Positions 1 through 64,000 of a stretch of 64,000 nucleotides of DNA are shown here, in pieces. This DNA comes from Herbidospora galbida (lineage in GTDB: Bacteria > Actinomycetota > Actinomycetes > Streptosporangiales > Streptosporangiaceae). Both the position numbers and the translations under genes were made by a program. Under the pieces are notes generated by a model. It saw only the letters and a program-made list of their open reading frames with translations, was not told the origin of the DNA and ran no database searches. Within the stretch, counting starts at the first letter, position 1. Every line of letters begins with the position of its first letter. The stretch covers positions 62,001 through 126,000 of the forward strand of contig NZ_SZQA01000011.1 of NCBI RefSeq assembly GCF_005233835.1, written 5' to 3'.

Positions 1-293
1 CCGGGACCGCCGGGCAGCGCCAATCCGACCGACAGGACCAGCACGTTGTGATGGCGGCGGAGAATCATCTGGCAGGACGTCCCCGCCTGGCCCCGCGCCG
101 CGAGCGCGGTCTCGGGACCGGTTGGGACGGCGCCGGACAGGTCGGTCGAGGAGACCTGCGGCGTCTGCGGAAGGATCGGCCCGACCGGCTGATCCAGACC
201 GAACTCGTGAGCCGCGCCGTGCCAAAGGTCGAGCGTGGCCGCGTGATCGGCCAGGTAGGTATGGACCACGAACTGCTGGTCGAGCCTGGTCAT
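1..293 (-). CDS. CATRA-domain protein, N-terminal part (runs off left edge)
   Basis: Only about the first 97 residues are in the window. The product starts MTRLDQQFVVHTYLADHA and contains a W-H-G-A segment and a late LRRHHNVLVLSVGL stretch. From memory of the family this matches the CATRA (caspase/TPR-associated) domain found in actinobacterial conflict systems. The ATG overlaps the TGA of the preceding small gene by four bases (ATGA), which indicates translational coupling. The rest of the gene, and any caspase/TPR partner, would lie to the left of the window. The role is inferred from family and context only. Confidence 0.72.
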   Translation of the reverse strand, partial: MTRLDQQFVVHTYLADHAATLDLWHGAAHEFGLDQPVGPILPQTPQVSSTDLSGAVPTGPETALAARGQAGTSCQMILRRHHNVLVLSVGLALPGGP

Positions 294-583
294 ACTGGCC
301 CGTCCTCCGGGTCCCGCAGGTCCTCGGGCCCGCCAATCCTCATGACCAGCCGTGCCAAGCGTTCCCTCACGACGGGCGGCGCGGGGACGACCGGCGGATC
401 GCCGATCCGGGAGATCCGTTTCGAGTCGATGACCATCCTCAACCCGCCGGCTACTCCCTGGATCTCGCCGGGATCGTCGGCATCCGCGAGAAGCTCGGCG
501 ACGTCCTTCCACACCGTTTCCTTGAGCCGCAGGGTCGGGATCTCCGCCAGCAGTTTTCGCAGGTCGTCAAGACCATCTGACAT
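290..583 (-). CDS. CATRA-associated small protein
   Basis: A 97-residue soluble protein starting MSDGLDDLRKLLAEIPT. A helical first half is followed by a conserved-looking tail with RISRIGDPP and the proline-rich VRERLARLVMRIGG segment, which is characteristic of CATRA-associated small proteins as I remember the family. I chose this start over an upstream ATG because the reading frame before it is the antisense of the neighbouring gene, and because it overlaps the 3' end of the SARP-macro gene by 17 bases. It overlaps the CATRA gene by four bases, so the three genes form one operon. Its molecular role is unknown; it probably acts as a partner of the CATRA protein. Confidence 0.72.
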   Translation of the reverse strand: MSDGLDDLRKLLAEIPTLRLKETVWKDVAELLADADDPGEIQGVAGGLRMVIDSKRISRIGDPPVVPAPPVVRERLARLVMRIGGPEDLRDPEDGPV

Positions 584-1880
584 CGGAACGTCCTCCGTTC
601 GTGAATTCGGGCAGATCGGTGAGGGAGCGGATGAGGTCCAGCGCAATGCGTTCGAGCGCGCCCTGACGAAGCACGATGCGGAGCTCGGTGCTGAACGGCT
701 GCTGCTCGGCGCGGGCCACATAGGACTGGACGATCAATCGGAGCAGCGCGCCGGGGGTTGCGTCGGGGATGCGGGCCAGCCCCGAACCGACCAGCGGGAT
801 GGCCAGTGGTCGCAACTGACCATCGAGACGGGCCGCGTCCCAGAGCCGGTCAAGGCTGTGCCCGAGACCGGCCAGATCCGACTCGGCCAGCAGGTCGTTG
901 GTCATCCTGCTGTACGCGACCGCGAAGACACACCTGTTGCCGGCGCGCAGCGTGGCCACCGTACCGATGGGATAACGTTTGCGCCGGCCGTGCGGCTTGG
1001 CCTGCCGCGACTCCTCGGCGACCGGCGAAATCCGCTTGCGTCTCAGCGCCGCGCTGATCTCCCTTCCGAGACGGGGCGCATCACCGCCGTACAAGCGGTC
1101 GACCAGTTGCCCCTGCACGCTCTGCGCGCTGATCACCACACCGTCGGCGACGGTGTCGAAGGTGTCGGAGAAGCCGACCACCAGATTGGCGTCGTGCTGC
1201 TCGAACAGGTCACCGACTACCACAGTGATCGACGTTTGCAGCGCAGCCGACTCGCGCCGCAGCACTTGACCGGTCCGGCGGCTCGACCGCAGCCGTTCTC
1301 TCAAGCGGTCGAGATCCTCCGCCAGTTCTGCGGATCCGACGCCCTGGATCAGCAGCCCCTCACCAACCTCGATGGCGCGCTCGATCATGTTCAGTTCGGC
1401 GTAGCTGCGGAAGAGGGCCTGTCCGGCTCCGGCGCGCAACTCCTCCAGCCCGCGAGCCGTCGCCGTGGCGAAGGACAGGTCCCGAAGGGGTGGCCCGCCC
1501 CACAGCGCGAGCGCCCTGGTCAGCACGTCGATCGCGTCCATGGGAGCGGCGCGTAGCCCTTCGTGGACGAGGTCGCGGAACTGGAACACGTCGGCGTCAT
1601 AGTCGTCACGGCGAAGTCGGTAACTTCGATCCTCGGTGACGAGGGAATCTCGGACGCCCAGTTCCTGGCGGAGCTCCCTGATCCGCTGATGGACTACGGT
1701 GTACAGCCCATTGTCGGGCCTTCCGCTCCATACCGTACGAAATATATCTTTTGTCATGACCGACTCGCCCTCGGCCAGAACGAGGCACGCCAGGACTTCC
1801 ATCGCTTTCGGCGGGAGACCGACCTCGCGGCCCTCTACCTCCACCCGCAGTCTGCCTAACATCTTTACCAAGATGGACAT
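567..1880 (-). CDS. SARP-type regulator (wHTH + BTAD) fused to a ThsA-like macro domain
   Basis: The product is 437 residues starting MSILVKMLGRLRVEVEGR. Residues about 1-95 form a winged-helix DNA-binding domain (PPKAMEVLACLVLA, then VVHQRIRELRQELG). Residues about 100-195 are a helical BTAD-like region (ALALWGGPPLRDL). After an arginine-rich linker, residues about 215-430 look like the macro domain family known from Thoeris ThsA: a VVVGDLFEQ strand, NLVVGFSDTFDT, and VVISAQSVQGQLVDRLY. No Shine-Dalgarno precedes the ATG, so it may be leaderless or weakly translated. It heads the CATRA operon. A regulator fused to an ADP-ribose-type ligand sensor could couple NAD metabolism to expression, but that is inference. 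Confidence 0.7.
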   Translation of the reverse strand: MSILVKMLGRLRVEVEGREVGLPPKAMEVLACLVLAEGESVMTKDIFRTVWSGRPDNGLYTVVHQRIRELRQELGVRDSLVTEDRSYRLRRDDYDADVFQFRDLVHEGLRAAPMDAIDVLTRALALWGGPPLRDLSFATATARGLEELRAGAGQALFRSYAELNMIERAIEVGEGLLIQGVGSAELAEDLDRLRERLRSSRRTGQVLRRESAALQTSITVVVGDLFEQHDANLVVGFSDTFDTVADGVVISAQSVQGQLVDRLYGGDAPRLGREISAALRRKRISPVAEESRQAKPHGRRKRYPIGTVATLRAGNRCVFAVAYSRMTNDLLAESDLAGLGHSLDRLWDAARLDGQLRPLAIPLVGSGLARIPDATPGALLRLIVQSYVARAEQQPFSTELRIVLRQGALERIALDLIRSLTDLPEFTNGGRSDVRWS

Positions 1881-2047
1881 AGAGTTACAATCCAAGATTT
1901 TTGCATTTCCGCCCGCAAGACAGATGTAATGATAACCGCAAATAGGACAAAAGGTCAGACCGTTTGAAACGGAACTGAAGATCCTTTTTCGCTGGTTGGT
2001 GTTGTGAGCGGGTGTCCGGATTTGGCTGTTTCCGGGCGATTCGCGCC
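1881..2047 (-). promoter_or_regulatory. AT-richer upstream region of the CATRA operon
   Basis: This stretch is clearly more AT-rich than its surroundings (for example CCAAGATTTTTGCATTT) and lies directly upstream of the SARP-macro gene, so it should carry that operon's promoter. I could not pick out a convincing -35/-10 pair or a SARP heptamer repeat. It separates the operon from the gene remnants to its right. Confidence 0.4.
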
Positions 2048-2180
2048 TCATGCCTTTTCTCCCATGTTGTTGCCGATCGCCTGGATGGGTGGATCGTCCT
2101 CGCGTAGGACCTGAAGACAGTCGGCCAGACGGCGTTCGTACAGCGATGTCGCACGGTTCAGGTCTCCAGCCAGGCAGACG
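2048..2180 (-). pseudogene. C-terminal tail of a TPR protein (remnant)
   Basis: In one minus frame the last 40 or so residues read LAGDLNRATSLYERRLADC and LQVLREDDPPIQAIGNNMG. This is the signature of the last unit of the tetratricopeptide arrays that follow NB-ARC domains in actinobacterial proteins (AGDL..A..LYE..L.D...VLGEDHP). No start or upstream TPR units are present; the frame upstream is out of phase with the FGE-like fragment. I read it as the surviving 3' end of a deleted regulator. Confidence 0.5.
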
Positions 2181-2351
2181 TGGGGGAGTCGATGGCGACA
2201 GGGAAGCGCCTCGGAGTGACGTTCGCCTCGCGCCTCGGACATGAAGGTGGAGATGTCCTCGTATGGCGGGACGGCCTGGGCGAGGAGGCTGGCCGCTCCG
2301 CAGGACTCGGCGAGGTGAAGAGCATGTCGGTGTCCGGGGAGCGCGGGCGAT

Positions 2352-2705
2352 GTGCACGACCGGGTGATGCTCGTACCCCGCCAGGTCGCTTCCTGGTCCG
2401 GCGGGTGAGGACCAGCAGGCACCGGTGCGTTCCTCCCAGAAGCGGTCGCCGTACACCAGACCGAAGCCACGTCGCTCGGCCTCCGTCTGATAGCCGCTGG
2501 CCTGCACGAACAGGCTGAAGCTGGCGTTGGTAACGGGATGGCGATCGAGCAGGAAGGGCTCCATCGAGACCAGATGCCGGGGTGTCTCGTCGGTGAACCA
2601 GGAGCGCGGGTAGGACTGGGCGCGTTCGAGCTGGTCCAGGTGAGCGCTGGGGGAGCCGATCGGCACCTGGCAGGCCGGAATGAAGACCATGTTCTCCTTG
2701 GTCAT
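2352..2705 (-). pseudogene. FGE-sulfatase (SUMF1/EgtB-type) enzyme, N-terminal third only
   Basis: Starting at MTKENMVFIP the frame gives a formylglycine-generating-enzyme-like N-terminus: a MVFIPACQVPIGS strand, an ETPRHLVSMEPFLLDRHPVTN segment, and a GYEHHPVVHI segment. After HPVVHI the sense of the frame is lost and the active-site half is missing. The ATG sits two bases after the stop of the MoaD-like gene, so the two were once one operon. Intact family members are about 250-300 residues, so this is a truncated, non-functional copy. Confidence 0.6.
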
Positions 2706-2707
2706 GG

Positions 2708-2983
2708 TCAGCTTCCTGCCAGCGCCGGAAGCATGATGATCTGGTTGTCGGATGGCAGCAGGGTGTCTAGGCCGTCCAGTTCGCGGATGTCTTCCCCATC
2801 GACGAAGACGTTGACCCAGCTCACCAGCCGGTCCGGTTCCGCCAGCACGCGTTGCCGCAGCGGTGGATAGGTCTCCGCCAGCCAGGTGACGGCTTGGCCG
2901 ACGGTTTCCGCGGCGCACCTCAGCGTCAGGTCTCCGATCCAGGCGGCGGTGCGCCATGCGGACGGGTTCACGATGACGGTCAC
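2708..2983 (-). CDS. MoaD/ThiS-family small ubiquitin-like protein
   Basis: A 91-residue protein with a GTG start, carrying the family segments LTLRCAAETVGQAVTWLAE, WVNVFVDGEDIRELDGLDT and IIMLPALAG. Functional MoaD/ThiS sulfur carriers end in Gly-Gly; this one ends Ala-Gly-Ser, so it may not be adenylated or thiocarboxylated. It starts three bases after the stop of a broken epimerase gene and ends two bases before a truncated FGE-type gene. The order epimerase, MoaD-like, FGE-like suggests remnants of a small biosynthetic or sulfur-transfer operon of which only this ORF is still open. Confidence 0.6.
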   Translation of the reverse strand: MTVIVNPSAWRTAAWIGDLTLRCAAETVGQAVTWLAETYPPLRQRVLAEPDRLVSWVNVFVDGEDIRELDGLDTLLPSDNQIIMLPALAGS

Positions 2984-2986
2984 GGC

Positions 2987-3434
2987 TCAGGCCGCCTGTT
3001 CTTCGCGGGCCCAGGCGATGGTGCGCTCGATGCCCGTCCGCAGCGTCGTCGTGGGGGCCCAGCGCAGAAGCTCGCGGGCCCTGCTGAGGTCGGGGCAGCG
3101 GACGGAGGAGTCCTGCGCGCGACCTCCACCGCGCCGGACCCGGCCGCGTCCACGACCAGGTCGGCGAGTTCGCGAATGGTGATCTCCTCATCCGAGCCCA
3201 CATTCACGGGCCTGCTTCGGCGGAGTCGAGCATGGCGAGAAGGCCCGCGACGAAGCCGTCGATGTAACAGAGGGAGCGGGTCTGGGCGCCGCCGCCGTGC
3301 AACGTCAGTGTTTCCCCGCGAGGGCCTGGCGGATGAAGGCGGGCACGACGCGGCGGTTCTCGGCGTACGTGCCGGGGCCGTAGATGTTGAACGGCCGGAC
3401 GATGCCGCCGGTACCGCTGAGCGCGGCCGAGCAT
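2987..3434 (-). pseudogene. NAD-dependent sugar epimerase/dehydratase, C-terminal half with frameshifts
   Basis: Four stretches of one extended-SDR protein are read successively in shifting minus frames: GGIVRPFNIYGPGTYAENRR and VVPAFIRQALAG, then ETLTLHGGGAQTRSLCYID and GFVAGLLAML, then VNVGSDEEITIRELADLVV, then CPDLSRARELLRWAPTTTL and GIERTIAWAREEQAA. This is the C-terminal half of a nucleotide-sugar epimerase/decarboxylase (UDP-glucuronate decarboxylase or dTDP-glucose dehydratase type). At least three frameshifts are needed, and the NAD-binding half is missing. Confidence 0.65.
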
Positions 3435-3522
3435 AAGCGCCAGGACACCGCGACCGGAGCGGACAGTTCAGCCATGCGCCGGAGGTTCCGGAGCCCACCG
3501 GTGAGCCCGCCCCTGTCCCCCC

Positions 3523-4227
3523 GTGGCTGAAGTTCCCGTCGAGGAGCTGGAGCAGAGCGCCGATGACCTGGTTCGTTACGCCTACCACGAGCTGCAGCGC
3601 CTGGGGCGCAGTGAGGTCGAGGCCCGCGCCTTCTCCTCCTGGTACGGCCGCGCCTTCGGAACGCTTCCTCCCGAGGAATGGCTCTATCCCGCAGAGATTG
3701 TGCAGACCTAGGACCTGTATCGCCCGATGGCGCCGGCCGATGCCGCGGCGGCGGCGGCCGTCCCGGTCTCCACACCACGCGACCGGAGCTCCTTCCTGCT
3801 GATGCACGCCCAGGTCTGGGCATCCCAGGCCGCACCCGACGCCACCGGCTACGCGGCCTGGTACGCCCGCACGCACGCCGATCAGCCGAGCTACGCCTGG
3901 CCCCTGCACACCGAGGCCATCAGGTCCTGGCGGGTGTCGCAGGAGGTTCGCGCGCAGCAGGAGGCTGAGGCCAGGCGCGCCGCTGCGACCTCTGCCGTTC
4001 TCGAGTCGGCGGATCCGTCAGAGGGCGCGGAGATGGCGGGGATCACGATCTCCCACGACGCCGACGGAACGCGGGTCAGCGGGACCAGCAAGGACGACAC
4101 CCAGGTCCGTCACGCGCTGACCAGTGCCGGATTCAAATGGTCGCGCCGCCAGGACTTCTGGTACGTGCCACGCTCCTGGCGCGAGGCCACCCGCGCCGAC
4201 CGTCTGGCCACCTGGACGATCGCGTGA
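3523..4227 (+). pseudogene. Duplicated-repeat hypothetical protein interrupted by an in-frame amber codon
   Basis: A GTG-started frame (MAEVPVEELEQSADDLVRYA) runs into TAG at 3709 and continues in the same frame without any shift for another 172 codons. The two sides carry related units: ARAFSSWYGRAFGTLPPEEW before the stop and GYAAWYARTHADQPSYAWP after it. The C-terminal third (VRHALTSAGFKWSRRQDFWY then VPRSWREATRADRLATW) resembles a domain seen in plasmid and mobile-element proteins of actinomycetes. Either CAG became TAG, or the downstream part is expressed alone from the ATG at 3727. Function is unknown. Confidence 0.5.
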
Positions 4228-4233
4228 TGCCTT

Positions 4234-4512
4234 CACGCCAACGTCACGGCGGCGGGGCCGGCCACCGGTGCTGACCCCGGCCGAGGCGCTTGTCGTGGCA
4301 GTGGGGCAAGTGCTGCTGCGATGCGATCAGGAACGCTACTGGTTACGGACGGCCGCGGCGCGGATCGGTCACCTGTTCCCGCGACCGCCGTCCCAGCCGG
4401 TCTGCAACCGACAGTTGCGGGACCTAGCCGCAGATATGCGGCCGCCTTGTGGATGGCCCGCCAGGTGCCGACCTGGCACGAACCACTCCGGCTGATGGAC
4501 GGCACCCAGGTC
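4234..4512 (+). mobile_element. IS982-like transposase fragment
   Basis: One plus frame reads RRRGRPPVLTPAEALVVAVG then LLRCDQERYWLRTAAARIGH and LFPRPPSQPVCNRQLRDLAA, which is the N-terminus of actinobacterial IS982-type transposases. Near 4437 it must shift frame to continue as ALWMARQVPTWHEPLRLMDG. The sequence stops where the oppositely oriented IS3 fragment begins, so it is truncated at its 3' end and frameshifted. No terminal repeats were seen. Confidence 0.55.
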
Positions 4513-4691
4513 CGCACCGTCTCCGGCGTCTTGACACCCAGTTTGGCCGCGACGGCCCTCATCGCCGCCCACTCGGTCGGGTAGTTCGGGCGCACCTCGG
4601 CGACCATACGAACCGCACGGTCGCGCAGCTCAGAAGGGTAGGGGAACCAGACGTGCCATGACTCGATCCTCTCAAGAAATCGAGCCTCCAT
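4512..4691 (-). mobile_element. IS3-family OrfA (transposase helix-turn-helix) fragment
   Basis: The minus frame from the ATG at 4691 reads YPSELRDRAVRMVAEVRPN then YPTEWAAMRAVAAKLGVKT and PETVRTWV, the typical HTH of IS3-family OrfA proteins. The frame then turns into antisense of the IS982 fragment. OrfB is absent. It is an inert remnant abutting another remnant head to head. Confidence 0.65.
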
Positions 4692-4732
4692 GAGTCCCGG
4701 ACCGCTTCAATCCGCTACGACCACTACCCAAT

Positions 4733-5030
4733 TCACATCACCGCTCTAGGACGTGTTCGAAGTCGGATGAGCCAGTCGTTGATGGCAGCGATTTGGACGA
4801 TGGCTTCGTACCGGACGGCGAGGGTTGCGGACAGGTCGGCGAACCCGGTCACCAGATCGGCCCTGATGTCGTCGTTCGCCGCGTCGAGCGCAACCCTGAC
4901 CGCCCCGATCTCGCGGAGCGCATCGGCGATCTCGGACCGCAGCACCGCCGAATCGGCTTCGGTCAGAGCGGCGTGCAGCGCCTTCTCGATGGCGGGCTCG
5001 GCGTCATCACGTTGTCGAGGACGTGCGTGC
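4733..5030 (-). pseudogene. Chimeric remnant: effector-type helical segment joined to an IS5 transposase tail
   Basis: The minus frame reads AEPAIEKALHAALTEADSAV then LRSEIADALREIGAVRVALD and AANDDIRADLVTGFADLSA, a helical segment like those preceding NTPase or effector modules in actinobacterial conflict proteins. It then switches to LAVRYEAIVQIAAINDWLIR, which resembles the C-terminus of IS5-family transposases. No start codon or intact domain is present. The left part falls in the 106-bp inverted repeat whose partner lies at 11893-11998, next to the missing middle part of an IS5 transposase. Confidence 0.45.
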
Positions 5031-5073
5031 CTCCGCCGTCGACGGGATGCACGGGTCTGGCTGGACCGTGTGC
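4968..5073 (+). repeat. Inverted repeat, left copy (106 bp)
   Basis: The stretch GCGGCGTGCAGCG...CCGTGTGC is found again in reverse complement at 11893-11998 with only two mismatches that I can see (ACGGG/GCGGG and CTGGACC/CTGAACC). The two copies bracket about 6.8 kb containing the giant secreted-protein gene. IS5 transposase pieces adjoin each copy. Confidence 0.85.
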
Positions 5074-5139
5074 GGGATCCGGAGACGGCGGAGGGGGCGT
5101 GGTCGACGCTGACCAACCTGGAGAACCTGCCCGCGCTCC

Positions 5140-8100
5140 TTAGAGGGCGTCGCTGCGGGTGAAGCGGAAGCGGGCCGTGTGGGTCATGCCTCCTTCCCCG
5201 ATGTCCAGGTGCAGGGTCAGGCAGGTGTCGAGGTAGGACCGCGGGGTCCGCCACATCACCTGGTAGGCGCCGGCCCCGAGAATCTGGAGGGGCTCGGCGC
5301 CCTCGGCGGGCACCGGCTCGCCGCCGGTCGGCAGGCCGGTCTGGCAGTTCAGCGGGGTCACGGTCAGGTCGGCCGTCCTGAGGTCGTTGACCGGGGCGCC
5401 GAAGGCGTCGGTCAGCCACCATTTGATCGCGATGCCCTGTCCGGCCTTGGCCGTGTTGACCACGTCGTTGCGCACCGGGGCGGCGAAGCCCGTGAACACG
5501 TAGGCGACGGTGTAGGTCGCGGAGACCGGTGGGGCGGCGTTGCCCGCCCGGTCGACCGCGCCGGCGCACGTCGCGGTGACGGCGCCGACCCCGGTGGGGC
5601 CGGTCAGGGTCAGGGTCGCCGGGGTGGCCACACCGGAGCCCTGGTCGACGGTCGCGCAGCCGGCGGCCGGTACAGCGCGCACCCGGTAGACCGCGCCGTC
5701 GGTCACCCCTGTCACGCTGACCTGCGGCGCGGCGGAGTCGGGGCCGGCCCACTCGACCGGGAGCCGTCGTTCGACGCCCGCGGCCAGGGCGCGGCCGCCG
5801 TGGTCCTGGAGCAGCGGGTCGACGGTGACCGTCACCTCGCCCGACCGGTTCTCGCCGGTGAACCGGAACGCCAGGGCCAGCCGGTCGTCCGAGGGGGAGG
5901 CCGTCGACCACTGACCGCCCACGGGCCGCCCGTCGGAGGTGGTCACGCGGAGCGCCCCGGAGAGGGCCTGCGCGCTGCGGACCGGCTGGGTGAAGGTCAC
6001 CGTGAGGCCGGTCGCGTCGGCCTGCACCTGGGAGACGGCCGCCAGGTCGGCGCGGAGCATGGAGACGTCCACGTCGGTGTGCGGGGGCAGCACCTTGAGC
6101 ACCCGCGACTCGGCCGGCAGGTAGCCGTCCTTGGTGTAGATGACCTTCCACCAACCTTCGGGCACGTCCCAGCCGTAGCGGCCCTCGGCGTTGGTGATCT
6201 GCGGGTTGAGGTCGCCGTAGACGGCCGCGTCCCACGGCTGCCACGGACCGTCCTCGGTGGGCGCGTGCAGGAGGGTCGCGGTGACGCCGGAGATCCGGCG
6301 GTCGGTGAGGCCCTCGTACACGAAACCGGACGGGTCGAAGCGGTAGCCGATGACCGCCTTGGGCCGGGAGACGCGGGTCCAAGGCCGGGCCGACGGCGGC
6401 CAGTCGCAGGTCTCGTCGCTGTTCATCTGGCGGCGCAGCGCGTCGATGTCGTTCATGAGCGGGATTTCCAGGCCCTTGCCGATCGCCCACGTCACCGCCC
6501 ACAGTCCCATGCTGAGGCCGAAGGTGGCGGGGGCGAACACCATGGTTCCGCCGGTGGAGGTCACTTGGTAGACGTCGAGCTGGATGGCGCGCCGCTTGAG
6601 CCGTTCGGCGGCGTTCTTGTAGATCTCGCCCTGGGCGCCGTCCCGGCACTGGGCGGCCATCTCGAGCATTCTGTTGATCTCGTCGTACTTGCCCGGGGCC
6701 TCGGCCAGCGAGTACATGTTGTCGCCGGTGGAGACGCTCACGAACAGGATCTCGAAGCCAAACCTGGCCGGTCCGGTCAGGAATCCGGCGGCACTGAGCG
6801 CCTTGCCCAGTTCGGTGCCCTTCGTCCGGGCGGCCAGGGTGGCGAGGTCGACGATCGCGCTCGCCCCCTCATCGGTGGTCTCGGCCTGGTAGACCTTCAC
6901 GCCGGAGGCGCGCACCGCCGCCTCGCCGGCGGCGTCGGGGCGGTAGCCGGGCAGCGGCTGCACCGTGAGCCGGTAGCGCAGCTGCGCGTCGGGACCCAGT
7001 CGCGGCACGGGCACGGTGAACCGCTGGCTGACGGTGTCGCCGGTGGTCACCGGGTCCTCGACAGCCGCGTCCGCCGGGTCGAAGAGAGCAGTCGAGACGG
7101 GCGCCGGGGGGACGGGCAGTAGCGGCCGGTCCTGGACGGGCGCGTAGGTGATCGAGAGATCGCCGACCTCGGTGGCCTTCGGCAGGATCTTCGCGGCATA
7201 GACGTGGTCCTCGCCGAGCACGGGGGCCAGCGCGAGGTCCAGGGTGCCGAGCCGGGCGCGCGGCTGGGCGACCGGCCCGGTGAAACGGGCCCGGATGGTG
7301 ATCTCGCGGTACGGATAGTGGATCCAGGGGAAGTTCGCGACGCCGTCGACGGGGTGGAAGACCCTGGTCGTGCCCTCCTGGGACATCGTCACCTCTTCCA
7401 CCACGCTGGCGTGCGGGTCGACCACGACGGTGGCGGTCTGCGCGCCCGCCCGCAGGACGTGGCGTGAAACGTCGTGGCCGGCGGTGCCGAGGTCGATGGC
7501 GGCCTGCCAGCGTCCGCCCTCATCGGCTTCGGCTGTCGCGATCACCTTGTCGCCGTCGCGGACGACGACGTCGGCGCCCGCGGGGGCCTCGCCGGTGGCG
7601 GTGAAGCGGCCGGTCCGGCTCGACTCCGGTACTTCCAGGGTGATCGTGTCGACCTGGACTTGCGCCGATCCGAGGAGTTCCGTGGTCTCGCCGGAGGTCA
7701 CCGACAGGGTGAAACGGGCTGTCCCGGAGGTTCGGGCGTACACGTCCAGGGTGCGGGTGGGCGCGGCCGGGAGTGGGATCACCACGGCGCCGTCGACGCG
7801 GCTGAACTCCACGGGCCGGCCGTCGCGAAGCACCCCGTTCTCGGGCACGGTGACCCCCGGCGGGAACTCCAAGCGGGCGCTGCCCGCCTTGGTCCGGTCG
7901 GTGAACTCGATCTGGCCGCGCAGGTGGGCCGTCTCTCCTTCCGGTACGTGCTGTCTCACCGCCCGGAATCCGCTGCCCGAGCCTTCGAGGAGCCCGGCCG
8001 CCGGGCTGAGCCGCAGGTCACCCACGTCGAGCACGCGGCCCTCGTTGATCGTCACCTGGCGGCGTACCGAAAGAGGGGTGTCGTTCGTCCCGCAGGCGGT

Positions 8101-11100
8101 CACGGTCAGCACATAGGTGCCCGGGACGGCGGCGGAGATCTTCAGCGCCGAACCGGAGAAGTAGGCGCGCACCGGCTCGGCCGCGTTCTCCAGCAGGGCG
8201 CAGCCGCGCCCGGTCCGCGGCGCCCCGGAAGGGTCGAGCACCCGTCCGACGACCCGGCCCCTCTCCCGGATCTCCACCGACAGCGGCACGTCGGGAGAGT
8301 CGCCGGTGACCGTTTCCGCGCACGCCCGGGTCAGGCCGACCGCGCCGCCGTCGGCGCAGAAGGTCACCTTCGAGCCGACCGGCAGGTCGAGCGGCGTCTC
8401 GGGGGAGACGGCGAAGATCCGCCTGCCTCCGGCCGTGATGTACGGCTGGTAGTAGCCCGCCGACACAGGGTCGAGTCGCTGCTCGACCCGCTGCCCCTCC
8501 AGCGTGATGGTGGTCAGCTTCGGTCGCACGACAGCGTTGGTCAGGAGGGGGAACACCAGCCGCACGGGCCCGTCCGGATCGACCTCGGCCTCGGGCGACA
8601 CCCGGCCGGCGTGGGTGGCCACCGCGACGGTCGGCGTGCCGCCGAACACCTCGGCCGACCAGGTGCCGTCGGCGGCGGCCTCGACCCGCTGGGAGAGCCC
8701 GTAGCCGTCGATCATCTGGCGCACCGTGACCATTCCCCTCAGGGCACGGCCTTCGGCGTCCTCGGTAGTGCCCCGCACGGTCACCTTGGGCAACGCCTCG
8801 GGCGTGAGGGAGAGGGCGTTGCCGCCGGGCTCCAGGGTGAGGCTGCGGTCGGGGACGGCGGCGAGCCCGCGCGTGGCCCTGAGCTGGGCCGACAACTTGG
8901 CCTTGACGGTGACCTCGGTGGCCGCGTCGAGCGTGCCGAAGCCGACCCGCCCGTCCGCGCCGGTCCGGCCCGAGCGGGGCCCGGTCCGGGTGTCGAGCAC
9001 GACCAGCACGTCGGGCCACCCCACGGTCACCATGAGCGAGGCGGCGGCGTGCGGCGCGACGGCCACGTCCACGACCTGCCCCGAGGCGACCGCGACGGTG
9101 CGCGGCGTGGTGCCGTCGAGACCGTCGGAGCGGCGCGTGGTGACCTTGTGGTCGGCCGCAGGGACGACCGGCACGGCGACCGTGCCGCTCTCGGTGAAGG
9201 TGGTGACCGATCCCGTGTCGGCGCTCTCGCTCCAGACCTGCAGCCGCATCCCGTCGCCGTCCCCGCCGGGCACCGTGGCGGCGACCTTCACCAGGCCGCT
9301 CACCTGGGCGGGCAGGCCCGCGACGGGACGCTCGATCGCGGTGCCGACGCCGTCGGCCAGCCGGAGCGTGGCCGAGACGACCTCCACGGTGCCCTCGGGC
9401 GGCGTCCATCCGCCCTGGTAGCGCCCCGCGGCGGTCTCCGGCAGCGCCACGGTCACCTTCCTGGCCGGATCGGCCGCCGTGCGGACCACCAGGTCGGCGG
9501 TGCCGGTGAAGCCCGCCGCGCCGACCAGCGCGAACGTGGCCTCGCGGCCGAGCGCCACCCAGCCGCCCACGCGGGGGAGGCTGGCGGCGGCCTCGGTGAC
9601 GGCCAGCTTGTCGACGCGCACCTGGGCGGCCCGCGTGTACGGGGCCTCCCCGCCCGCGCGCAGAGCCGCGACCGTGTAGGTGTAGCCGGTGTCGGCGGCG
9701 ACCTTCGTGTCCTCGTACGAGGTCACGTCCGCCCCCACATCGGCCAGCTTCACCCCGTCCCGGAGCACTCGGTAGCCGGTGGCGTCGGTGCGCTCCCACT
9801 GCAGGCGCACCCGGGCGCCCGGCCCGGCGAGCGCCGATAGCGGGGCCTCACCGGGAGGCAGGTCCTCCCGCAGCGTGACGCTTCTGGTCAGCGGGGCGGA
9901 GGCGCGGCCTGCGGAGTCCCGGGCGACGACCGCGATCTCGACGGTCGCGCCGGGGGTGAGGTCCGACAGCACGGTCTGCGTGGTGGTCACGGTCGTGACC
10001 CTGGCGCCGTCGACGCTCACGTCGTATGTGGCGGCCGTCGCGCCGGCGGCGGGCCACGACGCGGCGACGCTGGTCGTACCGGGCGTGGCCGTCAGTTCGG
10101 CGTCTTCCGGCCAGGCAGGCGGGGGCGTGTCAGACGGCACGGCCTTGTACAGGCGGGAGGGCTGCGGCTCGTCGGTCCGGGGGGCCACGAAGGCCGAACT
10201 GGCGGACAGGAAGGCCAGCGCCGAGCCGGTCGCGTCGATGTCGAACGAGTGCACCGCGTCCGGGAACAGCACGGTCTCACCGGGGAGCGAGTCGGCGATC
10301 CGGCCGTCCAGGCCGGGAGACGCCAGCACGGGAGCCCGGCCGGCCTGCGCCGCCTGGGTCCACAGCGCGCCGGAGCGGAGGAATGCGACCGTCCCGCCGT
10401 CCGCGCTCAGCCGGGCGGCGGTGGGCAGGTCGCCGACATCGAACGGCAGGTCGCCCGAGGCATAGGGGGCCGTCGCGGAGGCGTCCAGCGTCACGTCGGC
10501 CCCTCCGGCGAGGTCGGCCACGACCACGCCCTCGCCCAGGCCGCTGAACGCGGTCCGGCGTCCGGCGCGGTCGAGGTGGGGCGACCACGCCGCCGCCTGC
10601 GCCGAGGTCAGCGGGCGCTCGCCCGGCAGCCGCTCACCCGAGGCGGCGTCGAAGCGCAGCAGCACGGGCTCGTCGTCGCGCCGGACGTGCACGGCGAGCA
10701 CCTTCCCGTCACCCGACAGGGCGGTGCCGCGCGTCTGCGATCCGGCCAGCCCGACGACGCGGACGGCGGGGGCGGCGTCGGACAGCGTGGCGAGCAGCAC
10801 GCCGGGCGGGGTCCGCAGGCCCACGGCCAGCCGGGCGCCGTCCTCGCTCATCGCCAGATCGCCCAGGCGCAGGCCCGCGTCCGCGTCGGGGACGGGCACC
10901 CACGTGGTGGCGTCCAGGAGCCGGTCGCGGACGAAGATCGCCTCGCGGGTGCCCGGATCGGCCTCGGGCGGCAGGCCCAGCTCTGCGGCGTCCGCGCCCC
11001 GGGCCACGAAGGCGACCTTCCGGCCGTCGGCGCTGATCGCGGCGTCGACCACCTGGGAGAGCGGCTGCCCGTCGAGGCCGAGGCCGACGACCTCGCCGGT

Positions 11101-11346
11101 GGGGCTCGCCACCAGGACGTCGTTCGTGGACAGGTGCAGGGCGGTGTTCCCGTCGGCCGACAACGCGAGCGGGCCGGCGTAGAACTGGAGGTCGGGCACC
11201 TCGTCGAGGGCGTCTACTTGGTAGGCGCGCGGCAGCGGATCGGCCGCGGCCGCCGCCAGCCCGGCCGACGGCACCACGGCGGTCTCCGCCAGAAGGCTGA
11301 GGGCCACCGTCGCGGCGATCGCGACGGAACGTAAGGGTCTTCGCAC
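5140..11346 (-). CDS. Giant secreted multidomain protein (beta-propeller, Fn3, Ig/carboxypeptidase-regulatory-like, PxKF-like)
   Basis: A 2068-residue protein. The GTG start is supported by AAGGAG five bases upstream and by an immediate signal peptide (VRRPLRSVAIAATVALSL...AGLAAAAADP). Residues about 40-380 show WD40/TolB-like repeats (LALSADGNTALHL, AAISADGRKVAFVARG). Two fibronectin type III domains follow (about 415-485 and 495-575). Then come many beta-sandwich segments of carboxypeptidase-regulatory/Ig type (VVGRVLDPSGAPRTGRGCAL, ITNAEGRYGWDVPEGWWKV). A helical, partly hydrophobic insert lies at about 1485-1650, and the end resembles a PxKF domain (GIAIKWWLTDAFGAPV). No LPXTG or C-terminal membrane anchor is visible. 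It is probably extracellular; binding partner or substrate is unknown. It is the only intact gene between two belts of mobile debris. Confidence 0.85.
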   Translation of the reverse strand: MRRPLRSVAIAATVALSLLAETAVVPSAGLAAAAADPLPRAYQVDALDEVPDLQFYAGPLALSADGNTALHLSTNDVLVASPTGEVVGLGLDGQPLSQVVDAAISADGRKVAFVARGADAAELGLPPEADPGTREAIFVRDRLLDATTWVPVPDADAGLRLGDLAMSEDGARLAVGLRTPPGVLLATLSDAAPAVRVVGLAGSQTRGTALSGDGKVLAVHVRRDDEPVLLRFDAASGERLPGERPLTSAQAAAWSPHLDRAGRRTAFSGLGEGVVVADLAGGADVTLDASATAPYASGDLPFDVGDLPTAARLSADGGTVAFLRSGALWTQAAQAGRAPVLASPGLDGRIADSLPGETVLFPDAVHSFDIDATGSALAFLSASSAFVAPRTDEPQPSRLYKAVPSDTPPPAWPEDAELTATPGTTSVAASWPAAGATAATYDVSVDGARVTTVTTTQTVLSDLTPGATVEIAVVARDSAGRASAPLTRSVTLREDLPPGEAPLSALAGPGARVRLQWERTDATGYRVLRDGVKLADVGADVTSYEDTKVAADTGYTYTVAALRAGGEAPYTRAAQVRVDKLAVTEAAASLPRVGGWVALGREATFALVGAAGFTGTADLVVRTAADPARKVTVALPETAAGRYQGGWTPPEGTVEVVSATLRLADGVGTAIERPVAGLPAQVSGLVKVAATVPGGDGDGMRLQVWSESADTGSVTTFTESGTVAVPVVPAADHKVTTRRSDGLDGTTPRTVAVASGQVVDVAVAPHAAASLMVTVGWPDVLVVLDTRTGPRSGRTGADGRVGFGTLDAATEVTVKAKLSAQLRATRGLAAVPDRSLTLEPGGNALSLTPEALPKVTVRGTTEDAEGRALRGMVTVRQMIDGYGLSQRVEAAADGTWSAEVFGGTPTVAVATHAGRVSPEAEVDPDGPVRLVFPLLTNAVVRPKLTTITLEGQRVEQRLDPVSAGYYQPYITAGGRRIFAVSPETPLDLPVGSKVTFCADGGAVGLTRACAETVTGDSPDVPLSVEIRERGRVVGRVLDPSGAPRTGRGCALLENAAEPVRAYFSGSALKISAAVPGTYVLTVTACGTNDTPLSVRRQVTINEGRVLDVGDLRLSPAAGLLEGSGSGFRAVRQHVPEGETAHLRGQIEFTDRTKAGSARLEFPPGVTVPENGVLRDGRPVEFSRVDGAVVIPLPAAPTRTLDVYARTSGTARFTLSVTSGETTELLGSAQVQVDTITLEVPESSRTGRFTATGEAPAGADVVVRDGDKVIATAEADEGGRWQAAIDLGTAGHDVSRHVLRAGAQTATVVVDPHASVVEEVTMSQEGTTRVFHPVDGVANFPWIHYPYREITIRARFTGPVAQPRARLGTLDLALAPVLGEDHVYAAKILPKATEVGDLSITYAPVQDRPLLPVPPAPVSTALFDPADAAVEDPVTTGDTVSQRFTVPVPRLGPDAQLRYRLTVQPLPGYRPDAAGEAAVRASGVKVYQAETTDEGASAIVDLATLAARTKGTELGKALSAAGFLTGPARFGFEILFVSVSTGDNMYSLAEAPGKYDEINRMLEMAAQCRDGAQGEIYKNAAERLKRRAIQLDVYQVTSTGGTMVFAPATFGLSMGLWAVTWAIGKGLEIPLMNDIDALRRQMNSDETCDWPPSARPWTRVSRPKAVIGYRFDPSGFVYEGLTDRRISGVTATLLHAPTEDGPWQPWDAAVYGDLNPQITNAEGRYGWDVPEGWWKVIYTKDGYLPAESRVLKVLPPHTDVDVSMLRADLAAVSQVQADATGLTVTFTQPVRSAQALSGALRVTTSDGRPVGGQWSTASPSDDRLALAFRFTGENRSGEVTVTVDPLLQDHGGRALAAGVERRLPVEWAGPDSAAPQVSVTGVTDGAVYRVRAVPAAGCATVDQGSGVATPATLTLTGPTGVGAVTATCAGAVDRAGNAAPPVSATYTVAYVFTGFAAPVRNDVVNTAKAGQGIAIKWWLTDAFGAPVNDLRTADLTVTPLNCQTGLPTGGEPVPAEGAEPLQILGAGAYQVMWRTPRSYLDTCLTLHLDIGEGGMTHTARFRFTRSDAL

Positions 11347-11676
11347 GGTAACTCCTTGATCGGTCGAACCGTGCGAGAGTGCCAGGACAGGCTTGGCACG
11401 ACTTTGGTGCCGACTTGGTCTTTGCCGCCCGTTGGAGGAGATCTCCCGGCTCCTCAGTGAGCAGGTGCCATCGGCGGCGGGATCGAGGGCGTCAACTGCG
11501 ACGGCTCCGCCGCCACCCCGCCCGGCGGCCTTTCCGCGCCGGTCAGGACCACCCGGACGGCGAACCTTCGGCAGCGTCACCAAATAGACGAATGCGAGGC
11601 CGGTGTCCGGTGGCGCCGGATCGTTCGTCACCGGGAAGGACCGCTGACCTGGCATTGCCGGAAGCCTTCGCCGAGG
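11347..11676. other. Non-coding stretch upstream of the giant gene
   Basis: About 330 bases with no frame I can recognise on either strand. It must contain the promoter of the giant secreted-protein gene (its ribosome site is at 11351-11356), but no clear -35/-10 was identified. The open minus frame running through it has no family resemblance and is probably by chance. Confidence 0.5.
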
Positions 11677-11892
11677 GTGTCCGGATCTGTGGCGCCTCTG
11701 GTGGTGACCGCAGGCCAGCGCGGGGACGCACCTCAGTTCATCCCCGTCCTGACCGCCATCAAGGTTGCCCGCCCCAGAACCTGGACGCCTCGCACCCGGC
11801 CGGAGGTGGTCCGGGCGGACAAGGCTTACTCCTCCCGCGCCATTCGCGCGCACTTGTGTGCCCGGAGGATCAATGTCACGATCCCTGACCCA
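11677..11892 (+). mobile_element. IS5-family transposase, middle fragment
   Basis: The plus frame reads LVVTAGQRGDAPQFIPVLTA then RTRPEVVRADKAYSSRAIRA and HLCARRINVTIPDPA. This is the DDE-domain core of IS5-family transposases, including the DKAYSSRAIR motif around the second catalytic Asp. It stops where the right copy of the 106-bp inverted repeat begins. The N-terminus is missing, and a C-terminal-like piece is found on the opposite strand at about 4740-4830. Confidence 0.7.
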
Positions 11893-11998
11893 GCACACGG
11901 TTCAGCCAGACCCGCGCATCCCGTCGACGGCGGAGGCACGCACGTCCTCGACAACGTGATGACGCCGAGCCCGCCATCGAGAAGGCGCTGCACGCCGC
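11893..11998 (-). repeat. Inverted repeat, right copy (106 bp)
   Basis: Reverse complement of 4968-5073 with two mismatches seen. It joins the IS5 middle fragment on one side to an SDR remnant on the other. See the left copy for the arrangement. Confidence 0.85.
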
Positions 11999-12011
11999 AG
12001 GTCGGCATGCC

Positions 12012-12290
12012 GGAATCGGTAGACCGGCATGCCGACCTGGCCGTAGTTGGCGACCATGGTGGTCAGGTTGACGATCGCGCCCCGCCCCGCTGCACCATGC
12101 CGGGCGCCAGGTCGGCCACCAGGTAGAACGGCGCTTTGACGTTGACGTCGTGGATCTGGTCGAAGTCCTCGGCCGGCACCTGCGGGGTGGGTGCGAACGT
12201 GTACAGAGCCGCGTTGTTGATCAGGACGTCGATGTCGCCGAGATCGGCGGCGACGAAGTCGGCCTTGCCTCCTTCGGCGCGGATCTACCG
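12012..12290 (-). pseudogene. Short-chain dehydrogenase/reductase fragment
   Basis: The minus strand reads KADFVAADLGDIDVLINNAA then LYTFAPTPQVPAEDFDQIHD, and after a frameshift near 12090 RGRGAIVNLTTMVANYGQVG and MPVY. This is the NNAA and I-V-N-x-(S/T) core of a classical SDR. The Rossmann glycine motif and the YxxxK active site are both missing, so it is an internal fragment. Confidence 0.6.
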
Positions 12291-12446
12291 TACATGGCTC
12301 ACACGCGCACTCCACTGGGACCTACTGGCCGACATTCACTCCAGCGACTCCGATCGTTGAACGGGCTGGTATCGCGCAGCCGTGTTACGGCGCTCACCAC
12401 GGTGGCCCGCCGGCGCGGCGCATCACGCCTGCGGGTGCTGCCAGCA

Positions 12447-12605
12447 GCTTGGTGTATGTCAGCACCCTGATGATCCAGAATGCGCTCGCCGAGGATGAGT
12501 GGGCGGCGCAGCTGACCGACGCCGACCGGCGCGGCCTGACTCCGCTGTCCCGGACCCACGTCGCCCCGTACGGCGAGGTCAAGCTCGACATGACCAGCCA
12601 GGCTC
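12447..12605 (+). mobile_element. Tn3-family transposase C-terminal fragment
   Basis: The plus frame reads LVYVSTLMIQNALAEDEWAA then QLTDADRRGLTPLSRTHVAP and YGEVKLDMT. This is the C-terminal end of Tn3-family TnpA proteins of actinomycetes. No upstream catalytic part or terminal inverted repeat is present. It adjoins the 3' end of the dapA-like pseudogene. Confidence 0.6.
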
Positions 12606-12623
12606 GCCCTCGGTGCACCGACG

Positions 12624-13556
12624 TCAGCCACGTGACCCCGCACGGGTGCGGTCCGGGTCTTGCGACCCGGCCGGTCGCGGGGCGGGTGAAGTCTCCATGT
12701 CGTACAGGCTTTGCATCGCTGTGTCGACGTTCGTCTTGGCGGCGGGCAGCAACGGCAGCCGGACTGCTGGGGTGGGGACCCGGCCCTGCGCGTTCAGCAC
12801 CCCCTTGATCACGGTTGGGTTCGGCTCGGCGAACAGGGCGGTGGACAGTCGGGCGAGCCGGTGTCCCAGCGACTTCGCGTGATCTGCATGTCCGTACTGC
12901 CAGGCATTGGTGAGCGCGACGAACTGCGCCGTGGCCAGATGCGCGGAGGCCGCGATGGCGCCGTGCGCGCCGAGTGCCAGCATCGGCGCCAGCAGCCCGT
13001 CGGTGCCGGCCAGCACGGCGAACCGAGGGGGCGGGTCGGTGAGCAGATCGACCGCGTCGGCGTCGATGGCCTCGGGCGCGTACTTGATGCCGATTACCGC
13101 GTCGATCGCGGCAAGCCGCCGTACCGCTTCGGCGGACAACTGCTGCCCGGTGCGGTGTGGCACGTGGTACACCACCAGAGGCAGTGGGCTCACCGCCGCC
13201 AGCGCGTCGAAGTGGGCGACCACGTCGTCCTCGCCGGGCCGTACGAAGGGCGGCACCAGGCACAACGCAGCGGTCACCGTAGGGTAACCGGCTAGTTACC
13301 GCAGGTCCTCGGCGGTGTTGGCGCCGGCCACGAGTGGTACGTCCCGGCGCAGGCACACCGCGTTCAGCACGTCTAGCACGCTGGCCCGTTCGGCGCCGCT
13401 CAACGCGCCGGCCTCGGCGGTGGTGCCCAGGGTCACCACACCGGCGGCGCCTGCGGCAAGGACCTCGTGCGCGAGGTTCTCCAGTGCGCCCAGAGCGACC
13501 GCCCCGGTCCGGTCGAAGGGAGTGATCAAGGGAACATGCACGCCGGTCAACATCAT
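12624..13556 (-). pseudogene. Dihydrodipicolinate synthase-family lyase with premature stop
   Basis: From MMLTGVHVPLITPFDRTG at 13556 the minus frame is a typical DapA-family TIM barrel (GTTAEAGALSG, then the Schiff-base-lysine region VIGIKYAPEAID, then GTDGLLAPMLALGAHG). It carries one TAA at 13296-13298, between AGANTAEDLR and LAGYPTVTAALC, with no change of frame. The full length of about 310 codons is normal for the family. So this looks like a recent nonsense mutation in an otherwise complete aldolase/lyase gene. It is divergent from a lysR gene that is also broken. Confidence 0.75.
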
Positions 13557-13627
13557 GGCTCTCAGCCTGCCGATCAAAAACCGTAAGATCCAGCTCCGAT
13601 TACTTCGCTTATCCGTAAGGGAAGCTG

Positions 13628-14511
13628 ATGCTCGACGTACGCCGGCTGCGGCTGCTGAGCGACCTGGACCGGCTCGGCACGATCGCCGCCGTCGCGGCCG
13701 TCCACGCCTACACGCCTTCGGCGGTGTCCCAGCAGCTGGCCGCGTTGGAACGCAAGCCGGTGTGGCGCTGTTGCATCGCAATGGCCGCCGAGTGCAATTC
13801 ACGGCGGCCGGGCGGGTGCTGGTTCGTCACGCAGCGGTGGTGCTGAACGCCATGGAGGAAACCACCGCGGCGCTGGCCGCCGTGAGTTCGGAGCCCACTG
13901 GCGTGGCGCGCGTCGGCGCCCAGCCCACCGCCGTACGTACCGTGCTGCCTGCGGCGCTGGTTGCCCTAGGTCGCGACTATCCCGGGTTGGAACTGTCGGT
14001 CAGCGAGCTGGATCCCATCGCGGAGCCTGCCGCGCTGCTTGACCGACGACTCGATGTGGGGTTGTTGCACGACTACGACGTGGTGCCGGCCGTCGCCGAC
14101 GCGATGCTGGAATCGGTGGCCTTGCTCGACGAGACGGTGTACTTGGCCGTTGCGGTGGATGCGCCGATCAGTACCCTCGCCCACACCCGCGACACCGAGT
14201 GGATCCTGGCCACCCCTGGAACGTTGTGTCACGAGGCCGCTCTACGGGTCTGCCGGGCCGCCGGTTTCACCCCCCGAGCACGCCACCACATCGACGACTT
14301 CGACGCCGTGCTCGCCCAGGTCGCCGCCGATCAAGGGGTCGCGCTAGTGCCCCAACTGGCGGCCGGATCGAAACACCCGGTAAGGCTGATCGCCGTGCCG
14401 ACCCGGCGGCGCACCCGCATCGGGTATCGCCGTGGCGCCGCCGCACACCCTGCCGTGATGGCTGTCGTCGCCGCGCTACGCGCTTCAGCCAGTGCGTTCG
14501 TTCGAGACTGA
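13628..14511 (+). pseudogene. LysR-family regulator with frameshift after the HTH
   Basis: The ATG at 13628 opens LDVRRLRLLSDLDRLGTIAA then VAAVHAYTPSAVSQQLAALE, a standard LysR winged HTH. At about 13757 one base is missing, and the rest continues in another frame as GVALLHRNGRRVQFTAAGRV through a complete substrate-binding domain ending SASAFVRD. One frameshift explains everything. It is divergent from the dapA-like gene, 71 bases away, and is presumably its former regulator. Confidence 0.75.
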
Positions 14512-14880
14512 CCGCAGCTCCGACGTGTCGCCCACGGCCTCACCTCGTCGACAAACGTCTATTGGAGATCCACAACGCGGACGGAATCGGGTCAGCGGCC
14601 GGCCCAGCGTCGTCACCACCGAGATCATCCGGGCAGCGCGGGACCTGCGATCGTGGGGGTCAGTTCTGGCACCCTCTGCAACCACATGCACAGTGGTGGC
14701 GCGGGCCCATGCGAGTCAGGTCCTAGAACGGGCGGCCGTCGCAGTCGTAGTGTCCGCCATCCCCTCGCCCGCACGCCGACACCGGGCCCGGCTACTTGGT
14801 ATGACGCCTGCGCTCCACGCTTCACCCGGCGCCGACGTCAGATCGAGCGCGGCCCGCGGTCCGGGACGCGGAAGAGGCCA
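14512..14880. other. Unassigned stretch
   Basis: No recognisable coding, RNA or mobile sequence in either orientation. Short ORFs here have no family-like motifs. It lies between two LysR-type remnants and is probably decayed DNA. Confidence 0.45.
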
Positions 14881-14886
14881 TGACCC

Positions 14887-15030
14887 GGCCCACATCGCCT
14901 ACCTGCCGGTCACCGACATGGAGCCGCTGCCGTACGCGCTGGCGCAGCGGGGCGGAGAACGAGCCCATCCGGGCACTGGCCGGGATCATCCGCGATCTGG
15001 GCCCTCTGCTGTCAGCCTGGCCTCTTGAGG
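14887..15030 (+). pseudogene. C-terminal fragment of a second LysR-family regulator
   Basis: Reads AHIAYLPVTDMEPLPYALAQ, then after a one-base shift GAENEPIRALAGIIRDLGPL. This is the very C-terminus of LysR regulators that end in LPVTDMEPLPYALVW and A-G-I-V-R-D-L-G. The HTH and the rest of the effector domain are missing. Confidence 0.5.
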
Positions 15031-15138
15031 TGGCGTCGTCAGAGTGGTGAAGACAGCTCGATGAGCGAGTAGATCTCAGGCGCAGCTGAGTGGCGGGTGG
15101 AGCCGGACCCGGCGAGGTCGGGCAGGATGCGCGGGCCC

Positions 15139-16098
15139 TTACGGCCGCTGCCGACCGCGACCGCCGTCGGCCAGGGCGACCCGGCGGCGGTACTCTCGCG
15201 GGGACGCGCCGGTGACCCGCTTGAACGCGCTGCTCAGCGCGCTCTCCGAGCCGTAGCCGACCTTGTCGGCGATGGCTGACAAGGTCTCGTCGCCGCGGCG
15301 CAGGCACGCGGCGGCCAGTTCGATCCGCCAGCCGGTCAGGTAGTCGAGCGGGGCCTGTCCGACGGTGCGCTTGAAGCGGGCGGCGAGTGTCGACCGGGAC
15401 ACCGCGGCGACCTGGGCCAGTTGGGCGACCGTCCAGGCGTGGGCCGGTCGGGCGTGCATCGCCCCCAGCGCCAGGGCCACGACCGGATCGGTGAGCCCGG
15501 CCAGCCAGCCGGACGCCATACCCGGCCCACCGGCGGTCAGAGACAGGCGCAACAGGTGTATCAGCATCACGAGGGCGAGATGCTGGGTGACCAGGGTCGA
15601 GGCGAGCGGCCGGTCGCGCAGTTCCACGTCGATCTGCTCAAGCGCCCAGCGCACGGTCGCGGCCTCGGGCGTGCCGCCGAGCACGTGAATCACCGGCGGC
15701 AGCGCGTCGAGCAACAGCTCCTGGGCCCGCTCACCGAAGTCGAACCGGCCACCGCTGAAGACCACGTCCTCGGTGGTCCCCACCCGGGCCACGCCGTCAG
15801 TGGCCGCCGCGAAGAACGGACCGGCCGGGATCGGCGGCAGCCCCGGACCACTGGCCAGAGTAAAGCCGAGTGGCCGGGTCAGCAGGAAACAGTCACCCTC
15901 CGCCAGTTCGATCGGCTCCGGCACGCCGTCGACGGTCAGCAGGCAACTGCCCCGGCGCACCGCGTTGAACTTGACCGCCGGCCGTGGCCTGAACGACAAC
16001 GCCCACTCGCCACCCGCCACGAGCCCGGTGGACATGTGGCCAGTCGTGCCCACAAGTGTGAGGATGCCTTCCAAAGGGTCGGTAAGTTGGACGCTCAC
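15139..16098 (-). CDS. AraC-family transcriptional regulator with cupin sensor
   Basis: A 319-residue protein. Residues about 1-180 form a cupin-type AraC sensor (FRPRPAVKFNAVRRGSCLLT, IELAEGDCFLLTRPLG). Residues about 215-305 contain the two AraC helix-turn-helices (AWTVAQLAQVAAVSRSTLAA and LSAIADKVGYGSESALSSAF) and the signature KRVTGASPREYRR. Divergent from an alpha/beta hydrolase gene 173 bases away, which is its likely target. The ligand is unknown. Confidence 0.9.
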   Translation of the reverse strand: MSVQLTDPLEGILTLVGTTGHMSTGLVAGGEWALSFRPRPAVKFNAVRRGSCLLTVDGVPEPIELAEGDCFLLTRPLGFTLASGPGLPPIPAGPFFAAATDGVARVGTTEDVVFSGGRFDFGERAQELLLDALPPVIHVLGGTPEAATVRWALEQIDVELRDRPLASTLVTQHLALVMLIHLLRLSLTAGGPGMASGWLAGLTDPVVALALGAMHARPAHAWTVAQLAQVAAVSRSTLAARFKRTVGQAPLDYLTGWRIELAAACLRRGDETLSAIADKVGYGSESALSSAFKRVTGASPREYRRRVALADGGRGRQRP

Positions 16099-16271
16099 GC
16101 AAGAACGTTAGAGCCTGGATCATTCCAAGTCCAACTCCTACCGCCTAGCCTCGGTTCCGCCGCACCCGTTCAACGGCGTGGTCCGCCTCCATGCCGCTCG
16201 CCGTGATCCTCGCCGGGTCTTCCCCCCAGACGGGCTGCACACCCATCACACGAGACCCCTGGAGACAGATC

Positions 16272-16940
16272 ATGACTACCGTGATGCTCGTCCACGGCGC
16301 CTGGCACCAGCCGAAGGCCTGGGCGAAGCTCGAGACCGAGTTGCACGCCCTCGGCTATGCCACGCGTACCCCCGCTCTGCCCAGCGCCGGTGACAAGCCC
16401 ACCGCGGGCGTGCATGACGACGCCGCCGTGCTGGCTCGGGAACTCGCGTCGGTCGAGGGGCCGGTCGTAGTGCTCGGCCACTCCTACGCCGGCATCCCGG
16501 TCACCGAGGCCGCCGCCGGAGCGGGCAACGTCCGGCGGCTGATCTACCTCGCCGCGTACATGCCCGACAAGGGGCAGTCGATGTACAGCCTTCACGGCCT
16601 TCCCGACCCCGAGGACACGAGCGGCCTGTTCCCGCTCCCGGAGGACCCGCGTGAGGCGCTCTACGCCGACCTGCCGGAACCCGAGGCCGAGCAGGCGGTG
16701 AGCGAGCTGGCCGATCAGACCGTCCTGTCGTTCGCGGAGAAGGTCGACGCGGCCGCCTGGCGGGACATCCCCTCCACCTACATCGTCACCGGGGAGGACA
16801 AGGCCATCCCGGTCGCGTTGCAGGAGCAGATGGCAGCCCAGGCCACCGAGATCCGCCGGATCTCCAGCGGTCACTCCCCCTTCCTGTCCCAGCCGCGCCG
16901 GCTGGCCGCCCTCATCGACGAGATCGTGCGGTCCGCCTGA
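16272..16940 (+). CDS. Alpha/beta hydrolase
   Basis: A 222-residue cytosolic hydrolase. HGAWH near the N-terminus forms the oxyanion region; GHSYAG (about residue 74) is the nucleophile elbow; the catalytic His lies in SSGHSPFLSQP near the C-terminus. It resembles the small EstC/salicylate-esterase-like group (MTTVMLVHGAWHQPKAWAKL). The start at 16272 is preceded by GGAGACAGATC. Divergently transcribed from the AraC regulator, which probably controls it. The substrate cannot be read from sequence. Confidence 0.88.
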   Translation: MTTVMLVHGAWHQPKAWAKLETELHALGYATRTPALPSAGDKPTAGVHDDAAVLARELASVEGPVVVLGHSYAGIPVTEAAAGAGNVRRLIYLAAYMPDKGQSMYSLHGLPDPEDTSGLFPLPEDPREALYADLPEPEAEQAVSELADQTVLSFAEKVDAAAWRDIPSTYIVTGEDKAIPVALQEQMAAQATEIRRISSGHSPFLSQPRRLAALIDEIVRSA

Positions 16941-17072
16941 GCCGCTTCGTCGGCAGCGCCGGCCGCGGCGTGCCGCGAGAACACCGGAACGATGCCGGGG
17001 GCTGGAGGGACCGGATGGTCATCGGGCCGGGTACCTGGGGGTGGCCGACGCCTTCGGCGCCGTAGTAGAAGG

Positions 17073-18464
17073 TCAGGACTCACGCGTGCAGAGGGCGGGG
17101 AGGCGGAGAACGAGGCGAGCGCCCTTGCCGGCGTCCTCGACGTGCAGGGTGCCGCCGTGGACGGCGGCGATCTGCCGGGCGATCGCCAGGCCGAGACCGG
17201 TGCCCCCGGCATTCCGGTCGCGCGCGGTGTCCAGCCGGGCGAACCGCTGGAAGACCAGCTCCCGCTTGTCCACCGCGATGCCCGGGCCGTCGTCGATCAC
17301 CTCCAGCATCGCGACACCCTGCGGAAACCGATGGGGGTCATGCCTGCCGACGGGCAGGCGCCGAACCTGGAGGGCCACCGTGGTGGCGGCGTATCGCTCG
17401 GCGTTGTCGACCAGGTTGGCCAGCAGACGCGACAGCGCGGCACGGTCGCCCATCACCATCACGCCAGGTTCGAGCCGATACTCGACGGTCTTGGCGCTGG
17501 TGTGATTCCGCCATTCACGCTCGGCGGCCACCAGCTCCGAAAGGTCCGTCGGCTCGCACGCGACCGGGCGTTCGGACTCCAGCCGTGCGATGATCAGCAG
17601 GTCGTCCACGATCACCCGCAGCCTACGGAGACTGCGCAGGACCTTGGCGCCCAGCGTGGGGACATCGGTCTCCTCCGGCGCGTACAGGGCGTCCTCGACC
17701 TCGGCCTGGATCGCGGCGATGGGCGTGCGCAGCTCGTGGGAAGCGTCGCAGGTGAAATGGCGCTGCTGCGCCATGGCGGCCTGTAGGCGGGCGAGCGTCC
17801 GGTTGACGGTCTCCGCCAAGTCGTGGATCTCGTCCCTGCTGTGGGGAACGGGGACCCGGCGGTCGAGGGTGAGGTCGCTCATCCGGTCGAGCTCGCTCTG
17901 GATGCGGCTGACGGGACGCAGGGAGCTGGCGACGACCCGGTAGGCCAGGAACGTGACCGCCGCGGCCAGCACCGCCGCGACGCTCACCACTGTGGCCGCC
18001 ACCCACGGGACCACATACATCGGGATGGCGGGGGAGGCGACGTAGACGAGCCAGTCCCGGCCCCCCTGCTGCGCCTCCTGGGCGACCACAAGGTTGCACT
18101 CTCCAGGCTTGAAGGCTCCTCCGCAGACGACGGAGGAGAACATCTTCCTGCCATCCGTCGGGAAGGGGGCCATGACCGGCCGGGCGGTCAGCTGTGGGGT
18201 CGACGCCACCACCACGCCACCGGAGTCGACGATCTGGACCTTGTGGTCCACTTGGGAGACGGCCGACGTGAACGCCTCCCCGCGCTCGACATGCATGATC
18301 AGGTGCCCGCCGGTGGCCGAGAGCTCGTTCTTGAGCGTGTCAGTGGCGTACCGGTGGAACGCGGCCATGACCGTCACGACCAGAAGCGTCGAGAGCAGCA
18401 CTGCGAGCACGCCGGCGAACAGCGTGATCCGCTTCGTGATCGAAATGCGGTGCCAGGTGTTCAT
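17073..18464 (-). CDS. Orphan sensor histidine kinase (paralogue of the one at 34.7 kb)
   Basis: 463 residues. There is a TM helix at about 14-36 and an extracytoplasmic sensor of about 115 residues with the pair C114/C123. A second TM helix (155-177) is followed by HAMP, H-box CDASHELRTPI with H243, and N/G1/G2 boxes (LLANLVDNAERY, VIDDGPGIA, GGTGLGLAIARQ). The start is chosen at MNTWHRIS, after a GGGGGATTGGGAC leader. No response regulator lies next to it on either side. Its sensor matches the second kinase (STPQL..., cysteine pair), so both may sense the same signal and share a regulator encoded elsewhere. Confidence 0.9.
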   Translation of the reverse strand: MNTWHRISITKRITLFAGVLAVLLSTLLVVTVMAAFHRYATDTLKNELSATGGHLIMHVERGEAFTSAVSQVDHKVQIVDSGGVVVASTPQLTARPVMAPFPTDGRKMFSSVVCGGAFKPGECNLVVAQEAQQGGRDWLVYVASPAIPMYVVPWVAATVVSVAAVLAAAVTFLAYRVVASSLRPVSRIQSELDRMSDLTLDRRVPVPHSRDEIHDLAETVNRTLARLQAAMAQQRHFTCDASHELRTPIAAIQAEVEDALYAPEETDVPTLGAKVLRSLRRLRVIVDDLLIIARLESERPVACEPTDLSELVAAEREWRNHTSAKTVEYRLEPGVMVMGDRAALSRLLANLVDNAERYAATTVALQVRRLPVGRHDPHRFPQGVAMLEVIDDGPGIAVDKRELVFQRFARLDTARDRNAGGTGLGLAIARQIAAVHGGTLHVEDAGKGARLVLRLPALCTRES

Positions 18465-18833
18465 GTCCCAATCCCCCCGACCAGTTGAGCACCTGGAACG
18501 CAGCCGGGTGTTCACGCGCAGGCTGGGCCCCGGCACAGGCAGGGGCAATACTGCGTCAACGCCGGCCGCCCTCCGCCGATCCCGTCTCATCAGCAGGGCA
18601 AGGGCCGCGCCTCGTCGGCACACGACGGCGGCCACTCCCGGGCCGGCTGCCAGGACGACTCTTCGCGGCCGCCGCGGCGGATCGCGTGGCCGCCGTCTGG
18701 CTGGACTGGCTCCAGGCCCTGGACCAGGCCGACCCGGTGGCCATCACCGCAAGAGGCAGGGCGGCGTGTGGCTGCTGCGCCGCGTCGACCGGCACGGCAC
18801 CAGGTTTACCCCGCGGGCTCGGCCAGGGTCGCA
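18465..18833. other. Unassigned stretch between kinase and tannase-like gene
   Basis: About 370 bases. A plus frame around 18670-18790 gives AAAAADRVAAVWLDWLQALD and QADPVAITARGRA, which has protein-like amino-acid usage but no start, stop context or family match that I can name. It may be a decayed gene end. The 3' part must hold the promoter of the downstream esterase. Confidence 0.35.
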
Positions 18834-18853
18834 CCCCAGGGTGTTGCCTGGGG
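18834..18853. promoter_or_regulatory. CCCCAGG-n6-CCTGGGG palindrome (site 1)
   Basis: Perfect inverted repeat with 7-base arms, 20 bases upstream of the esterase start. The same arm sequence recurs in the promoter of the VOC gene and in the luxR/HdeD-like intergenic region. Likely operator for the LuxR-family regulator at this locus; inference from distribution. Confidence 0.65.
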
Positions 18854-18872
18854 CGAGGCCCGCGGGTCCAAG

Positions 18873-20501
18873 ATGAGTATGTCGGGCATGAAACGACGCT
18901 TGATCGCCCTGATGGCGGCGGCAGTATCGGCGGTGGTGGTGCTGGTGCCGACGGCCGCCGACGCCGTCTCCCACGGCAGCGGCCCCGTAGCGGCCACGAC
19001 CTGTGCCACGGTTCCCGTCTCCGCGCCCTCCGGCACCAAGGTGGAGTCGGTGAAGGCGGTCGCCCACGCCGGCGGAACCGTCACGTTCCCCGCCGCTCCT
19101 CCGCTGCACCCCGCCGAGGAGACGCTCACCGACGTGCCGGCCTGGTGCGACTTCACCGTCACGGTGAGCCACCCGGGCGCGAACGACCACGTCGACATCA
19201 GGATCTCGCTGCCCCAGGACGCGAAGAAGTGGAACGGAAGGTTCCAGGCCACCGGCGGCAGCGCCTACCTCGCCGGTGACCTCAGCGGCGCTCCGCTGGT
19301 CGGCGCGGTGAAGGCCGGCTACGTCGCCGCGGCCACCGACGCCGGTGTCGGTGCGAACCCGCTCGACGTCAGCGGCTGGGCACTCACCCCGGACGGCAAG
19401 GTCGACACCCCGCTGCTGAAGAACTTCGCCTCCCGCTCGGTGCACGACATGGCCGTCATCGGCAAGGACGTGGCGAAGAGGTTCTACGGCCGATCCGTGA
19501 GCTACTCGTATTGGAACGGCTGTTCGACCGGCGGCCGTCAGGGTTACCAGGAGGCCCAGGATCACCCGACGGACTTCGACGGAATCCTGGCCAAGGCGCC
19601 GGCGATCAACTGGGACCGGTTCGCGGTCGCCACGCTCTGGTCGCAGGCCGTCTTCAACGAGGAGAAGGTCGCGCCCACCCAGTGTGAGCTGGCGGCGTTC
19701 ACCACCGCGGCGGTCAAGGCCTGTGACACCCTCGACGGGGTCAAGGACGGCATCATCGACTCCCCGCAGGAGTGCCACTGGGACGCCCGGCGGCTGACCG
19801 GCACCAAGATCGTCTGTGACGGCGAAGAGATCACGATTTCCCGTGCCACCGCCGACGCGGTGCGCAAGATCTGGGCCGGACCGGTCTCCTCCTCCGGTAA
19901 GAAGCTCTGGTACGGGCCGAACAAGGGCGCGAGCCTCGCCGCCCTGGCCGCTCCCGGCGCGCCGTTCTTCGTCGCCGACAGCTGGGTCAAGTACTTCGTG
20001 ACGCGGAACCCGTCGTTCGACACCACGAAGCTCACCTACGCGTCGTTCGCGCAGATCTTCCGGACGTCGCAGCTGCGGTTCAACGACGTCATCGGCGCCG
20101 ACGACCCGAACCTGTCCGCGTTCGCGAAGGCCGGCGGCAAGTTGCTCAGCTGGCACGGCCAGAGCGACGAGCTGGTGCCCACCCAGGGCACGGTCGCCTA
20201 CCGCGAGCGGGTCAACCGGGTCTTCGGCGGCGACAAGCGGGTCGACGACTTCTACCGCCTGTTCCTGCCGCCCGGCGTGACCCACTGCATCGGCGGCACC
20301 GGCCCGTTCCCGACCGACGACCTGGGCGCCCTAATCGACTGGGTGGAGAAGGGCCAGGCTCCGGCCACCCTCGCAGCCTCGGTCACCGGCCCCGACGGCA
20401 AGACCGTCACGCGTGACATCTGCCGCTACCCGATGGTGGCCCGCTACACCGGCCACGGCGATACGGCCTCGGCCGCGAACTACCGCTGCGCCACCGCCTG
20501 A
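18873..20501 (+). CDS. Secreted tannase/feruloyl esterase-family hydrolase
   Basis: 542 residues with a signal peptide (MKRRLIALMAAAVSAVVVLV...ADA). Tannase-family hallmarks are present: WNGCSTGGRQGYQEAQ holds the nucleophile Ser with the adjacent Cys; the acid lies in WHGQSDELVPTQGT; and GVTHCIGG gives the catalytic His next to the partner Cys (the CS-D-HC arrangement). A lid-like region with paired Cys (CELAAFTTAAVKACDTLDGV, DSPQECHWD) lies between. It should hydrolyse ester bonds of plant phenolics or related aryl esters outside the cell. Three in-frame ATGs (18873, 18879, 18888) are possible starts. Preceded by the CCCCAGG palindrome. Confidence 0.88.
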   Translation: MSMSGMKRRLIALMAAAVSAVVVLVPTAADAVSHGSGPVAATTCATVPVSAPSGTKVESVKAVAHAGGTVTFPAAPPLHPAEETLTDVPAWCDFTVTVSHPGANDHVDIRISLPQDAKKWNGRFQATGGSAYLAGDLSGAPLVGAVKAGYVAAATDAGVGANPLDVSGWALTPDGKVDTPLLKNFASRSVHDMAVIGKDVAKRFYGRSVSYSYWNGCSTGGRQGYQEAQDHPTDFDGILAKAPAINWDRFAVATLWSQAVFNEEKVAPTQCELAAFTTAAVKACDTLDGVKDGIIDSPQECHWDARRLTGTKIVCDGEEITISRATADAVRKIWAGPVSSSGKKLWYGPNKGASLAALAAPGAPFFVADSWVKYFVTRNPSFDTTKLTYASFAQIFRTSQLRFNDVIGADDPNLSAFAKAGGKLLSWHGQSDELVPTQGTVAYRERVNRVFGGDKRVDDFYRLFLPPGVTHCIGGTGPFPTDDLGALIDWVEKGQAPATLAASVTGPDGKTVTRDICRYPMVARYTGHGDTASAANYRCATA

Positions 20502-20520
20502 CCTCAGGCCGCCGCCGGCC

Positions 20521-20566
20521 GACAGCGATGCGCCAGGTCCGGTGAGGACCCGGCGCATCGTCTGTC
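20521..20566. terminator. Bidirectional hairpin terminator
   Basis: Stem CGATGCGCC/GGCGCATCG with inner GGTCC/GGACC and outer GACAG/CTGTC around a GGTGA loop, between the convergent esterase and VOC genes. It has no U-tract, as is usual in actinomycetes. Confidence 0.65.
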
Positions 20567-20600
20567 GTCGTCACCCGGTCGGCGCGTCTATCGTTCGGCT

Positions 20601-21047
20601 TCAGCGGCCGGGGAAGCGCTCGGTGACTTCTTGCAGCAGGAAGCCGTTGCCGTCGGGATCGCTGAACGAGGCGAACGAGCCGTACGAGAGGCGGCCGGGG
20701 TAGAAGCCGGGAACACGCTTCTCGTCGCCCGCGTGGTGGAAGACGCCGTCCGCGTCGTGGAAGATCTCGCTGACCTCGACGCCGCGGCCGACCAGGTCGG
20801 CCCGGGCTTCCTCGATGTCGCGCACGATCAGGTGCACGTTCTCCGCCGACCCGGGCGCGGCGGTGCCGATGCCTTTGCCCACGACGATCGAGCAGTGTGA
20901 GCCCGGCGGGGTGAAGTGCACGACCCGGAAGTCCTGACCATCGACGTAGTCGAGATCCTCGCGGAAACCGATCCGTTTGTAGAACTCCTTGGCCCGGTCG
21001 ACGTCGGCCACCGGCAGCACGATCACCTCAAGCAGGTAGTCCACCAC
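20601..21047 (-). CDS. VOC/glyoxalase-family protein
   Basis: About 148 residues forming one VOC unit pair: VIVLPVADVDRAKEFYKRIG near the start, VHLIVRDIEEARADLVGRG in the middle, and FASFSDPDGNGFLLQEV near the end. The DPDGN and E metal-site positions are present. Several GTG codons are possible (21056, 21047, 21044); I favour 21047 because AGGAG at 21060-21056 is then eight bases away. The promoter region carries the CCCAGGG/CCCTGGG array next to the luxR stop codon, so it probably belongs to that regulon. The substrate is unknown. Confidence 0.85.
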   Translation of the reverse strand: MVDYLLEVIVLPVADVDRAKEFYKRIGFREDLDYVDGQDFRVVHFTPPGSHCSIVVGKGIGTAAPGSAENVHLIVRDIEEARADLVGRGVEVSEIFHDADGVFHHAGDEKRVPGFYPGRLSYGSFASFSDPDGNGFLLQEVTERFPGR

Positions 21048-21125
21048 TGTCTCCACTCCTCCGCGATCTCGGCGATGCCGTCCGGCATCTGGCCTTCACG
21101 ATCGCCTGCGGAGCAGGACGGTCGC

Positions 21126-21170
21126 CCCAGGGTGACACCCTGGGTGACGGCCCTGGGTGACGGCCCTGGG
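21126..21170. promoter_or_regulatory. CCCAGGG/CCCTGGG operator array (site 2)
   Basis: CCCAGGG-TGACA-CCCTGGG palindrome (21126-21144), followed by two more CCCTGGG half-sites at exact 13-base spacing (21151 and 21164, in CCCTGGGTGACGG repeats). The array ends at the luxR stop codon and lies 80-120 bases upstream of the VOC start. Confidence 0.7.
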
Positions 21171-21171
21171 G

Positions 21172-23895
21172 TCACCGGTCGCGCAGGGCAGAGGCCAGCT
21201 CGCGGCGGGAGCCGATGCCGAGCTTGGTGAAGATCTTGCGCAGATGCCATTCGACGGTACGCGGACTGAGGAACAGCACAGCGCCGATCTCCGGATTGGT
21301 GCGCCCCGCCACGGCCAGACGCATGATCTGCGCCTCCTGCGGGGTGAACTCCTCCCGTGCACCCAGGATCCGCTTGCGCACCGTCTCGCCGGTGGCGGCC
21401 AATTCCCGGCTCGCACGCTCCGCGAAGCCGTCCGCACCGATCGTGGTGAACGTCTCGTGCGCGATCCGCAGCTGCACCCGGGCGTCGGCCCGCCGGCCCT
21501 CCCGTCGCAGCCACTCACCGTAGAGCAGGCGAGCGCGCGCCAGTTGCAGGCCGAGCCGGGTCGCGGCGAACTGCTCGATCGCCTCCCGGTAGTACTCCTC
21601 GACAGACCCGGCCGGGCCCGCGAGCGCGTCCGCGAGAGCCTGGGCGCCGCGTGCCCAGCTCGTGTCGACGACACGTGTCCGGGCGGCGAGGCGGTCACGC
21701 GCCTCGGCCGCGACGGTGTCCGCCCCGGCGCGTGCGGCGGCTTCGACCAGCTCTCCGAGCGTCCACTGCAGGACGGCGAGGTCTTCGTACCGCGCCGCCT
21801 CAAGGGCTGCCTCCAGCGCGGCCGGATACCGGCCGAGGCCGTTGAACAGCAACGCTCTGCTGTATCCGGCGACGGCGAGCAACCAGCCCAGGCCGGACTC
21901 CCGGGCATGGCCGACCAGAGCCTCGTTGAGCTCCAGCGCCGGCTCCTCGCGTCCGCGATACGCGGCCAGGATGACCGCGGTCGCCGGATACGGTGGCGAG
22001 CCCGTGGCGTTCCCGAGAGCCTCGGCCTCGTCGAGCAGGTCCGACGCGTCGGCGAAGCGGCCGGCGTAGATCAGCGCGGTGGCGCGGAAGGTCAGCGCAC
22101 TCGGCAGGAGGGACAGCGCGCCGGTCTCACGGGCGTAGCCGACGGCCTGCTCGGTCCTGGTGAGAAATGCCACGTCGTCCCAGACCTCGTGCATGACCAT
22201 TCCGCTCAGCCAGACCAGGTCCAGTTCGGTTTCCGGACTGACCGCGGCCAGGGCGCGGGTGAACAGCGGCACCGCCGCCGCGTGCCCCTCCAGGCTCCAC
22301 GTCGTCAGACCTGCGAGGAGCAGAGAGGCCGGCTCCCCGCCCGGGGGAAGGCCGCGGGCGGCCTCGGCCGCCCGGCGCAGGTCGGCGCCGCCGAGCCGCC
22401 CCGCGTTCACGGCCGCGCCGATCGCCGCCAGGTAGGTCTCCCGGGCCGCGGCGGGATCCAGCGATTCCAGGCGGCGTGCGGCCACGAGCAGCGGAGGCCC
22501 GGCTGCCCGTCCGGCGTTGAGCGCGAACGCGACCTTGGCGCGTAGCCGTTCCACCCGGGCCTGCTGCACCAGGTCGAGCGGACCGAGTTCGGCGGCGGCC
22601 AGCAACTCCGGTACCTCGGCGAGTGCTCCGGCGGCGAATCGGGCCGCCGCGGCGGCCAGGGCGCGCCCGGCGCGTTTCGCCGAATCGGGGGTGAGCTCGG
22701 CCGCGCGCTCCAGGAAGGCGGCGGCCGCGGCCCGGCCGCCACGGGCCATCGCCCGGTCGGCCGACCGCTCCAGTTCGCCGGCGACCTCTTCGTCCGGCCC
22801 CAACGCGGCGTGCGCCCGGTGCCAGGCACGGCGGTCTGGCTCCTGCTCGGGGTCGGTCACCTCGGCGAGGGCCCGGTGCACCGCGCGCAGTTCGGCGGAC
22901 TCGGCGGAGCGCCAGCTGGCCGAGCGAACCAGCGGATGCCGGAACCGGACCCGGGTCCCGATGTCGATCAGGCCCGCGACCGCCGCGGGTGCGGCGGCGT
23001 CCAGCCCGACACCCAGCCGTTCGAGCGCGCGCCACAGCAGCGGCACGTCGCCGACCGGTTCGACGGCGGCGGTGAGCAGCAGCGTGCGAGTGTCCGCCGG
23101 CAACGCGGCGATGCGCCGCTGGAAGCCCTCCTCGACCCGGCTCACCAGCGGCGTCGCGCTGTGTCCGCCGAACCCGAACGCCAGCTCCGCCGGCGTGAGA
23201 CCGCGCGGCAGTTCGAGCAGGGCCAGAGGGTTGCCGCGGGTCTCGGCGACGATCCTGTCGCGTACGCGGGCATCCACCGGCCCGGGCAGCACCGAGTCCA
23301 GCAGGGCCCGCGCGTCCGCGTCCGGCAACCCCTCGACGCGCAGCTCCGGCAGTCCTTCCATGATCCGTTCGTCGCCGGGGCTGCGCGTCACGAAGACGAG
23401 GGCGACCGACTCCGAGTCCAGACGGCGGGCGACGAAGGTGAGGATCACCTCCGACATCCGGTCCATCCACTGCACGTCGTCCACCGCGCAGACCAGCGGT
23501 CGCTCCGACGCGGCCTCGGCGAACAGCCCGAGCACGGCGAGCCCGACCAGCAGGGAATCCGGCGGGTCACCGGTGCTGAGACCGAATGCGGTGGCGAGCG
23601 CGTCCCGTTGCGGCTCGGGCAGCCGATCGAGACAGCCCAGCAGCGGCGCGCAGAGTTGCTGGAGCGCCGAATAGGCGATCTCGGTCTCCGCCTCCACCCC
23701 GGCCGCGCGGGCCACCTGGCCGGTAGGCGTGGCCTCGGTCAGGTAGTCCAGCAGGGCGGTCTTGCCCACTCCGGCCTCGCCGCGCAGCACCAGCACTCGG
23801 CTCTGCCCGGCGTGGACGTCACGCAGCAGCCGGTCGAGCGACTCCTGCTCGCGTCGCCGCCCCCGCAGCGCGGAGATCTTGGTGTTGATCGGCAC
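21172..23895 (-). CDS. Large ATP-binding LuxR-family regulator (LAL type)
   Basis: 907 residues. The N-terminal STAND-type ATPase has Walker A LRGEAGVGKTALLDYL (about 38-52) and Walker B LVCAVDDVQW (about 134-143). A long helical TPR-like middle runs from about 330 to 830 (AVPLFTRALAAVSPETELDL). The C-terminal LuxR HTH reads FTPQEAQIMRLAVAGRTNPE and IGAVLFLSPRTVEWHLRKIF. This is the MalT/LAL class, where ligand and ATP control DNA binding. It lies among three copies of the CCCAGGG/CCCTGGG palindrome, so it likely controls itself, the esterase, the VOC protein and the HdeD-like gene. Confidence 0.93.
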   Translation of the reverse strand: MPINTKISALRGRRREQESLDRLLRDVHAGQSRVLVLRGEAGVGKTALLDYLTEATPTGQVARAAGVEAETEIAYSALQQLCAPLLGCLDRLPEPQRDALATAFGLSTGDPPDSLLVGLAVLGLFAEAASERPLVCAVDDVQWMDRMSEVILTFVARRLDSESVALVFVTRSPGDERIMEGLPELRVEGLPDADARALLDSVLPGPVDARVRDRIVAETRGNPLALLELPRGLTPAELAFGFGGHSATPLVSRVEEGFQRRIAALPADTRTLLLTAAVEPVGDVPLLWRALERLGVGLDAAAPAAVAGLIDIGTRVRFRHPLVRSASWRSAESAELRAVHRALAEVTDPEQEPDRRAWHRAHAALGPDEEVAGELERSADRAMARGGRAAAAAFLERAAELTPDSAKRAGRALAAAAARFAAGALAEVPELLAAAELGPLDLVQQARVERLRAKVAFALNAGRAAGPPLLVAARRLESLDPAAARETYLAAIGAAVNAGRLGGADLRRAAEAARGLPPGGEPASLLLAGLTTWSLEGHAAAVPLFTRALAAVSPETELDLVWLSGMVMHEVWDDVAFLTRTEQAVGYARETGALSLLPSALTFRATALIYAGRFADASDLLDEAEALGNATGSPPYPATAVILAAYRGREEPALELNEALVGHARESGLGWLLAVAGYSRALLFNGLGRYPAALEAALEAARYEDLAVLQWTLGELVEAAARAGADTVAAEARDRLAARTRVVDTSWARGAQALADALAGPAGSVEEYYREAIEQFAATRLGLQLARARLLYGEWLRREGRRADARVQLRIAHETFTTIGADGFAERASRELAATGETVRKRILGAREEFTPQEAQIMRLAVAGRTNPEIGAVLFLSPRTVEWHLRKIFTKLGIGSRRELASALRDR

Positions 23896-24027
23896 GCCAC
23901 CTCCCCGCCGGGGAGGCTACAACACTCCCGGTCCCCAACGGACAGATGGGACCAGACCTCGTGACGTGCCGGAACTCCATGCCGGCGTGCCGGAGACCGG
24001 CCTGGGGAGCCGGGAACCAGTGTCCCG

Positions 24028-24046
24028 CCCAGGGTCTCTCCCTGGG
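24028..24046. promoter_or_regulatory. CCCAGGG-n5-CCCTGGG palindrome (site 3)
   Basis: CCCAGGG TCTCT CCCTGGG in the divergent luxR/HdeD-like intergenic region, 132 bases upstream of the luxR start and 80 bases upstream of the membrane-protein start. Same arms and spacing as the palindrome of site 2. Confidence 0.68.
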
Positions 24047-24125
24047 GCGGTCGGCCGGTACGGGCGGTCACAGTGACTCCCGTACCTCGGAAAGCCGGAA
24101 AGCCGAAAGAAAGCGGAGATCTCCG

Positions 24126-24671
24126 ATGTCGTCCCTCCTTCGCATCTACTTCGTCCGCGGCCTCGTCGCGATCGCCTGGTCGGCCGGTTTCGCCGCCGTC
24201 CACACCACGTTGGCGGCCGTCTCGGTGATCCTGCTCATCGCGTACCCGATCATCGACGTCGTGGCCTCACTGTTCGACGTCCGCGAGGATCCTGGAACTC
24301 CAGCCCGCACGTTGCAGGTGTTCAACACGGCGCTCAGCGCCCTGACCGCCGTCGGTCTCGGCCTCGCCGCCATCAGCGGCGTCGGCGCGGTGTTGTTCGT
24401 GTTCGGCCTCTGGGCCGTCGTCTCCGGTGCCGCTCAGCTGACCGTGGCCATCCGCCGCCGCAGCCCCGAGCTCGGCCGTCAGTGGCCGATGCTCATCGCC
24501 GGCGCCCTCTCGGTCATCGCAGGTTTCACCTACCTGATCGCCGCCGTCAGCGACGACCCCGACCTGACCGCACTGATCATGTACACCGCGGCCGGTGGCG
24601 CCTTCTTCGTCATCCAGGCCGCGACCCTGGCCTGGAAACAGCGTCGCCGGGCACGGGTCGCCCGGGCTTGA
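24126..24671 (+). CDS. HdeD/DUF308-like membrane protein
   Basis: 181 residues, six hydrophobic helices in paired arrangement (IYFVRGLVAIAWSAGFAAVH, LAAVSVILLIAYPIIDVVAS, LFVFGLWAVVSGAAQLTVAI). This is the layout of the HdeD/DUF308 family of acid- or envelope-stress membrane proteins. Start at 24126 has GCGGAG eight bases upstream. Divergent from the luxR gene with a shared palindromic site, so it may be part of its regulon. The exact function is not known. Confidence 0.85.
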   Translation: MSSLLRIYFVRGLVAIAWSAGFAAVHTTLAAVSVILLIAYPIIDVVASLFDVREDPGTPARTLQVFNTALSALTAVGLGLAAISGVGAVLFVFGLWAVVSGAAQLTVAIRRRSPELGRQWPMLIAGALSVIAGFTYLIAAVSDDPDLTALIMYTAAGGAFFVIQAATLAWKQRRRARVARA

Positions 24672-24842
24672 TCGACATCCTGACGATGGCCCCTATCCCC
24701 ATGCCCTGAACGCCCACGTGCCGGCCCAGCCCCGCCGACCGTGAGCCGTCCCTCTTGCGGAGAGCTGATGCCGAGGAACTCGGGTCATGTCATTCCTTCG
24801 GGATGGAGGACGGCGCGAACGTAGCCGCTGAGGTGAGTGCTT

Positions 24843-25289
24843 TTACGCCCGTGCCCGGTTCGGGTGCCGCGACAGCAGGACGCCCAGCGCGATCATGACG
24901 ACGCCCAGGACGAAGTGGAGCCAGTTGTCCGCGGTGTTCAGGGGCACGAAGTTGGCGGTGCTCTCCTGATTCACGATGAGGCCGTAGATCCACAGGATGA
25001 GGTAGATGATGCCGCCGCCGATGAGGAAGAGGCGGGCGCTGTCCCAGGTGCGCGCCATGGCGATGCCGGCGAAGCCGAAGATCAGGTGGACGATGTTGTG
25101 CAGCGCCGACACCTGGAAGAGGCCGAACAGCATGGCCGTGGACTCGTGGCCCGCGGCCTCCATGGACTGGTACTGGGTGGTGATCCCGGGAATGAAGCCG
25201 AGGATGCCGATGATCAGAAAGACGACGCCGACCGCCAGTGACGCCTGTTGGAGGCGGGTTCGGGTGACTTCTGCGCGTGTACTGGTCAT
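24843..25289 (-). CDS. DUF4383 membrane protein
   Basis: 148 residues with four TM helices (ASLAVGVVFLIIGILGFIPG, ALHNIVHLIFGFAGIAMART, LFLIGGGIIYLILWIYGLIV, NWLHFVLGVVMIALGVLLSR). The HNIVH and NWLHF histidines are typical of DUF4383. Strong AGGAG seven bases before the ATG. Function unknown; such proteins often accompany stress genes in actinomycetes. Confidence 0.92.
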   Translation of the reverse strand: MTSTRAEVTRTRLQQASLAVGVVFLIIGILGFIPGITTQYQSMEAAGHESTAMLFGLFQVSALHNIVHLIFGFAGIAMARTWDSARLFLIGGGIIYLILWIYGLIVNQESTANFVPLNTADNWLHFVLGVVMIALGVLLSRHPNRARA

Positions 25290-25308
25290 GATCTTCTCCT
25301 TGTGAGGT

Positions 25309-25557
25309 TCACGTGGCGCGCGTTCGTGCCTGTGGCGGCATGCGGCGAAGCGCGCGGAAGACGGTGTTCTGCGTCCACTCCTCGCTTCTGAAGCGAGATC
25401 GAGATGGCGCCCGCGTGCCGCTTCGGCCGGAATGTGCGGTTGCGGCAGGTGATGCGAGTGAAGTGACCATGAGCGCTATGGCTCCGAAGACGCCGGCCAT
25501 GATTCTTGGCGACGGTTCTTCAGGGACGGGTGAGTTCTGTCCCCGCAGGAATGCCAT
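25309..25557 (-). CDS. Small possibly secreted protein (uncertain)
   Basis: 82-codon ORF, same strand and 20 bases upstream of the DUF4383 gene. An internal ATG gives MAGVFGAIALMVTSLASPAA TA, which looks like a signal peptide, followed by a short basic tail (RFRSEEWTQNTVFRALRRMP). No ribosome site precedes either start and I know no homologue, so it may be a chance ORF. Confidence 0.3.
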   Translation of the reverse strand: MAFLRGQNSPVPEEPSPRIMAGVFGAIALMVTSLASPAATAHSGRSGTRAPSRSRFRSEEWTQNTVFRALRRMPPQARTRAT

Positions 25558-25698
25558 CCGTGTCCACGGCGTCTGCGAGTGGCCCTGCCCAGCGTCTCCG
25601 CACCGGAAACAAGCCTCTCGGAGCTCACCCCACGCCTCGCTGACCTGCCTAAGGGTTAGGGCCCAGCCGTCAGGTCGTGTCCCATCGCGTCGGACCGG

Positions 25699-26499
25699 CT
25701 ACGAAATGTGGTCGCACGCGAGCGAGCCGAACACCGCCCGCTTGCGGGCTGGGCGCCAGGTGGTGACCAGCGCGGCCGCGAGGAGGAGTTCCGCGATGTC
25801 CCCGCCGTAGTACATGATCTCGCCGGCGCCGCGGAGTTGCGCGACGGGCACCGGCACGTCGACGAGGAAGCCGCCGTACATGAGCTGGGAGACGACCGCG
25901 TGGGCGGTGATGGCGACGCCGAGCACGACCAGGCGTGCCGGGACCCCCGGGCGGCCCGGGGCGGGATCGGGCCCCGCGACGGCCCAGGCGAACAGCGCGC
26001 CCGACAGCAGGAAATGGACGTGCACGATCCCATGGAGAACCGGATGCTCGGTGGCGACCGTGTAGAGCGGCGTCAGATAGAGGGCGGCCATGGTGCCGGT
26101 GCTCAGGAGCAGGGCGGTCACCGGATGGGCCAGGTACCTGATGAGCCGGGTGTGCAGCAGGCCGGTGAGCCGCCGGGCCGCGACGGTGGGCAGCGCCCGG
26201 AGTGCCACCGTGATCGGCGCGCCCAGGACCAGCGCGATGGGCGCGTACATGCCGATCAGAAGGTGCTGGAGCATGTGGCCGCGGAAGTCGTGGTGCGCGA
26301 AGGAGGCCACCGGAGGCAGCAGAGCCACTCCGAGGAGGACGCATCCGAGCAGGAAGCTCAGCGCACGGTTGCGATCTCCGGAGCGGACGCCGGTACGCCG
26401 CCACGCCCTCGCCGCCAGAACCAGATAGGCGGCCATGAGCAGCGCCACCCCGGCCAGGGGGAGCAGGATCTCCCACGGGCCGCCGCCATGGTCGTGCAT
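25699..26499 (-). CDS. CtaG-type cytochrome c oxidase assembly membrane protein
   Basis: 266 residues. Starts MHDHGGGPWEILLPLAGVAL and continues with about seven TM helices. Histidines typical of the caa3/CtaG family are visible in SFAHHDFRGHMLQHLLIGM, LHGIVHVHFLLSGALFAW, and near the end ELLLAAALVTTWRP. Copper delivery to haem-copper oxidase is the known role of the family; here it stands apart from oxidase genes. The ATG overlaps the stop of the DUF2243 gene (TGATG), so both are co-translated. Confidence 0.88.
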   Translation of the reverse strand: MHDHGGGPWEILLPLAGVALLMAAYLVLAARAWRRTGVRSGDRNRALSFLLGCVLLGVALLPPVASFAHHDFRGHMLQHLLIGMYAPIALVLGAPITVALRALPTVAARRLTGLLHTRLIRYLAHPVTALLLSTGTMAALYLTPLYTVATEHPVLHGIVHVHFLLSGALFAWAVAGPDPAPGRPGVPARLVVLGVAITAHAVVSQLMYGGFLVDVPVPVAQLRGAGEIMYYGGDIAELLLAAALVTTWRPARKRAVFGSLACDHIS

Positions 26500-27035
26500 C
26501 AGGTGCTCCGGGGTTCGGCCGACCCGTGGCCGCCCCGTTGCAGCAGGTACCCGCCGGCCACCAGCAGCGCGCCGAGCACGAGGAAGGCGAGGTCCCACCA
26601 GAGCTGGTAGGGGCCGCCGTGAACGTGGTGGATGCCCAGGATGTGGTGGTCGATGACGCCTTCGACGAGGTTGAACAAGCCCCAGCCGACCAGCATCCAG
26701 CCCCACAGCACCCTGGACCGCCACACCTGACGCCTGCGGTGGGTGACCCGGGCGTACAGGAGAGCGATGCCGGTCAGCACCGCCAGCCAGCAGACGGTGT
26801 GGAAGAGGCCGTCCCAGAGAGTGTTCATCTCCAGGCCGGGGACGGTGAGGGGCGAGTAGTACTTCACACCGATGTTGTCGGTGTCCGTGCTACTCAGCAT
26901 GTGGTGCCACTGCAGGATCTGGTGCAGCAGGATGCCGTCGACGAACCCGCCCAAGCCCACTCCGAGCACGATCCCGGGCGACCTCAGGCGGGCCGGGTGA
27001 TCCTCCGCTCTGACCTGTCCGGTGGCAGCGACCAT
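26499..27035 (-). CDS. DUF2243 membrane protein
   Basis: 178 residues, four TM helices. Conserved family segments GFVDGILLHQILQWHHMLS, NTLWDGLFHTVCWLAVLTG and WGLFNLVEGVIDHHILGIHH with the histidine clusters of DUF2243. Translationally coupled to the CtaG-like gene through TGATG. These two genes commonly occur together in actinobacteria. Probably a metal- or haem-related membrane protein; not proven. Confidence 0.92.
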   Translation of the reverse strand: MVAATGQVRAEDHPARLRSPGIVLGVGLGGFVDGILLHQILQWHHMLSSTDTDNIGVKYYSPLTVPGLEMNTLWDGLFHTVCWLAVLTGIALLYARVTHRRRQVWRSRVLWGWMLVGWGLFNLVEGVIDHHILGIHHVHGGPYQLWWDLAFLVLGALLVAGGYLLQRGGHGSAEPRST

Positions 27036-27297
27036 GGCCCTCTCCGTCTCTTGAAGATCAACACCATGCGGAGCACTACCCTGGGGCGACCTGCGGAATC
27101 AGCTCAGGGGGGCCGAGCGTGGGCCGGCTGGCCGTCCCCTGCGACGGCCTCAGGCATCGGGTGAGCTGACGGCCAGTTCGAGCCGCAGGGCGAGCTGGTC
27201 GCACAGTTCCCGGGGCAGCCGGCTTCGGACATGGTGAAGAGACGCGGCCGTCGTCCAGCGCACGCCCGTCAAGGAGCCGAACTCCGGGAGGTACCCG

Positions 27298-27477
27298 ATG
27301 AGGAGATTCAGCGCAGGTGTGGTCGGCGGCCTGCTGGCCACCGGGGCCATGAGCGTCGTCATGCTGGCCGGCGGGCGAATCGGTCTGTTGGGCGAACAGC
27401 CGCCCCAACGCATCATCCCCCGAGAGGACCCGGGTCCTGGAGGAACTGGGTGCGGTGGTGCCGACGGTACGCACTGA
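27298..27477 (+). CDS. Truncated small membrane protein (DUF6789-like N-terminus)
   Basis: 59 codons after a strong GGGAGG ribosome site. Reads MRRFSAGVVGGLLATGAMSV then VMLAGGRIGLLGEQPPQRII, matching the first TM helix of actinobacterial DUF6789-type membrane proteins, and then loses the family pattern and stops at GADGTH. Intact members have several TM helices, so this is probably a 3'-truncated remnant although the start signals remain. Confidence 0.45.
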   Translation: MRRFSAGVVGGLLATGAMSVVMLAGGRIGLLGEQPPQRIIPREDPGPGGTGCGGADGTH

Positions 27478-27643
27478 TCTGGCCCACCACGAACCAGCGG
27501 GCTGAGCGGGCGGCATCCGGCGCGTGCTCGTCACCCGCCGAGATCGACGGGACGCGCCCCAAGCTGCCAGATCGGCCGGGAGTTGTCCGCCGGTGGCCGG
27601 TCAGGAAAGCCCTGACCGGCGGATTCACGGCTGCTTGTGCAGT

Positions 27644-27941
27644 GGCCCAGGTGGACGATGGCCAGGTCGATGTCGGGAAATCAGGTGGTGATCCGTTCGA
27701 GGCCGTCCCTCGCGGTCCGGTCCCAGTGATCGTCGTGCAGGTGCGAGAGAACCACCGCGTCCAGCGGAGACAACTTCGACCCGTCGATGGCGGGATCGTG
27801 CAGCCGCCGGGTGGTGATGCCGTATCCGAGATGGGCCCGCTGTCCCCGGTGCATGAAGTTGGGGTCGGTGAGCACGGTGAAGCCGTTGTGGCGGATCAGC
27901 GTGGTCGCGTTCCCGATGAATCGCACGCTTGATTCGTCCAT
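27644..27941 (-). pseudogene. Metallo-beta-lactamase-fold hydrolase, truncated
   Basis: From the ATG at 27941 (AAGGAACC upstream) the frame reads MDESSVRFIGNATTLIRHNG then LTDPNFMHRG and the metal-binding LDAVVLSHLHDDHWDR. It ends with a stop after ERITT at 27681. Directly after the stop the same frame resumes as FPDIDLAIVHLG, a later part of the same fold. So there has been an internal deletion, and the C-terminal half with the remaining zinc ligands is lost. Confidence 0.65.
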
Positions 27942-28145
27942 GACGGTTCCTTGCGCGAGATCAGGCGGCGTGCCGATGGGACAGCGAGCTGGGTGCGCCC
28001 TCAGGGGGAGCCGGCAAGGTGGCACGCTGTTCGGCCAGGTCGGTTCCCCTACCCCCGGTTTCAGAGGCCAACCCGCGTTCAGCCGATGTTTGCCCATGTC
28101 ATCGCGGGTAGGGATCAATGTTCACCACGATGAGAGGACATTGAC

Positions 28146-28394
28146 ATGCAACCCGATGCCGCCCACGAGCCCGGCTCGCCGGAGGGGATGACCTCGGGCG
28201 AGGTGGACAGCCGCAGTGAGTTGGCCAAGTGGATCAGCGGGACGCATGTGTTCCCGGCTGATCGCGCGGCTCTGCTCAAGCAGGCCCAGTCCGAAGGGGC
28301 GCCGGACGTGGTCTTGGCCGTCATCCGCTCGATCCCCGACCGCAGATACGAGAATCTCCAGGAGGTCGCCGACCAACTGGGCATGACGGGGTAG
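28146..28394 (+). CDS. DUF2795 protein
   Basis: 82 residues. The core SELAKWISGTHVFPADRAAL then LKQAQSEGAPDVVLAVIRSI and PDRRYENLQEVADQLG is the DUF2795 fold, a small helical domain. An AGAGGACATTGAC leader precedes the ATG. Function unknown. It is a free-standing gene between the MBL-fold remnant and the ferritin-like gene. Confidence 0.88.
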   Translation: MQPDAAHEPGSPEGMTSGEVDSRSELAKWISGTHVFPADRAALLKQAQSEGAPDVVLAVIRSIPDRRYENLQEVADQLGMTG

Positions 28395-28472
28395 AACGCG
28401 CGCATCCGAGCTCCCCGCCCGGTGGGTTGGCCGGGCGGGAGCCCTGCGGGCTTCCAGGACCGTTTGGGCCCG

Positions 28473-29681
28473 TCAGGTGGGCCGGTTCGTCCGGAGGCTC
28501 TGCACGGGGTGCGGACCCTCGGTCTCCAGCCGGTATTCGTGCCCCGACTTCATCGCGTTCTCCGCGATGACCACCTCGGAGGCGGGCTTCTCGTCGTCGA
28601 GCACGGCCCGCTGCATGGCCTCGAAGCGCTCGTGCGCCTCCTGGACGTAGCCCGTTCCGATCGTCGTGTAGTCGATCTGGGTGGCCAGCAACTCGCGCAG
28701 GTAGGCCTTGTTCGGCTCGAAGGTCACCGGGACCGGCAGTTCGGGCGCGAGCACCTGCTCCGGGTCACGGCCGTCGAACCGCTTGAACGCCTCTGCGGCC
28801 AGTCCCAGGTGCTCCAGCTCCATGTTGAGGTGGAGTTCCCAGATCGCCTTGATCCTCGGGTCGCTCTCGGTCTCCATGAACGAGTGGTAGAGGTAGCACT
28901 CGTTGTACTCATGGTTGAGCAGCATCTCCCACCAGGTCTCGCCCGGGTCGACGAGCGACTCGTAGTGGGTGACGTGCTCCTCCTCGATCATCCCGATCTC
29001 CTGGTAGAGCTGCCGGGCGATCGGTTCCATGTAGAGCGGGCCGACGTTCATGTAGAAGTTCATGGTCTGCTGCTCGGTCGACATGATCGTGAGCGCGTGC
29101 AGCTTGGAGATCGGCGATGCGACGGTCCGGTCGTAGTTCTGCCGGACGTTGTCGACCGGGTGGCGATGCTGGAGGTAGGTCGGGCGGCCCGGCATCACCT
29201 CGGTGAGCCCGTCGACGATCTTCTCGGCCCGGCGGTGCTCGATCATCTCGTACAGGTTGGCGTACCGATAGAGATGGTCGAAGTCCTCCAGCACGCCGAA
29301 CTCGTAGGCCTGCCTCAGGTACGGGTCGGGCTCCATCCGGGCCACCCAGGAGGTCAGGTCGACCGCCACCTGCTCGTAGGCGATCGTCGTCTCCAGTACC
29401 GAGGCCAGCCCCGGCAGCAGCCAGTTGACCGCCTTCTGCTGCTGGGACTCGATGTAGCGGACCCGCGCGAGCTGCTGCTTCATCTCCACGTCCGGGCAGT
29501 GCCGGGCCATGTTGTGGCTGAAGAAGATCGCCTCGGTCTCGAGGCCGTTCATCGTGATGATCCGGCAGCGGGTGTAGGGATCGGACTCGTCGGGGTCGAT
29601 CGGCATCACCGCGAGCTCGCGCCAGGTACGGAGCTGGTCGTCCAACGGGATGCCGCGCTCACGCAGCGGGTTGAAGGTCAT
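28473..29681 (-). CDS. Ferritin-like/diiron-type hypothetical protein
   Basis: 402 residues, almost entirely helical and soluble. Glu/His pairs at helix spacing suggest a ferritin-like metal site: EQQTMNFYM, EIGMIEEEHVTHYESL, EYNECYLYHSF and HLNMELEHLGLAAEAFKRF. No signal peptide or membrane segment. Its ATG overlaps the stop of the hemerythrin gene (ATGA), so the two iron-type proteins are made together. Likely an oxygen or stress-related metal enzyme; reaction unknown. Confidence 0.65.
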   Translation of the reverse strand: MTFNPLRERGIPLDDQLRTWRELAVMPIDPDESDPYTRCRIITMNGLETEAIFFSHNMARHCPDVEMKQQLARVRYIESQQQKAVNWLLPGLASVLETTIAYEQVAVDLTSWVARMEPDPYLRQAYEFGVLEDFDHLYRYANLYEMIEHRRAEKIVDGLTEVMPGRPTYLQHRHPVDNVRQNYDRTVASPISKLHALTIMSTEQQTMNFYMNVGPLYMEPIARQLYQEIGMIEEEHVTHYESLVDPGETWWEMLLNHEYNECYLYHSFMETESDPRIKAIWELHLNMELEHLGLAAEAFKRFDGRDPEQVLAPELPVPVTFEPNKAYLRELLATQIDYTTIGTGYVQEAHERFEAMQRAVLDDEKPASEVVIAENAMKSGHEYRLETEGPHPVQSLRTNRPT

Positions 29682-30238
29682 TTGTCCTCACCCATCACTT
29701 TGCGGATGAGGTCCCGGGCCCGGTCCATGATCGCCATAGGTGCGCCCACCAGCACGTTCTTGGTCGCCGACTCGACACCCGGGTGGGGCCGGGTGGGCGC
29801 CATCTTCTCGGCGGCCTCCACGGCCGCGGTCATCTTCGCCAGGCGCGCGGGATCGCCCTCACGGGTCAGGTGGATGAACTCATACCGCTCCTCGGCGCGG
29901 GCGTGCATGAGCACGTCCTTGCGGAGCACCTCCAGGTGCTTGAGGAAGTCGGGATGGTGCGGGCCCATCTCGTCGAGGTCGGACAGCAGTTGCTTGGCCT
30001 CGTTCTCCTCCCTCAGCCGGTCGTCGACGATCGCGTCGCCTCCGTCGACGACCCGCCGCACATAGGGATGGACGATCTCCTCCTCGGCCGTCTCGTGCAC
30101 GGCGAGCAGGTGGACCAACCGGTGGAAGGCCTCCTCGCGGGCGCTCCCCTCGGAGGCCTCGACCTCGGCGAACAGGTCTCTGATCTCTGCGTGCTGGCGG
30201 ACCAGAAAGGCCACCACATCAGTAGGCCGAGCATTCAT
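29678..30238 (-). CDS. Hemerythrin-domain protein
   Basis: 186 residues. The HHE pattern is seen in VVAFLVRQHAEIRDLFAEVE, LLAVHETAEEEIVHP, and HLEVLRKDVLMHARAEERYE, which supply the His and Glu ligands of a diiron O2/NO-binding site. A C-terminal tail of about 55 residues with a short helix follows. Starts MNARPTDVVA. A perfect 15-bp palindrome lies 60 bases upstream. Couples to the ferritin-like gene by ATGA overlap. Confidence 0.88.
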   Translation of the reverse strand: MNARPTDVVAFLVRQHAEIRDLFAEVEASEGSAREEAFHRLVHLLAVHETAEEEIVHPYVRRVVDGGDAIVDDRLREENEAKQLLSDLDEMGPHHPDFLKHLEVLRKDVLMHARAEERYEFIHLTREGDPARLAKMTAAVEAAEKMAPTRPHPGVESATKNVLVGAPMAIMDRARDLIRKVMGEDK

Positions 30239-30297
30239 CGACGATTACCTAACCGGGACATATGGCATAGTCTTCGGACAATCCACTCTTACCCAGA

Positions 30298-30312
30298 GTT
30301 ACTGACAGTAAC
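30298..30312. promoter_or_regulatory. GTTACTG-A-CAGTAAC palindrome
   Basis: A perfect 15-bp inverted repeat in a locally AT-richer intergenic stretch, 60 bases upstream of the hemerythrin start and just 3' of the ligase pseudogene. It has the form of a repressor operator. No regulator gene is adjacent. Confidence 0.55.
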
Positions 30313-30313
30313 G

Positions 30314-31240
30314 CTAGGTATCGAAGCCGTGGGGGACCGCTTCCGGTGACAAGTCGGGGCGGAGTCGCAGGAAGCGCAGCGGATGCCGCCAGCGACCGTG
30401 GTCGCGGGCCACATCGGCCAGCACCTCCACCACCACATCGGGGTGCACCCGGACGTACGAGAGGGGCGTCGCCGAGCTGAAAAGCCCGGCCCATCGAGGT
30501 GGGAGCAGCTCGGGCCAGGGGTGATCGGCGTGTGCGGCGTGCAGATGGTCGGCCAGCTCGGCGGCTTGCCCATCGTGGAGACGACTGGTTCGGCCGAGGA
30601 TGAGGTCCTGGGGGTGGGGGAGCGTGCCGGTGACGCCGCCGACGATCATCTCGGTGGTGATGCGGGTCTTGTACTTCCACCACCCGCGCACGCCGGGCCG
30701 GTAGGGGTCCGCCGCCGCTTTGATCATCAGGCCTTCGGTGCCCTTGGGCGCCAGGATCTCCATCCACAGCAGAGCCTCGGCGAGGTCGGCAGTCTGCATG
30801 GACAGGGCCAGTAGGCCTGTGGTCGGGACGTGGGCGAACAACTCCTCAAGGCGTCTGCGCCGCTCGGTCAGCGGATGGCCGCGCAGGTCCGTCCCATCGG
30901 TTTCCAGCAGGTCGAAGGCGACGTAGTGACAGGGCTCGGTTCGGGCCAGGTGCCGGGCTCAGTCGCCGGCGCGGCGTTGGAGCGCGCCGGCGACCGAGCC
31001 GGCCGTTCGCGCTCCAGCGCACGATCTCCCCATCCAGGACGGTGCCCGGCGGCAAGTGCTGCCGGAGCGCCGTCACGACCTCGGGGAACCTCTCGTTCAG
31101 GCGCGCCTGACGCCGCGATTCCAACTGCACGCCGCGGTGCTCGTCGAGCCCCGCCAGCGCCCGGTAACCGTCGTACTTCGCCTCGTAAAAGGCAGCCTCC
31201 GCGGCAGGCGTCGGGCATGGGCGGAAGGTCGACGGTACGG
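30314..31240 (-). pseudogene. ATP-dependent DNA ligase with frameshifts and a stop
   Basis: Pieces of one bacterial ATP-dependent (LigC/LigD-type) ligase are read in order: ARTVDLPPMPDA, then AFYEAKYDGYRALAGLDEHR with the adenylation lysine motif EAKYDG, then ERFPEVVTALRQHLPPGTVL and DGEIVRW. A TGA follows in the LARTEPCHYVAFDLLE frame, and then EGLMIKAAADPYRPGVRGWW KYK with the rest of the OB-domain side. At least two frameshifts (about 31200 and 31000) and one TGA (about 30960) separate them, so no active ligase can be made. Confidence 0.75.
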
Positions 31241-31508
31241 GCCGGCATCGGCCCCTCTGTACGGATGTTCACGCTGGTAGTCCCCTCAAACGCACCTACG
31301 TCGTTCTCGGGCGACGCTCCTGCCAGGTGGCCGGTTCCCAGCGAGAGGATCACCCAGACCTGCGCGGATGGTGATGGCCCGTCGGCTGCTGGAGGAGCTC
31401 CGGGTGTTTGTCGGCATATGAGGGATTTGTGGCCGGATATGGGCGGCGCCGCGCCTTGATCCGTGGGCAGCATGGAAGCCGGACACTCCTTCTGAAAGGT
31501 CGGCGGCG
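31241..31508. other. Intergenic region upstream of the HD-domain gene
   Basis: No gene seen. It holds two imperfect direct repeats around 31408-31443 (TTTGTCGGCATATG and TTTGTGGCCGGATATG), which may be regulatory for the HD-hydrolase operon. AAAGG precedes the ATG at 31509. Confidence 0.4.
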
Positions 31509-32147
31509 ATGCCAGAGGCCATCGCGGGGCTGGAGATCCCTGAGACGACGGCGGTCGCCGAGGCGACCAAGATCGCTCAGGACATGACCGGTCCCCTCAT
31601 CTACCACCACTCCCGGCGGGTCTACTTCTTCGGGCTGATCCACGCCAACCGGCTCGGCGTGAAGCCCGACCCGGAGCTGCTCTACCTGGCGGCCATGTTC
31701 CACGACACCGGCCTGCGGACGCCCTTCTCCGAGGTCGAGCAGCGCTTCGAGGTCGACGGGGCCGACCACGCGCGGGCGTTCCTCGCCGAGCGGGGCTTCT
31801 CCGCGGCCGCCGCCGACACGGTCTGGACGGCCATCGCCCTGCACACCACGCCAGGCATCCCGGGCCGGATGGCCCCGGAGATCGCGGCCGTCCACCTCGG
31901 CGTGCTGACCGACATCGTCGGCTTCGGGCTCGACGGGTTCGCCCACGGTCAGCTGAACGAGATCCTCGCCGCCCATCCCCGGGGAGACTTCAAGAACGAG
32001 TTCCTGCGCGAGTACGTCGACGGGCAGAAGGACCGCCCGGACACCACCGTGGGGACCGTCAACTCCGATGTGCTCGAACACTTCGTCCCCGGCTTCCGGC
32101 GGACGACGACGGTCGAGCGCATCCTGAACTCCGAGTGGCCGAGCTGA
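31509..32147 (+). CDS. HD-domain phosphohydrolase-like protein (cyanamide-hydratase-like)
   Basis: 212 residues. HD metal motif pieces: IYHHSRRVYFFG, then LYLAAMFHDTGL (His-Asp), then IALHTTPGIPG. The overall pattern matches the cyanamide hydratase-like HD subgroup common in actinomycetes and fungi. The next gene starts inside its stop codon (TGATG). Likely a small-molecule hydrolase; the substrate is not evident. Confidence 0.85.
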   Translation: MPEAIAGLEIPETTAVAEATKIAQDMTGPLIYHHSRRVYFFGLIHANRLGVKPDPELLYLAAMFHDTGLRTPFSEVEQRFEVDGADHARAFLAERGFSAAAADTVWTAIALHTTPGIPGRMAPEIAAVHLGVLTDIVGFGLDGFAHGQLNEILAAHPRGDFKNEFLREYVDGQKDRPDTTVGTVNSDVLEHFVPGFRRTTTVERILNSEWPS

Positions 32148-33064
32148 TGCGCGCGGTCATCGCGCGGGAGCGCGACGCCGGAGTCGACGGCCTCACCCTG
32201 GCCGACATGCCCTATCCCCACGCGGCCGAGAACGATGTCATCGTGCGGGTGCACGCCGCCGGGTTCACCCCCGGCGAGCTCGACTGGCCGGCCACGTGGA
32301 CCGACCGGGCCGGGCGCGACCGGACGCCCAGCATCCCCGGGCACGAGCTGTCCGGGGTCGTGGCCGAACTCGGCTACGGGACCACCGGCCTCACCGTGGG
32401 CCAGCGGGTCTTCGGCCTGACCGACTGGGCCAGGAACGGGTCCCTGGCCGAGTTCACCGCCGTGGAGGCCCGAAACCTGGCGCCCCTCCCGGCCGACGTC
32501 GACCACACCACGGCGGCCGCGCTGGCCATCTCCGGGCTGACCGCCTGGCAGGGGCTGTTCGACCACGCCCGCCTCACGACCGGGCAGACCGTCCTGATCA
32601 GTGGCGCGGCCGGGGGCGTCGGGTCGATCGCCGTCCAGCTCGCGCGGGAGGCGGGGGCCGTCGTGATCGCCACCGGCCGGGCCCGCGACCGCGAGGTCGC
32701 GCTGGGCCTCGGCGCGACGACCTTCCTCGACCTCGACGCCGAGGACGTCCGGGACGCCGGTGAGGTGGACGTGGTGTTCGACGTCATCGGCGGCGAGATC
32801 ATGGCCCGGTCGACGGAACTGATCCGGCCGGGCGGCACCCTCGTCAGCGTCGCCATGCCGCCCGACGTGCGGCCCAAGGACGGGCGGGCCCTGTTCTTCG
32901 TCGTCGAACCCGACCGCGCCCGGCTGGCCGACCTCGCCCAGCGGGTCAGGGACGGCCGGCTCAGGCCGCTGGTGGGCGCCGTGCGCCCGCTGTCGGAGGC
33001 GGCCGACGGATGCGCCCGCAAATCCGCCGTGCCCGGGAAGACGATCATCCAGGTGGCGGCCTGA
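32147..33064 (+). CDS. NADP-dependent quinone/alcohol oxidoreductase (MDR superfamily)
   Basis: 305 residues starting MRAVIARERDAGVDGL. A GroES-like N-terminus (AAGFTPGELDWPATW, IPGHELSGVVAEL) is followed by a Rossmann domain with SGAAGGVGSIAVQLAREAGA. The zinc ligands of alcohol dehydrogenases are missing, which fits zinc-independent quinone reductase-type members. ATG overlaps the upstream TGA; an in-frame GTG at 32135 is an alternative start. Co-transcribed with the HD hydrolase. Confidence 0.88.
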   Translation: MRAVIARERDAGVDGLTLADMPYPHAAENDVIVRVHAAGFTPGELDWPATWTDRAGRDRTPSIPGHELSGVVAELGYGTTGLTVGQRVFGLTDWARNGSLAEFTAVEARNLAPLPADVDHTTAAALAISGLTAWQGLFDHARLTTGQTVLISGAAGGVGSIAVQLAREAGAVVIATGRARDREVALGLGATTFLDLDAEDVRDAGEVDVVFDVIGGEIMARSTELIRPGGTLVSVAMPPDVRPKDGRALFFVVEPDRARLADLAQRVRDGRLRPLVGAVRPLSEAADGCARKSAVPGKTIIQVAA

Positions 33065-33165
33065 CCCAGCCCGGCGGCCGTGTCAGCACCACGACGGCCC
33101 GGTGTCAGCGCGGTCGGCGACCGTGATCCTCACGAACCGAACCACCGGACGCTGAGGAGAGCATC

Positions 33166-34383
33166 ATGGGTCGTTTCACCGAATCAGGGCTGCGCCGGCT
33201 GCGCGGCGTGCTGGCCGGGCACGTCGAGTCGGGCCGGATCCCCGGGCTGGTCGCCCTGGTCGCCCGGGGCGAGGAGGTCCACGTCGAGACCGTCGGGACC
33301 ATGCGCCACGACGGCGGCCCGCCGATGGGCCGGGACACGATCTTCCGGATGGCCTCGACGTCCAAGCCGGTGTCGGTCGCGGCGGCGATGATCCTGCTCG
33401 ACGAGTGCCGACTGCGGCTCGACGACCTGGTCGACCCGTGGCTGCCCGAACTGGCCGACCGGCGCGTGCTCACCCGCGTCGACGGCCCGCTCGACGACAC
33501 CGTGCCGGCCCGGCGGCCGATCACCGTCCGCGACGTGCTGACCTCCACGTTCGGGCTCGGCATGGACCTGACCGCGCTCGGCTCGCCGATCATGAACGCG
33601 GTCTTCGAGCAGGGCCTCACGCCCAACCTGCCCGTGGAGATGCCCGAGCCGGACGAGTGGATGCGCCGCCTGGGCACGCTGCCGCTGATGTACCAGCCGG
33701 GGGAGCGCTGGCAGTACCACATCAGCAGCGACCTGCTCGGCGTGCTCGTCGCCCGGGTCACCGGCCAGTCGTTCGAGAGCTTCCTGCGCGAACGCCTCTT
33801 CGACCCCCTGGGCATGACCGACACCGGCTTCGACGTCCCCGCCGGCGAGATCGACCGCCTGCCGCCCCTCTATGCCCCCGACCCCGCGAGCGGGGAGTTC
33901 CACGTGTGGGACCCGGCCGAGGGCGGCCGCCACAGCGCTCCGCCGGCCTTCCAGGGCGGCGGCGGGGGCCTGGTCTCCACCGCCGACGACTACCACGCGT
34001 ACTTCCGGATGCTGCTCAACGGCGGGGTCCACGAGGGCGAGCGGATCCTCTCGCGGCCGGCGGTCGAGCTGATGACCACCAACCGGCTCACGCCCGAGCA
34101 GAACGCCTTCCGCAACGCCCTGGCGGCCGACAACGTCCACGTGTCGTTCGGCCAGGGCCAGCACGGCGGCTGGGGCATGGGGATGGCGGTGCGGACGTAC
34201 CGGGGCGACTACGCGCCGATCGGGCAGTTCGGCTGGGACGGCGGCAGCGGCACCTCGACCTACGCCGATCCGGCCAACGGGCTCGTCGGGATCCTGCTCA
34301 CCCAGGTCGGGATGTCGGTCCCGGATCCGGCCCGGCTCGTCCATGATTTTTGGACCACTGTCTACCAAGCGATCGAGGAGTAA
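33166..34383 (+). CDS. Serine hydrolase, class C beta-lactamase/esterase family
   Basis: 405 residues without a signal peptide. The SxxK motif is S64-T-S-K67 in FRMASTSKPVSVA. The second motif region is WQYHISSDLLG, with Tyr kept. The third is FGWDGGSGT. It matches cytosolic EstB/DAP-peptidase-like esterases rather than true beta-lactamases. It follows the MDR gene by 100 bases and could be in the same transcript, with a clear hairpin terminator behind it. Confidence 0.9.
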   Translation: MGRFTESGLRRLRGVLAGHVESGRIPGLVALVARGEEVHVETVGTMRHDGGPPMGRDTIFRMASTSKPVSVAAAMILLDECRLRLDDLVDPWLPELADRRVLTRVDGPLDDTVPARRPITVRDVLTSTFGLGMDLTALGSPIMNAVFEQGLTPNLPVEMPEPDEWMRRLGTLPLMYQPGERWQYHISSDLLGVLVARVTGQSFESFLRERLFDPLGMTDTGFDVPAGEIDRLPPLYAPDPASGEFHVWDPAEGGRHSAPPAFQGGGGGLVSTADDYHAYFRMLLNGGVHEGERILSRPAVELMTTNRLTPEQNAFRNALAADNVHVSFGQGQHGGWGMGMAVRTYRGDYAPIGQFGWDGGSGTSTYADPANGLVGILLTQVGMSVPDPARLVHDFWTTVYQAIEE

Positions 34384-34399
34384 AAGCTTTGCCCAACGT

Positions 34400-34432
34400 G
34401 AACCCCGCCAGGCGTCGGCATTGGCGGGGTTC
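34400..34432 (+). terminator. Hairpin terminator after the serine hydrolase
   Basis: GAACCCCGCCA and TGGCGGGGTTC form a perfect 11-base stem with an 11-base loop, 16 bases after the stop codon. No U-tract. Confidence 0.75.
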
Positions 34433-34681
34433 GCCGCCCTCACCAGGCACAACAGGTTTTGTCCAGGTGAACTGCGCGTCATAGACTCAAAAGTGAACAG
34501 GAGGTCGTCCGCCTCCCCAGAGAATCGCCGTCGACGTCCTCGCGACTCCGGCCTCGGCCCGGACGCCACTCACAAAAGCGGAAAAGACCGCGCGATCACC
34601 TGACAGCACACCGGCCGACTTCGGGCAGAGGTTCGGCCGGGCTTTTCGCGTCCCCTGTCCGCGAAGCAGAAAGGCCCTTCG
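34433..34681. other. Leader region of the second orphan kinase
   Basis: Roughly 250 bases without a gene. It includes a GGCCG/CGGCC-type dyad around 34611-34645. Presumed to contain the promoter of the kinase gene; no consensus elements identified. Confidence 0.4.
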
Positions 34682-36013
34682 ATGACGCGAGCCTTCCGAG
34701 TCCGGAGGACCGTGGCGACGGCCCTGGTGACGACCCTGGTGTGCGTCGGGGTCAGCGTGCTCTTCCTGCTCTTCGCAGGCTACAAGGAGATGGACAGTGT
34801 CCAGGCGCGGGCCACCATGACGTGGGGTCATGTGGTCCCGCTCATCCGGGAGGGCCCGCTTCCGAAGACGCTGGAGGACAACTCCGTCAACGCCGTGCAG
34901 GTGGTGGACTCGCACGGGCACGTCGTGGCAGCCACGCCGCAGTTGGCGGGCAAGGGCCCGATGGCCGACTTCCACGCCGACCGCGCGAGCGTGCGCGCGG
35001 TCCGTACGCTCTGCCCGCCGGCCGGTCTGTCGGGCTGCGCGACGGTCCTGTCGTACAAGGTCTACCAGCCGGGCGGGTTCTGGCTGCTCTACATGGCGCT
35101 GCCCGTGGTCGCCTGGTACGGCAGCGTCACCTCGATCATCACGGCCGTCGGGGTGTCGCTCCTGGTCATCTCGGTGCTCACCGCCTGGACCTTCCGCGAC
35201 CTCACCAAGGCGCTGGCCCCCGTGAACGCCATCAGGTCGCGGATGGCCGAGATCACCGCCACGGGCCTGGACCGCCGGGTCCCGGTGTCGACCAAGTACG
35301 AGGAGATCCAGCTCCTCGCCGAGACGGTGAACGCCACCCTCGACCGGCTGGAGGTCGCCTACCAGCAGCTCCGTCGCTTCACCCAGGACGCCTCCCACGA
35401 CCTGCGCACCCCCATCACGGCCATGCGGGCCCAGCTGGAGGAGGCGCTGATGCATCCCGACAGCACCGACTGGCCCACGATGAGCACGGAGGTCCTCGCC
35501 GGGGTCGAACGGCTCCAGGCGATCGTGACCGACCTGCTGACTCTGGCCCGCCTCGACGCCCGCGCGCCGGTCGACCGCGCGCCGACCGACCTGGCCGCCC
35601 TGGTCGACGGGGAGCTGAAGCGCCGGGCGTACCGGAAGAAGATCGTCACCGAGCTCGCCGAGCACGTCCGGGTCGACTGCGACCGGCTGCGGATCACCCG
35701 GGTGCTGGGCAACCTGCTCGACAACGCCGAACGCCACGCCCGCTCCCAGATCACGGTGCGGGTGCGGGCCGACGGGACCTGCGCGATCCTCGAGGTGCTC
35801 GACGACGGGGCCGGGATCGCGCCCGAGCACCGGGAGATCGTCTTCGACCGGTTCACCCGGCTCGACGCCTCACGGGCCCGCGACGCGGGCGGAACGGGGC
35901 TGGGTCTGTCGATCGCGCGGGAGATCGCCGAGGCGCACGGCGGAAGCCTGACGATTCAGGACAGTGAGCGGGGGGCACGATTCGTGCTGCGCCTGCCCAC
36001 GACGGCCTCGTGA
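34682..36013 (+). CDS. Orphan sensor histidine kinase (paralogue of the one at 17 kb)
   Basis: 443 residues with two TM helices (about 12-33 and 150-171) flanking a sensor with cysteines 111 and 119 (TLCPPAGLSGCATV). HAMP follows, then H-box QDASHDLRTPI with H239 and ATPase boxes NLLDNAERHA, DDGAGIAPEH and GGTGLGLSIARE. The sensor matches the other orphan kinase (AATPQL... and the Cys pair). No response regulator is adjacent. Its stop is about 120 bases upstream of helR, on the same strand. Confidence 0.9.
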   Translation: MTRAFRVRRTVATALVTTLVCVGVSVLFLLFAGYKEMDSVQARATMTWGHVVPLIREGPLPKTLEDNSVNAVQVVDSHGHVVAATPQLAGKGPMADFHADRASVRAVRTLCPPAGLSGCATVLSYKVYQPGGFWLLYMALPVVAWYGSVTSIITAVGVSLLVISVLTAWTFRDLTKALAPVNAIRSRMAEITATGLDRRVPVSTKYEEIQLLAETVNATLDRLEVAYQQLRRFTQDASHDLRTPITAMRAQLEEALMHPDSTDWPTMSTEVLAGVERLQAIVTDLLTLARLDARAPVDRAPTDLAALVDGELKRRAYRKKIVTELAEHVRVDCDRLRITRVLGNLLDNAERHARSQITVRVRADGTCAILEVLDDGAGIAPEHREIVFDRFTRLDASRARDAGGTGLGLSIAREIAEAHGGSLTIQDSERGARFVLRLPTTAS

Positions 36014-36050
36014 AGGCGGCCCCTCCATTTTCAACGTATAGCGCACCCCC

Positions 36051-36067
36051 GGGCTTGCCACAAGCCC
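36051..36067 (+). promoter_or_regulatory. Rifamycin-associated-element-like inverted repeat
   Basis: GGGCTTG CCA CAAGCCC, a perfect 7-base inverted repeat with three-base spacer. It resembles the RAE (GGGGCTTGCNGCAAG-type repeat, as I remember it) found before rifamycin-inactivating genes and helR in actinomycetes. It lies 63 bases upstream of the helR start. Confidence 0.75.
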
Positions 36068-36129
36068 CCCGTCATGCCGCAGAATCGACCGGCCAAGCCC
36101 ACAATCTGCGAAATCCGGGGGACGCAGAC

Positions 36130-38262
36130 GTGAATCCACTGACCACCAGTGCGTTCGACCTGCCCGACCATCTGGCGCCCAAGGCCGACCCGGCCCTGAT
36201 CGCCCGGGACGAGAAGCACTTCGCGGCCATCGCGGAGAGCCTCCACCAGTCGATCACCGACCTGTCCGCCCGCCTCGACGCCGAACGGAGGGCCCCGGGC
36301 GGGGCGGGACGCGCGGCGTTCGACCGCGACCAGGAGGTGCACCGGCTGACCGCCCGCCTCCGCGCCCTGCGCCGCTTCGGCCTCGACCTGTGCCTCGGCC
36401 ACATGGTCGGCGACGACGACCAGGAACCCGTCTACATCGGCCGTCTCGGCCTGACCGACAGCTCCGGGCGGCGGCTGCTGCTCGACTGGCGCTCACCCGC
36501 CGCCGAGCCCTTCTTCGGGGCCACCCACGCCAACCCGATGGGCCTGTCGAGCCGCCGCCGCTACCGCTGGGCGGCCGGACGGATCAACGACTACTGGGAC
36601 GAGGTCTTCACCCAGGACGGGTTCGACGGCCACGCCGCCGCCCTCGACGACCAGTCGGCCTTCATCGCCAGCCTGGGCGGCAACCGCTCGGGCCGCATGC
36701 GCGACGTGCTGGGCACCATCCAGGCCGACCAGGACGCCATCATCCGCGCGTCGTCACGCGGCGCGCTCGTCGTCGACGGCGGCCCCGGCACCGGCAAGAC
36801 GGTCGTCGCCCTGCACCGTTCGGCCTACCTGCTCTACTCCGACCCGCGACTCGGCCACCACCGGGGCGGCGTGCTCTTCGTGGGGCCCCACCAGCACTAT
36901 CTGGCCTATGTGGCCGACGTACTGCCGAGCCTGGGAGAGGAGGGAGTGCGGACCTGCACCCTGCGCGACCTCGTCAAGGAGGGCGCCGCAGCCGCGACCG
37001 AGACCAATCCGGAGATCGCCCGGCTCAAGGCCTCGGCCGAGATGGTCAAGGCCATCGAGCCGGCCGTGAAGTTCTACGAGAACCGGCCCGACAAGGGCAT
37101 GGAGGTCACCGACGCGAAGATCTGGCTGAGCCCCGACGACTGGGCCGAGGCCTTCGACGCCCCCGACCCCGACACCCCCCACAACGAGGCGCGCGACGTC
37201 ATCTGGCAGGAACTGCTCACGATCCTCACCGACAAGTACGAGGGTGACGCCTCCCGCGACATGGTGCGCCGCTCGCTGCTGCAGGACCGAGAGCTGGTCA
37301 AGACGTTCAACCGGGCCTGGCCGCTGATCGAGGCGGCCGACCTCGTGGGCGACCTGTGGACCGTCCCGGCCTACCTGCGGCTGTGCGCGCCCTGGCTGAC
37401 GATCGAGCAGATCCGCCTCCTGCAGCGCCCGGAGGCCCAGGCCTGGACGGTCTCCGACCTGCCCCTCTTGGACGCCGCCCGCCAGCGCCTCGGCGACCCG
37501 GAGGCCGCCGCGACCAAACGCCGCCAGCAGGCCGCCATCGCGCTCGAACGGGAACGGACCGGACACGTCATCGACCGGCTGCTCGACACCGACGACGACG
37601 GCGAGGGCCTGATCACCATGTTCCACAACCAGGACATGCGCGACGCCCTGGTCGACGAGACCGTCGCCCCCGGCGTCGAACCCGACGTCCTGGCCGGCCC
37701 GTTCGCGCATGTCGTCGTCGACGAGGCGCAGGAACTCACCGACGCCGAATGGCAGATGCTGCTGCTCCGCTGCCCGTCGCGGAGCTTCACGATCGTCGGC
37801 GACCGCGCCCAGGCCCGGCACGGCTTCACCGAGACCTGGGAGGAGCGGCTCCGCCGGATCGGCCTCGACCGGGTCACCCTCGCTCAGCTCACGGTCAACT
37901 ACCGCACCCCCGAAGAGATCATGTCGGAGGCCGAGCCGGTCATCCGCGCCGCGCTGCCCGACGCCAACGTGCCGACCTCGATCCGGACCGGCGGCGTGCC
38001 CGTCCGCCACGGCTCGGTCTCGGAGCTCACGTCGATCCTCGACGCCTGGCAGGGCGACGGCATCGCCTGTGTGATCGGCGACCCCGCCTTCCGGCCGACC
38101 GCCCGGGTCAGGTCGCTGACCCCCGAACTGTCGAAGGGCCTGGAGTTCGACCTGGTCGTGCTGGTCGACCCCGACAGGTTCGGCGAGGGGATCGAAGGAG
38201 CGGTCGATCGGTACGTCGCCATGACGCGCGCCACGCAGCAGTTGGTGATCCTCACGAGCTGA
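36130..38262 (+). CDS. helR: RNA polymerase-recycling helicase-like ATPase HelR
   Basis: 710 residues. GTG start after GGGGGACGCAGAC gives VNPLTTSAFDLPDHLAPKAD, the usual HelR N-terminus. The N-terminal coiled coil (about 20-85, ARDEKHFAAIAESLHQSITD) should enter the RNAP secondary channel. Walker A GGPGTGKTVVALHR lies at about 217-230, Walker B HVVVDEAQELTDAEW at about 525, and a C-terminal helicase motif at EFDLVVLVDPDRFGEGIEG and AMTRATQQLVILTS. Family members remove rifamycins from RNAP. The RAE-like repeat upstream supports rifamycin-inducible expression. Its 3' end overlaps the next, convergent gene by 11 bases. Confidence 0.93.
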   Translation: MNPLTTSAFDLPDHLAPKADPALIARDEKHFAAIAESLHQSITDLSARLDAERRAPGGAGRAAFDRDQEVHRLTARLRALRRFGLDLCLGHMVGDDDQEPVYIGRLGLTDSSGRRLLLDWRSPAAEPFFGATHANPMGLSSRRRYRWAAGRINDYWDEVFTQDGFDGHAAALDDQSAFIASLGGNRSGRMRDVLGTIQADQDAIIRASSRGALVVDGGPGTGKTVVALHRSAYLLYSDPRLGHHRGGVLFVGPHQHYLAYVADVLPSLGEEGVRTCTLRDLVKEGAAAATETNPEIARLKASAEMVKAIEPAVKFYENRPDKGMEVTDAKIWLSPDDWAEAFDAPDPDTPHNEARDVIWQELLTILTDKYEGDASRDMVRRSLLQDRELVKTFNRAWPLIEAADLVGDLWTVPAYLRLCAPWLTIEQIRLLQRPEAQAWTVSDLPLLDAARQRLGDPEAAATKRRQQAAIALERERTGHVIDRLLDTDDDGEGLITMFHNQDMRDALVDETVAPGVEPDVLAGPFAHVVVDEAQELTDAEWQMLLLRCPSRSFTIVGDRAQARHGFTETWEERLRRIGLDRVTLAQLTVNYRTPEEIMSEAEPVIRAALPDANVPTSIRTGGVPVRHGSVSELTSILDAWQGDGIACVIGDPAFRPTARVRSLTPELSKGLEFDLVVLVDPDRFGEGIEGAVDRYVAMTRATQQLVILTS

Positions 38263-39361
38263 CGGGCCGGAGGACCGCCCGGAACTCGTAGGAGGTCACC
38301 TTGGAGAAGGCCGTCGTGGTGACGGTCAGGTGGATCACCGGCTCGGCGCCGCTCAGGTCGACGGCGCCGCCCACGGCGACCTTCGCCTGGTCGGCCGCGC
38401 GGTCGCCCGACACCACGTAGGCGGGTTCGGCGCCGCTGACCGTGCCCTCGACGGGGAAGAGGTCGTCGCGGGAGTCGGGGGGCGCGTAGAGGAAGTCGCC
38501 GCCGTCGCGGGCGTCGATCACGAAGATCGCCCCCGCGATGCGCGCGCGGGCGGCGTCGAGGTTGCCGGGGTCGCCCTGGAGCTGGTCGAGGGAGATCACG
38601 GTCTTCACCGAGTAGCGGGCGCCGGTGGCGTCGGAGGGCGTCAGCTCGGACGTGGCCGCCGGGTCTTCGGGGGAGGAGATCAGCGCCTCGGGGTCGTCGG
38701 AGATCTGGGCGGCCTCGAACTTCGCGGTGAAGACGCCGCGCTCGGCCGTGCCGCCCATCAGGTCCACGCCCTGGAGGTTGATGGTGCCCGTCACCTGGGC
38801 GCCGTCGGCCTGGAAGCGGACCTCGCCCCGGTCGGGGGTGTAGGCGGCGGCCGTGACGCCGGAGACGGCGTTGAAGAGGTTCATGCTCCGGGCGTGGTTG
38901 ACCGGCGTGAGCACGGTCTGCTCGCCGTCGGTCGCCCACTCGGCGAACACGTCGTCGGCGCTGCCGTCGAAACAGCTCGCGTCGGACGCGAACCAGATCG
39001 CCCCGGGAGCGGGCGCCCCGGCCGGATTGCCGACCCGCAGACACCAGTCGGACGGCCGCCGGACGCGTAACTCGCCCTGGCGGGTGAACGGCGAGCCGTT
39101 GGCGACGCTGCCTTCGAGGATCACCGTGTAGGTGCCGGCGCCGAGCCCCGCTCTCGGCGTCTGCACCGGGGCGGCCTCTTCCGCGTCGTCGCCGTCGAGA
39201 AGGAGCAGAATCGTCGCGGCGCCCATGATCAGTAAGAGGACGAGAACGATCCAGAGCCACGGCCGGCGAGGCGGTGATGATGTGACGGTGACCCTGTTTC
39301 CGTCGCCCGTGATCAAAGGGCCGTAGACATTCTTGCCGATCCTGATCTCGGGCTTCTCCAC
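38252..39361 (-). CDS. Single-TM membrane protein of unknown function
   Basis: 369 residues. The short cytosolic head reads IRIGKNVYGPLITGDGNRVT, then comes one TM helix (about 34-56, WLWIVLVLLLIMGAATILLL) and a large beta-rich extracytoplasmic part with two Cys (WCLRVGNPAG, SDASCFDGSADD). No family recognised. The N-x-x-G-P-x-x-x-G-D-x-N head resembles short motifs found at the start of some actinobacterial conflict or signalling proteins. Convergent with helR, overlapping it by 11 bases. Confidence 0.75.
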   Translation of the reverse strand: MEKPEIRIGKNVYGPLITGDGNRVTVTSSPPRRPWLWIVLVLLLIMGAATILLLLDGDDAEEAAPVQTPRAGLGAGTYTVILEGSVANGSPFTRQGELRVRRPSDWCLRVGNPAGAPAPGAIWFASDASCFDGSADDVFAEWATDGEQTVLTPVNHARSMNLFNAVSGVTAAAYTPDRGEVRFQADGAQVTGTINLQGVDLMGGTAERGVFTAKFEAAQISDDPEALISSPEDPAATSELTPSDATGARYSVKTVISLDQLQGDPGNLDAARARIAGAIFVIDARDGGDFLYAPPDSRDDLFPVEGTVSGAEPAYVVSGDRAADQAKVAVGGAVDLSGAEPVIHLTVTTTAFSKVTSYEFRAVLRPVSS

Positions 39362-39404
39362 TGGTGCCTCCGATAGTCGGCGTCAGCGGCAGATTAGTGG
39401 AAAA

Positions 39405-40253
39405 TCACGCGCCGTGCTGTGAAGCCGCCGCTTCCGGACGCAGATCCCGCAGGGCCATCTGATGACGTGGCGGGTCAGGCAGAACGACATTTCTGTGTAC
39501 GGCCGATCGCATGTCGGCGTGCAGGAGTTCACCCGGTTCCATAAGACGCCAGCCGGGGTCGTCGTCCATTCGCTCACTGGCCACCACGACGCATTTCCGG
39601 TCGGCCAGGTCGGCGCTTTCCACCCTGATTCTGCCGCCGGTTCCCTCATGGCAGAGAAGGCCGGCGCGGCGTTCCAGGACGTACAACTCATGGGTTTCCG
39701 GATAACGTAGCGCCCACAGTTGCGTGCCCGAAATGAGAATGAGGTTGAGCGCGAAAAGCGGGAGTTCGTCGGCGATCCATCGGCCCGCCGACACGATCGC
39801 GGCGCTGACGTCGCCGCCGTTGGCACGGACCTCCCGCGTGATGAGCGCGAACACCCGCTCGGAGTCGGTGTCGCCCTTGACCAGATTCCGGTCGGGCCCG
39901 AGCTCGGCCTCCAGCCGGTCGAGCCCCTCGACCACGCCGTTGTGCGCGAACAGCCGGTTGTCCTGCTTGAAAGGGTGGGTGTTGCGGCGCTCCAGCCCGC
40001 CGGTCGAGGCGTAGCGGACGTGCGCGATGAAGGTCGCCGAACACTCCTCCTTCGCCTCGTGGGCGAAGCAGCGGTCCTCGTAGGCGGCGATCGGCGCCTT
40101 GTGGGTGTGGGCCTCGCCGTGGTCGTAGAAGCCGAGGCCGGCGCCGTCGGGGTCACGGTGGCTCTGCGCGGTCAGGGAGTCGGGGGCCTCCAGGAGCCAG
40201 AACGTGGCCTTGGTGCGGTGCGGGGCGGCGGACAGCCCGAAGAGGCGGCACAT
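39405..40253 (-). CDS. Class II glutamine amidotransferase
   Basis: 282 residues. The start MCRLFGLSA exposes Cys2, the N-terminal nucleophile. The glutaminase signature follows with FIAHVRYASTGG, THPFKQDNRLFAHNGVVEG, and KGDTDSERVFALI. It is the stand-alone YafJ/EgtC-like type, without a synthase domain. EgtC-like proteins hydrolyse gamma-glutamyl bonds, but no ergothioneine genes are nearby, so the substrate is open. Divergent from a small AraC-type regulator gene 141 bases away. Confidence 0.9.
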   Translation of the reverse strand: MCRLFGLSAAPHRTKATFWLLEAPDSLTAQSHRDPDGAGLGFYDHGEAHTHKAPIAAYEDRCFAHEAKEECSATFIAHVRYASTGGLERRNTHPFKQDNRLFAHNGVVEGLDRLEAELGPDRNLVKGDTDSERVFALITREVRANGGDVSAAIVSAGRWIADELPLFALNLILISGTQLWALRYPETHELYVLERRAGLLCHEGTGGRIRVESADLADRKCVVVASERMDDDPGWRLMEPGELLHADMRSAVHRNVVLPDPPRHQMALRDLRPEAAASQHGA

Positions 40254-40394
40254 GACGTGCTTATCCCCGTGGCCGCAAACCGGCACAGATCGGCACGGAC
40301 AAGAGTTTGACCAGCTGCGATCATGGGTGCGGTCAAGCCGTCGCCGACGCGGCAATATACGGCGGCTATACAGGCGCGTCCTACGTTGGGCCGT

Positions 40395-40757
40395 ATGTCA
40401 CGGATGACCATGGATGATCACCTGATGGCACGCATCGTGGCCTACATCGACCACAGCCTCGGGGACCCGGACCTCTGCCCGCCCACCATCGCCGCGGCAC
40501 ACTACTTGTCGATCCGCGGGCTGTATCGCATGTTCGAGGCCAGGGGGCTGTCGGCGGCGCGGTACATCAGGTCGCGGAGGCTGGAGAAGTGCCGGGACGA
40601 ACTTGTGGCGCCGGGGATGACGGGGGTGCCTGTGGGAGTAATCGCGCAGCGGTGGGGGTTCCGGTCGTGCTCGCACTTCTCGCGGGTGTTTCTGGAGGAG
40701 TACGGGGTGTCGCCGGCGGCTTATCGAAAGCGGGGGAGGGAGAAGACGGCGGCCTGA
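40395..40757 (+). CDS. AraC-type HTH regulator (DNA-binding domain only)
   Basis: 120 residues starting MSRMTMDDHLMARIVAYIDH. Two helix-turn-helices typical of AraC: TIAAAHYLSIRGLYRMFEAR and VGVIAQRWGFRSCSHFSRVF, then EEYGVSPAAYRKR. No sensor domain, so either a stand-alone activator or a truncated AraC protein. Divergent from the amidotransferase gene. ATGs at 40404 and 40410 are alternative starts. Confidence 0.85.
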   Translation: MSRMTMDDHLMARIVAYIDHSLGDPDLCPPTIAAAHYLSIRGLYRMFEARGLSAARYIRSRRLEKCRDELVAPGMTGVPVGVIAQRWGFRSCSHFSRVFLEEYGVSPAAYRKRGREKTAA

Positions 40758-40819
40758 GGGGGCTGGGGTGTAGGGCGGGCCGGAAACTCTTGCGATGAAT
40801 TGAATATCGCGTCGGGTTC

Positions 40820-43800
40820 TCAGGCATCGGTCCCGTCTCTTGAGGGAATTCTCTGCCGGTAGCGCGCAGCTTCTTCGGGGTGACCTAGCGCGTCCTGGAT
40901 GTTGGCCATTTTCATAAGCGATATTTCGAGGTCGCGTTGGGCCTGGGCGTTGGTGGGGTCGGCGGCGGCGAGTTTCTCGGCGATGCGCAGGTCGGCGGTG
41001 TGGTGCCGGTAGGCGGTGTCGAGGTCGCCCCGGGCGGCGAGCAACTCGCCGATTTTGCTGTGGGAGACGCTGAGGTCGCGTTGGGCTTCAGCGTTGCTGG
41101 GGTCGGCGGCGGCGAGTTTCTCGGCGATGAGCAGGTCGGCGGTGTAGTACTGGTGGGCGGTGTCGAGGTCGCCCCGGGCGGCGAGCAACTCGCCGATCTT
41201 GTTGTGGGAGACGCTGAGGTCGCGTTGGGCTTGGGCGTTGGTGGGGTCGGCGGCGGCGAGTTTCTCGGCGATGCGCAGGCTTGCGGTGTAGTGCCGATGG
41301 GCGGTGTCGAGGTCGCCCCGGGCGGCGAGCAACTCGCCGATCCTGCTGTGGGAGACGCTGAGGTCGCGTTGGGCTTCAGCGTTGCTGGGGTCGGCGGCCG
41401 CGAGTTTCTCGGCGATGAGCAGGTCGGCGGTGTAGTACTGGTGGGCGGTGTCGAGGTCACCCCGGGCGGCGAGCAGGTCACCGAGTCTTCCGTGGGAGAT
41501 GCTGAGGTCGCGTTGGGCTTCAGCGTTGCTGGGGTCGGCGGCCGCGAGACTCTCGCGGATGTGCAGGCTTGCGGTGTGGTGCTGGTGGGCGGTGTCGAGG
41601 TCGCCCCGGGTGGTGAGAAGGTCACCGAGTCTTTCGTGGGAGATGCTGAGGTCGCGTTGGGCTTCAGCGTTGCTGGGGTCGGCGGCCGCGAGACTCTCGC
41701 GGATGTGCAGGCTTGCGGTGTGGTGCTGGTGGGCGGTGTCGAGGTCGCCCCGGGTGGTGAGAAGGTCACCGAGTCTTTCGTGGGAGACGCTGAGGTCGCG
41801 TTGGGCTTGGGCGTTGGTGGGGTCGGCCACGGCGAGTTGCTCAATGGTGCTGATCAGGATGTTGAGACGTGACGCTGCAGTCGTGAGATCGCCCGTGAGA
41901 ATGTGCGCCCGTGCTTCTCGGTCGAGTAGGTGTATGTGGTGACGCGTGATCACAGTGAAGCTACTCGTGATCTCGCCGAGGAATGACGCGACTGACAACT
42001 CGCCGGATTGGTTTGCGAGCATGTCGGCCACAGCAAGAGCGAAGCCCACCAGTTCTTCGCTTTGATCTGTCGCTTCCAGGTGGTGGGCGATCTCAAGAAG
42101 GTCCGGATATCCGCCCCGCCCCTGCGACAGTCGGTTGAAACGCATTGCCAGCGCGCGTCGGTGGCTTTCGACCTCATCGGTTCGGTGCTCCGCAAGAGCC
42201 GTGGCTATCCACGTATGGATGACCACCTCGCCCTCGGGGGTCGAGCTCAGCAGCGTCAGATCGACGAGTCGGTTGACTGCGGCGGTCACCACGGTGATGG
42301 CCTCCGCCGGACGCGTCTCGCCGTGCACCGCCCAGACGACGTCTTCGACGCTCATGGGCGCGCGGGATATCGCGCACTGCAGCAGGACGTTCTTCTCCGC
42401 CGTGCTGAGCAGCCCCAAGAGCTGCTCCAGCAGGATGTCTCTCGTTCCGAGCAGCACCGCCTCGTCGACCGCCGTCTCCAGCGTCGGCTCCGCGGTCAGG
42501 GTGATGTGGTGGTCTCTCGCCAGCTCGCGCAGCTTGGTGGTGACCTCTTTGAGCTGGGCCCGACCGTTGTTGAGCAGGGCGTTGACGAACTCCAGCAGGC
42601 GCGGGTGCCCGCCGATGGTGACCATCAGGGTTCGGCGGTCTTCGGGCGACAGGTCCCGTAGGGCGGGCAGTCTCAGCAGCATCCGGCGGAGTTCGGCGGG
42701 GCTGAGCGGTGGGATCGGTATGTCGACGAGGAAGTCGTTGTCTGGCAAGGGGTAGCGGCAGGTCACCAGGATTCGCCCACGGTGTGCCTGCTGGCAGAAC
42801 TGCGTGAATATCTCGGCGAATCCGTCGTCGGTGAACCTGCCACCGTCAAGGCTAAGGTTCTGCTCGAAGTCGTCGAAGACGATCAGCAGTCGTGCCTGGT
42901 GGAGAAGCTGGCCGATTATGCTGATCTTGGTCGTGTCGTCCGTCGTCAGGTCCACCAAGTGCCGCTGGACATCGGGGTTGCCTTCGAATGCACCGGCCAC
43001 GCTGCCGATGAGGCCGAGAGGGTTCCACAGTCCCTCGTGGACGACCGTGGTCCAGCCGTCGTTGCCCAGTCGGCTCATCGCGCGTCCGGCCACGGCGGTC
43101 TTGCCGATTCCGCCGATCCCGGTGAGGACGGCTCCGGAGATGTCGCCGAGATCCCGCACACTCGGGTGGCCGCGCAGCACGTTCATGACGGCCCGGAGTT
43201 CGGGCCGACGGCCGATCAGCGACCCGATCGGGAGGGCGCGCACACTGCCGCCCGCTGGCGGATGAATCGCGCGGGACAAAGGTTGCGAGGGGCCGGAGTT
43301 CGTTCGCAGCGGCGGGTCGTTCTGCGCGCAGAGCAGGGTGGTGACCCCGTATTCGGGGCGGCCTTTGTCTGCGGTGGCACGGCGGCGTTGGCCCTCCAAC
43401 TCTCGTCGGGCGACGGCAAGGGCGTGGGAGGGCGTGGTTTCGGGCTTGGCGGCCAGGGCGTTGTAGAAACGTCGGGCCAAGTCGGTGGCGTACACATCCG
43501 AGACGGACGCCTGCATGGCCAGGACGCGATCGGCGCCTTGGCGGATAAGGGTAGCCGCGAGACCTTCGGCCCTGTCGGGCGCGGGGGCGGCGCCGGCGCA
43601 GGCGGACACCACGATCAAGGGCAAAGGGCAGGTTCCGGCGCGGAGGACCTCGACCAGGCCGTTGGTGTCGACGGGCTCGGGGCTGCCGTCCTCATCGGAC
43701 AGTTCCACCCCGAGAGGGTTGCCGTGGGCCGACAGGTGCAAGATGTGGTACTGATCTTGCTGGAGCGCCTTCGTGATCTCCGCCGAGCTCGGCACTTCCA

Positions 43801-44893
43801 GGATCCTGACCTGGACCTGTTCCATCTCCTGCACGTCGGCGACCGCGTCGAGGACCGCCTGCATCTCGGCCTCGACGTCGAGGGGCGCGTTCCGGGTCGT
43901 GTTCTCGTCGGGGGCCGACACGGCGACGAGGATCTTCAAAGGGCCGGGAAGCGGCGCCACCGCCGTGTGGCCGACATCGGCCATCCGACGGCGCATCTGG
44001 GCCCCCGGCATCGTGACCAGCGGGACGCCGTTGAGGGTGATCAGCTCGTAGGGCAGGGTGCTCGACCCGGCGTCGACGTCGCAGACGACCTCCACCACCG
44101 TGCCCAAAGCGGAGCCGGTCAGCAGGGTCGTGAGGTGGTCGATCGTCTCCTCGGACAGCAGCGCCCGCGCGAGCGCGCCGCCCGTCTGGAGGAGTCGCTG
44201 TTCGGCCTCGCCGCCCCTCAGCCGGAGGGCGTGCCAGGCGTCGTCGATGCCGTAGGGACGCGGGTTCTCGACGGTGCCCAACACCGTCCCGGAGACGGTC
44301 GTCTCGCAGGTCAACGTCGCACCCTCGGCCCGCACTCGCAGAACCACCTCGTGCCGGAGCGGGATGGCGGGCAAGGGACGCGGCCGCAGCTCCGGGGCGG
44401 CCAGAATGGGCGGGTCGTGGGGGTTCTGGGGTTGGCCGAGCAGATACCGCAGCAGCCCTTCCGCCCCGGCAACCGTGAACTCGGTAACCGTGTAGTAGGT
44501 CCGGGATTCGGCCGTGAGAAACGCCGGGATGTCGTCGATCCGCCCGCCCGGGAGGACCACCGACAGGAACTTCCTCCCGGCGTCGTCGGGTTGCCGGTTG
44601 AACTGGTGCTTGACCTCCCTGGCCTCCCAGCGCACCCCGCGCCGCTCGGTCGGCGGCGTCTCCCCGTCGGCGGCCCGGCGGTATTCCGGGGAGGCGATGA
44701 CCAGCACGAAATCCGCGTCGCGGATCTGCGCGCTCATCCAGTCGGGCCAGAACTGCGGTTCTCTGGCCGCCGACTCGTCGAGCCCGGCGTTGACCCCGTT
44801 CGCGCGCAGGAACGCCCACAGAGTCCGGACCTTTTCCACGTGGTCATCGTCGTCGTGGGCATAGGAGATGAACACGCGCGGGTAGACCACCAC
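40820..44893 (-). CDS. SEFIR-CHAT-ATPase-TPR protein (NLR-like, putative immune sensor)
   Basis: 1357 residues. 1-150: SEFIR/TIR-like domain (PRVFISYAHDDDDHVEKVRT, ADFVLVIASPEYRR). 300-530: CHAT caspase-like protease with H390 in HILHLSAHG and C432 in VVSACAG. 555-760: STAND ATPase with Walker A GIGGIGKTA (592-600) and Walker B LLIVFDD (669-675). 760-1005: winged-helix/helical linker. About 1005-1340: six near-identical 48-residue TPR units plus one degenerate unit. Such proteins act in bacterial defence or programmed death, where the TPR end senses and effector domains kill or cleave. Two effector domains in one chain is unusual. GTG start with a GGAG site. Confidence 0.88.
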   Translation of the reverse strand: MVVYPRVFISYAHDDDDHVEKVRTLWAFLRANGVNAGLDESAAREPQFWPDWMSAQIRDADFVLVIASPEYRRAADGETPPTERRGVRWEAREVKHQFNRQPDDAGRKFLSVVLPGGRIDDIPAFLTAESRTYYTVTEFTVAGAEGLLRYLLGQPQNPHDPPILAAPELRPRPLPAIPLRHEVVLRVRAEGATLTCETTVSGTVLGTVENPRPYGIDDAWHALRLRGGEAEQRLLQTGGALARALLSEETIDHLTTLLTGSALGTVVEVVCDVDAGSSTLPYELITLNGVPLVTMPGAQMRRRMADVGHTAVAPLPGPLKILVAVSAPDENTTRNAPLDVEAEMQAVLDAVADVQEMEQVQVRILEVPSSAEITKALQQDQYHILHLSAHGNPLGVELSDEDGSPEPVDTNGLVEVLRAGTCPLPLIVVSACAGAAPAPDRAEGLAATLIRQGADRVLAMQASVSDVYATDLARRFYNALAAKPETTPSHALAVARRELEGQRRRATADKGRPEYGVTTLLCAQNDPPLRTNSGPSQPLSRAIHPPAGGSVRALPIGSLIGRRPELRAVMNVLRGHPSVRDLGDISGAVLTGIGGIGKTAVAGRAMSRLGNDGWTTVVHEGLWNPLGLIGSVAGAFEGNPDVQRHLVDLTTDDTTKISIIGQLLHQARLLIVFDDFEQNLSLDGGRFTDDGFAEIFTQFCQQAHRGRILVTCRYPLPDNDFLVDIPIPPLSPAELRRMLLRLPALRDLSPEDRRTLMVTIGGHPRLLEFVNALLNNGRAQLKEVTTKLRELARDHHITLTAEPTLETAVDEAVLLGTRDILLEQLLGLLSTAEKNVLLQCAISRAPMSVEDVVWAVHGETRPAEAITVVTAAVNRLVDLTLLSSTPEGEVVIHTWIATALAEHRTDEVESHRRALAMRFNRLSQGRGGYPDLLEIAHHLEATDQSEELVGFALAVADMLANQSGELSVASFLGEITSSFTVITRHHIHLLDREARAHILTGDLTTAASRLNILISTIEQLAVADPTNAQAQRDLSVSHERLGDLLTTRGDLDTAHQHHTASLHIRESLAAADPSNAEAQRDLSISHERLGDLLTTRGDLDTAHQHHTASLHIRESLAAADPSNAEAQRDLSISHGRLGDLLAARGDLDTAHQYYTADLLIAEKLAAADPSNAEAQRDLSVSHSRIGELLAARGDLDTAHRHYTASLRIAEKLAAADPTNAQAQRDLSVSHNKIGELLAARGDLDTAHQYYTADLLIAEKLAAADPSNAEAQRDLSVSHSKIGELLAARGDLDTAYRHHTADLRIAEKLAAADPTNAQAQRDLEISLMKMANIQDALGHPEEAARYRQRIPSRDGTDA
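40925..41850 (-). repeat. 144-bp tandem repeats encoding TPR units
   Basis: Six complete copies and one decayed copy of a 144-base unit inside the NLR-like gene. The two N-terminal units are almost identical in DNA. The unit reads ADPSNAEAQRDLSVSHSRIG then ELLAARGDLDTAHRHYTASL in the protein. The high identity suggests recent duplication or gene conversion. Confidence 0.9.
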
Positions 44894-45002
44894 AACTCCA
44901 TTCGGCCCGTGGGCTGCTCACCTTAAGTGAGTCCAGGGCCCTATGGAGCAGTGTCGCGCGAACTGTAAAACAAGGTGACGAGCGCCCTGTTTACGGTCGT
45001 TC
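44894..45002 (-). promoter_or_regulatory. Promoter region of the NLR-like gene with CTCAC-TTAAG-GTGAG palindrome
   Basis: A locally AT-rich stretch. A 15-bp inverted repeat at 44917-44931 has 5-base arms around TTAAG (minus-strand reading), and a second imperfect dyad (AACTGTAAAACA and TGTTTACGGTCGTT) lies about 30 bases upstream. These could be repressor or autoregulation sites. Confidence 0.45.
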
Positions 45003-45542
45003 CTAGACGGGGAAATCGGCCGCCATTCGCACCGCCTCGCCCAGTGGCGGCACATTCCATTCGGCCCTTTCCTCGTCGGTCGTCTCCGGCTCCACGTCCC
45101 ACAGCCGGAACCCCTCGCCGTCCTCCACGTATTGGGTCCCGTAGTGCTGGGGGAGCCCTTGGTGCATCAGCCACCGGTCCATGGAAGCCGCCGCCAGCCA
45201 TTTGGCCGGCCCGTAGCCGGCCAGTGCGCTCAGCCGGGCCAGCACGTGTCCCAGGTGGAAATGTTCCACCAGGTGAGAGTGCTGCAGGATCATCGCCGCG
45301 TTGTAGTAGTCGCGCGCCGACCGCACGTGCCCACTCCCCAGCAGTCGCATCACCTTGGCGCGACGGGCCTGGTCGCGTTCGAAGTGACCCTCGGCCGGGG
45401 CGGTGCCGACCCGGTCGGCCTGGTCTTCGGCGAAGACGCTGATGAGGACCGGGTTGTCCGGGGAATGGGCGTCGGGGGCGGGGAGCCGGTCAAGGACCAA
45501 CGGCAGGTTGAACCGTTCTCCGATCAACCGTGGGCTCGGCAT
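45003..45542 (-). CDS. DUF6624-like hypothetical protein
   Basis: 179 residues. The C-terminal half reads RDYYNAAMILQHSHLVEHFH then GPAKWLAAASMDRWLMHQGL and PQHYGTQYV, the pattern of DUF6624 (internal His, DR, and a terminal YGTQ). No signal peptide or TM segment. Same strand and 109 bases upstream of the NLR-like gene, with the promoter-like dyads between them, so it is probably a separate transcript. Function unknown. Confidence 0.7.
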   Translation of the reverse strand: MPSPRLIGERFNLPLVLDRLPAPDAHSPDNPVLISVFAEDQADRVGTAPAEGHFERDQARRAKVMRLLGSGHVRSARDYYNAAMILQHSHLVEHFHLGHVLARLSALAGYGPAKWLAAASMDRWLMHQGLPQHYGTQYVEDGEGFRLWDVEPETTDEERAEWNVPPLGEAVRMAADFPV

Positions 45543-45582
45543 GCTCCCAGTGTGGATCGCGTCTCAGGTGGCGTCGAGGGTG

Positions 45583-45864
45583 TCAGTCGTCGTAGTCGCG
45601 CTTGAACTTGATGATGCGGCCGTTCGACACGGCGACGTACACGTCGTACTCCCAGTCGCCCTTCTCGAGTTCGATTTTCCACGTCCGCCGGCCGTGCTCC
45701 CATTCGCGCTCGACGTCGGTCACATAAGCGCCGGGGACTTTCTTCTTCGCGATTTTCACGGCCTGCGCCTTGGTGACGGAGGCGGTCGTGGCGGCGGCGG
45801 GGGTGGCGGCGGCGGTCAGGCCGAGAACGGTGACCGCGCCGGCGAGTGCGTATCGGATTCTCAT
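45583..45864 (-). CDS. Secreted PepSY-domain protein
   Basis: 93 residues: a signal peptide (MRIRYALAGAVTVLGLTAAA TPAAA) followed by one PepSY unit (VTKAQAVKIAKKKVPGAYVT, then WKIELEKGDWEYDVYVAVSN). PepSY proteins modulate proteases or accompany two-component systems at the cell surface. It follows the histidine kinase gene on the same strand. A tandem TTAG box at the end of the kinase gene suggests a separate, regulator-controlled promoter. Confidence 0.92.
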   Translation of the reverse strand: MRIRYALAGAVTVLGLTAAATPAAATTASVTKAQAVKIAKKKVPGAYVTDVEREWEHGRRTWKIELEKGDWEYDVYVAVSNGRIIKFKRDYDD

Positions 45865-45899
45865 GCCCTCAGATTCGCGGGAGTCCGGATAGCGCCACG

Positions 45900-45914
45900 C
45901 TAAGACGTCACTAA
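45900..45914 (-). promoter_or_regulatory. Predicted response-regulator box (TTAG repeat, 11-bp spacing)
   Basis: On the minus strand GTTAGTGACGTCTTAGCG has two TTAG elements exactly 11 bases apart, the spacing used by OmpR/PhoB-type regulators. It overlaps the kinase stop region and lies about 36-50 bases upstream of the PepSY start. Confidence 0.55.
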
Positions 45915-47120
45915 CGTCAGCACCACCCGCGCGCCGCCGTTCGGGGATCTCTCCAGGCGCGTTTCCGGTACGGTCCGGCGCACGATGTCCAGGCCGAGTC
46001 CGGTCGACCCGGCTCCGCTGTGGCCGCGTTCCAGGGCGGCGGGGCCGAAGCCGGGGCCGTCGTCCTCCACGACCAGCTCGCGGGGCGTCAGGCGTACCGA
46101 GAAGGGAACTCCCTCGTCGGTGTGGGCGAACACGTTCTCGAACAGCGCGTCCAGGGCCGCGGCCAGGTCGGGGGCGGAGACGGGGACCTCGACGGGGACG
46201 GGCGGGACCGTCACGGAGAAGGCGCGTTCCTGCTCCTCGGCCAGCACCGACCAGAACTCGGCCCGCTCGCGCACCACGACGGCCGCGTCGCAGGAGCCCT
46301 TCTCGCGGGTGCGGCGGCGGGCGTCGAGGATGACCGAGGTCACGGCCTTCTCCAGCGCGTCGACGCGGGCGGCGATGCGGTCGGCCTCCGACGGGTCGCG
46401 CAGCGACTCGGCCTCCAGGCGGAGGCCGGTCAGCGGGGTCCGCAGGCGGTGGGAGATGTCGGCGACCATCTCGCGTTCCTCGGCGAGCAGTTCGCCGATG
46501 CGGCCGGCGAGGTGATTGAGCGCCAGCCCGGCCGACCGGACCTCCGGCGGACCGCCCGGGACCGCGCGGGCCTCCAGGTCGCCGCCGGCCAGCCGGTGGG
46601 ACACGCGGGCCAGCGCGGTCATCGGGCGCGTGATGGCGACCGCGAGCCGGTCGGCCAGGGCCACGCCCAGCCCGATCAGGACCACTCCGAGCAGGAGCAG
46701 CCCGAGCCAGGTCTCGCCGACGCCGCGCGTCAGGTCGTCGGGGGTCAAGACGACCTGGACGACGCTCGTCCCGCCGGGCCCCTGCACCGCGACCAGGACC
46801 TCGCGCCCGCCGGACGGCGAGACGGCGGTGAAGCTGCGGCCGCGCCGGGCCAGCTCGACCGCCTCGGAGACCGGCGCCGCGCCGGGCTGGAAGACCGCGA
46901 CGTCGTGGCCGCCCGCCGCCTCGGCGCGGCTGACGGCCAGCGCGAGCGTCGGCTCGTCGACGGTGCCGATGACCGCCCCGACCGACTGCGCCTCCGCCGT
47001 GGCCTGCGTGATCGCGTTGTTCTCGGCGGTCGCCCTGACCAGCAGGGCCAGCGGCACCAGCATGGCCACCAGGACGAGCGAGGTCGTCGCGGCCACCAGC
47101 AGGGCGAGCCGGCTTCTCAC
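45900..47120 (-). CDS. Two-component sensor histidine kinase (CutS/BaeS-like)
   Basis: 406 residues. GTG start overlaps the regulator stop (GTGA). TM helix 1 at about 5-27, a small sensor region, TM helix 2 at about 138-158, HAMP (RLAVAITRPMTALARVSHRL), H-box MVADISHRLRTPL, and ATPase boxes DALFENVFAHT, VEDDGPGFG and STGLGLDIVRR. The N-box residue is in FENVFAHT, a slightly degenerate form. Forms a pair with the adjacent OmpR-type regulator and is followed by the PepSY gene. Confidence 0.93.
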   Translation of the reverse strand: MRSRLALLVAATTSLVLVAMLVPLALLVRATAENNAITQATAEAQSVGAVIGTVDEPTLALAVSRAEAAGGHDVAVFQPGAAPVSEAVELARRGRSFTAVSPSGGREVLVAVQGPGGTSVVQVVLTPDDLTRGVGETWLGLLLLGVVLIGLGVALADRLAVAITRPMTALARVSHRLAGGDLEARAVPGGPPEVRSAGLALNHLAGRIGELLAEEREMVADISHRLRTPLTGLRLEAESLRDPSEADRIAARVDALEKAVTSVILDARRRTREKGSCDAAVVVRERAEFWSVLAEEQERAFSVTVPPVPVEVPVSAPDLAAALDALFENVFAHTDEGVPFSVRLTPRELVVEDDGPGFGPAALERGHSGAGSTGLGLDIVRRTVPETRLERSPNGGARVVLTLVTS

Positions 47121-47794
47121 GGCGACACCAGTTTGACCCCGACGCCGCGCATGGTGTGCAGGTAGCGGGGTTCCTGGGCGGTCTCGCCCAGCTTCCTGCG
47201 CAGCCACGACAGATGCACGTCGACCGTCTTGTCGGTCCCGCCGTAGGGCAGTTGCCACACCTCGATGAGGAGTTCCCGTTTCGTCACCACCTGCCCGGCC
47301 CGTGCGGCCAGGTAGAGGAGGAGGTCGAACTCGCGCGGCGTCAGGTCGAGCCTGCGCCCGTCCAGCAGGGCCTCCCGGCCGCGCGGGTCGACGCGCAGGC
47401 CGCCGACCGTCACCGTCGGGTCGCCGGCCACCGATCCGGTGCGCCGCAGCACCGCCCGCACCCGCGCGTCGAGCTGGGCCGCCGTGAACGGCTTCACCAG
47501 GTAGTCGTCGGCGCCGGCGTCCAGGACCCGGACCGACTCGGCGTCGCCGTCGCGGGCGGTCGCCACGATCACCGGCACCGCCGACACCGCGCGCAGCATG
47601 CGCAGCAGTTCGGCGCCGTCGAGGTCGGGCAGGCCGAGGTCCAGCACGACCAGATCGGGGCGGTCGTCGAGGGCCATCCGCAGCCCGTCGAGCGCCGACG
47701 CCGCCGACGCGACGGCGTGTCCTTTGTCGCGGAGGGCGCGGACCAGCGCGGTCCGGATCGTCACGTCGTCTTCGATGAGCAGCAGACTGGCCAT
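47117..47794 (-). CDS. OmpR/PhoB-family response regulator
   Basis: 225 residues. Receiver domain with IEDD (metal-binding acids), phosphorylated Asp in LVVLDLGLPDLDG and Lys in YLVKPF. The winged-helix output domain has LDLTPREFDLLLYLAARAGQ and TVDVHLSWLRRKLGE. Start chosen at MASLLLIEDD. It overlaps the kinase by four bases. TTAG-type direct repeats at 11-bp spacing in its upstream region and before the PepSY gene are its likely binding sites. Confidence 0.95.
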   Translation of the reverse strand: MASLLLIEDDVTIRTALVRALRDKGHAVASAASALDGLRMALDDRPDLVVLDLGLPDLDGAELLRMLRAVSAVPVIVATARDGDAESVRVLDAGADDYLVKPFTAAQLDARVRAVLRRTGSVAGDPTVTVGGLRVDPRGREALLDGRRLDLTPREFDLLLYLAARAGQVVTKRELLIEVWQLPYGGTDKTVDVHLSWLRRKLGETAQEPRYLHTMRGVGVKLVSP

Positions 47795-47839
47795 GGTGCC
47801 CGACACGCTAGTCAATGTCCGGTTCGGCGGCGAAGGGCC

Positions 47840-47865
47840 TTAGCGTCGCGTTAACCCGGCCTTAG
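47840..47865 (+). promoter_or_regulatory. Predicted response-regulator box (three repeats, 11-bp spacing)
   Basis: TTAG (47840), TTAA (47851) and TTAG (47862), each exactly 11 bases apart, in the divergent region between the response regulator gene and the 47890 gene. Same element as before the PepSY gene. Confidence 0.6.
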
Positions 47866-47889
47866 CCCAGACAGAAGGCGGGGAGGGGG

Positions 47890-48336
47890 ATGGTGGGCGG
47901 CATGGATCGGCGTCTCGTCTTCGCGGTCGCGGGCTGGGTGGTCGCGGCGCTCGCGGCGACCGTCGCCGGGCTGGTCGTCATCGGCTCCTTCGGCGACGCG
48001 TTCCGGGGGCCGGGCGACCAGGCGCTCACGGCCGAGGCGGTCCGCCGCGAACTCGCCCTGCCCGCGCCCACCGCCGGCCCGCCGACCCCCCGCCCTTCAG
48101 CCGCCGCCTCGGCGAGCAGAGTCGTGTCGACCGCGGGGGGCACGGTCGTCGTGTCCTGTACGGCCGGCCGCGCGCACCTCACCTCCTGGACCCCCGCCCA
48201 AGGCTGGCAGACCGACGACGTCGAGCCGGGCCCCGACAGCCGGGCCAAGGTCAAGTTCGAGCGGGGCGAGACCGAGGTCGAGGTGGAGACCCACTGCGAG
48301 GGCGACGTGCCGCGTACCGTCGTCACGGACGACTGA
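47890..48336 (+). CDS. Membrane-anchored small secreted protein, regulated with the two-component system
   Basis: 148 residues: one N-terminal TM helix (RLVFAVAGWVVAALAATVAG LVVIG), a Pro/Ala-rich linker (PAPTAGPPTPRPSAAASAS), then a short beta-rich domain with two Cys (VVVSCTAGRAHLTSW and VETHCEGDVP), probably a disulfide. No family recognised. Divergent from the response regulator gene with three TTAG-type repeats between. ATG at 47902 is an alternative start. Its 3' end overlaps the convergent LysR gene by 14 bases. Confidence 0.8.
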   Translation: MVGGMDRRLVFAVAGWVVAALAATVAGLVVIGSFGDAFRGPGDQALTAEAVRRELALPAPTAGPPTPRPSAAASASRVVSTAGGTVVVSCTAGRAHLTSWTPAQGWQTDDVEPGPDSRAKVKFERGETEVEVETHCEGDVPRTVVTDD

Positions 48337-49183
48337 GCTCCCGCACCACCGCCACGAACGCGGCCACCAGCGGGTTGGCCGAGCCGGCGGGCCACGCCAG
48401 CGCCACCCGCAGGGGTTCGGCGTCGGCGAGCGGCACCCACACCAGGCCGGGCCGGGTGTAGTAGCGCGCCATGCTGGCCGGTCCGAAGCATATGGCCACG
48501 CCGTCGGCGACCTGGTCGAGCATCTCCTCGACGTTGTCGTTGGTCGGCCCCCACTTCGGCGCCGACCCGTCGGGGCGCGGGTTCACCGCCCACCAGTCGA
48601 CCCATTCACGCGGGGCCCGCTCGGTCCACATGAGGGGTTCGTCGCTGACGTCCATGACGGTGAGGGCGGCGCGCCCGGCCAGCCGGTGGCCCTCGGGCAG
48701 CCCCACGACCCGGGGTTCCCGATGGACGATCTCGTGCGCGAGACCGGTCAGGTCGGCGGGCAGCCAGACGAACGCCACGTCGACCAGGCCCGCGTGCAGC
48801 GCCGCCGTCTCGCCGCCCCAGTCGTAGCGTTTCGGCTCCAGCCGCGCCTCCGGGTGGCGGCGGGCGAACTCGGCCCGCACCCGGCTCGTCAGGTCGCCCG
48901 CGCCGCTGGCCTCGAACCCCACCCGCAGCACGCGGGCCGCCGCCGCCCGCACGCCCTCGGCCGCCGCCAGCGTCCGCCGGGCCGCCTCGACGACGTCGCG
49001 CCCGACCGCCGTGGGGGAGACCCCGCCAGGGTGGCGGTCGAAGAGGCGTACCCCCAGTTCGTGCTCCAGCGCCCGGACGGTCTGCGACAGCGCGGGCTGG
49101 CTGACGAAGAGCCGTTCGGCGGCGCGGCCGAGGTTGCCGGTCTCGGCGATGGTCACCAGGTATCGCAGCTGCCGCAGCTCCAC
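48323..49183 (-). CDS. LysR-family transcriptional regulator
   Basis: 286 residues from a GTG start: MELRQLRYLVTIAETGNLGR then AAERLFVSQPALSQTVRALE HELG, the canonical LysR HTH. The substrate-binding domain follows (DVAFVWLPADLTGLAHEIVH). It is divergent from an SDR gene with a symmetric ATAAGC/GCTTAT box between, so it probably controls that reductase. Confidence 0.93.
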   Translation of the reverse strand: MELRQLRYLVTIAETGNLGRAAERLFVSQPALSQTVRALEHELGVRLFDRHPGGVSPTAVGRDVVEAARRTLAAAEGVRAAAARVLRVGFEASGAGDLTSRVRAEFARRHPEARLEPKRYDWGGETAALHAGLVDVAFVWLPADLTGLAHEIVHREPRVVGLPEGHRLAGRAALTVMDVSDEPLMWTERAPREWVDWWAVNPRPDGSAPKWGPTNDNVEEMLDQVADGVAICFGPASMARYYTRPGLVWVPLADAEPLRVALAWPAGSANPLVAAFVAVVRELSRP

Positions 49184-49192
49184 CCTGCGATC

Positions 49193-49207
49193 ATAAGCGC
49201 GGCTTAT
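49193..49207. promoter_or_regulatory. LysR-type box ATAAGC-GCG-GCTTAT
   Basis: A perfect inverted repeat with a T-N11-A core between divergent lysR and SDR genes, 10 bases from the lysR start and 59 from the SDR start. This is the usual form and position of a LysR recognition site. Confidence 0.7.
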
Positions 49208-49265
49208 CGCCCGGCCGCCGACGCGTCTTGGACGCACCGGCCGCCCGACCGGCATAACCGAAGGC

Positions 49266-50084
49266 ATGACGAACCGCATCTGGATGATCACCGGCGCCGG
49301 CTCGGGCTTCGGCCGGGCCCTGACCGAGGCCGCCGTCGCGGCCGGCGATCTGGTCGTGGCCGCCGCCCGGCGCCCCGGGGAGATCGCCCCTCACCCGAAC
49401 GTCCACCCGATCGCCCTCGACGTGACCGACCGGCCCCGCGTCGCCGGAGCCGTCGCCGAGGCGCTGCTGTGGCACGGGCGGATCGACGTCCTGGTCAACA
49501 ACGCCGGGCGCGGCCTGGTCGGGGCCGCCGAGGAGACCACCGACGCCGAGCTGCGCGACCTGATGGACCTGCACTTCTTCGGCCCGGCCGCGCTCACCCG
49601 GGCCGTCCTGCCGCACATGCGGGAGCGCGGGACGGGCGCGATCGTGCAGCTGAGCAGCATGGGCGGCCGCATGTCGTTTCCGGGGGTGGGCGGCTACTCG
49701 GCGACGAAGTTCGCCCTGGAGGGCTGGTCGGAGGCGCTGCACGGCGAGGTCGCCCCGTTCGGGATCAAGGTCATGATCGTCGAACCGGGGGCCTTCCGGA
49801 CCTCGTTCGCCGGCCCTTCGGCCCTGCTCCACTCGCCGCGCATCGCCGCCTACGACGAGATCACCGGCCCGCTGCGCACCGATCTGCCCGCCACCGACGG
49901 CGCGCAGCCGGGCGACCCCGCCAAGGCGGCCGCCGCGATCCTGCGGGCGCTCGACGCGCCGGCGACCCCGCTGCGCCTGGCGCTGGGCAACGACGCGGCC
50001 GACAACGTCCTCGCGTCGTACGCCCGCTCGCAAGCGGAGTTGCTGACCTGGGAGAAGGTGAGCCGGGGCACCGACTTCGACTAG
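49266..50084 (+). CDS. SDR-family oxidoreductase
   Basis: 272 residues. Cofactor motif TGAGSGFGRAL at 9-19, NNAG at about 79, active-site YSATKFALEGWSEAL (Tyr-x-x-x-Lys), and PGAFRTSF. A classical SDR of the group acting on small carbonyl compounds. Divergent from its likely LysR regulator. Its stop codon overlaps the stop of the convergent TetR gene. Confidence 0.93.
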   Translation: MTNRIWMITGAGSGFGRALTEAAVAAGDLVVAAARRPGEIAPHPNVHPIALDVTDRPRVAGAVAEALLWHGRIDVLVNNAGRGLVGAAEETTDAELRDLMDLHFFGPAALTRAVLPHMRERGTGAIVQLSSMGGRMSFPGVGGYSATKFALEGWSEALHGEVAPFGIKVMIVEPGAFRTSFAGPSALLHSPRIAAYDEITGPLRTDLPATDGAQPGDPAKAAAAILRALDAPATPLRLALGNDAADNVLASYARSQAELLTWEKVSRGTDFD

Positions 50085-50644
50085 AGCAGCCCCTCGACGA
50101 GCGCCTCGACGACCTCGTCGGTGGAGGTGCCGGGGTCGATCGGGACGGTCAAGCGGTCGAGCAGCAGCCCGTCGACGGCGTAGTGGAACAGCGCGATCTC
50201 CGCCGGGCCGCCGGGCAGCCCGGCCGCCCGGTTGTACGCGACGTCGGCGCGGAACCCCTCCAGCAGCACGCCCCGCATCAGGTCGGCGACCTCGGGCCGC
50301 CGGGCCGCCTCCAGCCGCAGCTCGAACCAGGCCAGCGTGACCTCGGGGTGGGCGCTCAACCGGCGCACGATGTCGCGCACATGGCGGGCGAACGAGGCGC
50401 GGTCGGGCGGGTGGGAGGCGAGTTCGGCCAGCACCTCGGGATCGGGCGCGAAGCGTTCGCCGATCCGGGCGACCAGGCCTTCGAGCAGGTCGGCGCGGGA
50501 GCGGAAGTAGTTGGACGCGGTGCCGGTCGGGGCGCCGCACTCGGCGTCGACGGCCCGGTGGGTGAGACCCCGCGAGCCCTCCCGGGCCAGCACCCTGATG
50601 CCGGCGTCGGCCAGCTCCGCCCGTCGTCCCGCGTTCCGCGCCAT
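50081..50644 (-). CDS. TetR-family transcriptional regulator
   Basis: 187 residues starting MARNAGRRAELADAGIRVLA. N-terminal HTH LTHRAVDAECGAPTGTASNY FRSRADLLEGL, with a TetR C-terminal ligand domain. Divergent from the reductase gene, with a large dyad in the gap. Ends convergently with the SDR gene; the two TAG stops overlap by three bases. Confidence 0.92.
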   Translation of the reverse strand: MARNAGRRAELADAGIRVLAREGSRGLTHRAVDAECGAPTGTASNYFRSRADLLEGLVARIGERFAPDPEVLAELASHPPDRASFARHVRDIVRRLSAHPEVTLAWFELRLEAARRPEVADLMRGVLLEGFRADVAYNRAAGLPGGPAEIALFHYAVDGLLLDRLTVPIDPGTSTDEVVEALVEGLL

Positions 50645-50660
50645 GGCGTCGAGAGTAGCG

Positions 50661-50713
50661 CAACCACGACGGCTGTAGTACATTCTGGGCAATCACTACA
50701 ACTGCTGTGGTTG
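50661..50713. promoter_or_regulatory. Extended dyad operator between tetR and reductase gene
   Basis: Two 20-base arms (CAACCAC...TGTAGT at 50661-50680, ACTACA...GTGGTTG at 50694-50713) are inverted copies matching at about 15 of 20 positions around a 13-base centre. It spans nearly the whole divergent gap, so the TetR protein probably represses both directions. The right arm overlaps the ribosome-binding region of the reductase gene. Confidence 0.7.
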
Positions 50714-50721
50714 GAGCATGG

Positions 50722-51291
50722 ATGCGAGAACTCACCTATTACGTCGCCGTCTCGCTCGACGGCCGGATCTCCGGCCCCGCCGACGACTTCTCGGCCTTCC
50801 CCGTCGAGGGTGACCACATCGAGATGATCAAGCGGGACTACCGCGACACCCTGCCGGAGGTCGGGCTGCGCATGCTCGGCCTCACCGCCGACGGGTCGCG
50901 CTTCGACACGACCCTGATGGGCTGGAACACCTACGCCGCGGGCTTCACCCACACCCGCGACCCCTATCCGCACACCCGCCAGTACGTCTTCTCCCGCACC
51001 CGGACCCCCGGCGACGTCCCCGACGGCATCACCCTCACCGGAGAGGACCCGGTGGAGGTCGTGCGGCGGCTCAAGAAGGAGGAGGGCACCGGCATCTGGC
51101 TCTGCGGCGGCGGCCTGCTCGCCGGGGCCCTCGTCGACGAGATCGACCGGTTGGTCCTCAAGGTCAACCCGGTCGTGCTCCAGGACGGCGTGCCGCTCTT
51201 CGCCGCCCCGTACGCCCCGCACACCTTCCGGCTGGAGCGCAGCACGCCCTACGAGTCAGGCGTGGTGATCAACGAGTACGTTCACGGCTGA
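50722..51291 (+). CDS. RibD C-terminal/dihydrofolate-reductase-family protein
   Basis: 189 residues: MRELTYYVAVSLDGRISGPA then FDTTLMGWNTYAAGF and YVFSRT, with IWLCGGGLLAGALVDEIDRL. This is the RibD_C fold common among actinomycete DHFR-family proteins. Start at 50722 with GGAG five bases upstream. Probably an NADPH-dependent reductase of unknown substrate, controlled by the divergent TetR regulator. Its end overlaps the LCP gene by 10 bases. Confidence 0.9.
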   Translation: MRELTYYVAVSLDGRISGPADDFSAFPVEGDHIEMIKRDYRDTLPEVGLRMLGLTADGSRFDTTLMGWNTYAAGFTHTRDPYPHTRQYVFSRTRTPGDVPDGITLTGEDPVEVVRRLKKEEGTGIWLCGGGLLAGALVDEIDRLVLKVNPVVLQDGVPLFAAPYAPHTFRLERSTPYESGVVINEYVHG

Positions 51292-52763
51292 GGCTTGCAG
51301 ATGTTCTGCGTCGCCGTGCGGGCCGCCGGGGTCGGCGCCTTCGACGGGGTCGGCGCGGCCGTCGGCACGGTCACCTTCTCGACCTTGTTGTTCTCGGTCC
51401 CGATGATGACCTCGATGCCCTCGACGTCGACCTGGCGCATCTCGGCCCCGGGCAGCGCGGCGGCGACCGTGCGGGCCGAGTCTTCGCGCCCGGCGGCGTA
51501 GCGGATCACCGTGTTCTTGTAGTCGCGGCGGCCGGTGTCGCCCGCCTGCTCGGGGACCAGGAAACCCGCGCCGAGCAGGGCGTCGCGGGTGCGCCCGCCC
51601 AGACCCGTGACGAGGGTGCCGTTGAGCACCGTCAGCCGGATGCGGTTCGGCGGCACCGAGAGCGGGGCCGACCGGCTCAGCGCCGGGGTCGCGGACGCCG
51701 TGGCCGAAGGAGTCGCCGACGGCGACGGCTTGGCCGGCTTGGCGAGGTCTTCGTCGTTGTCGATGCGGCGGAACATCTCGGCGGCGGCCGTCTTGTCCCA
51801 CAGCACCGCCGACTCGCCCGTCGGGGTCGTGTAGTTGACGTCGGCGATCGGCACGGTCGCGAACGACACGTCGTCGGTCGACACGTCTTTCAGCTGGGTG
51901 GCCAGGTCGAGCATGTTGCCCGACAGCTCGTCGTCGACCGTGAGGGTGCGCAGCGTCGAGTTGACCAGGGCGCCCAGCTTGGCCGGGTTGGTGAGCGTGC
52001 CGCCGCTCAGCGCCTGCTGCAGCATCGCCGAGATGACCTGCTGCTGGCGGTCGATGCGGTCGAGGTCGGAGCGGGCGGTGGCGCGCGTGCGGGCGTACGC
52101 CAGGGCGTTGACGCCGTCGAGGTTGTGGGTGCCGGCCGTCAGGACGAGCTTGGTCTTGTCGTCGTTGATGGGCACCGGGGTGCAGACCGTGATGCCGCCG
52201 AGCGAGTCGACCACGTCGATGAAGCCCAGCACGTTGACCTCGACGTAGTGGTTGATGCGCATGCCGGTGGCCTGCTGCACGGCCCGGACGGCGAGCTTGG
52301 CGCCGCCGAACTGGTAGGCGCTGTTGATCTTGTGGCTGCCCTGGCCGGGGATCTCGGTCCACGTGTCACGCGGGAGCGAGACCACCGTCACCTTCTTGTG
52401 GTCCTCCGAGACGTGCACGACCATCATCGTGTCGGTGCGCTGCCCCACCTCGCGGCCCAGGTGGAGCTGGTTCTGCTGGCGGCGCGACAGGTCGTCGCGC
52501 TTGTCGACGCCGACCAGGAGGATGTTCATCGCGCCGCGGGTGGCCGAACCGGCGGTGCCGGCGTCGACCGAGGTGATGCGGCCGGAGACGTAGTTGGGCA
52601 GCGCCCACGCGAGGCCCGAGCCGACCAGCACCAGGCTCGACAGGGTGCCGGTCAGGACGATGGACCGCATGCTCGCCCGGCGGTGCCGGCGGCCCTTGCG
52701 GGGAGCTGCTACCCGGACCCCTCCGTAGGCGTCCCCGCCCACGTGAACACCCGAGTCCTCCAC
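51282..52763 (-). CDS. LytR-CpsA-Psr (LCP) phosphotransferase with LytR_C domain
   Basis: 493 residues from a GTG preceded by GGGGGAG. A cytosolic basic head (APRKGRRHRRASMRSIVLTG) leads into one TM helix (about 32-55). The LCP catalytic domain (about 85-260) has the conserved RTDTMMVVHV, VVSLPRDTWTEI, KINSAYQFGG, and ALAYARTRATARSDLDRIDR QQQ. After a Ser/Pro/Ala linker (SPSATPSATASATPA) comes LytR_C (about 385-465, RIRLTVLNGTLVTGLGGRTR). LCP enzymes attach teichoic-acid-like polymers to peptidoglycan. It opens the cell-envelope cluster to its right. Confidence 0.93.
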   Translation of the reverse strand: MEDSGVHVGGDAYGGVRVAAPRKGRRHRRASMRSIVLTGTLSSLVLVGSGLAWALPNYVSGRITSVDAGTAGSATRGAMNILLVGVDKRDDLSRRQQNQLHLGREVGQRTDTMMVVHVSEDHKKVTVVSLPRDTWTEIPGQGSHKINSAYQFGGAKLAVRAVQQATGMRINHYVEVNVLGFIDVVDSLGGITVCTPVPINDDKTKLVLTAGTHNLDGVNALAYARTRATARSDLDRIDRQQQVISAMLQQALSGGTLTNPAKLGALVNSTLRTLTVDDELSGNMLDLATQLKDVSTDDVSFATVPIADVNYTTPTGESAVLWDKTAAAEMFRRIDNDEDLAKPAKPSPSATPSATASATPALSRSAPLSVPPNRIRLTVLNGTLVTGLGGRTRDALLGAGFLVPEQAGDTGRRDYKNTVIRYAAGREDSARTVAAALPGAEMRQVDVEGIEVIIGTENNKVEKVTVPTAAPTPSKAPTPAARTATQNICKPQP

Positions 52764-52821
52764 GCGCTCCCCCTTTGAGGTTGCCGTCCACGCCCCCTCG
52801 TACAGTAGCGTGAGCGCAGCC

Positions 52822-53838
52822 ATGAACCCCTTCCTCGACGCGCCCCCCGCGGTCTCCGTCATCATGCCGGTGCTCAACGAAGAGCGGCATCTACGCGAAG
52901 CGGTCCAGCAGGTCCTCGACCAGGACTATGCGGGCCCGATCGACGTCGTCCTGGCAGTCGGCCCCTCCCGCGACCGCACGCAGGAGGTCGCCGACGCGAT
53001 CGCCGCGGCCGACCCCCGGGTGACCCTGGTGCCCAATCCCACGGGCCGCACCCCCAACGCGCTCAACGCCGCGATCAACGCCTCCAAGGGCGAGGTGGTG
53101 GCCCGGGTCGACGGGCACGCCATGCTGCCGCGCGACTACGTGCGCACCGCCGTGGAGACCCTCCAGCAGACCGGCGCCGACAACGTCGGCGGCATCATGG
53201 CCGCCGAGGGCGTCAGCCCGTTCGAGAAGGCGGTCGCGCGGGCGATGACCTCGAAGATCGGGGTCGGCAACGCCGCCTTCCACGTCGGCGGCGAGGGCGG
53301 CCCGGCCGACACCGTCTATCTGGGCGTGTTCCGGCGCACCGCGCTCGAGCGGGTCGGCGGCTACGACGAGCACTTCCAGCGCGCGCAGGACTGGGAGATG
53401 AACCACCGCATCCGGGAGACCGGCGGCCTGGTGTGGTTCCAGCCGAAGATGCGGGTCTCCTACCGGCCGCGCGCCACCGTCGGAGCCCTGGCCAGCCAGT
53501 ACTTCCACTACGGCCGCTGGCGGCGGGTGGTGGCCCGCACCCACCAGGGCACCATCAACCTCCGCTACCTGGCCCCGCCGATCGCGGTCTCGCTGATCGT
53601 GCTGGGCCTGGTCGCCGGGTTCTTCTGGCCGCCCGCGTTCGTCATCCCGGTCGGCTACGTGCTGGCCATCGTCGCCGGTTCGGTGCTGACCGGCCGCGAC
53701 CTCGAACCGGCCGCCCTGCTCCGCCTTCCGGTCGTCTACGCCGCCATGCACCTGTCATGGGGCACCGGCTTCATCACCAGCCCGAAGCGGCTGCGCAAGA
53801 AGCACCAGACGGTCGGGCTACAGGACCTGCTTCATTAG
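52822..53838 (+). CDS. Family 2 glycosyltransferase with C-terminal membrane helices
   Basis: 338 residues. GT-A fold: VSVIMPVLNEERHLREAVQQ, then RVDGHAMLPRDYVRTAV (the D-x-D position is DGH) and the acceptor-site RAQDWEMNHRIRETGG. Two or three C-terminal TM helices (IAVSLIVLGLVAGFFWPPAF then GYVLAIVAGSVL). Probably transfers a sugar to a lipid-linked precursor on the inner membrane face. ATG at 52822 (an in-frame GTG at 52810 is possible). Its 3' end overlaps the convergent TagF-like gene by 21 bases. Confidence 0.9.
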   Translation: MNPFLDAPPAVSVIMPVLNEERHLREAVQQVLDQDYAGPIDVVLAVGPSRDRTQEVADAIAAADPRVTLVPNPTGRTPNALNAAINASKGEVVARVDGHAMLPRDYVRTAVETLQQTGADNVGGIMAAEGVSPFEKAVARAMTSKIGVGNAAFHVGGEGGPADTVYLGVFRRTALERVGGYDEHFQRAQDWEMNHRIRETGGLVWFQPKMRVSYRPRATVGALASQYFHYGRWRRVVARTHQGTINLRYLAPPIAVSLIVLGLVAGFFWPPAFVIPVGYVLAIVAGSVLTGRDLEPAALLRLPVVYAAMHLSWGTGFITSPKRLRKKHQTVGLQDLLH

Positions 53839-55569
53839 CCCCTGCTCGTAGGCCTCGTCGACGGCCGCGGCGAACCGGGCCATCGGGTCGCCGTCGCCGA
53901 GCAGGTAGCCGCGCAGGGCGCGGCGGGCGTCGGCGAGCTCGTCCTCTCCCGGGTCCTTCGACAGCTGGGCCAGGATCTCGGGCAGCTCCCGCAGGTCTTC
54001 CGACAGCAGGTAGGCCGCTCCGGCCGACGGATAGCGGGTGACGAATTCGGCGCGCTCCCGGTCGGCCACGTTGGTGACGACATAGGGCTTGCCCGAAGCC
54101 ATGAAGTCGGCGACCACACTCGAGATGTCGCTGATGAGCAGGTCGGCGTCGTTGAAGCAGTCGTACAGGCTCGGCTTGGGGCCCAGCACCACCGTGCCCG
54201 AGTCGGGGTGTTCGCGGCGCAGCCGGGCCATGATCGCGCCGTGCGCGCGGCGGACCGTCATCGAGCGGTGGCCGGTCAGCGGGTGGGGCTTGTAGACGAC
54301 CCTGACCCCTTCGGCGAGCAGCGCGTCGACCAGATGGGGCCCCATCGCCGCCACCGAGCTGTGGAACAGGTCGTCGGTCCACCCCTCCCAGGTGGGGGCG
54401 TAGAGCACCGACCGCGTCTGCGGGCCCTTCTCGTTCATCTGAGGCGGATTCCCGGCGCGAGCCACGGCCGGTCTCGGACCGTCCGCGACTCGCTTGATCC
54501 CGGCCAGCTGTGGCCGGCCCACCTCGACGATCGCCTCGTCGCGCACCCCGACGTCGGCCCGCCGGTAGCGGTCGCGGCCGGCCGGCCCCGCCACCCAGAC
54601 CTGGTCGTAGACCTTCGTGTACGGGTTGAACGACGCCTCCTTGTCGCTGTCGCCGTGGCCGACGAACACGCTCACCACGCCCGGCACCCGCAGCATGTGG
54701 ATGTTGTTGCCGACGTTGGCGGCGAACAGCGCCACCCGGGCGCTGTCGAGCCCGCGGAAGTTCATCATGTCGACCGCCGACGGGATGCACAGCACCGGCA
54801 GCGACGTCGGGGCCAGCGCGTTGAAGAGGGGACGTTCGCGCAGCACCACGATCGCCCGCCGGGGCAGCGCCTCCAGGACGGGTAGCCACATCGACGCCTG
54901 GTAGACGGCGTTGGCGGCGCCGGAGAAGTACAGGATGACCTCCGGGTCGTAGGCCCTGACCCGCTCGTCGACGAGATGGATGACCCGGCGCCGGTCGGCC
55001 ACCGGCGCGGCCCGGCGCAGCTCCAGGCCGAGCATCGCCGTCACCACCGCCATGGCGGCCAGCGTCGCCGTCACTCCGGCGCCCGCGAGCCAGGTGTCGC
55101 CCGTCAGGCCCGCGACCGCCGCCAGCACGACGGGCGGGACGTCGAAGTAGAGCAGCCGGGTCCCGCGCTGGCCGAGCAGCCGGTCGGGCGGCGCCTTCGG
55201 CAGCGTGACCTGGAGGTTGCGCGACTCGACCGGCCGCAGGTGGTGCCACCGGTGCAGGAACAGCGCCAGCCCGGTCTGGGTCGCCCGCATCGCGTGGAAG
55301 ACGAACAGCCCGCCGGCCGGCAACTCGAACGGCAGCCCCAGCCGCGCCAGCAGCAGCACCGCCGCCATCTCCCGAGCCAGGAACCGGACCGTCACCCCCA
55401 GGTGCACCCGGCTCAGCTGGTCGGCCGCCGCCTTCGGCAGCACCGGCTCGGCGGCGTAGGACACGAGCACGGCGGCCGCGAACAGCCACGGCGACGGCGC
55501 CAGCGCGGTCGCCACCAGCGCCGGGTACGAGCCCAGCACAACGCCCGTGACCAGGACTTTCTTCCCCAT
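53818..55569 (-). CDS. CDP-glycerol/ribitol phosphotransferase (TagF/TarL-like) with N-terminal membrane part
   Basis: 583 residues. Residues 1-180 hold several TM helices (MGKKVLVTGVVLGSYPALVA, LFAAAVLVSYAAEPVL). Residues about 200-570 match the Glyphos_transf domain: SVLYAPTWEGWTDDLFHSS, VVYKPHPLTGHRS (the H-P and H-R-S motifs), then LISDISSVVADFMASGKPYV VTN. It should polymerise polyol-phosphate units from a CDP-activated precursor. The gene just upstream on the same strand makes CDP-ribitol or a related compound, so the two form an operon. Confidence 0.9.
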   Translation of the reverse strand: MGKKVLVTGVVLGSYPALVATALAPSPWLFAAAVLVSYAAEPVLPKAAADQLSRVHLGVTVRFLAREMAAVLLLARLGLPFELPAGGLFVFHAMRATQTGLALFLHRWHHLRPVESRNLQVTLPKAPPDRLLGQRGTRLLYFDVPPVVLAAVAGLTGDTWLAGAGVTATLAAMAVVTAMLGLELRRAAPVADRRRVIHLVDERVRAYDPEVILYFSGAANAVYQASMWLPVLEALPRRAIVVLRERPLFNALAPTSLPVLCIPSAVDMMNFRGLDSARVALFAANVGNNIHMLRVPGVVSVFVGHGDSDKEASFNPYTKVYDQVWVAGPAGRDRYRRADVGVRDEAIVEVGRPQLAGIKRVADGPRPAVARAGNPPQMNEKGPQTRSVLYAPTWEGWTDDLFHSSVAAMGPHLVDALLAEGVRVVYKPHPLTGHRSMTVRRAHGAIMARLRREHPDSGTVVLGPKPSLYDCFNDADLLISDISSVVADFMASGKPYVVTNVADRERAEFVTRYPSAGAAYLLSEDLRELPEILAQLSKDPGEDELADARRALRGYLLGDGDPMARFAAAVDEAYEQGLMKQVL

Positions 55570-55579
55570 AGAGGGGGGG

Positions 55580-56974
55580 TTACCCAGTCAGCCGCACATC
55601 GATCACCTGTCCGGTCAAAGGGGACACCAGCACATCGATGCTGGTCTCGGCCACCGCGTAGGGAGAGAGCAGGGACGTCGGCGGCTCGTCGCCGAACGCG
55701 CGCTGCCGCATCGGCGTGGCGGTGCGTTCGGGGTTGACGCAGTTGACCCGGATGCCGTGGGGCGCCCACTCGTCGGCGAGCGCCTGGGTGAGGTTGACGA
55801 CGGCGGCCTTGGCCGAGGAGTAGAGGCTGTAGTCGGCCCGGCCGCGCGTGTAGGACGAGGAGGTGTAGAGCAGCAGGTGGCCGCGCGTCTCGGCGAGGTA
55901 CCTGAAGGCCGCCCTGGCGACGTTGACGGGGCCCAGGTAGTTGACGCCGACCGTCTCCTCGATGGTCGCGGGGTCGGTGTCGGCCAGCTTGCCCATGTGG
56001 AGCACGGCGGCGGTGTTGACCACGAAGTCGATGCGGCCGGTGGCGGCGTACACCCCCTGGAGGGCCTCGGCCACCGCGGCCGGGTTCTGCACCGCGACCG
56101 CGCCGGCGGTGCGGGAGAAGACGCGGACGTCGGCGCCGTGCTTGCGGGCCAGGTCGACGACGTCGGCGCCGATGCCGTAGGAGCCGCCGAAGACGACCAT
56201 CACCTTGCCGGTGAGGTCGAGGCCGGGCTGCGGGTCGGGCGGGGTGGCGGCGGCGAGCTGGAACAGCTTGTCGGCGAGGTAGACGTCGACCGGGTGGGTC
56301 ACCTTCATGTTGTGCTCGCTGCCGGGCACGATCGAGATCGGCACGTCGGGGCGGTAGCGCAGCATGACGCCGCAGTCGTCGGTGGCGGGCCGGCTGTCGA
56401 AGTCGGGGTCGGCCATCGCGCGCCGGTAGGCGTCGCGGATCACCGACAGCCGGAAGCACTGCGGGGTCTGCCCGCGCCGCAGCCAGGCGCGGTCGGGGAT
56501 GTCGCGGATGATCTCGCCCGACGGCCCGGGAACCGCCACGACGACGGTGTCGCTCGACGGGATCGCGACGTCGACCGCCTGGAACTCCTGCAGCTTCTCG
56601 ACGCACTCGGCGATGATGCGGGGCTCGATCAACGGCCGCACGGCGTCGTGCAGCAGGACGTCACATTCCTCGTCTCCCAGGGCGGAAAGGGCCAGCCAGG
56701 TCGACTCGGTCCGGCTCGTTCCGCCGTCGATCACCTTGCTGACCTTCGTGAAACCGTTACGCTCCACGAGCGCCCGCACCTCGTCACCGAACCCCGGGGT
56801 CATCAGCACGACGACCTCGTCGATGTCGGGGTGGCCGTCGAAGACGGCCAGGGTGTGCTCCAGGATGGTCCGGCCCGCGATCTTGAGGAGCTGCTTCGGC
56901 GTGTTGAGCCCGACCCGCTGCCCGACGCCTCCGGCCAGGACGACGCCGACCGTGCGCAACCGTGATTCGATCAT
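55580..56974 (-). CDS. Bifunctional polyol-phosphate cytidylyltransferase/SDR (Bcs1/TarI-TarJ-like)
   Basis: 464 residues from ATG with GGGGAGGATCAAG ahead. Residues 1-230 form an IspD/TarI-type cytidylyltransferase (VGVVLAGGVGQRVGLNTPKQ, DVLLHDAVRPLIEP, RRGQTPQCFRL, VTHPVDVYLADKL). Residues 240-464 form an SDR (GKVMVVFGGSYGIGADVVDL, VVNTAAV, YSLYSSAKAAVVNL). This fused form is known from CDP-ribitol synthesis: the SDR reduces ribulose-5-phosphate and the cytidylyltransferase activates the product. Head of a minus-strand operon with the TagF-like gene. Confidence 0.9.
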   Translation of the reverse strand: MIESRLRTVGVVLAGGVGQRVGLNTPKQLLKIAGRTILEHTLAVFDGHPDIDEVVVLMTPGFGDEVRALVERNGFTKVSKVIDGGTSRTESTWLALSALGDEECDVLLHDAVRPLIEPRIIAECVEKLQEFQAVDVAIPSSDTVVVAVPGPSGEIIRDIPDRAWLRRGQTPQCFRLSVIRDAYRRAMADPDFDSRPATDDCGVMLRYRPDVPISIVPGSEHNMKVTHPVDVYLADKLFQLAAATPPDPQPGLDLTGKVMVVFGGSYGIGADVVDLARKHGADVRVFSRTAGAVAVQNPAAVAEALQGVYAATGRIDFVVNTAAVLHMGKLADTDPATIEETVGVNYLGPVNVARAAFRYLAETRGHLLLYTSSSYTRGRADYSLYSSAKAAVVNLTQALADEWAPHGIRVNCVNPERTATPMRQRAFGDEPPTSLLSPYAVAETSIDVLVSPLTGQVIDVRLTG

Positions 56975-57000
56975 CTTGATCCTCCCCGCCCGCACGATAC

Positions 57001-57057
57001 TTCTTGGGGCAGATTCACATCGCGAGCCACGACCGGCCTTCGGCCGGCCGCGTCTCG
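57001..57057 (+). repeat. Structured repeat element, copy 1
   Basis: TTCTTGGGGCAGATTCACA, then GCGAGCCACGA-CCGGCC-TTC-GGCCGG-CCGCGTCTCG. The inner CCGGCC/GGCCGG hairpin is wrapped by GCGAG...CTCG. It lies in the divergent gap of the envelope cluster, directly followed by a second copy 59 bases on. Confidence 0.8.
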
Positions 57058-57059
57058 AG

Positions 57060-57121
57060 TTCTTGGGGCAGATTCACAACGCGAGCCACGACCGGCCTTC
57101 GGCCGGCCGCGTCTCGCTTCC
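57060..57121 (+). repeat. Structured repeat element, copy 2
   Basis: Direct copy of 57001-57057 with one difference seen (ACAT to ACAA), extended by CTTCCGCC, which is close to the CTTC-GACCGCC end of copy 3 at 63695-63739. The GCGAG/CTCGC outer stem is complete here. Confidence 0.8.
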
Positions 57122-57198
57122 GCCGGGGTGATTGCCCATTAGTGATCACTCGGTTACTTTTCGGGTTACGGCGGGCGTCGAGTGAAGTGGGGTCTGAC

Positions 57199-58623
57199 AT
57201 GCAGGTTCAGCCCGACACGGTCACGCAGACCGTGGCGGTCGTGCTCGCCAACACCCCTGCGGCCCGGCTGGCCTGCGACGGGGGCACCGTGCTCGGACGG
57301 CTCACCGAACAGCTCACCTCAATCCCGGTCGCGGTCAGAGTGGTCGGCCGCGCGGGCGGCGACCTCGCCGACGACCTCAGGGAGATCGCCGTCGTGGCCC
57401 GTGCCGGCTCCGCGCCGCTGGCCATCATCTCAGGTGACGTGGTCGCCCACACCGAGGCCATCGCCGGACTGCTGGAGCACCCGGCCCGGGGCACCGGCGC
57501 GCTGGTCGCGCCGGGCGAGCCCGGCCCCGGCGCGAGCCCGGTCAGGGTCGAGAACGACCGCGTCGCGGCGGCCGGGAACTCCTTCCACCAGCTCGTCGGC
57601 CCCAACGCCACTTTCCGCGGCGTGCTCCAGGTGGCCGCGTCCGACCTGCCGCGCCTGGCCGCGGTCGCGGCCGAGCTGAGCGACCTGGCCAAAGAAGACC
57701 TGCTCGGCGAGGCCCGCGACGACGAGGCAGCCGATCTGCTGCTGGCCGGAATGGTGCGCTCCGGGGTGCCGGTCGCGGCGGTCCGGCTCGGCGTCCTGCA
57801 CGCCGAACGCGTGACCGGGCAGGAGGCCGCCGACGCGGCGTTCGGCCGTCTCGGCACGGTCGACGAGGAACGCGCCCGGCTCGACGCCGCGATCAAACAG
57901 GACGACGGCTTCTTCGCCACCTACGCCGTCAGCACGTGGTCGCGCCACCTCGTGAAGGCGGCGGCCTGGCTGCGGCTGACGCCCAACGGGGTGACCGGCA
58001 TCTCCGTCGGCCTGGCGGCGATGGCCGCGATCTGGTTCTCCACCGGGACCCGGGCCGCCCAGCTCGCCGGGGCGGTCGCGCTCTACCTGTCGTTCGTGCT
58101 CGACTGCGTCGACGGGCAGCTGGCCCGCTACACGCGCCGGTTCAGCCCGATCGGCGCCTGGCTCGACGCGACGTTCGACCGGGTCAAGGAGTACGTCGTC
58201 TACGTCGGGCTGGCCATCGGCTACGCCGGGGGGATCGTCGGGGGGCGTACCGGGCCCGAGAACATCTGGGCCCTGGCGGTCGCCGCGATGCTGCTGCAGG
58301 CGATCCGGCACATGATCGACTTCTCGTACGCCGGAGCCGTCGCCGACGCCGCGAAGGTGGGTTCGGCGTGGGGGAACTCGCGGCGGTCGCTGGCCGTGGC
58401 GGCCGATGGCGCCCGGCTGGTGCAGCTGGCCGGGAAGTTCGAGAAGGGCACCGCCACCCGCTGGGCCAAGAAGATCGTGGTGCTGCCGATCGGCGAGCGC
58501 ATGGCGCTCATCGCCGTCACGGCGGCGTTCTTCAACGCCCACGTCACCTTCGTCGCCCTGCTGGTCTGGGGCGGCGTCGCCACTCTCTACACGCTCACCG
58601 GACGGATCGCGAGGTCGCTCTGA
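57199..58623 (+). CDS. CDP-alcohol phosphotransferase with degenerate nucleotidyltransferase-like N-terminus
   Basis: 474 residues. Residues 1-235 resemble a decayed sugar-nucleotidyltransferase fold (VAVVLANTPAARLACDGGTV, PLAIISGDVVAHTEAIAGLL). Residues 255-470 are a six-TM CDP-alcohol phosphatidyltransferase with the full motif: D-x2-D-G-x2-A-R (DCVDGQLARYTRR), then G-x3-D-x3-D (GAWLDATFD). The layout is like inositol-phosphate cytidylyltransferase/DIPPS fusions. The stop overlaps the next ATG (TGATG). It should move a phospho-alcohol from CDP to a lipid or polyol acceptor. Confidence 0.87.
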   Translation: MQVQPDTVTQTVAVVLANTPAARLACDGGTVLGRLTEQLTSIPVAVRVVGRAGGDLADDLREIAVVARAGSAPLAIISGDVVAHTEAIAGLLEHPARGTGALVAPGEPGPGASPVRVENDRVAAAGNSFHQLVGPNATFRGVLQVAASDLPRLAAVAAELSDLAKEDLLGEARDDEAADLLLAGMVRSGVPVAAVRLGVLHAERVTGQEAADAAFGRLGTVDEERARLDAAIKQDDGFFATYAVSTWSRHLVKAAAWLRLTPNGVTGISVGLAAMAAIWFSTGTRAAQLAGAVALYLSFVLDCVDGQLARYTRRFSPIGAWLDATFDRVKEYVVYVGLAIGYAGGIVGGRTGPENIWALAVAAMLLQAIRHMIDFSYAGAVADAAKVGSAWGNSRRSLAVAADGARLVQLAGKFEKGTATRWAKKIVVLPIGERMALIAVTAAFFNAHVTFVALLVWGGVATLYTLTGRIARSL

Positions 58624-59246
58624 TGACGACGGCTCACCTGTCTCCGGTGCCCGCCGGCCACGTGGTCGCCTACCGCGACGACGGCCCGCTGTCGGCCGCG
58701 ATGGGCACGATGGTCTCCGGCCAGATCCCGCCGCTGCCGCCGGCCCTGGCGGGCATGTTCGTGACCGGGGTGCTGCTGGCCCTCGGGGTGGCGGGCGCCG
58801 ACGGCCTGGCCGTGTTCGCCCCGGCGGTCGCGCTGCTGCTGGCCGGGCCGGGCTCCTCCCACCGCCACGACGGGCGGCTCGACTGGCTGGTGCCGCCGAT
58901 CCTGCGGATCACCGAATACGGCTTCGTGGCGTCGGTCGGGTTCGCCCACGGGGTACCCCCGGTGATCATCTTCCTGCTCCTCGGCGCTATCCTTTTCCAC
59001 CATTACGACCTCGTCTACCGGGTCCGCCAGCACGTCTACCCGCCCGCCTGGCTCGCGGCGGCGGGGTTCGGCTGGGAGGGCCGGATGCTCGTGGTCGCCG
59101 CCGGCGCCTGGTTCGACGGGGTGACGGCGGTGTTCGTGCTCCTGGCGCTCTACCTGTGGGGCATGTTCGGCTGGGAGAGCGTGACCTGCTGGCTGGCGGC
59201 TCCGCGTTCCGGTACGGAGGCCGCCAATCTCGGCATCAATGATTAA
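58623..59246 (+). CDS. DUF5941-type membrane protein
   Basis: 207 residues. An N-terminal soluble part (AYRDDGPLSAAMGTMVSGQI PPLPPA) is followed by four or five TM helices (VTGVLLALGVAGADGLAVFA, PPVIIFLLLGAILFHHYDLV). The pattern YRDDGPLS and LVYRVRQHVYPP is typical of DUF5941 proteins linked to actinobacterial CDP-alcohol transferase clusters. Translationally coupled to the preceding gene. Its biochemical role is unknown. Confidence 0.8.
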   Translation: MTTAHLSPVPAGHVVAYRDDGPLSAAMGTMVSGQIPPLPPALAGMFVTGVLLALGVAGADGLAVFAPAVALLLAGPGSSHRHDGRLDWLVPPILRITEYGFVASVGFAHGVPPVIIFLLLGAILFHHYDLVYRVRQHVYPPAWLAAAGFGWEGRMLVVAAGAWFDGVTAVFVLLALYLWGMFGWESVTCWLAAPRSGTEAANLGIND

Positions 59247-59339
59247 TCTGAACAACAGCCCTCATTCGGATTACACGATCAGGTCCGGTTGGCAACTAAC
59301 CTGTGGGGTTACACGCAGTTCGACCCCAAGGAGCGCACG

Positions 59340-60071
59340 TTGCTGGGAATGGTGCTGGCCGCCGGAGCCGGCCGCCGTCTAAGGCCCTACACCGACACAC
59401 TGCCCAAGGCGCTGGTGCCGGTCGACGGAGAGACGACGATCCTGGACATCGCCCTGGGCAACCTCGCCGCGGTGGACCTCCGCGAGGTCGTGGTGATCGT
59501 GGGATACCAGGCGCAGGCCGTCGTCGACCGCAAGGCGGCGCTCGAAGACCGCCACGGCGTCAACCTGACGCTGGTCTTCAACGACAAGGCCGAAGAGTGG
59601 AACAACGCCTACTCCCTCTGGTGCGCCCGCGACTACTTCTCCCACGGTGTGCTGCTGGTCAACGGCGACACCGTCCACCCCGTCTCGGTCGAGCACACCC
59701 TGCTGAACGCTCCCGAGACCAGCGACGTGCTGCTCGCGGTCGACGACGTGAAGACGCTCGGCGACGAGGAGATGAAGGTCACCCTCGGCGGCGGTGAGCT
59801 CAAGCGCATCACCAAGCTGATGGAGCCCTCCGAGGCCTACGGCGAGTACATCGGCGCCACCCTCATCCGGCCGGGCGCCGCCGAGCGCCTGGCCGACGCG
59901 CTGCGCACCACCTTCGAGCGCGACCCGCAGCTCTACTACGAAGACGGCTACCAGGAGATGGTCGAGCGCGGCGAGGCCATCCACGTCGCCCCGATCGGCG
60001 ACGTGCGGTGGGTCGAGGTCGACAACCACGACGACCTCGCCAAGGCCCGCGTCATCGCCGCGACCTACTGA
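59340..60071 (+). CDS. NTP transferase, LicC-like (phosphocholine/polyol-phosphate cytidylyltransferase type)
   Basis: 243 residues from TTG, chosen because AAGGAG (59328-59333) is six bases upstream; the next ATG is nine bases further. Nucleotidyltransferase signature GMVLAAGAGRRLRPYTDTLP KALVPV (G-x-G-x-R and P-K). DxD-like LLVNGDTVHP, and WNNAYSLWCARDYF, a feature of the LicC phosphocholine cytidylyltransferase group. It precedes the glycerol-1-phosphate dehydrogenase-like gene and probably activates its product to a CDP form. Confidence 0.85.
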   Translation: MLGMVLAAGAGRRLRPYTDTLPKALVPVDGETTILDIALGNLAAVDLREVVVIVGYQAQAVVDRKAALEDRHGVNLTLVFNDKAEEWNNAYSLWCARDYFSHGVLLVNGDTVHPVSVEHTLLNAPETSDVLLAVDDVKTLGDEEMKVTLGGGELKRITKLMEPSEAYGEYIGATLIRPGAAERLADALRTTFERDPQLYYEDGYQEMVERGEAIHVAPIGDVRWVEVDNHDDLAKARVIAATY

Positions 60072-60082
60072 GAGGCGGGCAC

Positions 60083-61141
60083 ATGCCGATTCTGGCGAGG
60101 ATGCTCCCCGCACCCATCACCATGGAGGTGCGCCGGGGCGCCATCGCGCAGCTCGGGTCGCTGCTGGCCGACAGCCGGGTGGCGACCTCCGGGCGGGTGG
60201 CGGTGGCCGTGGGCGCGGGCCTCGGCGACCGCATCACCGAGGTCATCGCGCCCTCGCTGGGCGACGCGGAGGTCTTCCGGGTGCCCGACGGCTCGGTCGA
60301 CGCCGCCGTCTCGCTCGGCGCCGACCTGCGCAAGGGCGCCTACGAGGCGCTGGTGGGCATCGGCGGCGGCAAGACCATCGACGCCGCGAAATACGCCGCC
60401 TCGCTGGCCGGCATCCCCATGGTCGCGGTGGCGACCAACCTGGCCCACGACGGCATCTGCTCACCGGTGGCCTCGCTCACCCACGAGAGCGGCAAGGGCT
60501 CGTTCGGCGTGCCGATGCCACTGGCGATCATGGTCGACCTCGACTTCGTCCACGACGCCCCTCCGGCGCTGGTGCGCTCGGGGGTCGGCGACGTGATCAG
60601 CAACCTGTCGGCGATCGAAGACTGGCAGCTCGGCAACGCCGAGCGCGGTGAGCCGATCGACGGGCTGGCCTGTTCCATGGCCCGTACGGCCGCCGAGGCC
60701 GTCATGGGGCGCAGCGACTCCATCGAGTCCGACGCGTTCCTGACCGTCTTGGCGGAGGCTTTGATTCTTTCCGGCATGTCGATGGTCATCGCCGGGTCAA
60801 GCCGTCCGTCGAGTGGCGGCGATCATGAGATCCTGCATGCCGTGGATCAGCTCTTTCCCGGCACCTCCAACCACGGCGAGCTGGCCGGCATCGGCGCCGC
60901 GTTCTGCTTCCACCTGCGCGACGACGAGGCCCGGCTGGGCCAGATCGTCGACTGCCTTCGCCGCCACCAGTTGCCGGTCACCCACCTCGACGTGGGCCTG
61001 ACCACCGAGCAGTTCGCCGAGGCGATCGCGCTCGCGCCGTCGACCCGTCCGGGTCGTTACACCATCCTTGAGCATCTCCGCCTGACCGAGGGCGAGATCC
61101 GTGATCGAGTTGAGGGTTATGTCCACGCCGTCGGTCGCTGA
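60083..61141 (+). CDS. sn-Glycerol-1-phosphate dehydrogenase-family protein
   Basis: 352 residues. NAD-binding GIGGGKTIDAAKYAASLAGI, then NLAHDGICSP (zinc-ligand Asp), GVGDVISNLSAIEDWQL, GGDHEILHAVDQLFPG and TSNHGELAGIG (two zinc-ligand His). These are the hallmarks of EgsA/AraM-type G1P dehydrogenases, which reduce dihydroxyacetone phosphate. Family members are rare in bacteria. It overlaps the next gene by 23 bases. With the cytidylyltransferase and two CDP-alcohol transferases around it, a G1P-based (or related polyol-P) polymer or lipid is likely. Confidence 0.85.
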   Translation: MPILARMLPAPITMEVRRGAIAQLGSLLADSRVATSGRVAVAVGAGLGDRITEVIAPSLGDAEVFRVPDGSVDAAVSLGADLRKGAYEALVGIGGGKTIDAAKYAASLAGIPMVAVATNLAHDGICSPVASLTHESGKGSFGVPMPLAIMVDLDFVHDAPPALVRSGVGDVISNLSAIEDWQLGNAERGEPIDGLACSMARTAAEAVMGRSDSIESDAFLTVLAEALILSGMSMVIAGSSRPSSGGDHEILHAVDQLFPGTSNHGELAGIGAAFCFHLRDDEARLGQIVDCLRRHQLPVTHLDVGLTTEQFAEAIALAPSTRPGRYTILEHLRLTEGEIRDRVEGYVHAVGR

Positions 61142-61877
61142 AGTCCGCGCCAAGGCGCAGCCCGAGATGACCCTGGAGCGCCGCAACGGGGAACACTGGG
61201 CCGGCCTGCTCTACATGCGCAAGCTGTCGATCTACGTCACCTGGGCGCTGGCCCGCACTCCCATCACGCCCAACCAGGTCACCGGCCTGATGATCGTGAC
61301 CGGGGTGGCCGCGGGCGCGGTGCTGGTGCTGCCGGGCCTGGCCGCGGCCGTGCTGGCGGCGCTGCTGGTGCAGGTCTACCTGCTGCTCGACTGCTCCGAC
61401 GGCGAGCTGGCCCGGTGGACCGGGCGCACCTCGCTGACCGGGGTCTACCTCGACCGGGTGGGCCACTACTTCGCCGAGGCGGCGATCCTCATCGGGCTCG
61501 GCTTCCGGGCCTCCGAGACGTGGCCCGATTGGTACACCGTGCTCGGCTTCGCCGCCGCGCTCGGCGCGATCCTGATCAAGTCGGAGACCGACCTGGTCGA
61601 CGTCGCGCGGGCCCGCTCGGGGCTCATCGCGGCGACCGAGGTGTCGGCGACCCAGTTCCAGTCGCGCAAGCTGGCCATGGCCCGCCGGGCGGCGGCCGCG
61701 CTGCGGTTCCACCGGGTGATCCAAGCGGTCGAGTTGTCACTTATCGTGGTGGTCGCGGCCGTTCTCGACTTCTGGTTCCCCGCGACCAGGATTCTCGTCG
61801 TGGCTTGCGCGATCATCGCCGGTGTGCAACTTATTCTGCACTTGGTGAGCATTCTCGCCTCGCGGCGGCTCGCTTGA
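61119..61877 (+). CDS. CDP-alcohol phosphotransferase, variant active site
   Basis: 252 residues, about six TM helices. Family motif VYLLLDCSDGELARWTGRTS then LTGVYLDRVGHYFAEA, i.e. D-x2-D-G-x2-A-R-x8-G-x3-D-x3-H. The last Asp, normally the catalytic base, is His here. ATG at 61119 is preceded by TTGAGGGTT; an in-frame GTG at 61101 is possible. It overlaps the dehydrogenase gene and belongs to the same operon. It may use a different alcohol acceptor from its paralogue at 57199. Confidence 0.85.
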   Translation: MSTPSVAEVRAKAQPEMTLERRNGEHWAGLLYMRKLSIYVTWALARTPITPNQVTGLMIVTGVAAGAVLVLPGLAAAVLAALLVQVYLLLDCSDGELARWTGRTSLTGVYLDRVGHYFAEAAILIGLGFRASETWPDWYTVLGFAAALGAILIKSETDLVDVARARSGLIAATEVSATQFQSRKLAMARRAAAALRFHRVIQAVELSLIVVVAAVLDFWFPATRILVVACAIIAGVQLILHLVSILASRRLA

Positions 61878-62026
61878 TTTCAGCGGCGATCTCTCTTGCC
61901 CGGACACTTCGTGTTTGGTGGGTGTTCGCCGCTGGTTCCGATACGCTTAGTCCGGATTTGCCCGCCCGAATAGACTCGGTGATCATGAAATCGTGTGTCT
62001 TCCACCTCGTGCCGGGGCGATGACGC
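61878..62026. promoter_or_regulatory. Intergenic region before the second GT2 gene
   Basis: About 150 bases, more AT-rich than the genes (AAATCGTGTGTC, AATAGACTCGG), likely holding the promoter of the glycosyltransferase gene. No exact elements assigned. Confidence 0.35.
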
Positions 62027-62908
62027 ATGAAGATTTCCTGTGTCATCCTCACGATGGGTAATCGCATTCCGGAACTCGACCGCGCGGTCGAATCGGCGTT
62101 GACGCAGGTCGACGGTGATATCGAAGTGGTGGTTGTGGGCAACGGGGTCGAGGTTCCGCCGCTCTCGGTGGAACCGCAGCCCGGGTCCTCGGCCACCGTC
62201 AAGACCGTCCGCCTCGCCTACAACGTCGGCATCCCCGAAGGACGCAACCGGGGCGTGCAGGAGTGCTCGGGCGACGTCGTGCTCTTCCTCGACGACGACG
62301 GCTGGTACGCCAACGACAAGGTCGCCGCGCACATCCGCGAACGCTTCGCGGCCGAGCCCGACCTGGCCGTGATCTCCTTCCGGGTGATGGACCCCGACGC
62401 CGGGGTCGTGCAGCGCCGCCACGTGCCCCGCCTGCGGGCCGGCGACCCTGAGCGGAGCTCCCCCGTCACGACGTTCCTGGGCGGCGCCTGCGCCATCAGG
62501 CGCTCGGCGTTCCTCCAGGTCGGCGGCCTGCCGGAGAAGTTCTTCTACGCCCACGAGGAGACCGACCTGGCCTGGCGCCTCCTCGGCGAGGGCTACCGGA
62601 TCGAGTACGACGCCGAGACGGTCATGTTCCACCCGCTCGTGCTGCCCACCCGCCACGCCGACTTCTACCGGCTCAACGCGCGCAACCGCGTCTGGCTGGC
62701 CCGGCGCAACCTGCCCTGGCCGCTGGTGCTGGCCTACCTGGGCAACTGGATGCTGCTGACGGTCCTGCGCGACCGCTCGCCGTTCGCGCTCCGCGCCTGG
62801 TTCCGCGGCTTCGCCGAAGGCTGGCGCGAGCCGGCCGGCGAACGCCGCCCGATGGCGTGGCGGACGGCCTGGCACATGCTCAAGCTCGGCCGCCCGCCCA
62901 TCGTCTAG
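62027..62908 (+). CDS. Family 2 glycosyltransferase
   Basis: 293 residues. GT-A fold with MKISCVILTMGNRIPELDRA VESAL, then the diphosphate/metal motif VVLFLDDDGWY, then LGGACAIRRSAFLQVGGLPE and the acceptor/base region FYAHEETDLAWRLLGEGY (E-D at the E-T-D-L position). Rhamnosyl/galactosyl GlfT-like type. No TM helix. It probably adds sugars to the polymer made by the cluster. Confidence 0.9.
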   Translation: MKISCVILTMGNRIPELDRAVESALTQVDGDIEVVVVGNGVEVPPLSVEPQPGSSATVKTVRLAYNVGIPEGRNRGVQECSGDVVLFLDDDGWYANDKVAAHIRERFAAEPDLAVISFRVMDPDAGVVQRRHVPRLRAGDPERSSPVTTFLGGACAIRRSAFLQVGGLPEKFFYAHEETDLAWRLLGEGYRIEYDAETVMFHPLVLPTRHADFYRLNARNRVWLARRNLPWPLVLAYLGNWMLLTVLRDRSPFALRAWFRGFAEGWREPAGERRPMAWRTAWHMLKLGRPPIV

Positions 62909-62915
62909 ACGCCCT

Positions 62916-63644
62916 CTAGAAGGCCTCGCCGAAGCTCATCGACACGTGCGCGGCCGTCATCGTGGCCACCGCCCGCTTCGGCAGCCCGAGCTCGCTGAGC
63001 TCCTTGGCGATCGGATGGTTGCCCAGCCGGATCAGCGCGCCGCCCGGCCGGGCCCTGACCCCGGAGGCCCGCACACTCCAGCCAGTACGCCGCGTCCCGC
63101 CGTCGCGGTGCGCGAAGGCCTCCAACCCCGGCAGCCCCGCGTTCGGCAGCGGCACGCCCGGCCGGATCAGCAGGTCGAGCACCAGCCGGCCGTCCTTGCG
63201 CAGCACGCAGCGCTTGTAGGGGGTCTTCTGGCGGACGTCGATGTCGGCCAGTTCCTTCGGGAAGCCCCAGATCTCCCGGCCCGCCTCCATCGTGAAGGTC
63301 TGGTCGACCGGCAGCCAGTGGACGAACGCCGCCGACCCGCTCGCCCTGATGTCGAGCACCCCCGCCCGCGCCGACCGTCGTGGCGGCGGCCCGGCCTCGG
63401 GTGGACGGACCCAGAAGACGACCCCGAACTCGTGGTAGGCCCCCAGGTCGGAGTCCTTGTACTCGGCGAAGACGAGCGTGCACAGCGCCTTCCCCGGGAG
63501 GATCTCGGTCACGTCGAGCCCCGAGTAGGCGATCACCGCACGGGCCGCGTCGGCCCGCACGAGATAGGTCGCCGCGCCCGCCGTCGCGTCCCTGACCTCC
63601 ACCGGAAGGTCCACCCGGCGGCCCTGGATGAGATGGCTAGCCAT
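62916..63644 (-). CDS. Acetoacetate decarboxylase-family protein
   Basis: 242 residues. LIQGRRVDLPVEVRDATAG, YSGLDVTEILPGKALCTLVF, then MEAGREIWGFPKELADIDV, where the Lys of GFPK is the Schiff-base residue of acetoacetate decarboxylases, and a C-terminal beta domain. Many bacterial members act on other keto acids. Convergent with the glycosyltransferase gene before it; not obviously part of the envelope operon. Confidence 0.88.
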   Translation of the reverse strand: MASHLIQGRRVDLPVEVRDATAGAATYLVRADAARAVIAYSGLDVTEILPGKALCTLVFAEYKDSDLGAYHEFGVVFWVRPPEAGPPPRRSARAGVLDIRASGSAAFVHWLPVDQTFTMEAGREIWGFPKELADIDVRQKTPYKRCVLRKDGRLVLDLLIRPGVPLPNAGLPGLEAFAHRDGGTRRTGWSVRASGVRARPGGALIRLGNHPIAKELSELGLPKRAVATMTAAHVSMSFGEAF

Positions 63645-63694
63645 AGCCCCAGTACATCAACGTGGAGGGCGGCCCGTACAGCTTCTACGAGGCG

Positions 63695-63739
63695 GATTCG
63701 CGGCGCGAGCCACTGACGGGGCCGTCAGCGTCTCGCTTC
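63695..63739 (+). repeat. Structured repeat element, copy 3 (probable terminator)
   Basis: GATTCGCGGCGCGAGCCA-CTGACGG-GG-CCGTCAG-CGTCTCGCTTC. Same flanks as the copies at 57001 and 57060 but with a different, again perfectly paired, inner stem (CTGACGG/CCGTCAG). It lies immediately after the stop codon of the last glycosyltransferase gene, so it can serve as its terminator. Confidence 0.75.
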
Positions 63740-64000
63740 AGACCGCCACGGCGCGCTGCCCGCCGCGGACGGTCACCCGGCCGCGGGCCGAGGCCCAGTT
63801 CTCCAGCAGTGAGACGAACTCGGGGGCCCGGTCGGGCCAGTGGAAGGCGGCGCGGGCCTCGGCGTGGCCGTCGGCCGCCACCTTCGCCCGGCGGGCGGGG
63901 TCGTCGCGTAGTTCCAGGACCGCCCGGTAGGCGGCGTCCACGTCGCCGAACGGCACGACCGTGCCGCAGCCCTTCATCGCCTCCACGGCCTTGGGCAGCG
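63738..64000 (-). CDS. Glycosyltransferase (GT4-type), C-terminal part (runs off right edge)
   Basis: The visible C-terminal 87 residues read LPKAVEAMKGCGTVVPFGDV then DAAYRAVLELRDDPARRAKV, the end of a GT-B glycosyltransferase, where the loop after the GT4 E-x7-E motif contacts the donor and a helix closes the protein. The bulk of the gene is outside the window. Presumably another sugar transferase of the envelope cluster. Confidence 0.65.
   Translation of the reverse strand, partial: LPKAVEAMKGCGTVVPFGDVDAAYRAVLELRDDPARRAKVAADGHAEARAAFHWPDRAPEFVSLLENWASARGRVTVRGGQRAVAV

Follow-up and report, generated by a model that had tools for sequence, protein, structure and literature searches.

A SARP-macro regulator at the head of a CATRA-TIR operon as a candidate transcriptional receptor in a Thoeris-like circuit

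Introduction

At the left edge of a 64,000-nucleotide stretch of Herbidospora galbida DNA (the window; G000:C12:62001-126000), a SARP-type regulator carrying a ThsA-type macro domain is encoded directly in front of CATRA genes. What would a transcription factor with a Thoeris-like receptor domain do at the head of a conflict operon? CATRA stands for caspase and TPR repeat-associated, and such systems are named in PMC8195603 and PMC12657218, the former citing Kaur et al. 2020 and Burroughs & Aravind 2020 for them. As CATRA systems, Thoeris and SARPs are all known already, any novelty is to be sought in the SARP-macro as receptor and in its regulon. To our knowledge, bacterial TIR pathways work either by depleting NAD+ or by handing a messenger directly to an effector protein. 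No title or abstract start among the literature matches listed names a SARP-macro fusion; the 2020 J Bacteriol paper of Burroughs and Aravind, reportedly the founding one on CATRA, lies outside that comparison. We argue here that the locus probably encodes a circuit of Thoeris-like design in which a transcription factor serves as receptor and governs exchangeable executioner arms.

Results

Organisation of the operon

A preliminary description, made from the DNA letters, had placed three overlapping genes on the minus strand between positions 1880 and 1 of the window, and all three were found there. The first, which heads the operon, starts with ATG and encodes the 437-residue SARP-macro protein (1880..567, minus strand). 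As had been claimed, this protein joins a SARP part to a C-terminal macro domain: Pfam detected an OmpR-type winged helix (Trans_reg_C, residues 17-76, 1653..1832, E = 4.7e-7), a BTAD domain (residues 97-177, 1350..1592, E = 2e-7) and a ThsA-type macro domain (PF20016, ThsA_Macro, residues 218-405, 666..1229, E = 1e-52), all read on the minus strand. The second gene encodes a CATRA-associated small protein (CATASP) of 97 residues (583..290, minus strand; PF20271, 3e-11). The third was correctly recognised as the start of a CATRA gene; it begins at 293 and runs past position 1 of the window to C12:60788 (minus strand; 16293..14788 of the fetched stretch L003, in which window position x is x+16000). 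Its complete product of 501 residues matches CATRA-N (1.8e-37) and CATRA-C (5e-19), and the C-terminal part encoded beyond the window is a TIR domain (CAP12-PCTIR, PF10137, 2.8e-25). The SARP-macro 3′ end overlaps the CATASP start by 17 nt, and CATASP overlaps CATRA by 4 nt (ATGA); the three genes are therefore probably co-translated.

Extending the contig leftwards, as the preliminary description had suggested, revealed a caspase/TPR gene. It starts 95 bp after the CATRA stop codon (L003 14692..11189, C12:60692..57189, minus strand), and its 1167-residue product, TPR-CHAT, has a CHAT match of 9.5e-46 and TPRs. The motifs HLACHGH and SACNT were read by eye in this protein, and we take them to be of the kind formed by the His and Cys motifs of a caspase-like fold. 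PF20269, PF20270, PF20271 and PF12770 all exceeded their Pfam cut-offs at this locus, and a TPR-S match of 25.2 bits in TPR-CHAT lay under its cut-off of 27.6. Two further genes follow, P0006 (L003 11164..10598, minus strand) and P0005 (L003 10593..9811, minus strand), whose products gave zero Pfam or PADLOC matches. All six genes, from SARP-macro through CATASP, CATRA-TIR, TPR-CHAT and P0006 to P0005, share one strand throughout. For P0003 no relative was found among solved structures.

The macro domain and its pocket

The PF20016 match on the SARP-macro protein spans 183/183 profile positions, and the PADLOC ThsA match is 5.4e-57. At E<=0.001, the solved relatives of the macro half are ThsA chains (8v6q, the best at 1.3e-11, and 9uuz, 8r66 and 8v6s), and the sole solved relative of the SARP half is EmbR (2fez, 6.4e-5). 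No 19-residue hydrophobic window above 1.6 was found N-terminal of the macro domain in the window protein, in which the wHTH-BTAD part occupies the place of ThsA's N-terminal transmembrane part. A structure of the SARP-macro protein, predicted together with one relative, reached a mean pLDDT of 53.9 and a pTM of 0.47 and was discarded.

Pocket residues were compared by aligning EcThsA with the 18 SARP-macros and with 26 further macro domains from the fetched loci, one of them fragmentary. The EcThsA pocket residues are named in section 7 of PMC11204291, where D83 is an adenine contact. The window protein keeps D83, D100, S175, S217 and G218 of EcThsA, and N114, T220, H259 and K262 are altered. 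D83 is retained in 18/18 SARP-macros and D100 in 16/18, with E in the other two. N114 is lost in 17/18, where Q stands instead, T220 is replaced by A or S in 18/18, and K262 is lost in 18/18; these three positions are mostly changed likewise in the other macros. H259 is kept in 1/18 SARP-macros versus 11/26 other macros, so the SARP-macro pocket is similar but not identical to the local kind found in macros with a transmembrane part (TM-macros).

In a macro tree of 44 rows, all 18 SARP-macros fell on one side of a branch with weak support (79/69). Their nearest rows are L064, L069, L045_4230 and L061, with which they form a group of 22 rows (83/88). The L064, L069 and L045_4230 macros have a hydrophobic N-terminal stretch, as TM-macros do, and their loci carry CATRA-TIR; the L064 macro has a PADLOC ThsA match along its length. 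The L061 row is an EAD1-macro fusion from another family.

SARP-macros accompany TIR-bearing CATRAs

We surveyed 345 genomes of a Streptosporangiales-level set (the order). PF20016 matched at 42 places in 38/345 genomes, and PF20269 (CATRA-N), searched with at most eight candidates scored per genome, matched in 42/345, of which 37 were above cut-off. Fetched stretches covered every macro place (42) and each CATRA locus above cut-off (45); five CATRA places below cut-off were excluded. Flanks were mostly up to about 10 kb per side, with one side up to 14 kb in L045 and 18 kb in L054, and some ended at contig ends. Domains were mapped with our own profile models, seeded by proteins of this genome, which may miss far relatives. 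The order held 17 SARP-macro genes, and one more came from Parafrankia (L005), the single relative in a contig scan with P0001. In a phylum sample of 396 genomes the PF20016 family occurred in 4 and CATRA in 3, too few for a replicate.

CATASP was present in 16/18 SARP-macro stretches and CATRA in 13/18, the association that the preliminary description had proposed to look for, and all 13 CATRA-bearing stretches contain CATRA-TIR. The five without CATRA are L005, L044, L048, L056 and L059, of which L005 and L056 end at contig ends. The next gene after SARP-macro on its own strand is CATASP in 10/18 loci and CATRA in 2/18. This order argues against the idea that the genes lie together merely because defence genes cluster. 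We regard that idea as very improbable, even though the scattered distribution of both families across the order (38 and 42 of 345 genomes) and their rarity in the phylum sample (4 and 3 of 396) would suit it. A preference of SARP-macros for one kind of CATRA argues against it as well. By our own model, 22/45 CATRA genes carry a TIR and 23/45 do not; Pfam found no TIR in the 20 of these 23 that were scanned, which had PNP_UDP_1 in three cases, a GT4-conflict domain in one and CATRA only in 16. A ThsA-type macro gene lay within 10 kb of 14/22 CATRA-TIR genes versus 1/23 other CATRAs (Fisher p = 2.3e-5), and counting SARP-macros alone gave 12/22 versus 1/23 (Fisher 2.3e-4). The lone non-TIR CATRA with a macro, L058, is the tandem neighbour of a CATRA-TIR that has its own SARP-macro. 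Across the genomes examined, the three points on which the preliminary description had staked its proposal (the macro domain, the CATRA-family hits and a non-random co-occurrence of the two) were all borne out.

Eight CATRA-TIR genes had no macro within 10 kb: five close orthologues of one genus, L093, L045 and L092. The 10-kb rule scores L045 (macros 10.2 and 11.3 kb away) and L092 (13.3 kb) as macro-less; the contigs of both carry a SARP-macro, at 11 and 13 kb from the CATRA-TIR. Since the five orthologues and L093 have no macro in their stretches, CATRA-TIR can do without a macro receptor. One of the five is a second CATRA-TIR gene of the H. galbida genome (8.3 Mb), at C73, with no macro gene in its stretch.

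The TIR could be a mere lineage marker, because the CATRA tree holds few independent changes of TIR: the TIR state changes 3 times, and gain or loss of TIR against macro gave one independent pair on starred branches and three on all branches, so that the association is not phylogenetically independent. The L054, L053 and L064/L069 CATRAs branch outside the main TIR clade, and they too have macros; the CATRAs next to them in the tree, which end in PNP, GT4 or an unnamed part, are macro-less. With a single such pair resting on starred branches, the tree suggests, but does not prove, an independent coupling between macro and TIR.

The RPNV..E motif, including its Glu, is present in 26/26 aligned TIR domains, 22 from CATRAs and four free-standing. 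We take this Glu to be the TIR catalytic residue. The free-standing TIR proteins, detected with the CATRA TIR model, adjoin macro genes in L043, L065, L066 and L067.

These data also bear on a different division of labour, in which the macro senses the cellular NAD+/ADP-ribose state, the SARP-macro is a housekeeping regulator of basal operon level and the TIR kills as an NADase. In PMC8195603, GT4 domains hold 'the effector position' of CATRA systems, which by analogy would make the TIR an effector, and 8/22 CATRA-TIRs have no macro within 10 kb, two of them with a SARP-macro 11 and 13 kb off. Macros track TIR, however, and not the other C-terminal domains of CATRA, and TM-macros replace SARP-macros beside CATRA-TIR in L064 and L069. 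We consider a housekeeping sensor unlikely and favour a receptor that reads a product of the TIR.

Variable genes beside the core

The genes beside this core varied between loci. A CHAT match was present in 12/18 SARP-macro stretches, split across two frames in L046. In 5/18 (L048, L050, L051, L052 and L059) we found a cassette encoding a peptide of 45-53 residues, an E2, an E1 and a JAB protein. E1 gave ThiF matches of 5e-32 to 9e-29 in the three loci scanned; E2 and JAB were weak by Pfam, and the L050 E2 was clear by PADLOC (3.1e-12). L050 has SARP-macro, CATASP, CATRA-TIR, peptide, E2, E1 and JAB in a row on one strand, and in L051 and L052 the cassette precedes other genes. An AAA ATPase was present in another 5/18 (L053, L054 and L056-L058), accompanied in L056-L058 by small genes from shared families, and a three-gene set of unnamed families in L046, L047 and L059. 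By clustering, the peptide, E1 and JAB families were confined, within the fetched set, to SARP-macro stretches; the E2 family also occurred in L093 and the AAA family in L104. A single-sequence E1 search touched L110 weakly (2.9e-6).

An 11-bp direct repeat at SARP-macro loci

A direct repeat of 11-bp period, GCTTCC-N5-GCTTCC, was first noticed by eye upstream of SARP-macro genes, and was then counted on both strands of the 18 SARP-macro stretches (334 kb) and of the 53 others (1009 kb). With at most one mismatch, the SARP-macro stretches held 28 GCTTCC pairs at period 11, and none of the other periods between 6 and 27 gave more than 11; the same count in the other stretches had no outlier (18 at period 11, 18 at period 9, 17 at period 27). 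Exact pairs numbered 17, in 11/18 SARP-macro loci, versus one in the 53 others, an enrichment of loci with Fisher 1.3e-7, or 1.8e-6 without the near-copies L048 and L052. The lone outside pair is in L092, which shares a contig with the SARP-macro of G480 and partly overlaps L059. In an exhaustive scan that took in every 6-mer containing three or more different letters, at spacings 6-33, the top combination by locus count was CGGCGA at spacing 30 (13 loci), yet it also occurred in 19/53 others; GCTTCC at 11 ranked second and was the sole one of the best 25 combinations present in fewer than four other loci. A scan of 7-mer periods in 370-bp upstream stretches was noisy and was set aside: period 9 came top (41 versus a shuffled mean of 13.6), and period 11 gave 25 versus 10.9.

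The relaxed form [GC]CTTC[CA]-N5-[GC]CTTC[CA] was found at 18 sites in 12/18 SARP-macro loci, including the H. galbida one, and at two sites in the 53 others (L092 and L111). By our own gene calls, with a 10-bp tolerance, 18/18 of these sites are intergenic, against an intergenic share of 11.4% of the sequence. Repeats lie ahead of the SARP-macro gene in L044 and L049, the latter carrying a triple repeat, and farther off in L047; ahead of CATASP-CATRA genes in L045 (with TIR) and L058 (the CATRA without TIR); ahead of the peptide cassette in L048 and L050-L052; and ahead of the module of small genes and AAA ATPase in L057. In six of the 18 loci (L005, L046, L053, L054, L056 and L059) neither the exact nor the relaxed form was found; L056 and L059 have GCTTCC pairs with one mismatch.

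In H. galbida the site consists of two TCTGAAG copies at period 11 (L003 14792-14786 and 14781-14775) ahead of TPR-CHAT. The first covers the CATRA stop codon, the second reaches into the 95-bp gap, and a TAACTT follows 7 nt past the second copy. In relaxed form, no repeat was found upstream of the SARP-macro gene of the window. According to PMC10936776, SARP sites are direct repeats of 11- or 22-bp period whose 3′ repeat lies 8 bp from the -10 element. The repeat described here is operator-like, a candidate SARP-style operator near-confined to SARP-macro loci among the 71 stretches, and this confinement is a further point against a chance gathering of defence genes.

Repeats lie 15-133 bp ahead of the nearest gene start, and some are near enough to block transcription. 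This would suit a SARP-macro that acts as a repressor or silencer, its ligand-free form keeping toxic arms off until a messenger releases them. We give this alternative a slim chance: SARP-family proteins are described as activators in PMC10936776, and the layout of the H. galbida site, where a -10-like hexamer lies downstream of the repeat, agrees with activation. Activation as the sign of regulation is inferred from the SARP family.

Genome-wide, the exact repeat showed no excess over a reversed control in 30 genomes (60 versus 69). The 15 genomes with a SARP-macro had 43 versus 27, and the 15 without had 17 versus 42; 17 of the 43 are the pairs in the SARP-macro stretches. In the H. galbida genome the relaxed repeat likewise showed no excess (11 versus 13 in the control). 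The SARP-macro regulator therefore looks local to its cluster, and we claim no wider regulon.

Discussion

The circuit that we propose would run as follows. CATRA and CATASP, judging from their families, would restrain the TIR domain and respond to invasion. The TIR, by homology and with its motif Glu kept, would convert NAD+ to a messenger of ADP-ribose type, which the ThsA-type macro domain of SARP-macro may then bind, as its fold, its pocket and its association with TIR suggest. Self-association driven by the ligand would place the SARP domains on the 11-bp-period repeats and recruit RNA polymerase. The gene switched on would here be that of TPR-CHAT, a putative caspase-like protease; in relatives it would be the peptide-E2-E1-JAB conjugation cassette, the AAA-ATPase module or, for amplification, CATASP-CATRA itself. 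Because SARP-macro heads the operon of the presumed signal-maker and the repeat precedes executioner genes, a feed-forward switch, from TIR alarm through macro reading to expression of the arms, is the simplest logic.

The joining of transcriptional control to nucleotide sensing in one operon, as originally proposed, has indirect support. The case is now stronger, since the CATRA bears a TIR, macros track CATRA-TIR and a SARP-style operator recurs. More tentative is the full version, in which a TIR-made ADP-ribose messenger is the inducer and a macro-domain activator with its own 11-bp-period operator switches a small regulon of interchangeable arms (CHAT, a ubiquitin-like cassette with a 45-53 residue modifier, AAA ATPase); we hold it to be possible and stop short of calling it probable. 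A role of the operon in phage defence is likewise inferred.

The locus resembles type II Thoeris, in which a ThsB TIR acts with a TM-macro ThsA, in having a PF20016 macro near a TIR. It differs in that a SARP part for DNA binding and activation replaces the receptor's transmembrane part, and in that CATRA carries the TIR as a fusion, with CATASP and TPR-CHAT encoded alongside. Where a TM-macro stands with CATRA-TIR, the arrangement is as in type II Thoeris, and both output domain and executioner look exchangeable from these gene contents. With the CATRA ternary conflict system the locus shares CATRA-N, CATRA-C, CATASP, TPR-CHAT and a TIR after CATRA-C, whereas the SARP-macro head gene and the operator-like repeat set it apart. 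Like SARP regulators of the AfsR and EmbR type, SARP-macro has a winged helix and a BTAD domain and goes with 11-bp direct repeats before its likely targets, but these targets belong to a conflict system instead of an antibiotic cluster; AfsR, according to PMC10936776, has a C-terminal NOD/TPR part where the ThsA macro sensor stands here. Type IV Thoeris, which we liken by description only, also combines a TIR with a caspase-like protein in one locus, and as outlined in PMC12847820 its messenger activates the protease directly, whereas here a transcription factor would stand between them.

If the proposal is true, a gene-expression step, with amplification and a choice of effector, enters bacterial TIR immunity, giving bacteria an equivalent of those immune pathways in which a nucleotide alarm is answered by gene expression. 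The repeat would make a local regulon readable from sequence and would put the ubiquitin-like cassette under common control with the caspase-like protease. With operator, receptor and enzyme all named, the circuit can be tested cheaply.

The cassette in 5/18 SARP-macro loci has the ThiF-type E1, E2 and JAB of bacterial E1/E2/JAB cassettes of BIL/Bub type, components for which PADLOC has models, but its putative modifier is the short peptide of 45-53 residues. JAB may cut this peptide after a glycine, which is a guess. The peptides have the common motif G-V-S-[MI]-H-D-[AG]-K-G-D, followed by 1-7 residues.

A peptide-E2-E1-JAB cassette at SARP-macro loci

A cassette of peptide, E2, E1 and JAB genes was found at five SARP-macro loci (L050:12406-14825, L051:6183-8762, L052:6233-8804, L048:10949-13353 and L059:11063-13598), and within the set of loci compared the full cassette occurred only at loci of this kind. 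Its peptide, of 45-53 residues, is a possible modifier. At the CATRA locus L093, CATRA-TIR is accompanied by CATASP and a lone E2-like gene (8350-11214). The same genome (G435) carries SARP-macro and the full cassette of L048 on a different contig, as if a single locus had been split in two.

In another actinobacterial family, a ThsA-type macro domain is fused to an EAD1 domain (L061:820-2748), which brings the kinds of output or adaptor joined to the ThsA-type macro receptor to three.

Genes surrounding the Herbidospora operon

Closely upstream of SARP-macro, both on the minus strand, lie an FGE-sulfatase domain fragment (window 2334-2732; 2.2e-15) and a ThiS-family small protein (2708-2983; 1.7e-5). 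FGS domains are proposed as invader-recognition parts in PMC8195603. At approximately 3000-4700 the reading frames look broken, with likeness by eye to a sugar-nucleotide epimerase and the end of an IS-type transposase; on this reading of the sequence, a decayed mobile region adjoining the operon would fit. An open frame of 2252 residues (5140-11898, minus strand) resembles by eye a secreted multi-domain repeat protein.

The window's genome holds a second CATRA-TIR, in a stretch without macro (L104, contig C73), and a third CATRA, without TIR (L119, contig C47). Cross-talk of SARP-macro with these CATRAs is possible.

Close behind TPR-CHAT, on the same (minus) strand, are two orphan genes, P0006 and P0005 (L003, the stretch left of the window, 9811-11164), which gave no match in Pfam and PADLOC scans. 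By eye, the start of P0005 resembles a signal peptide.
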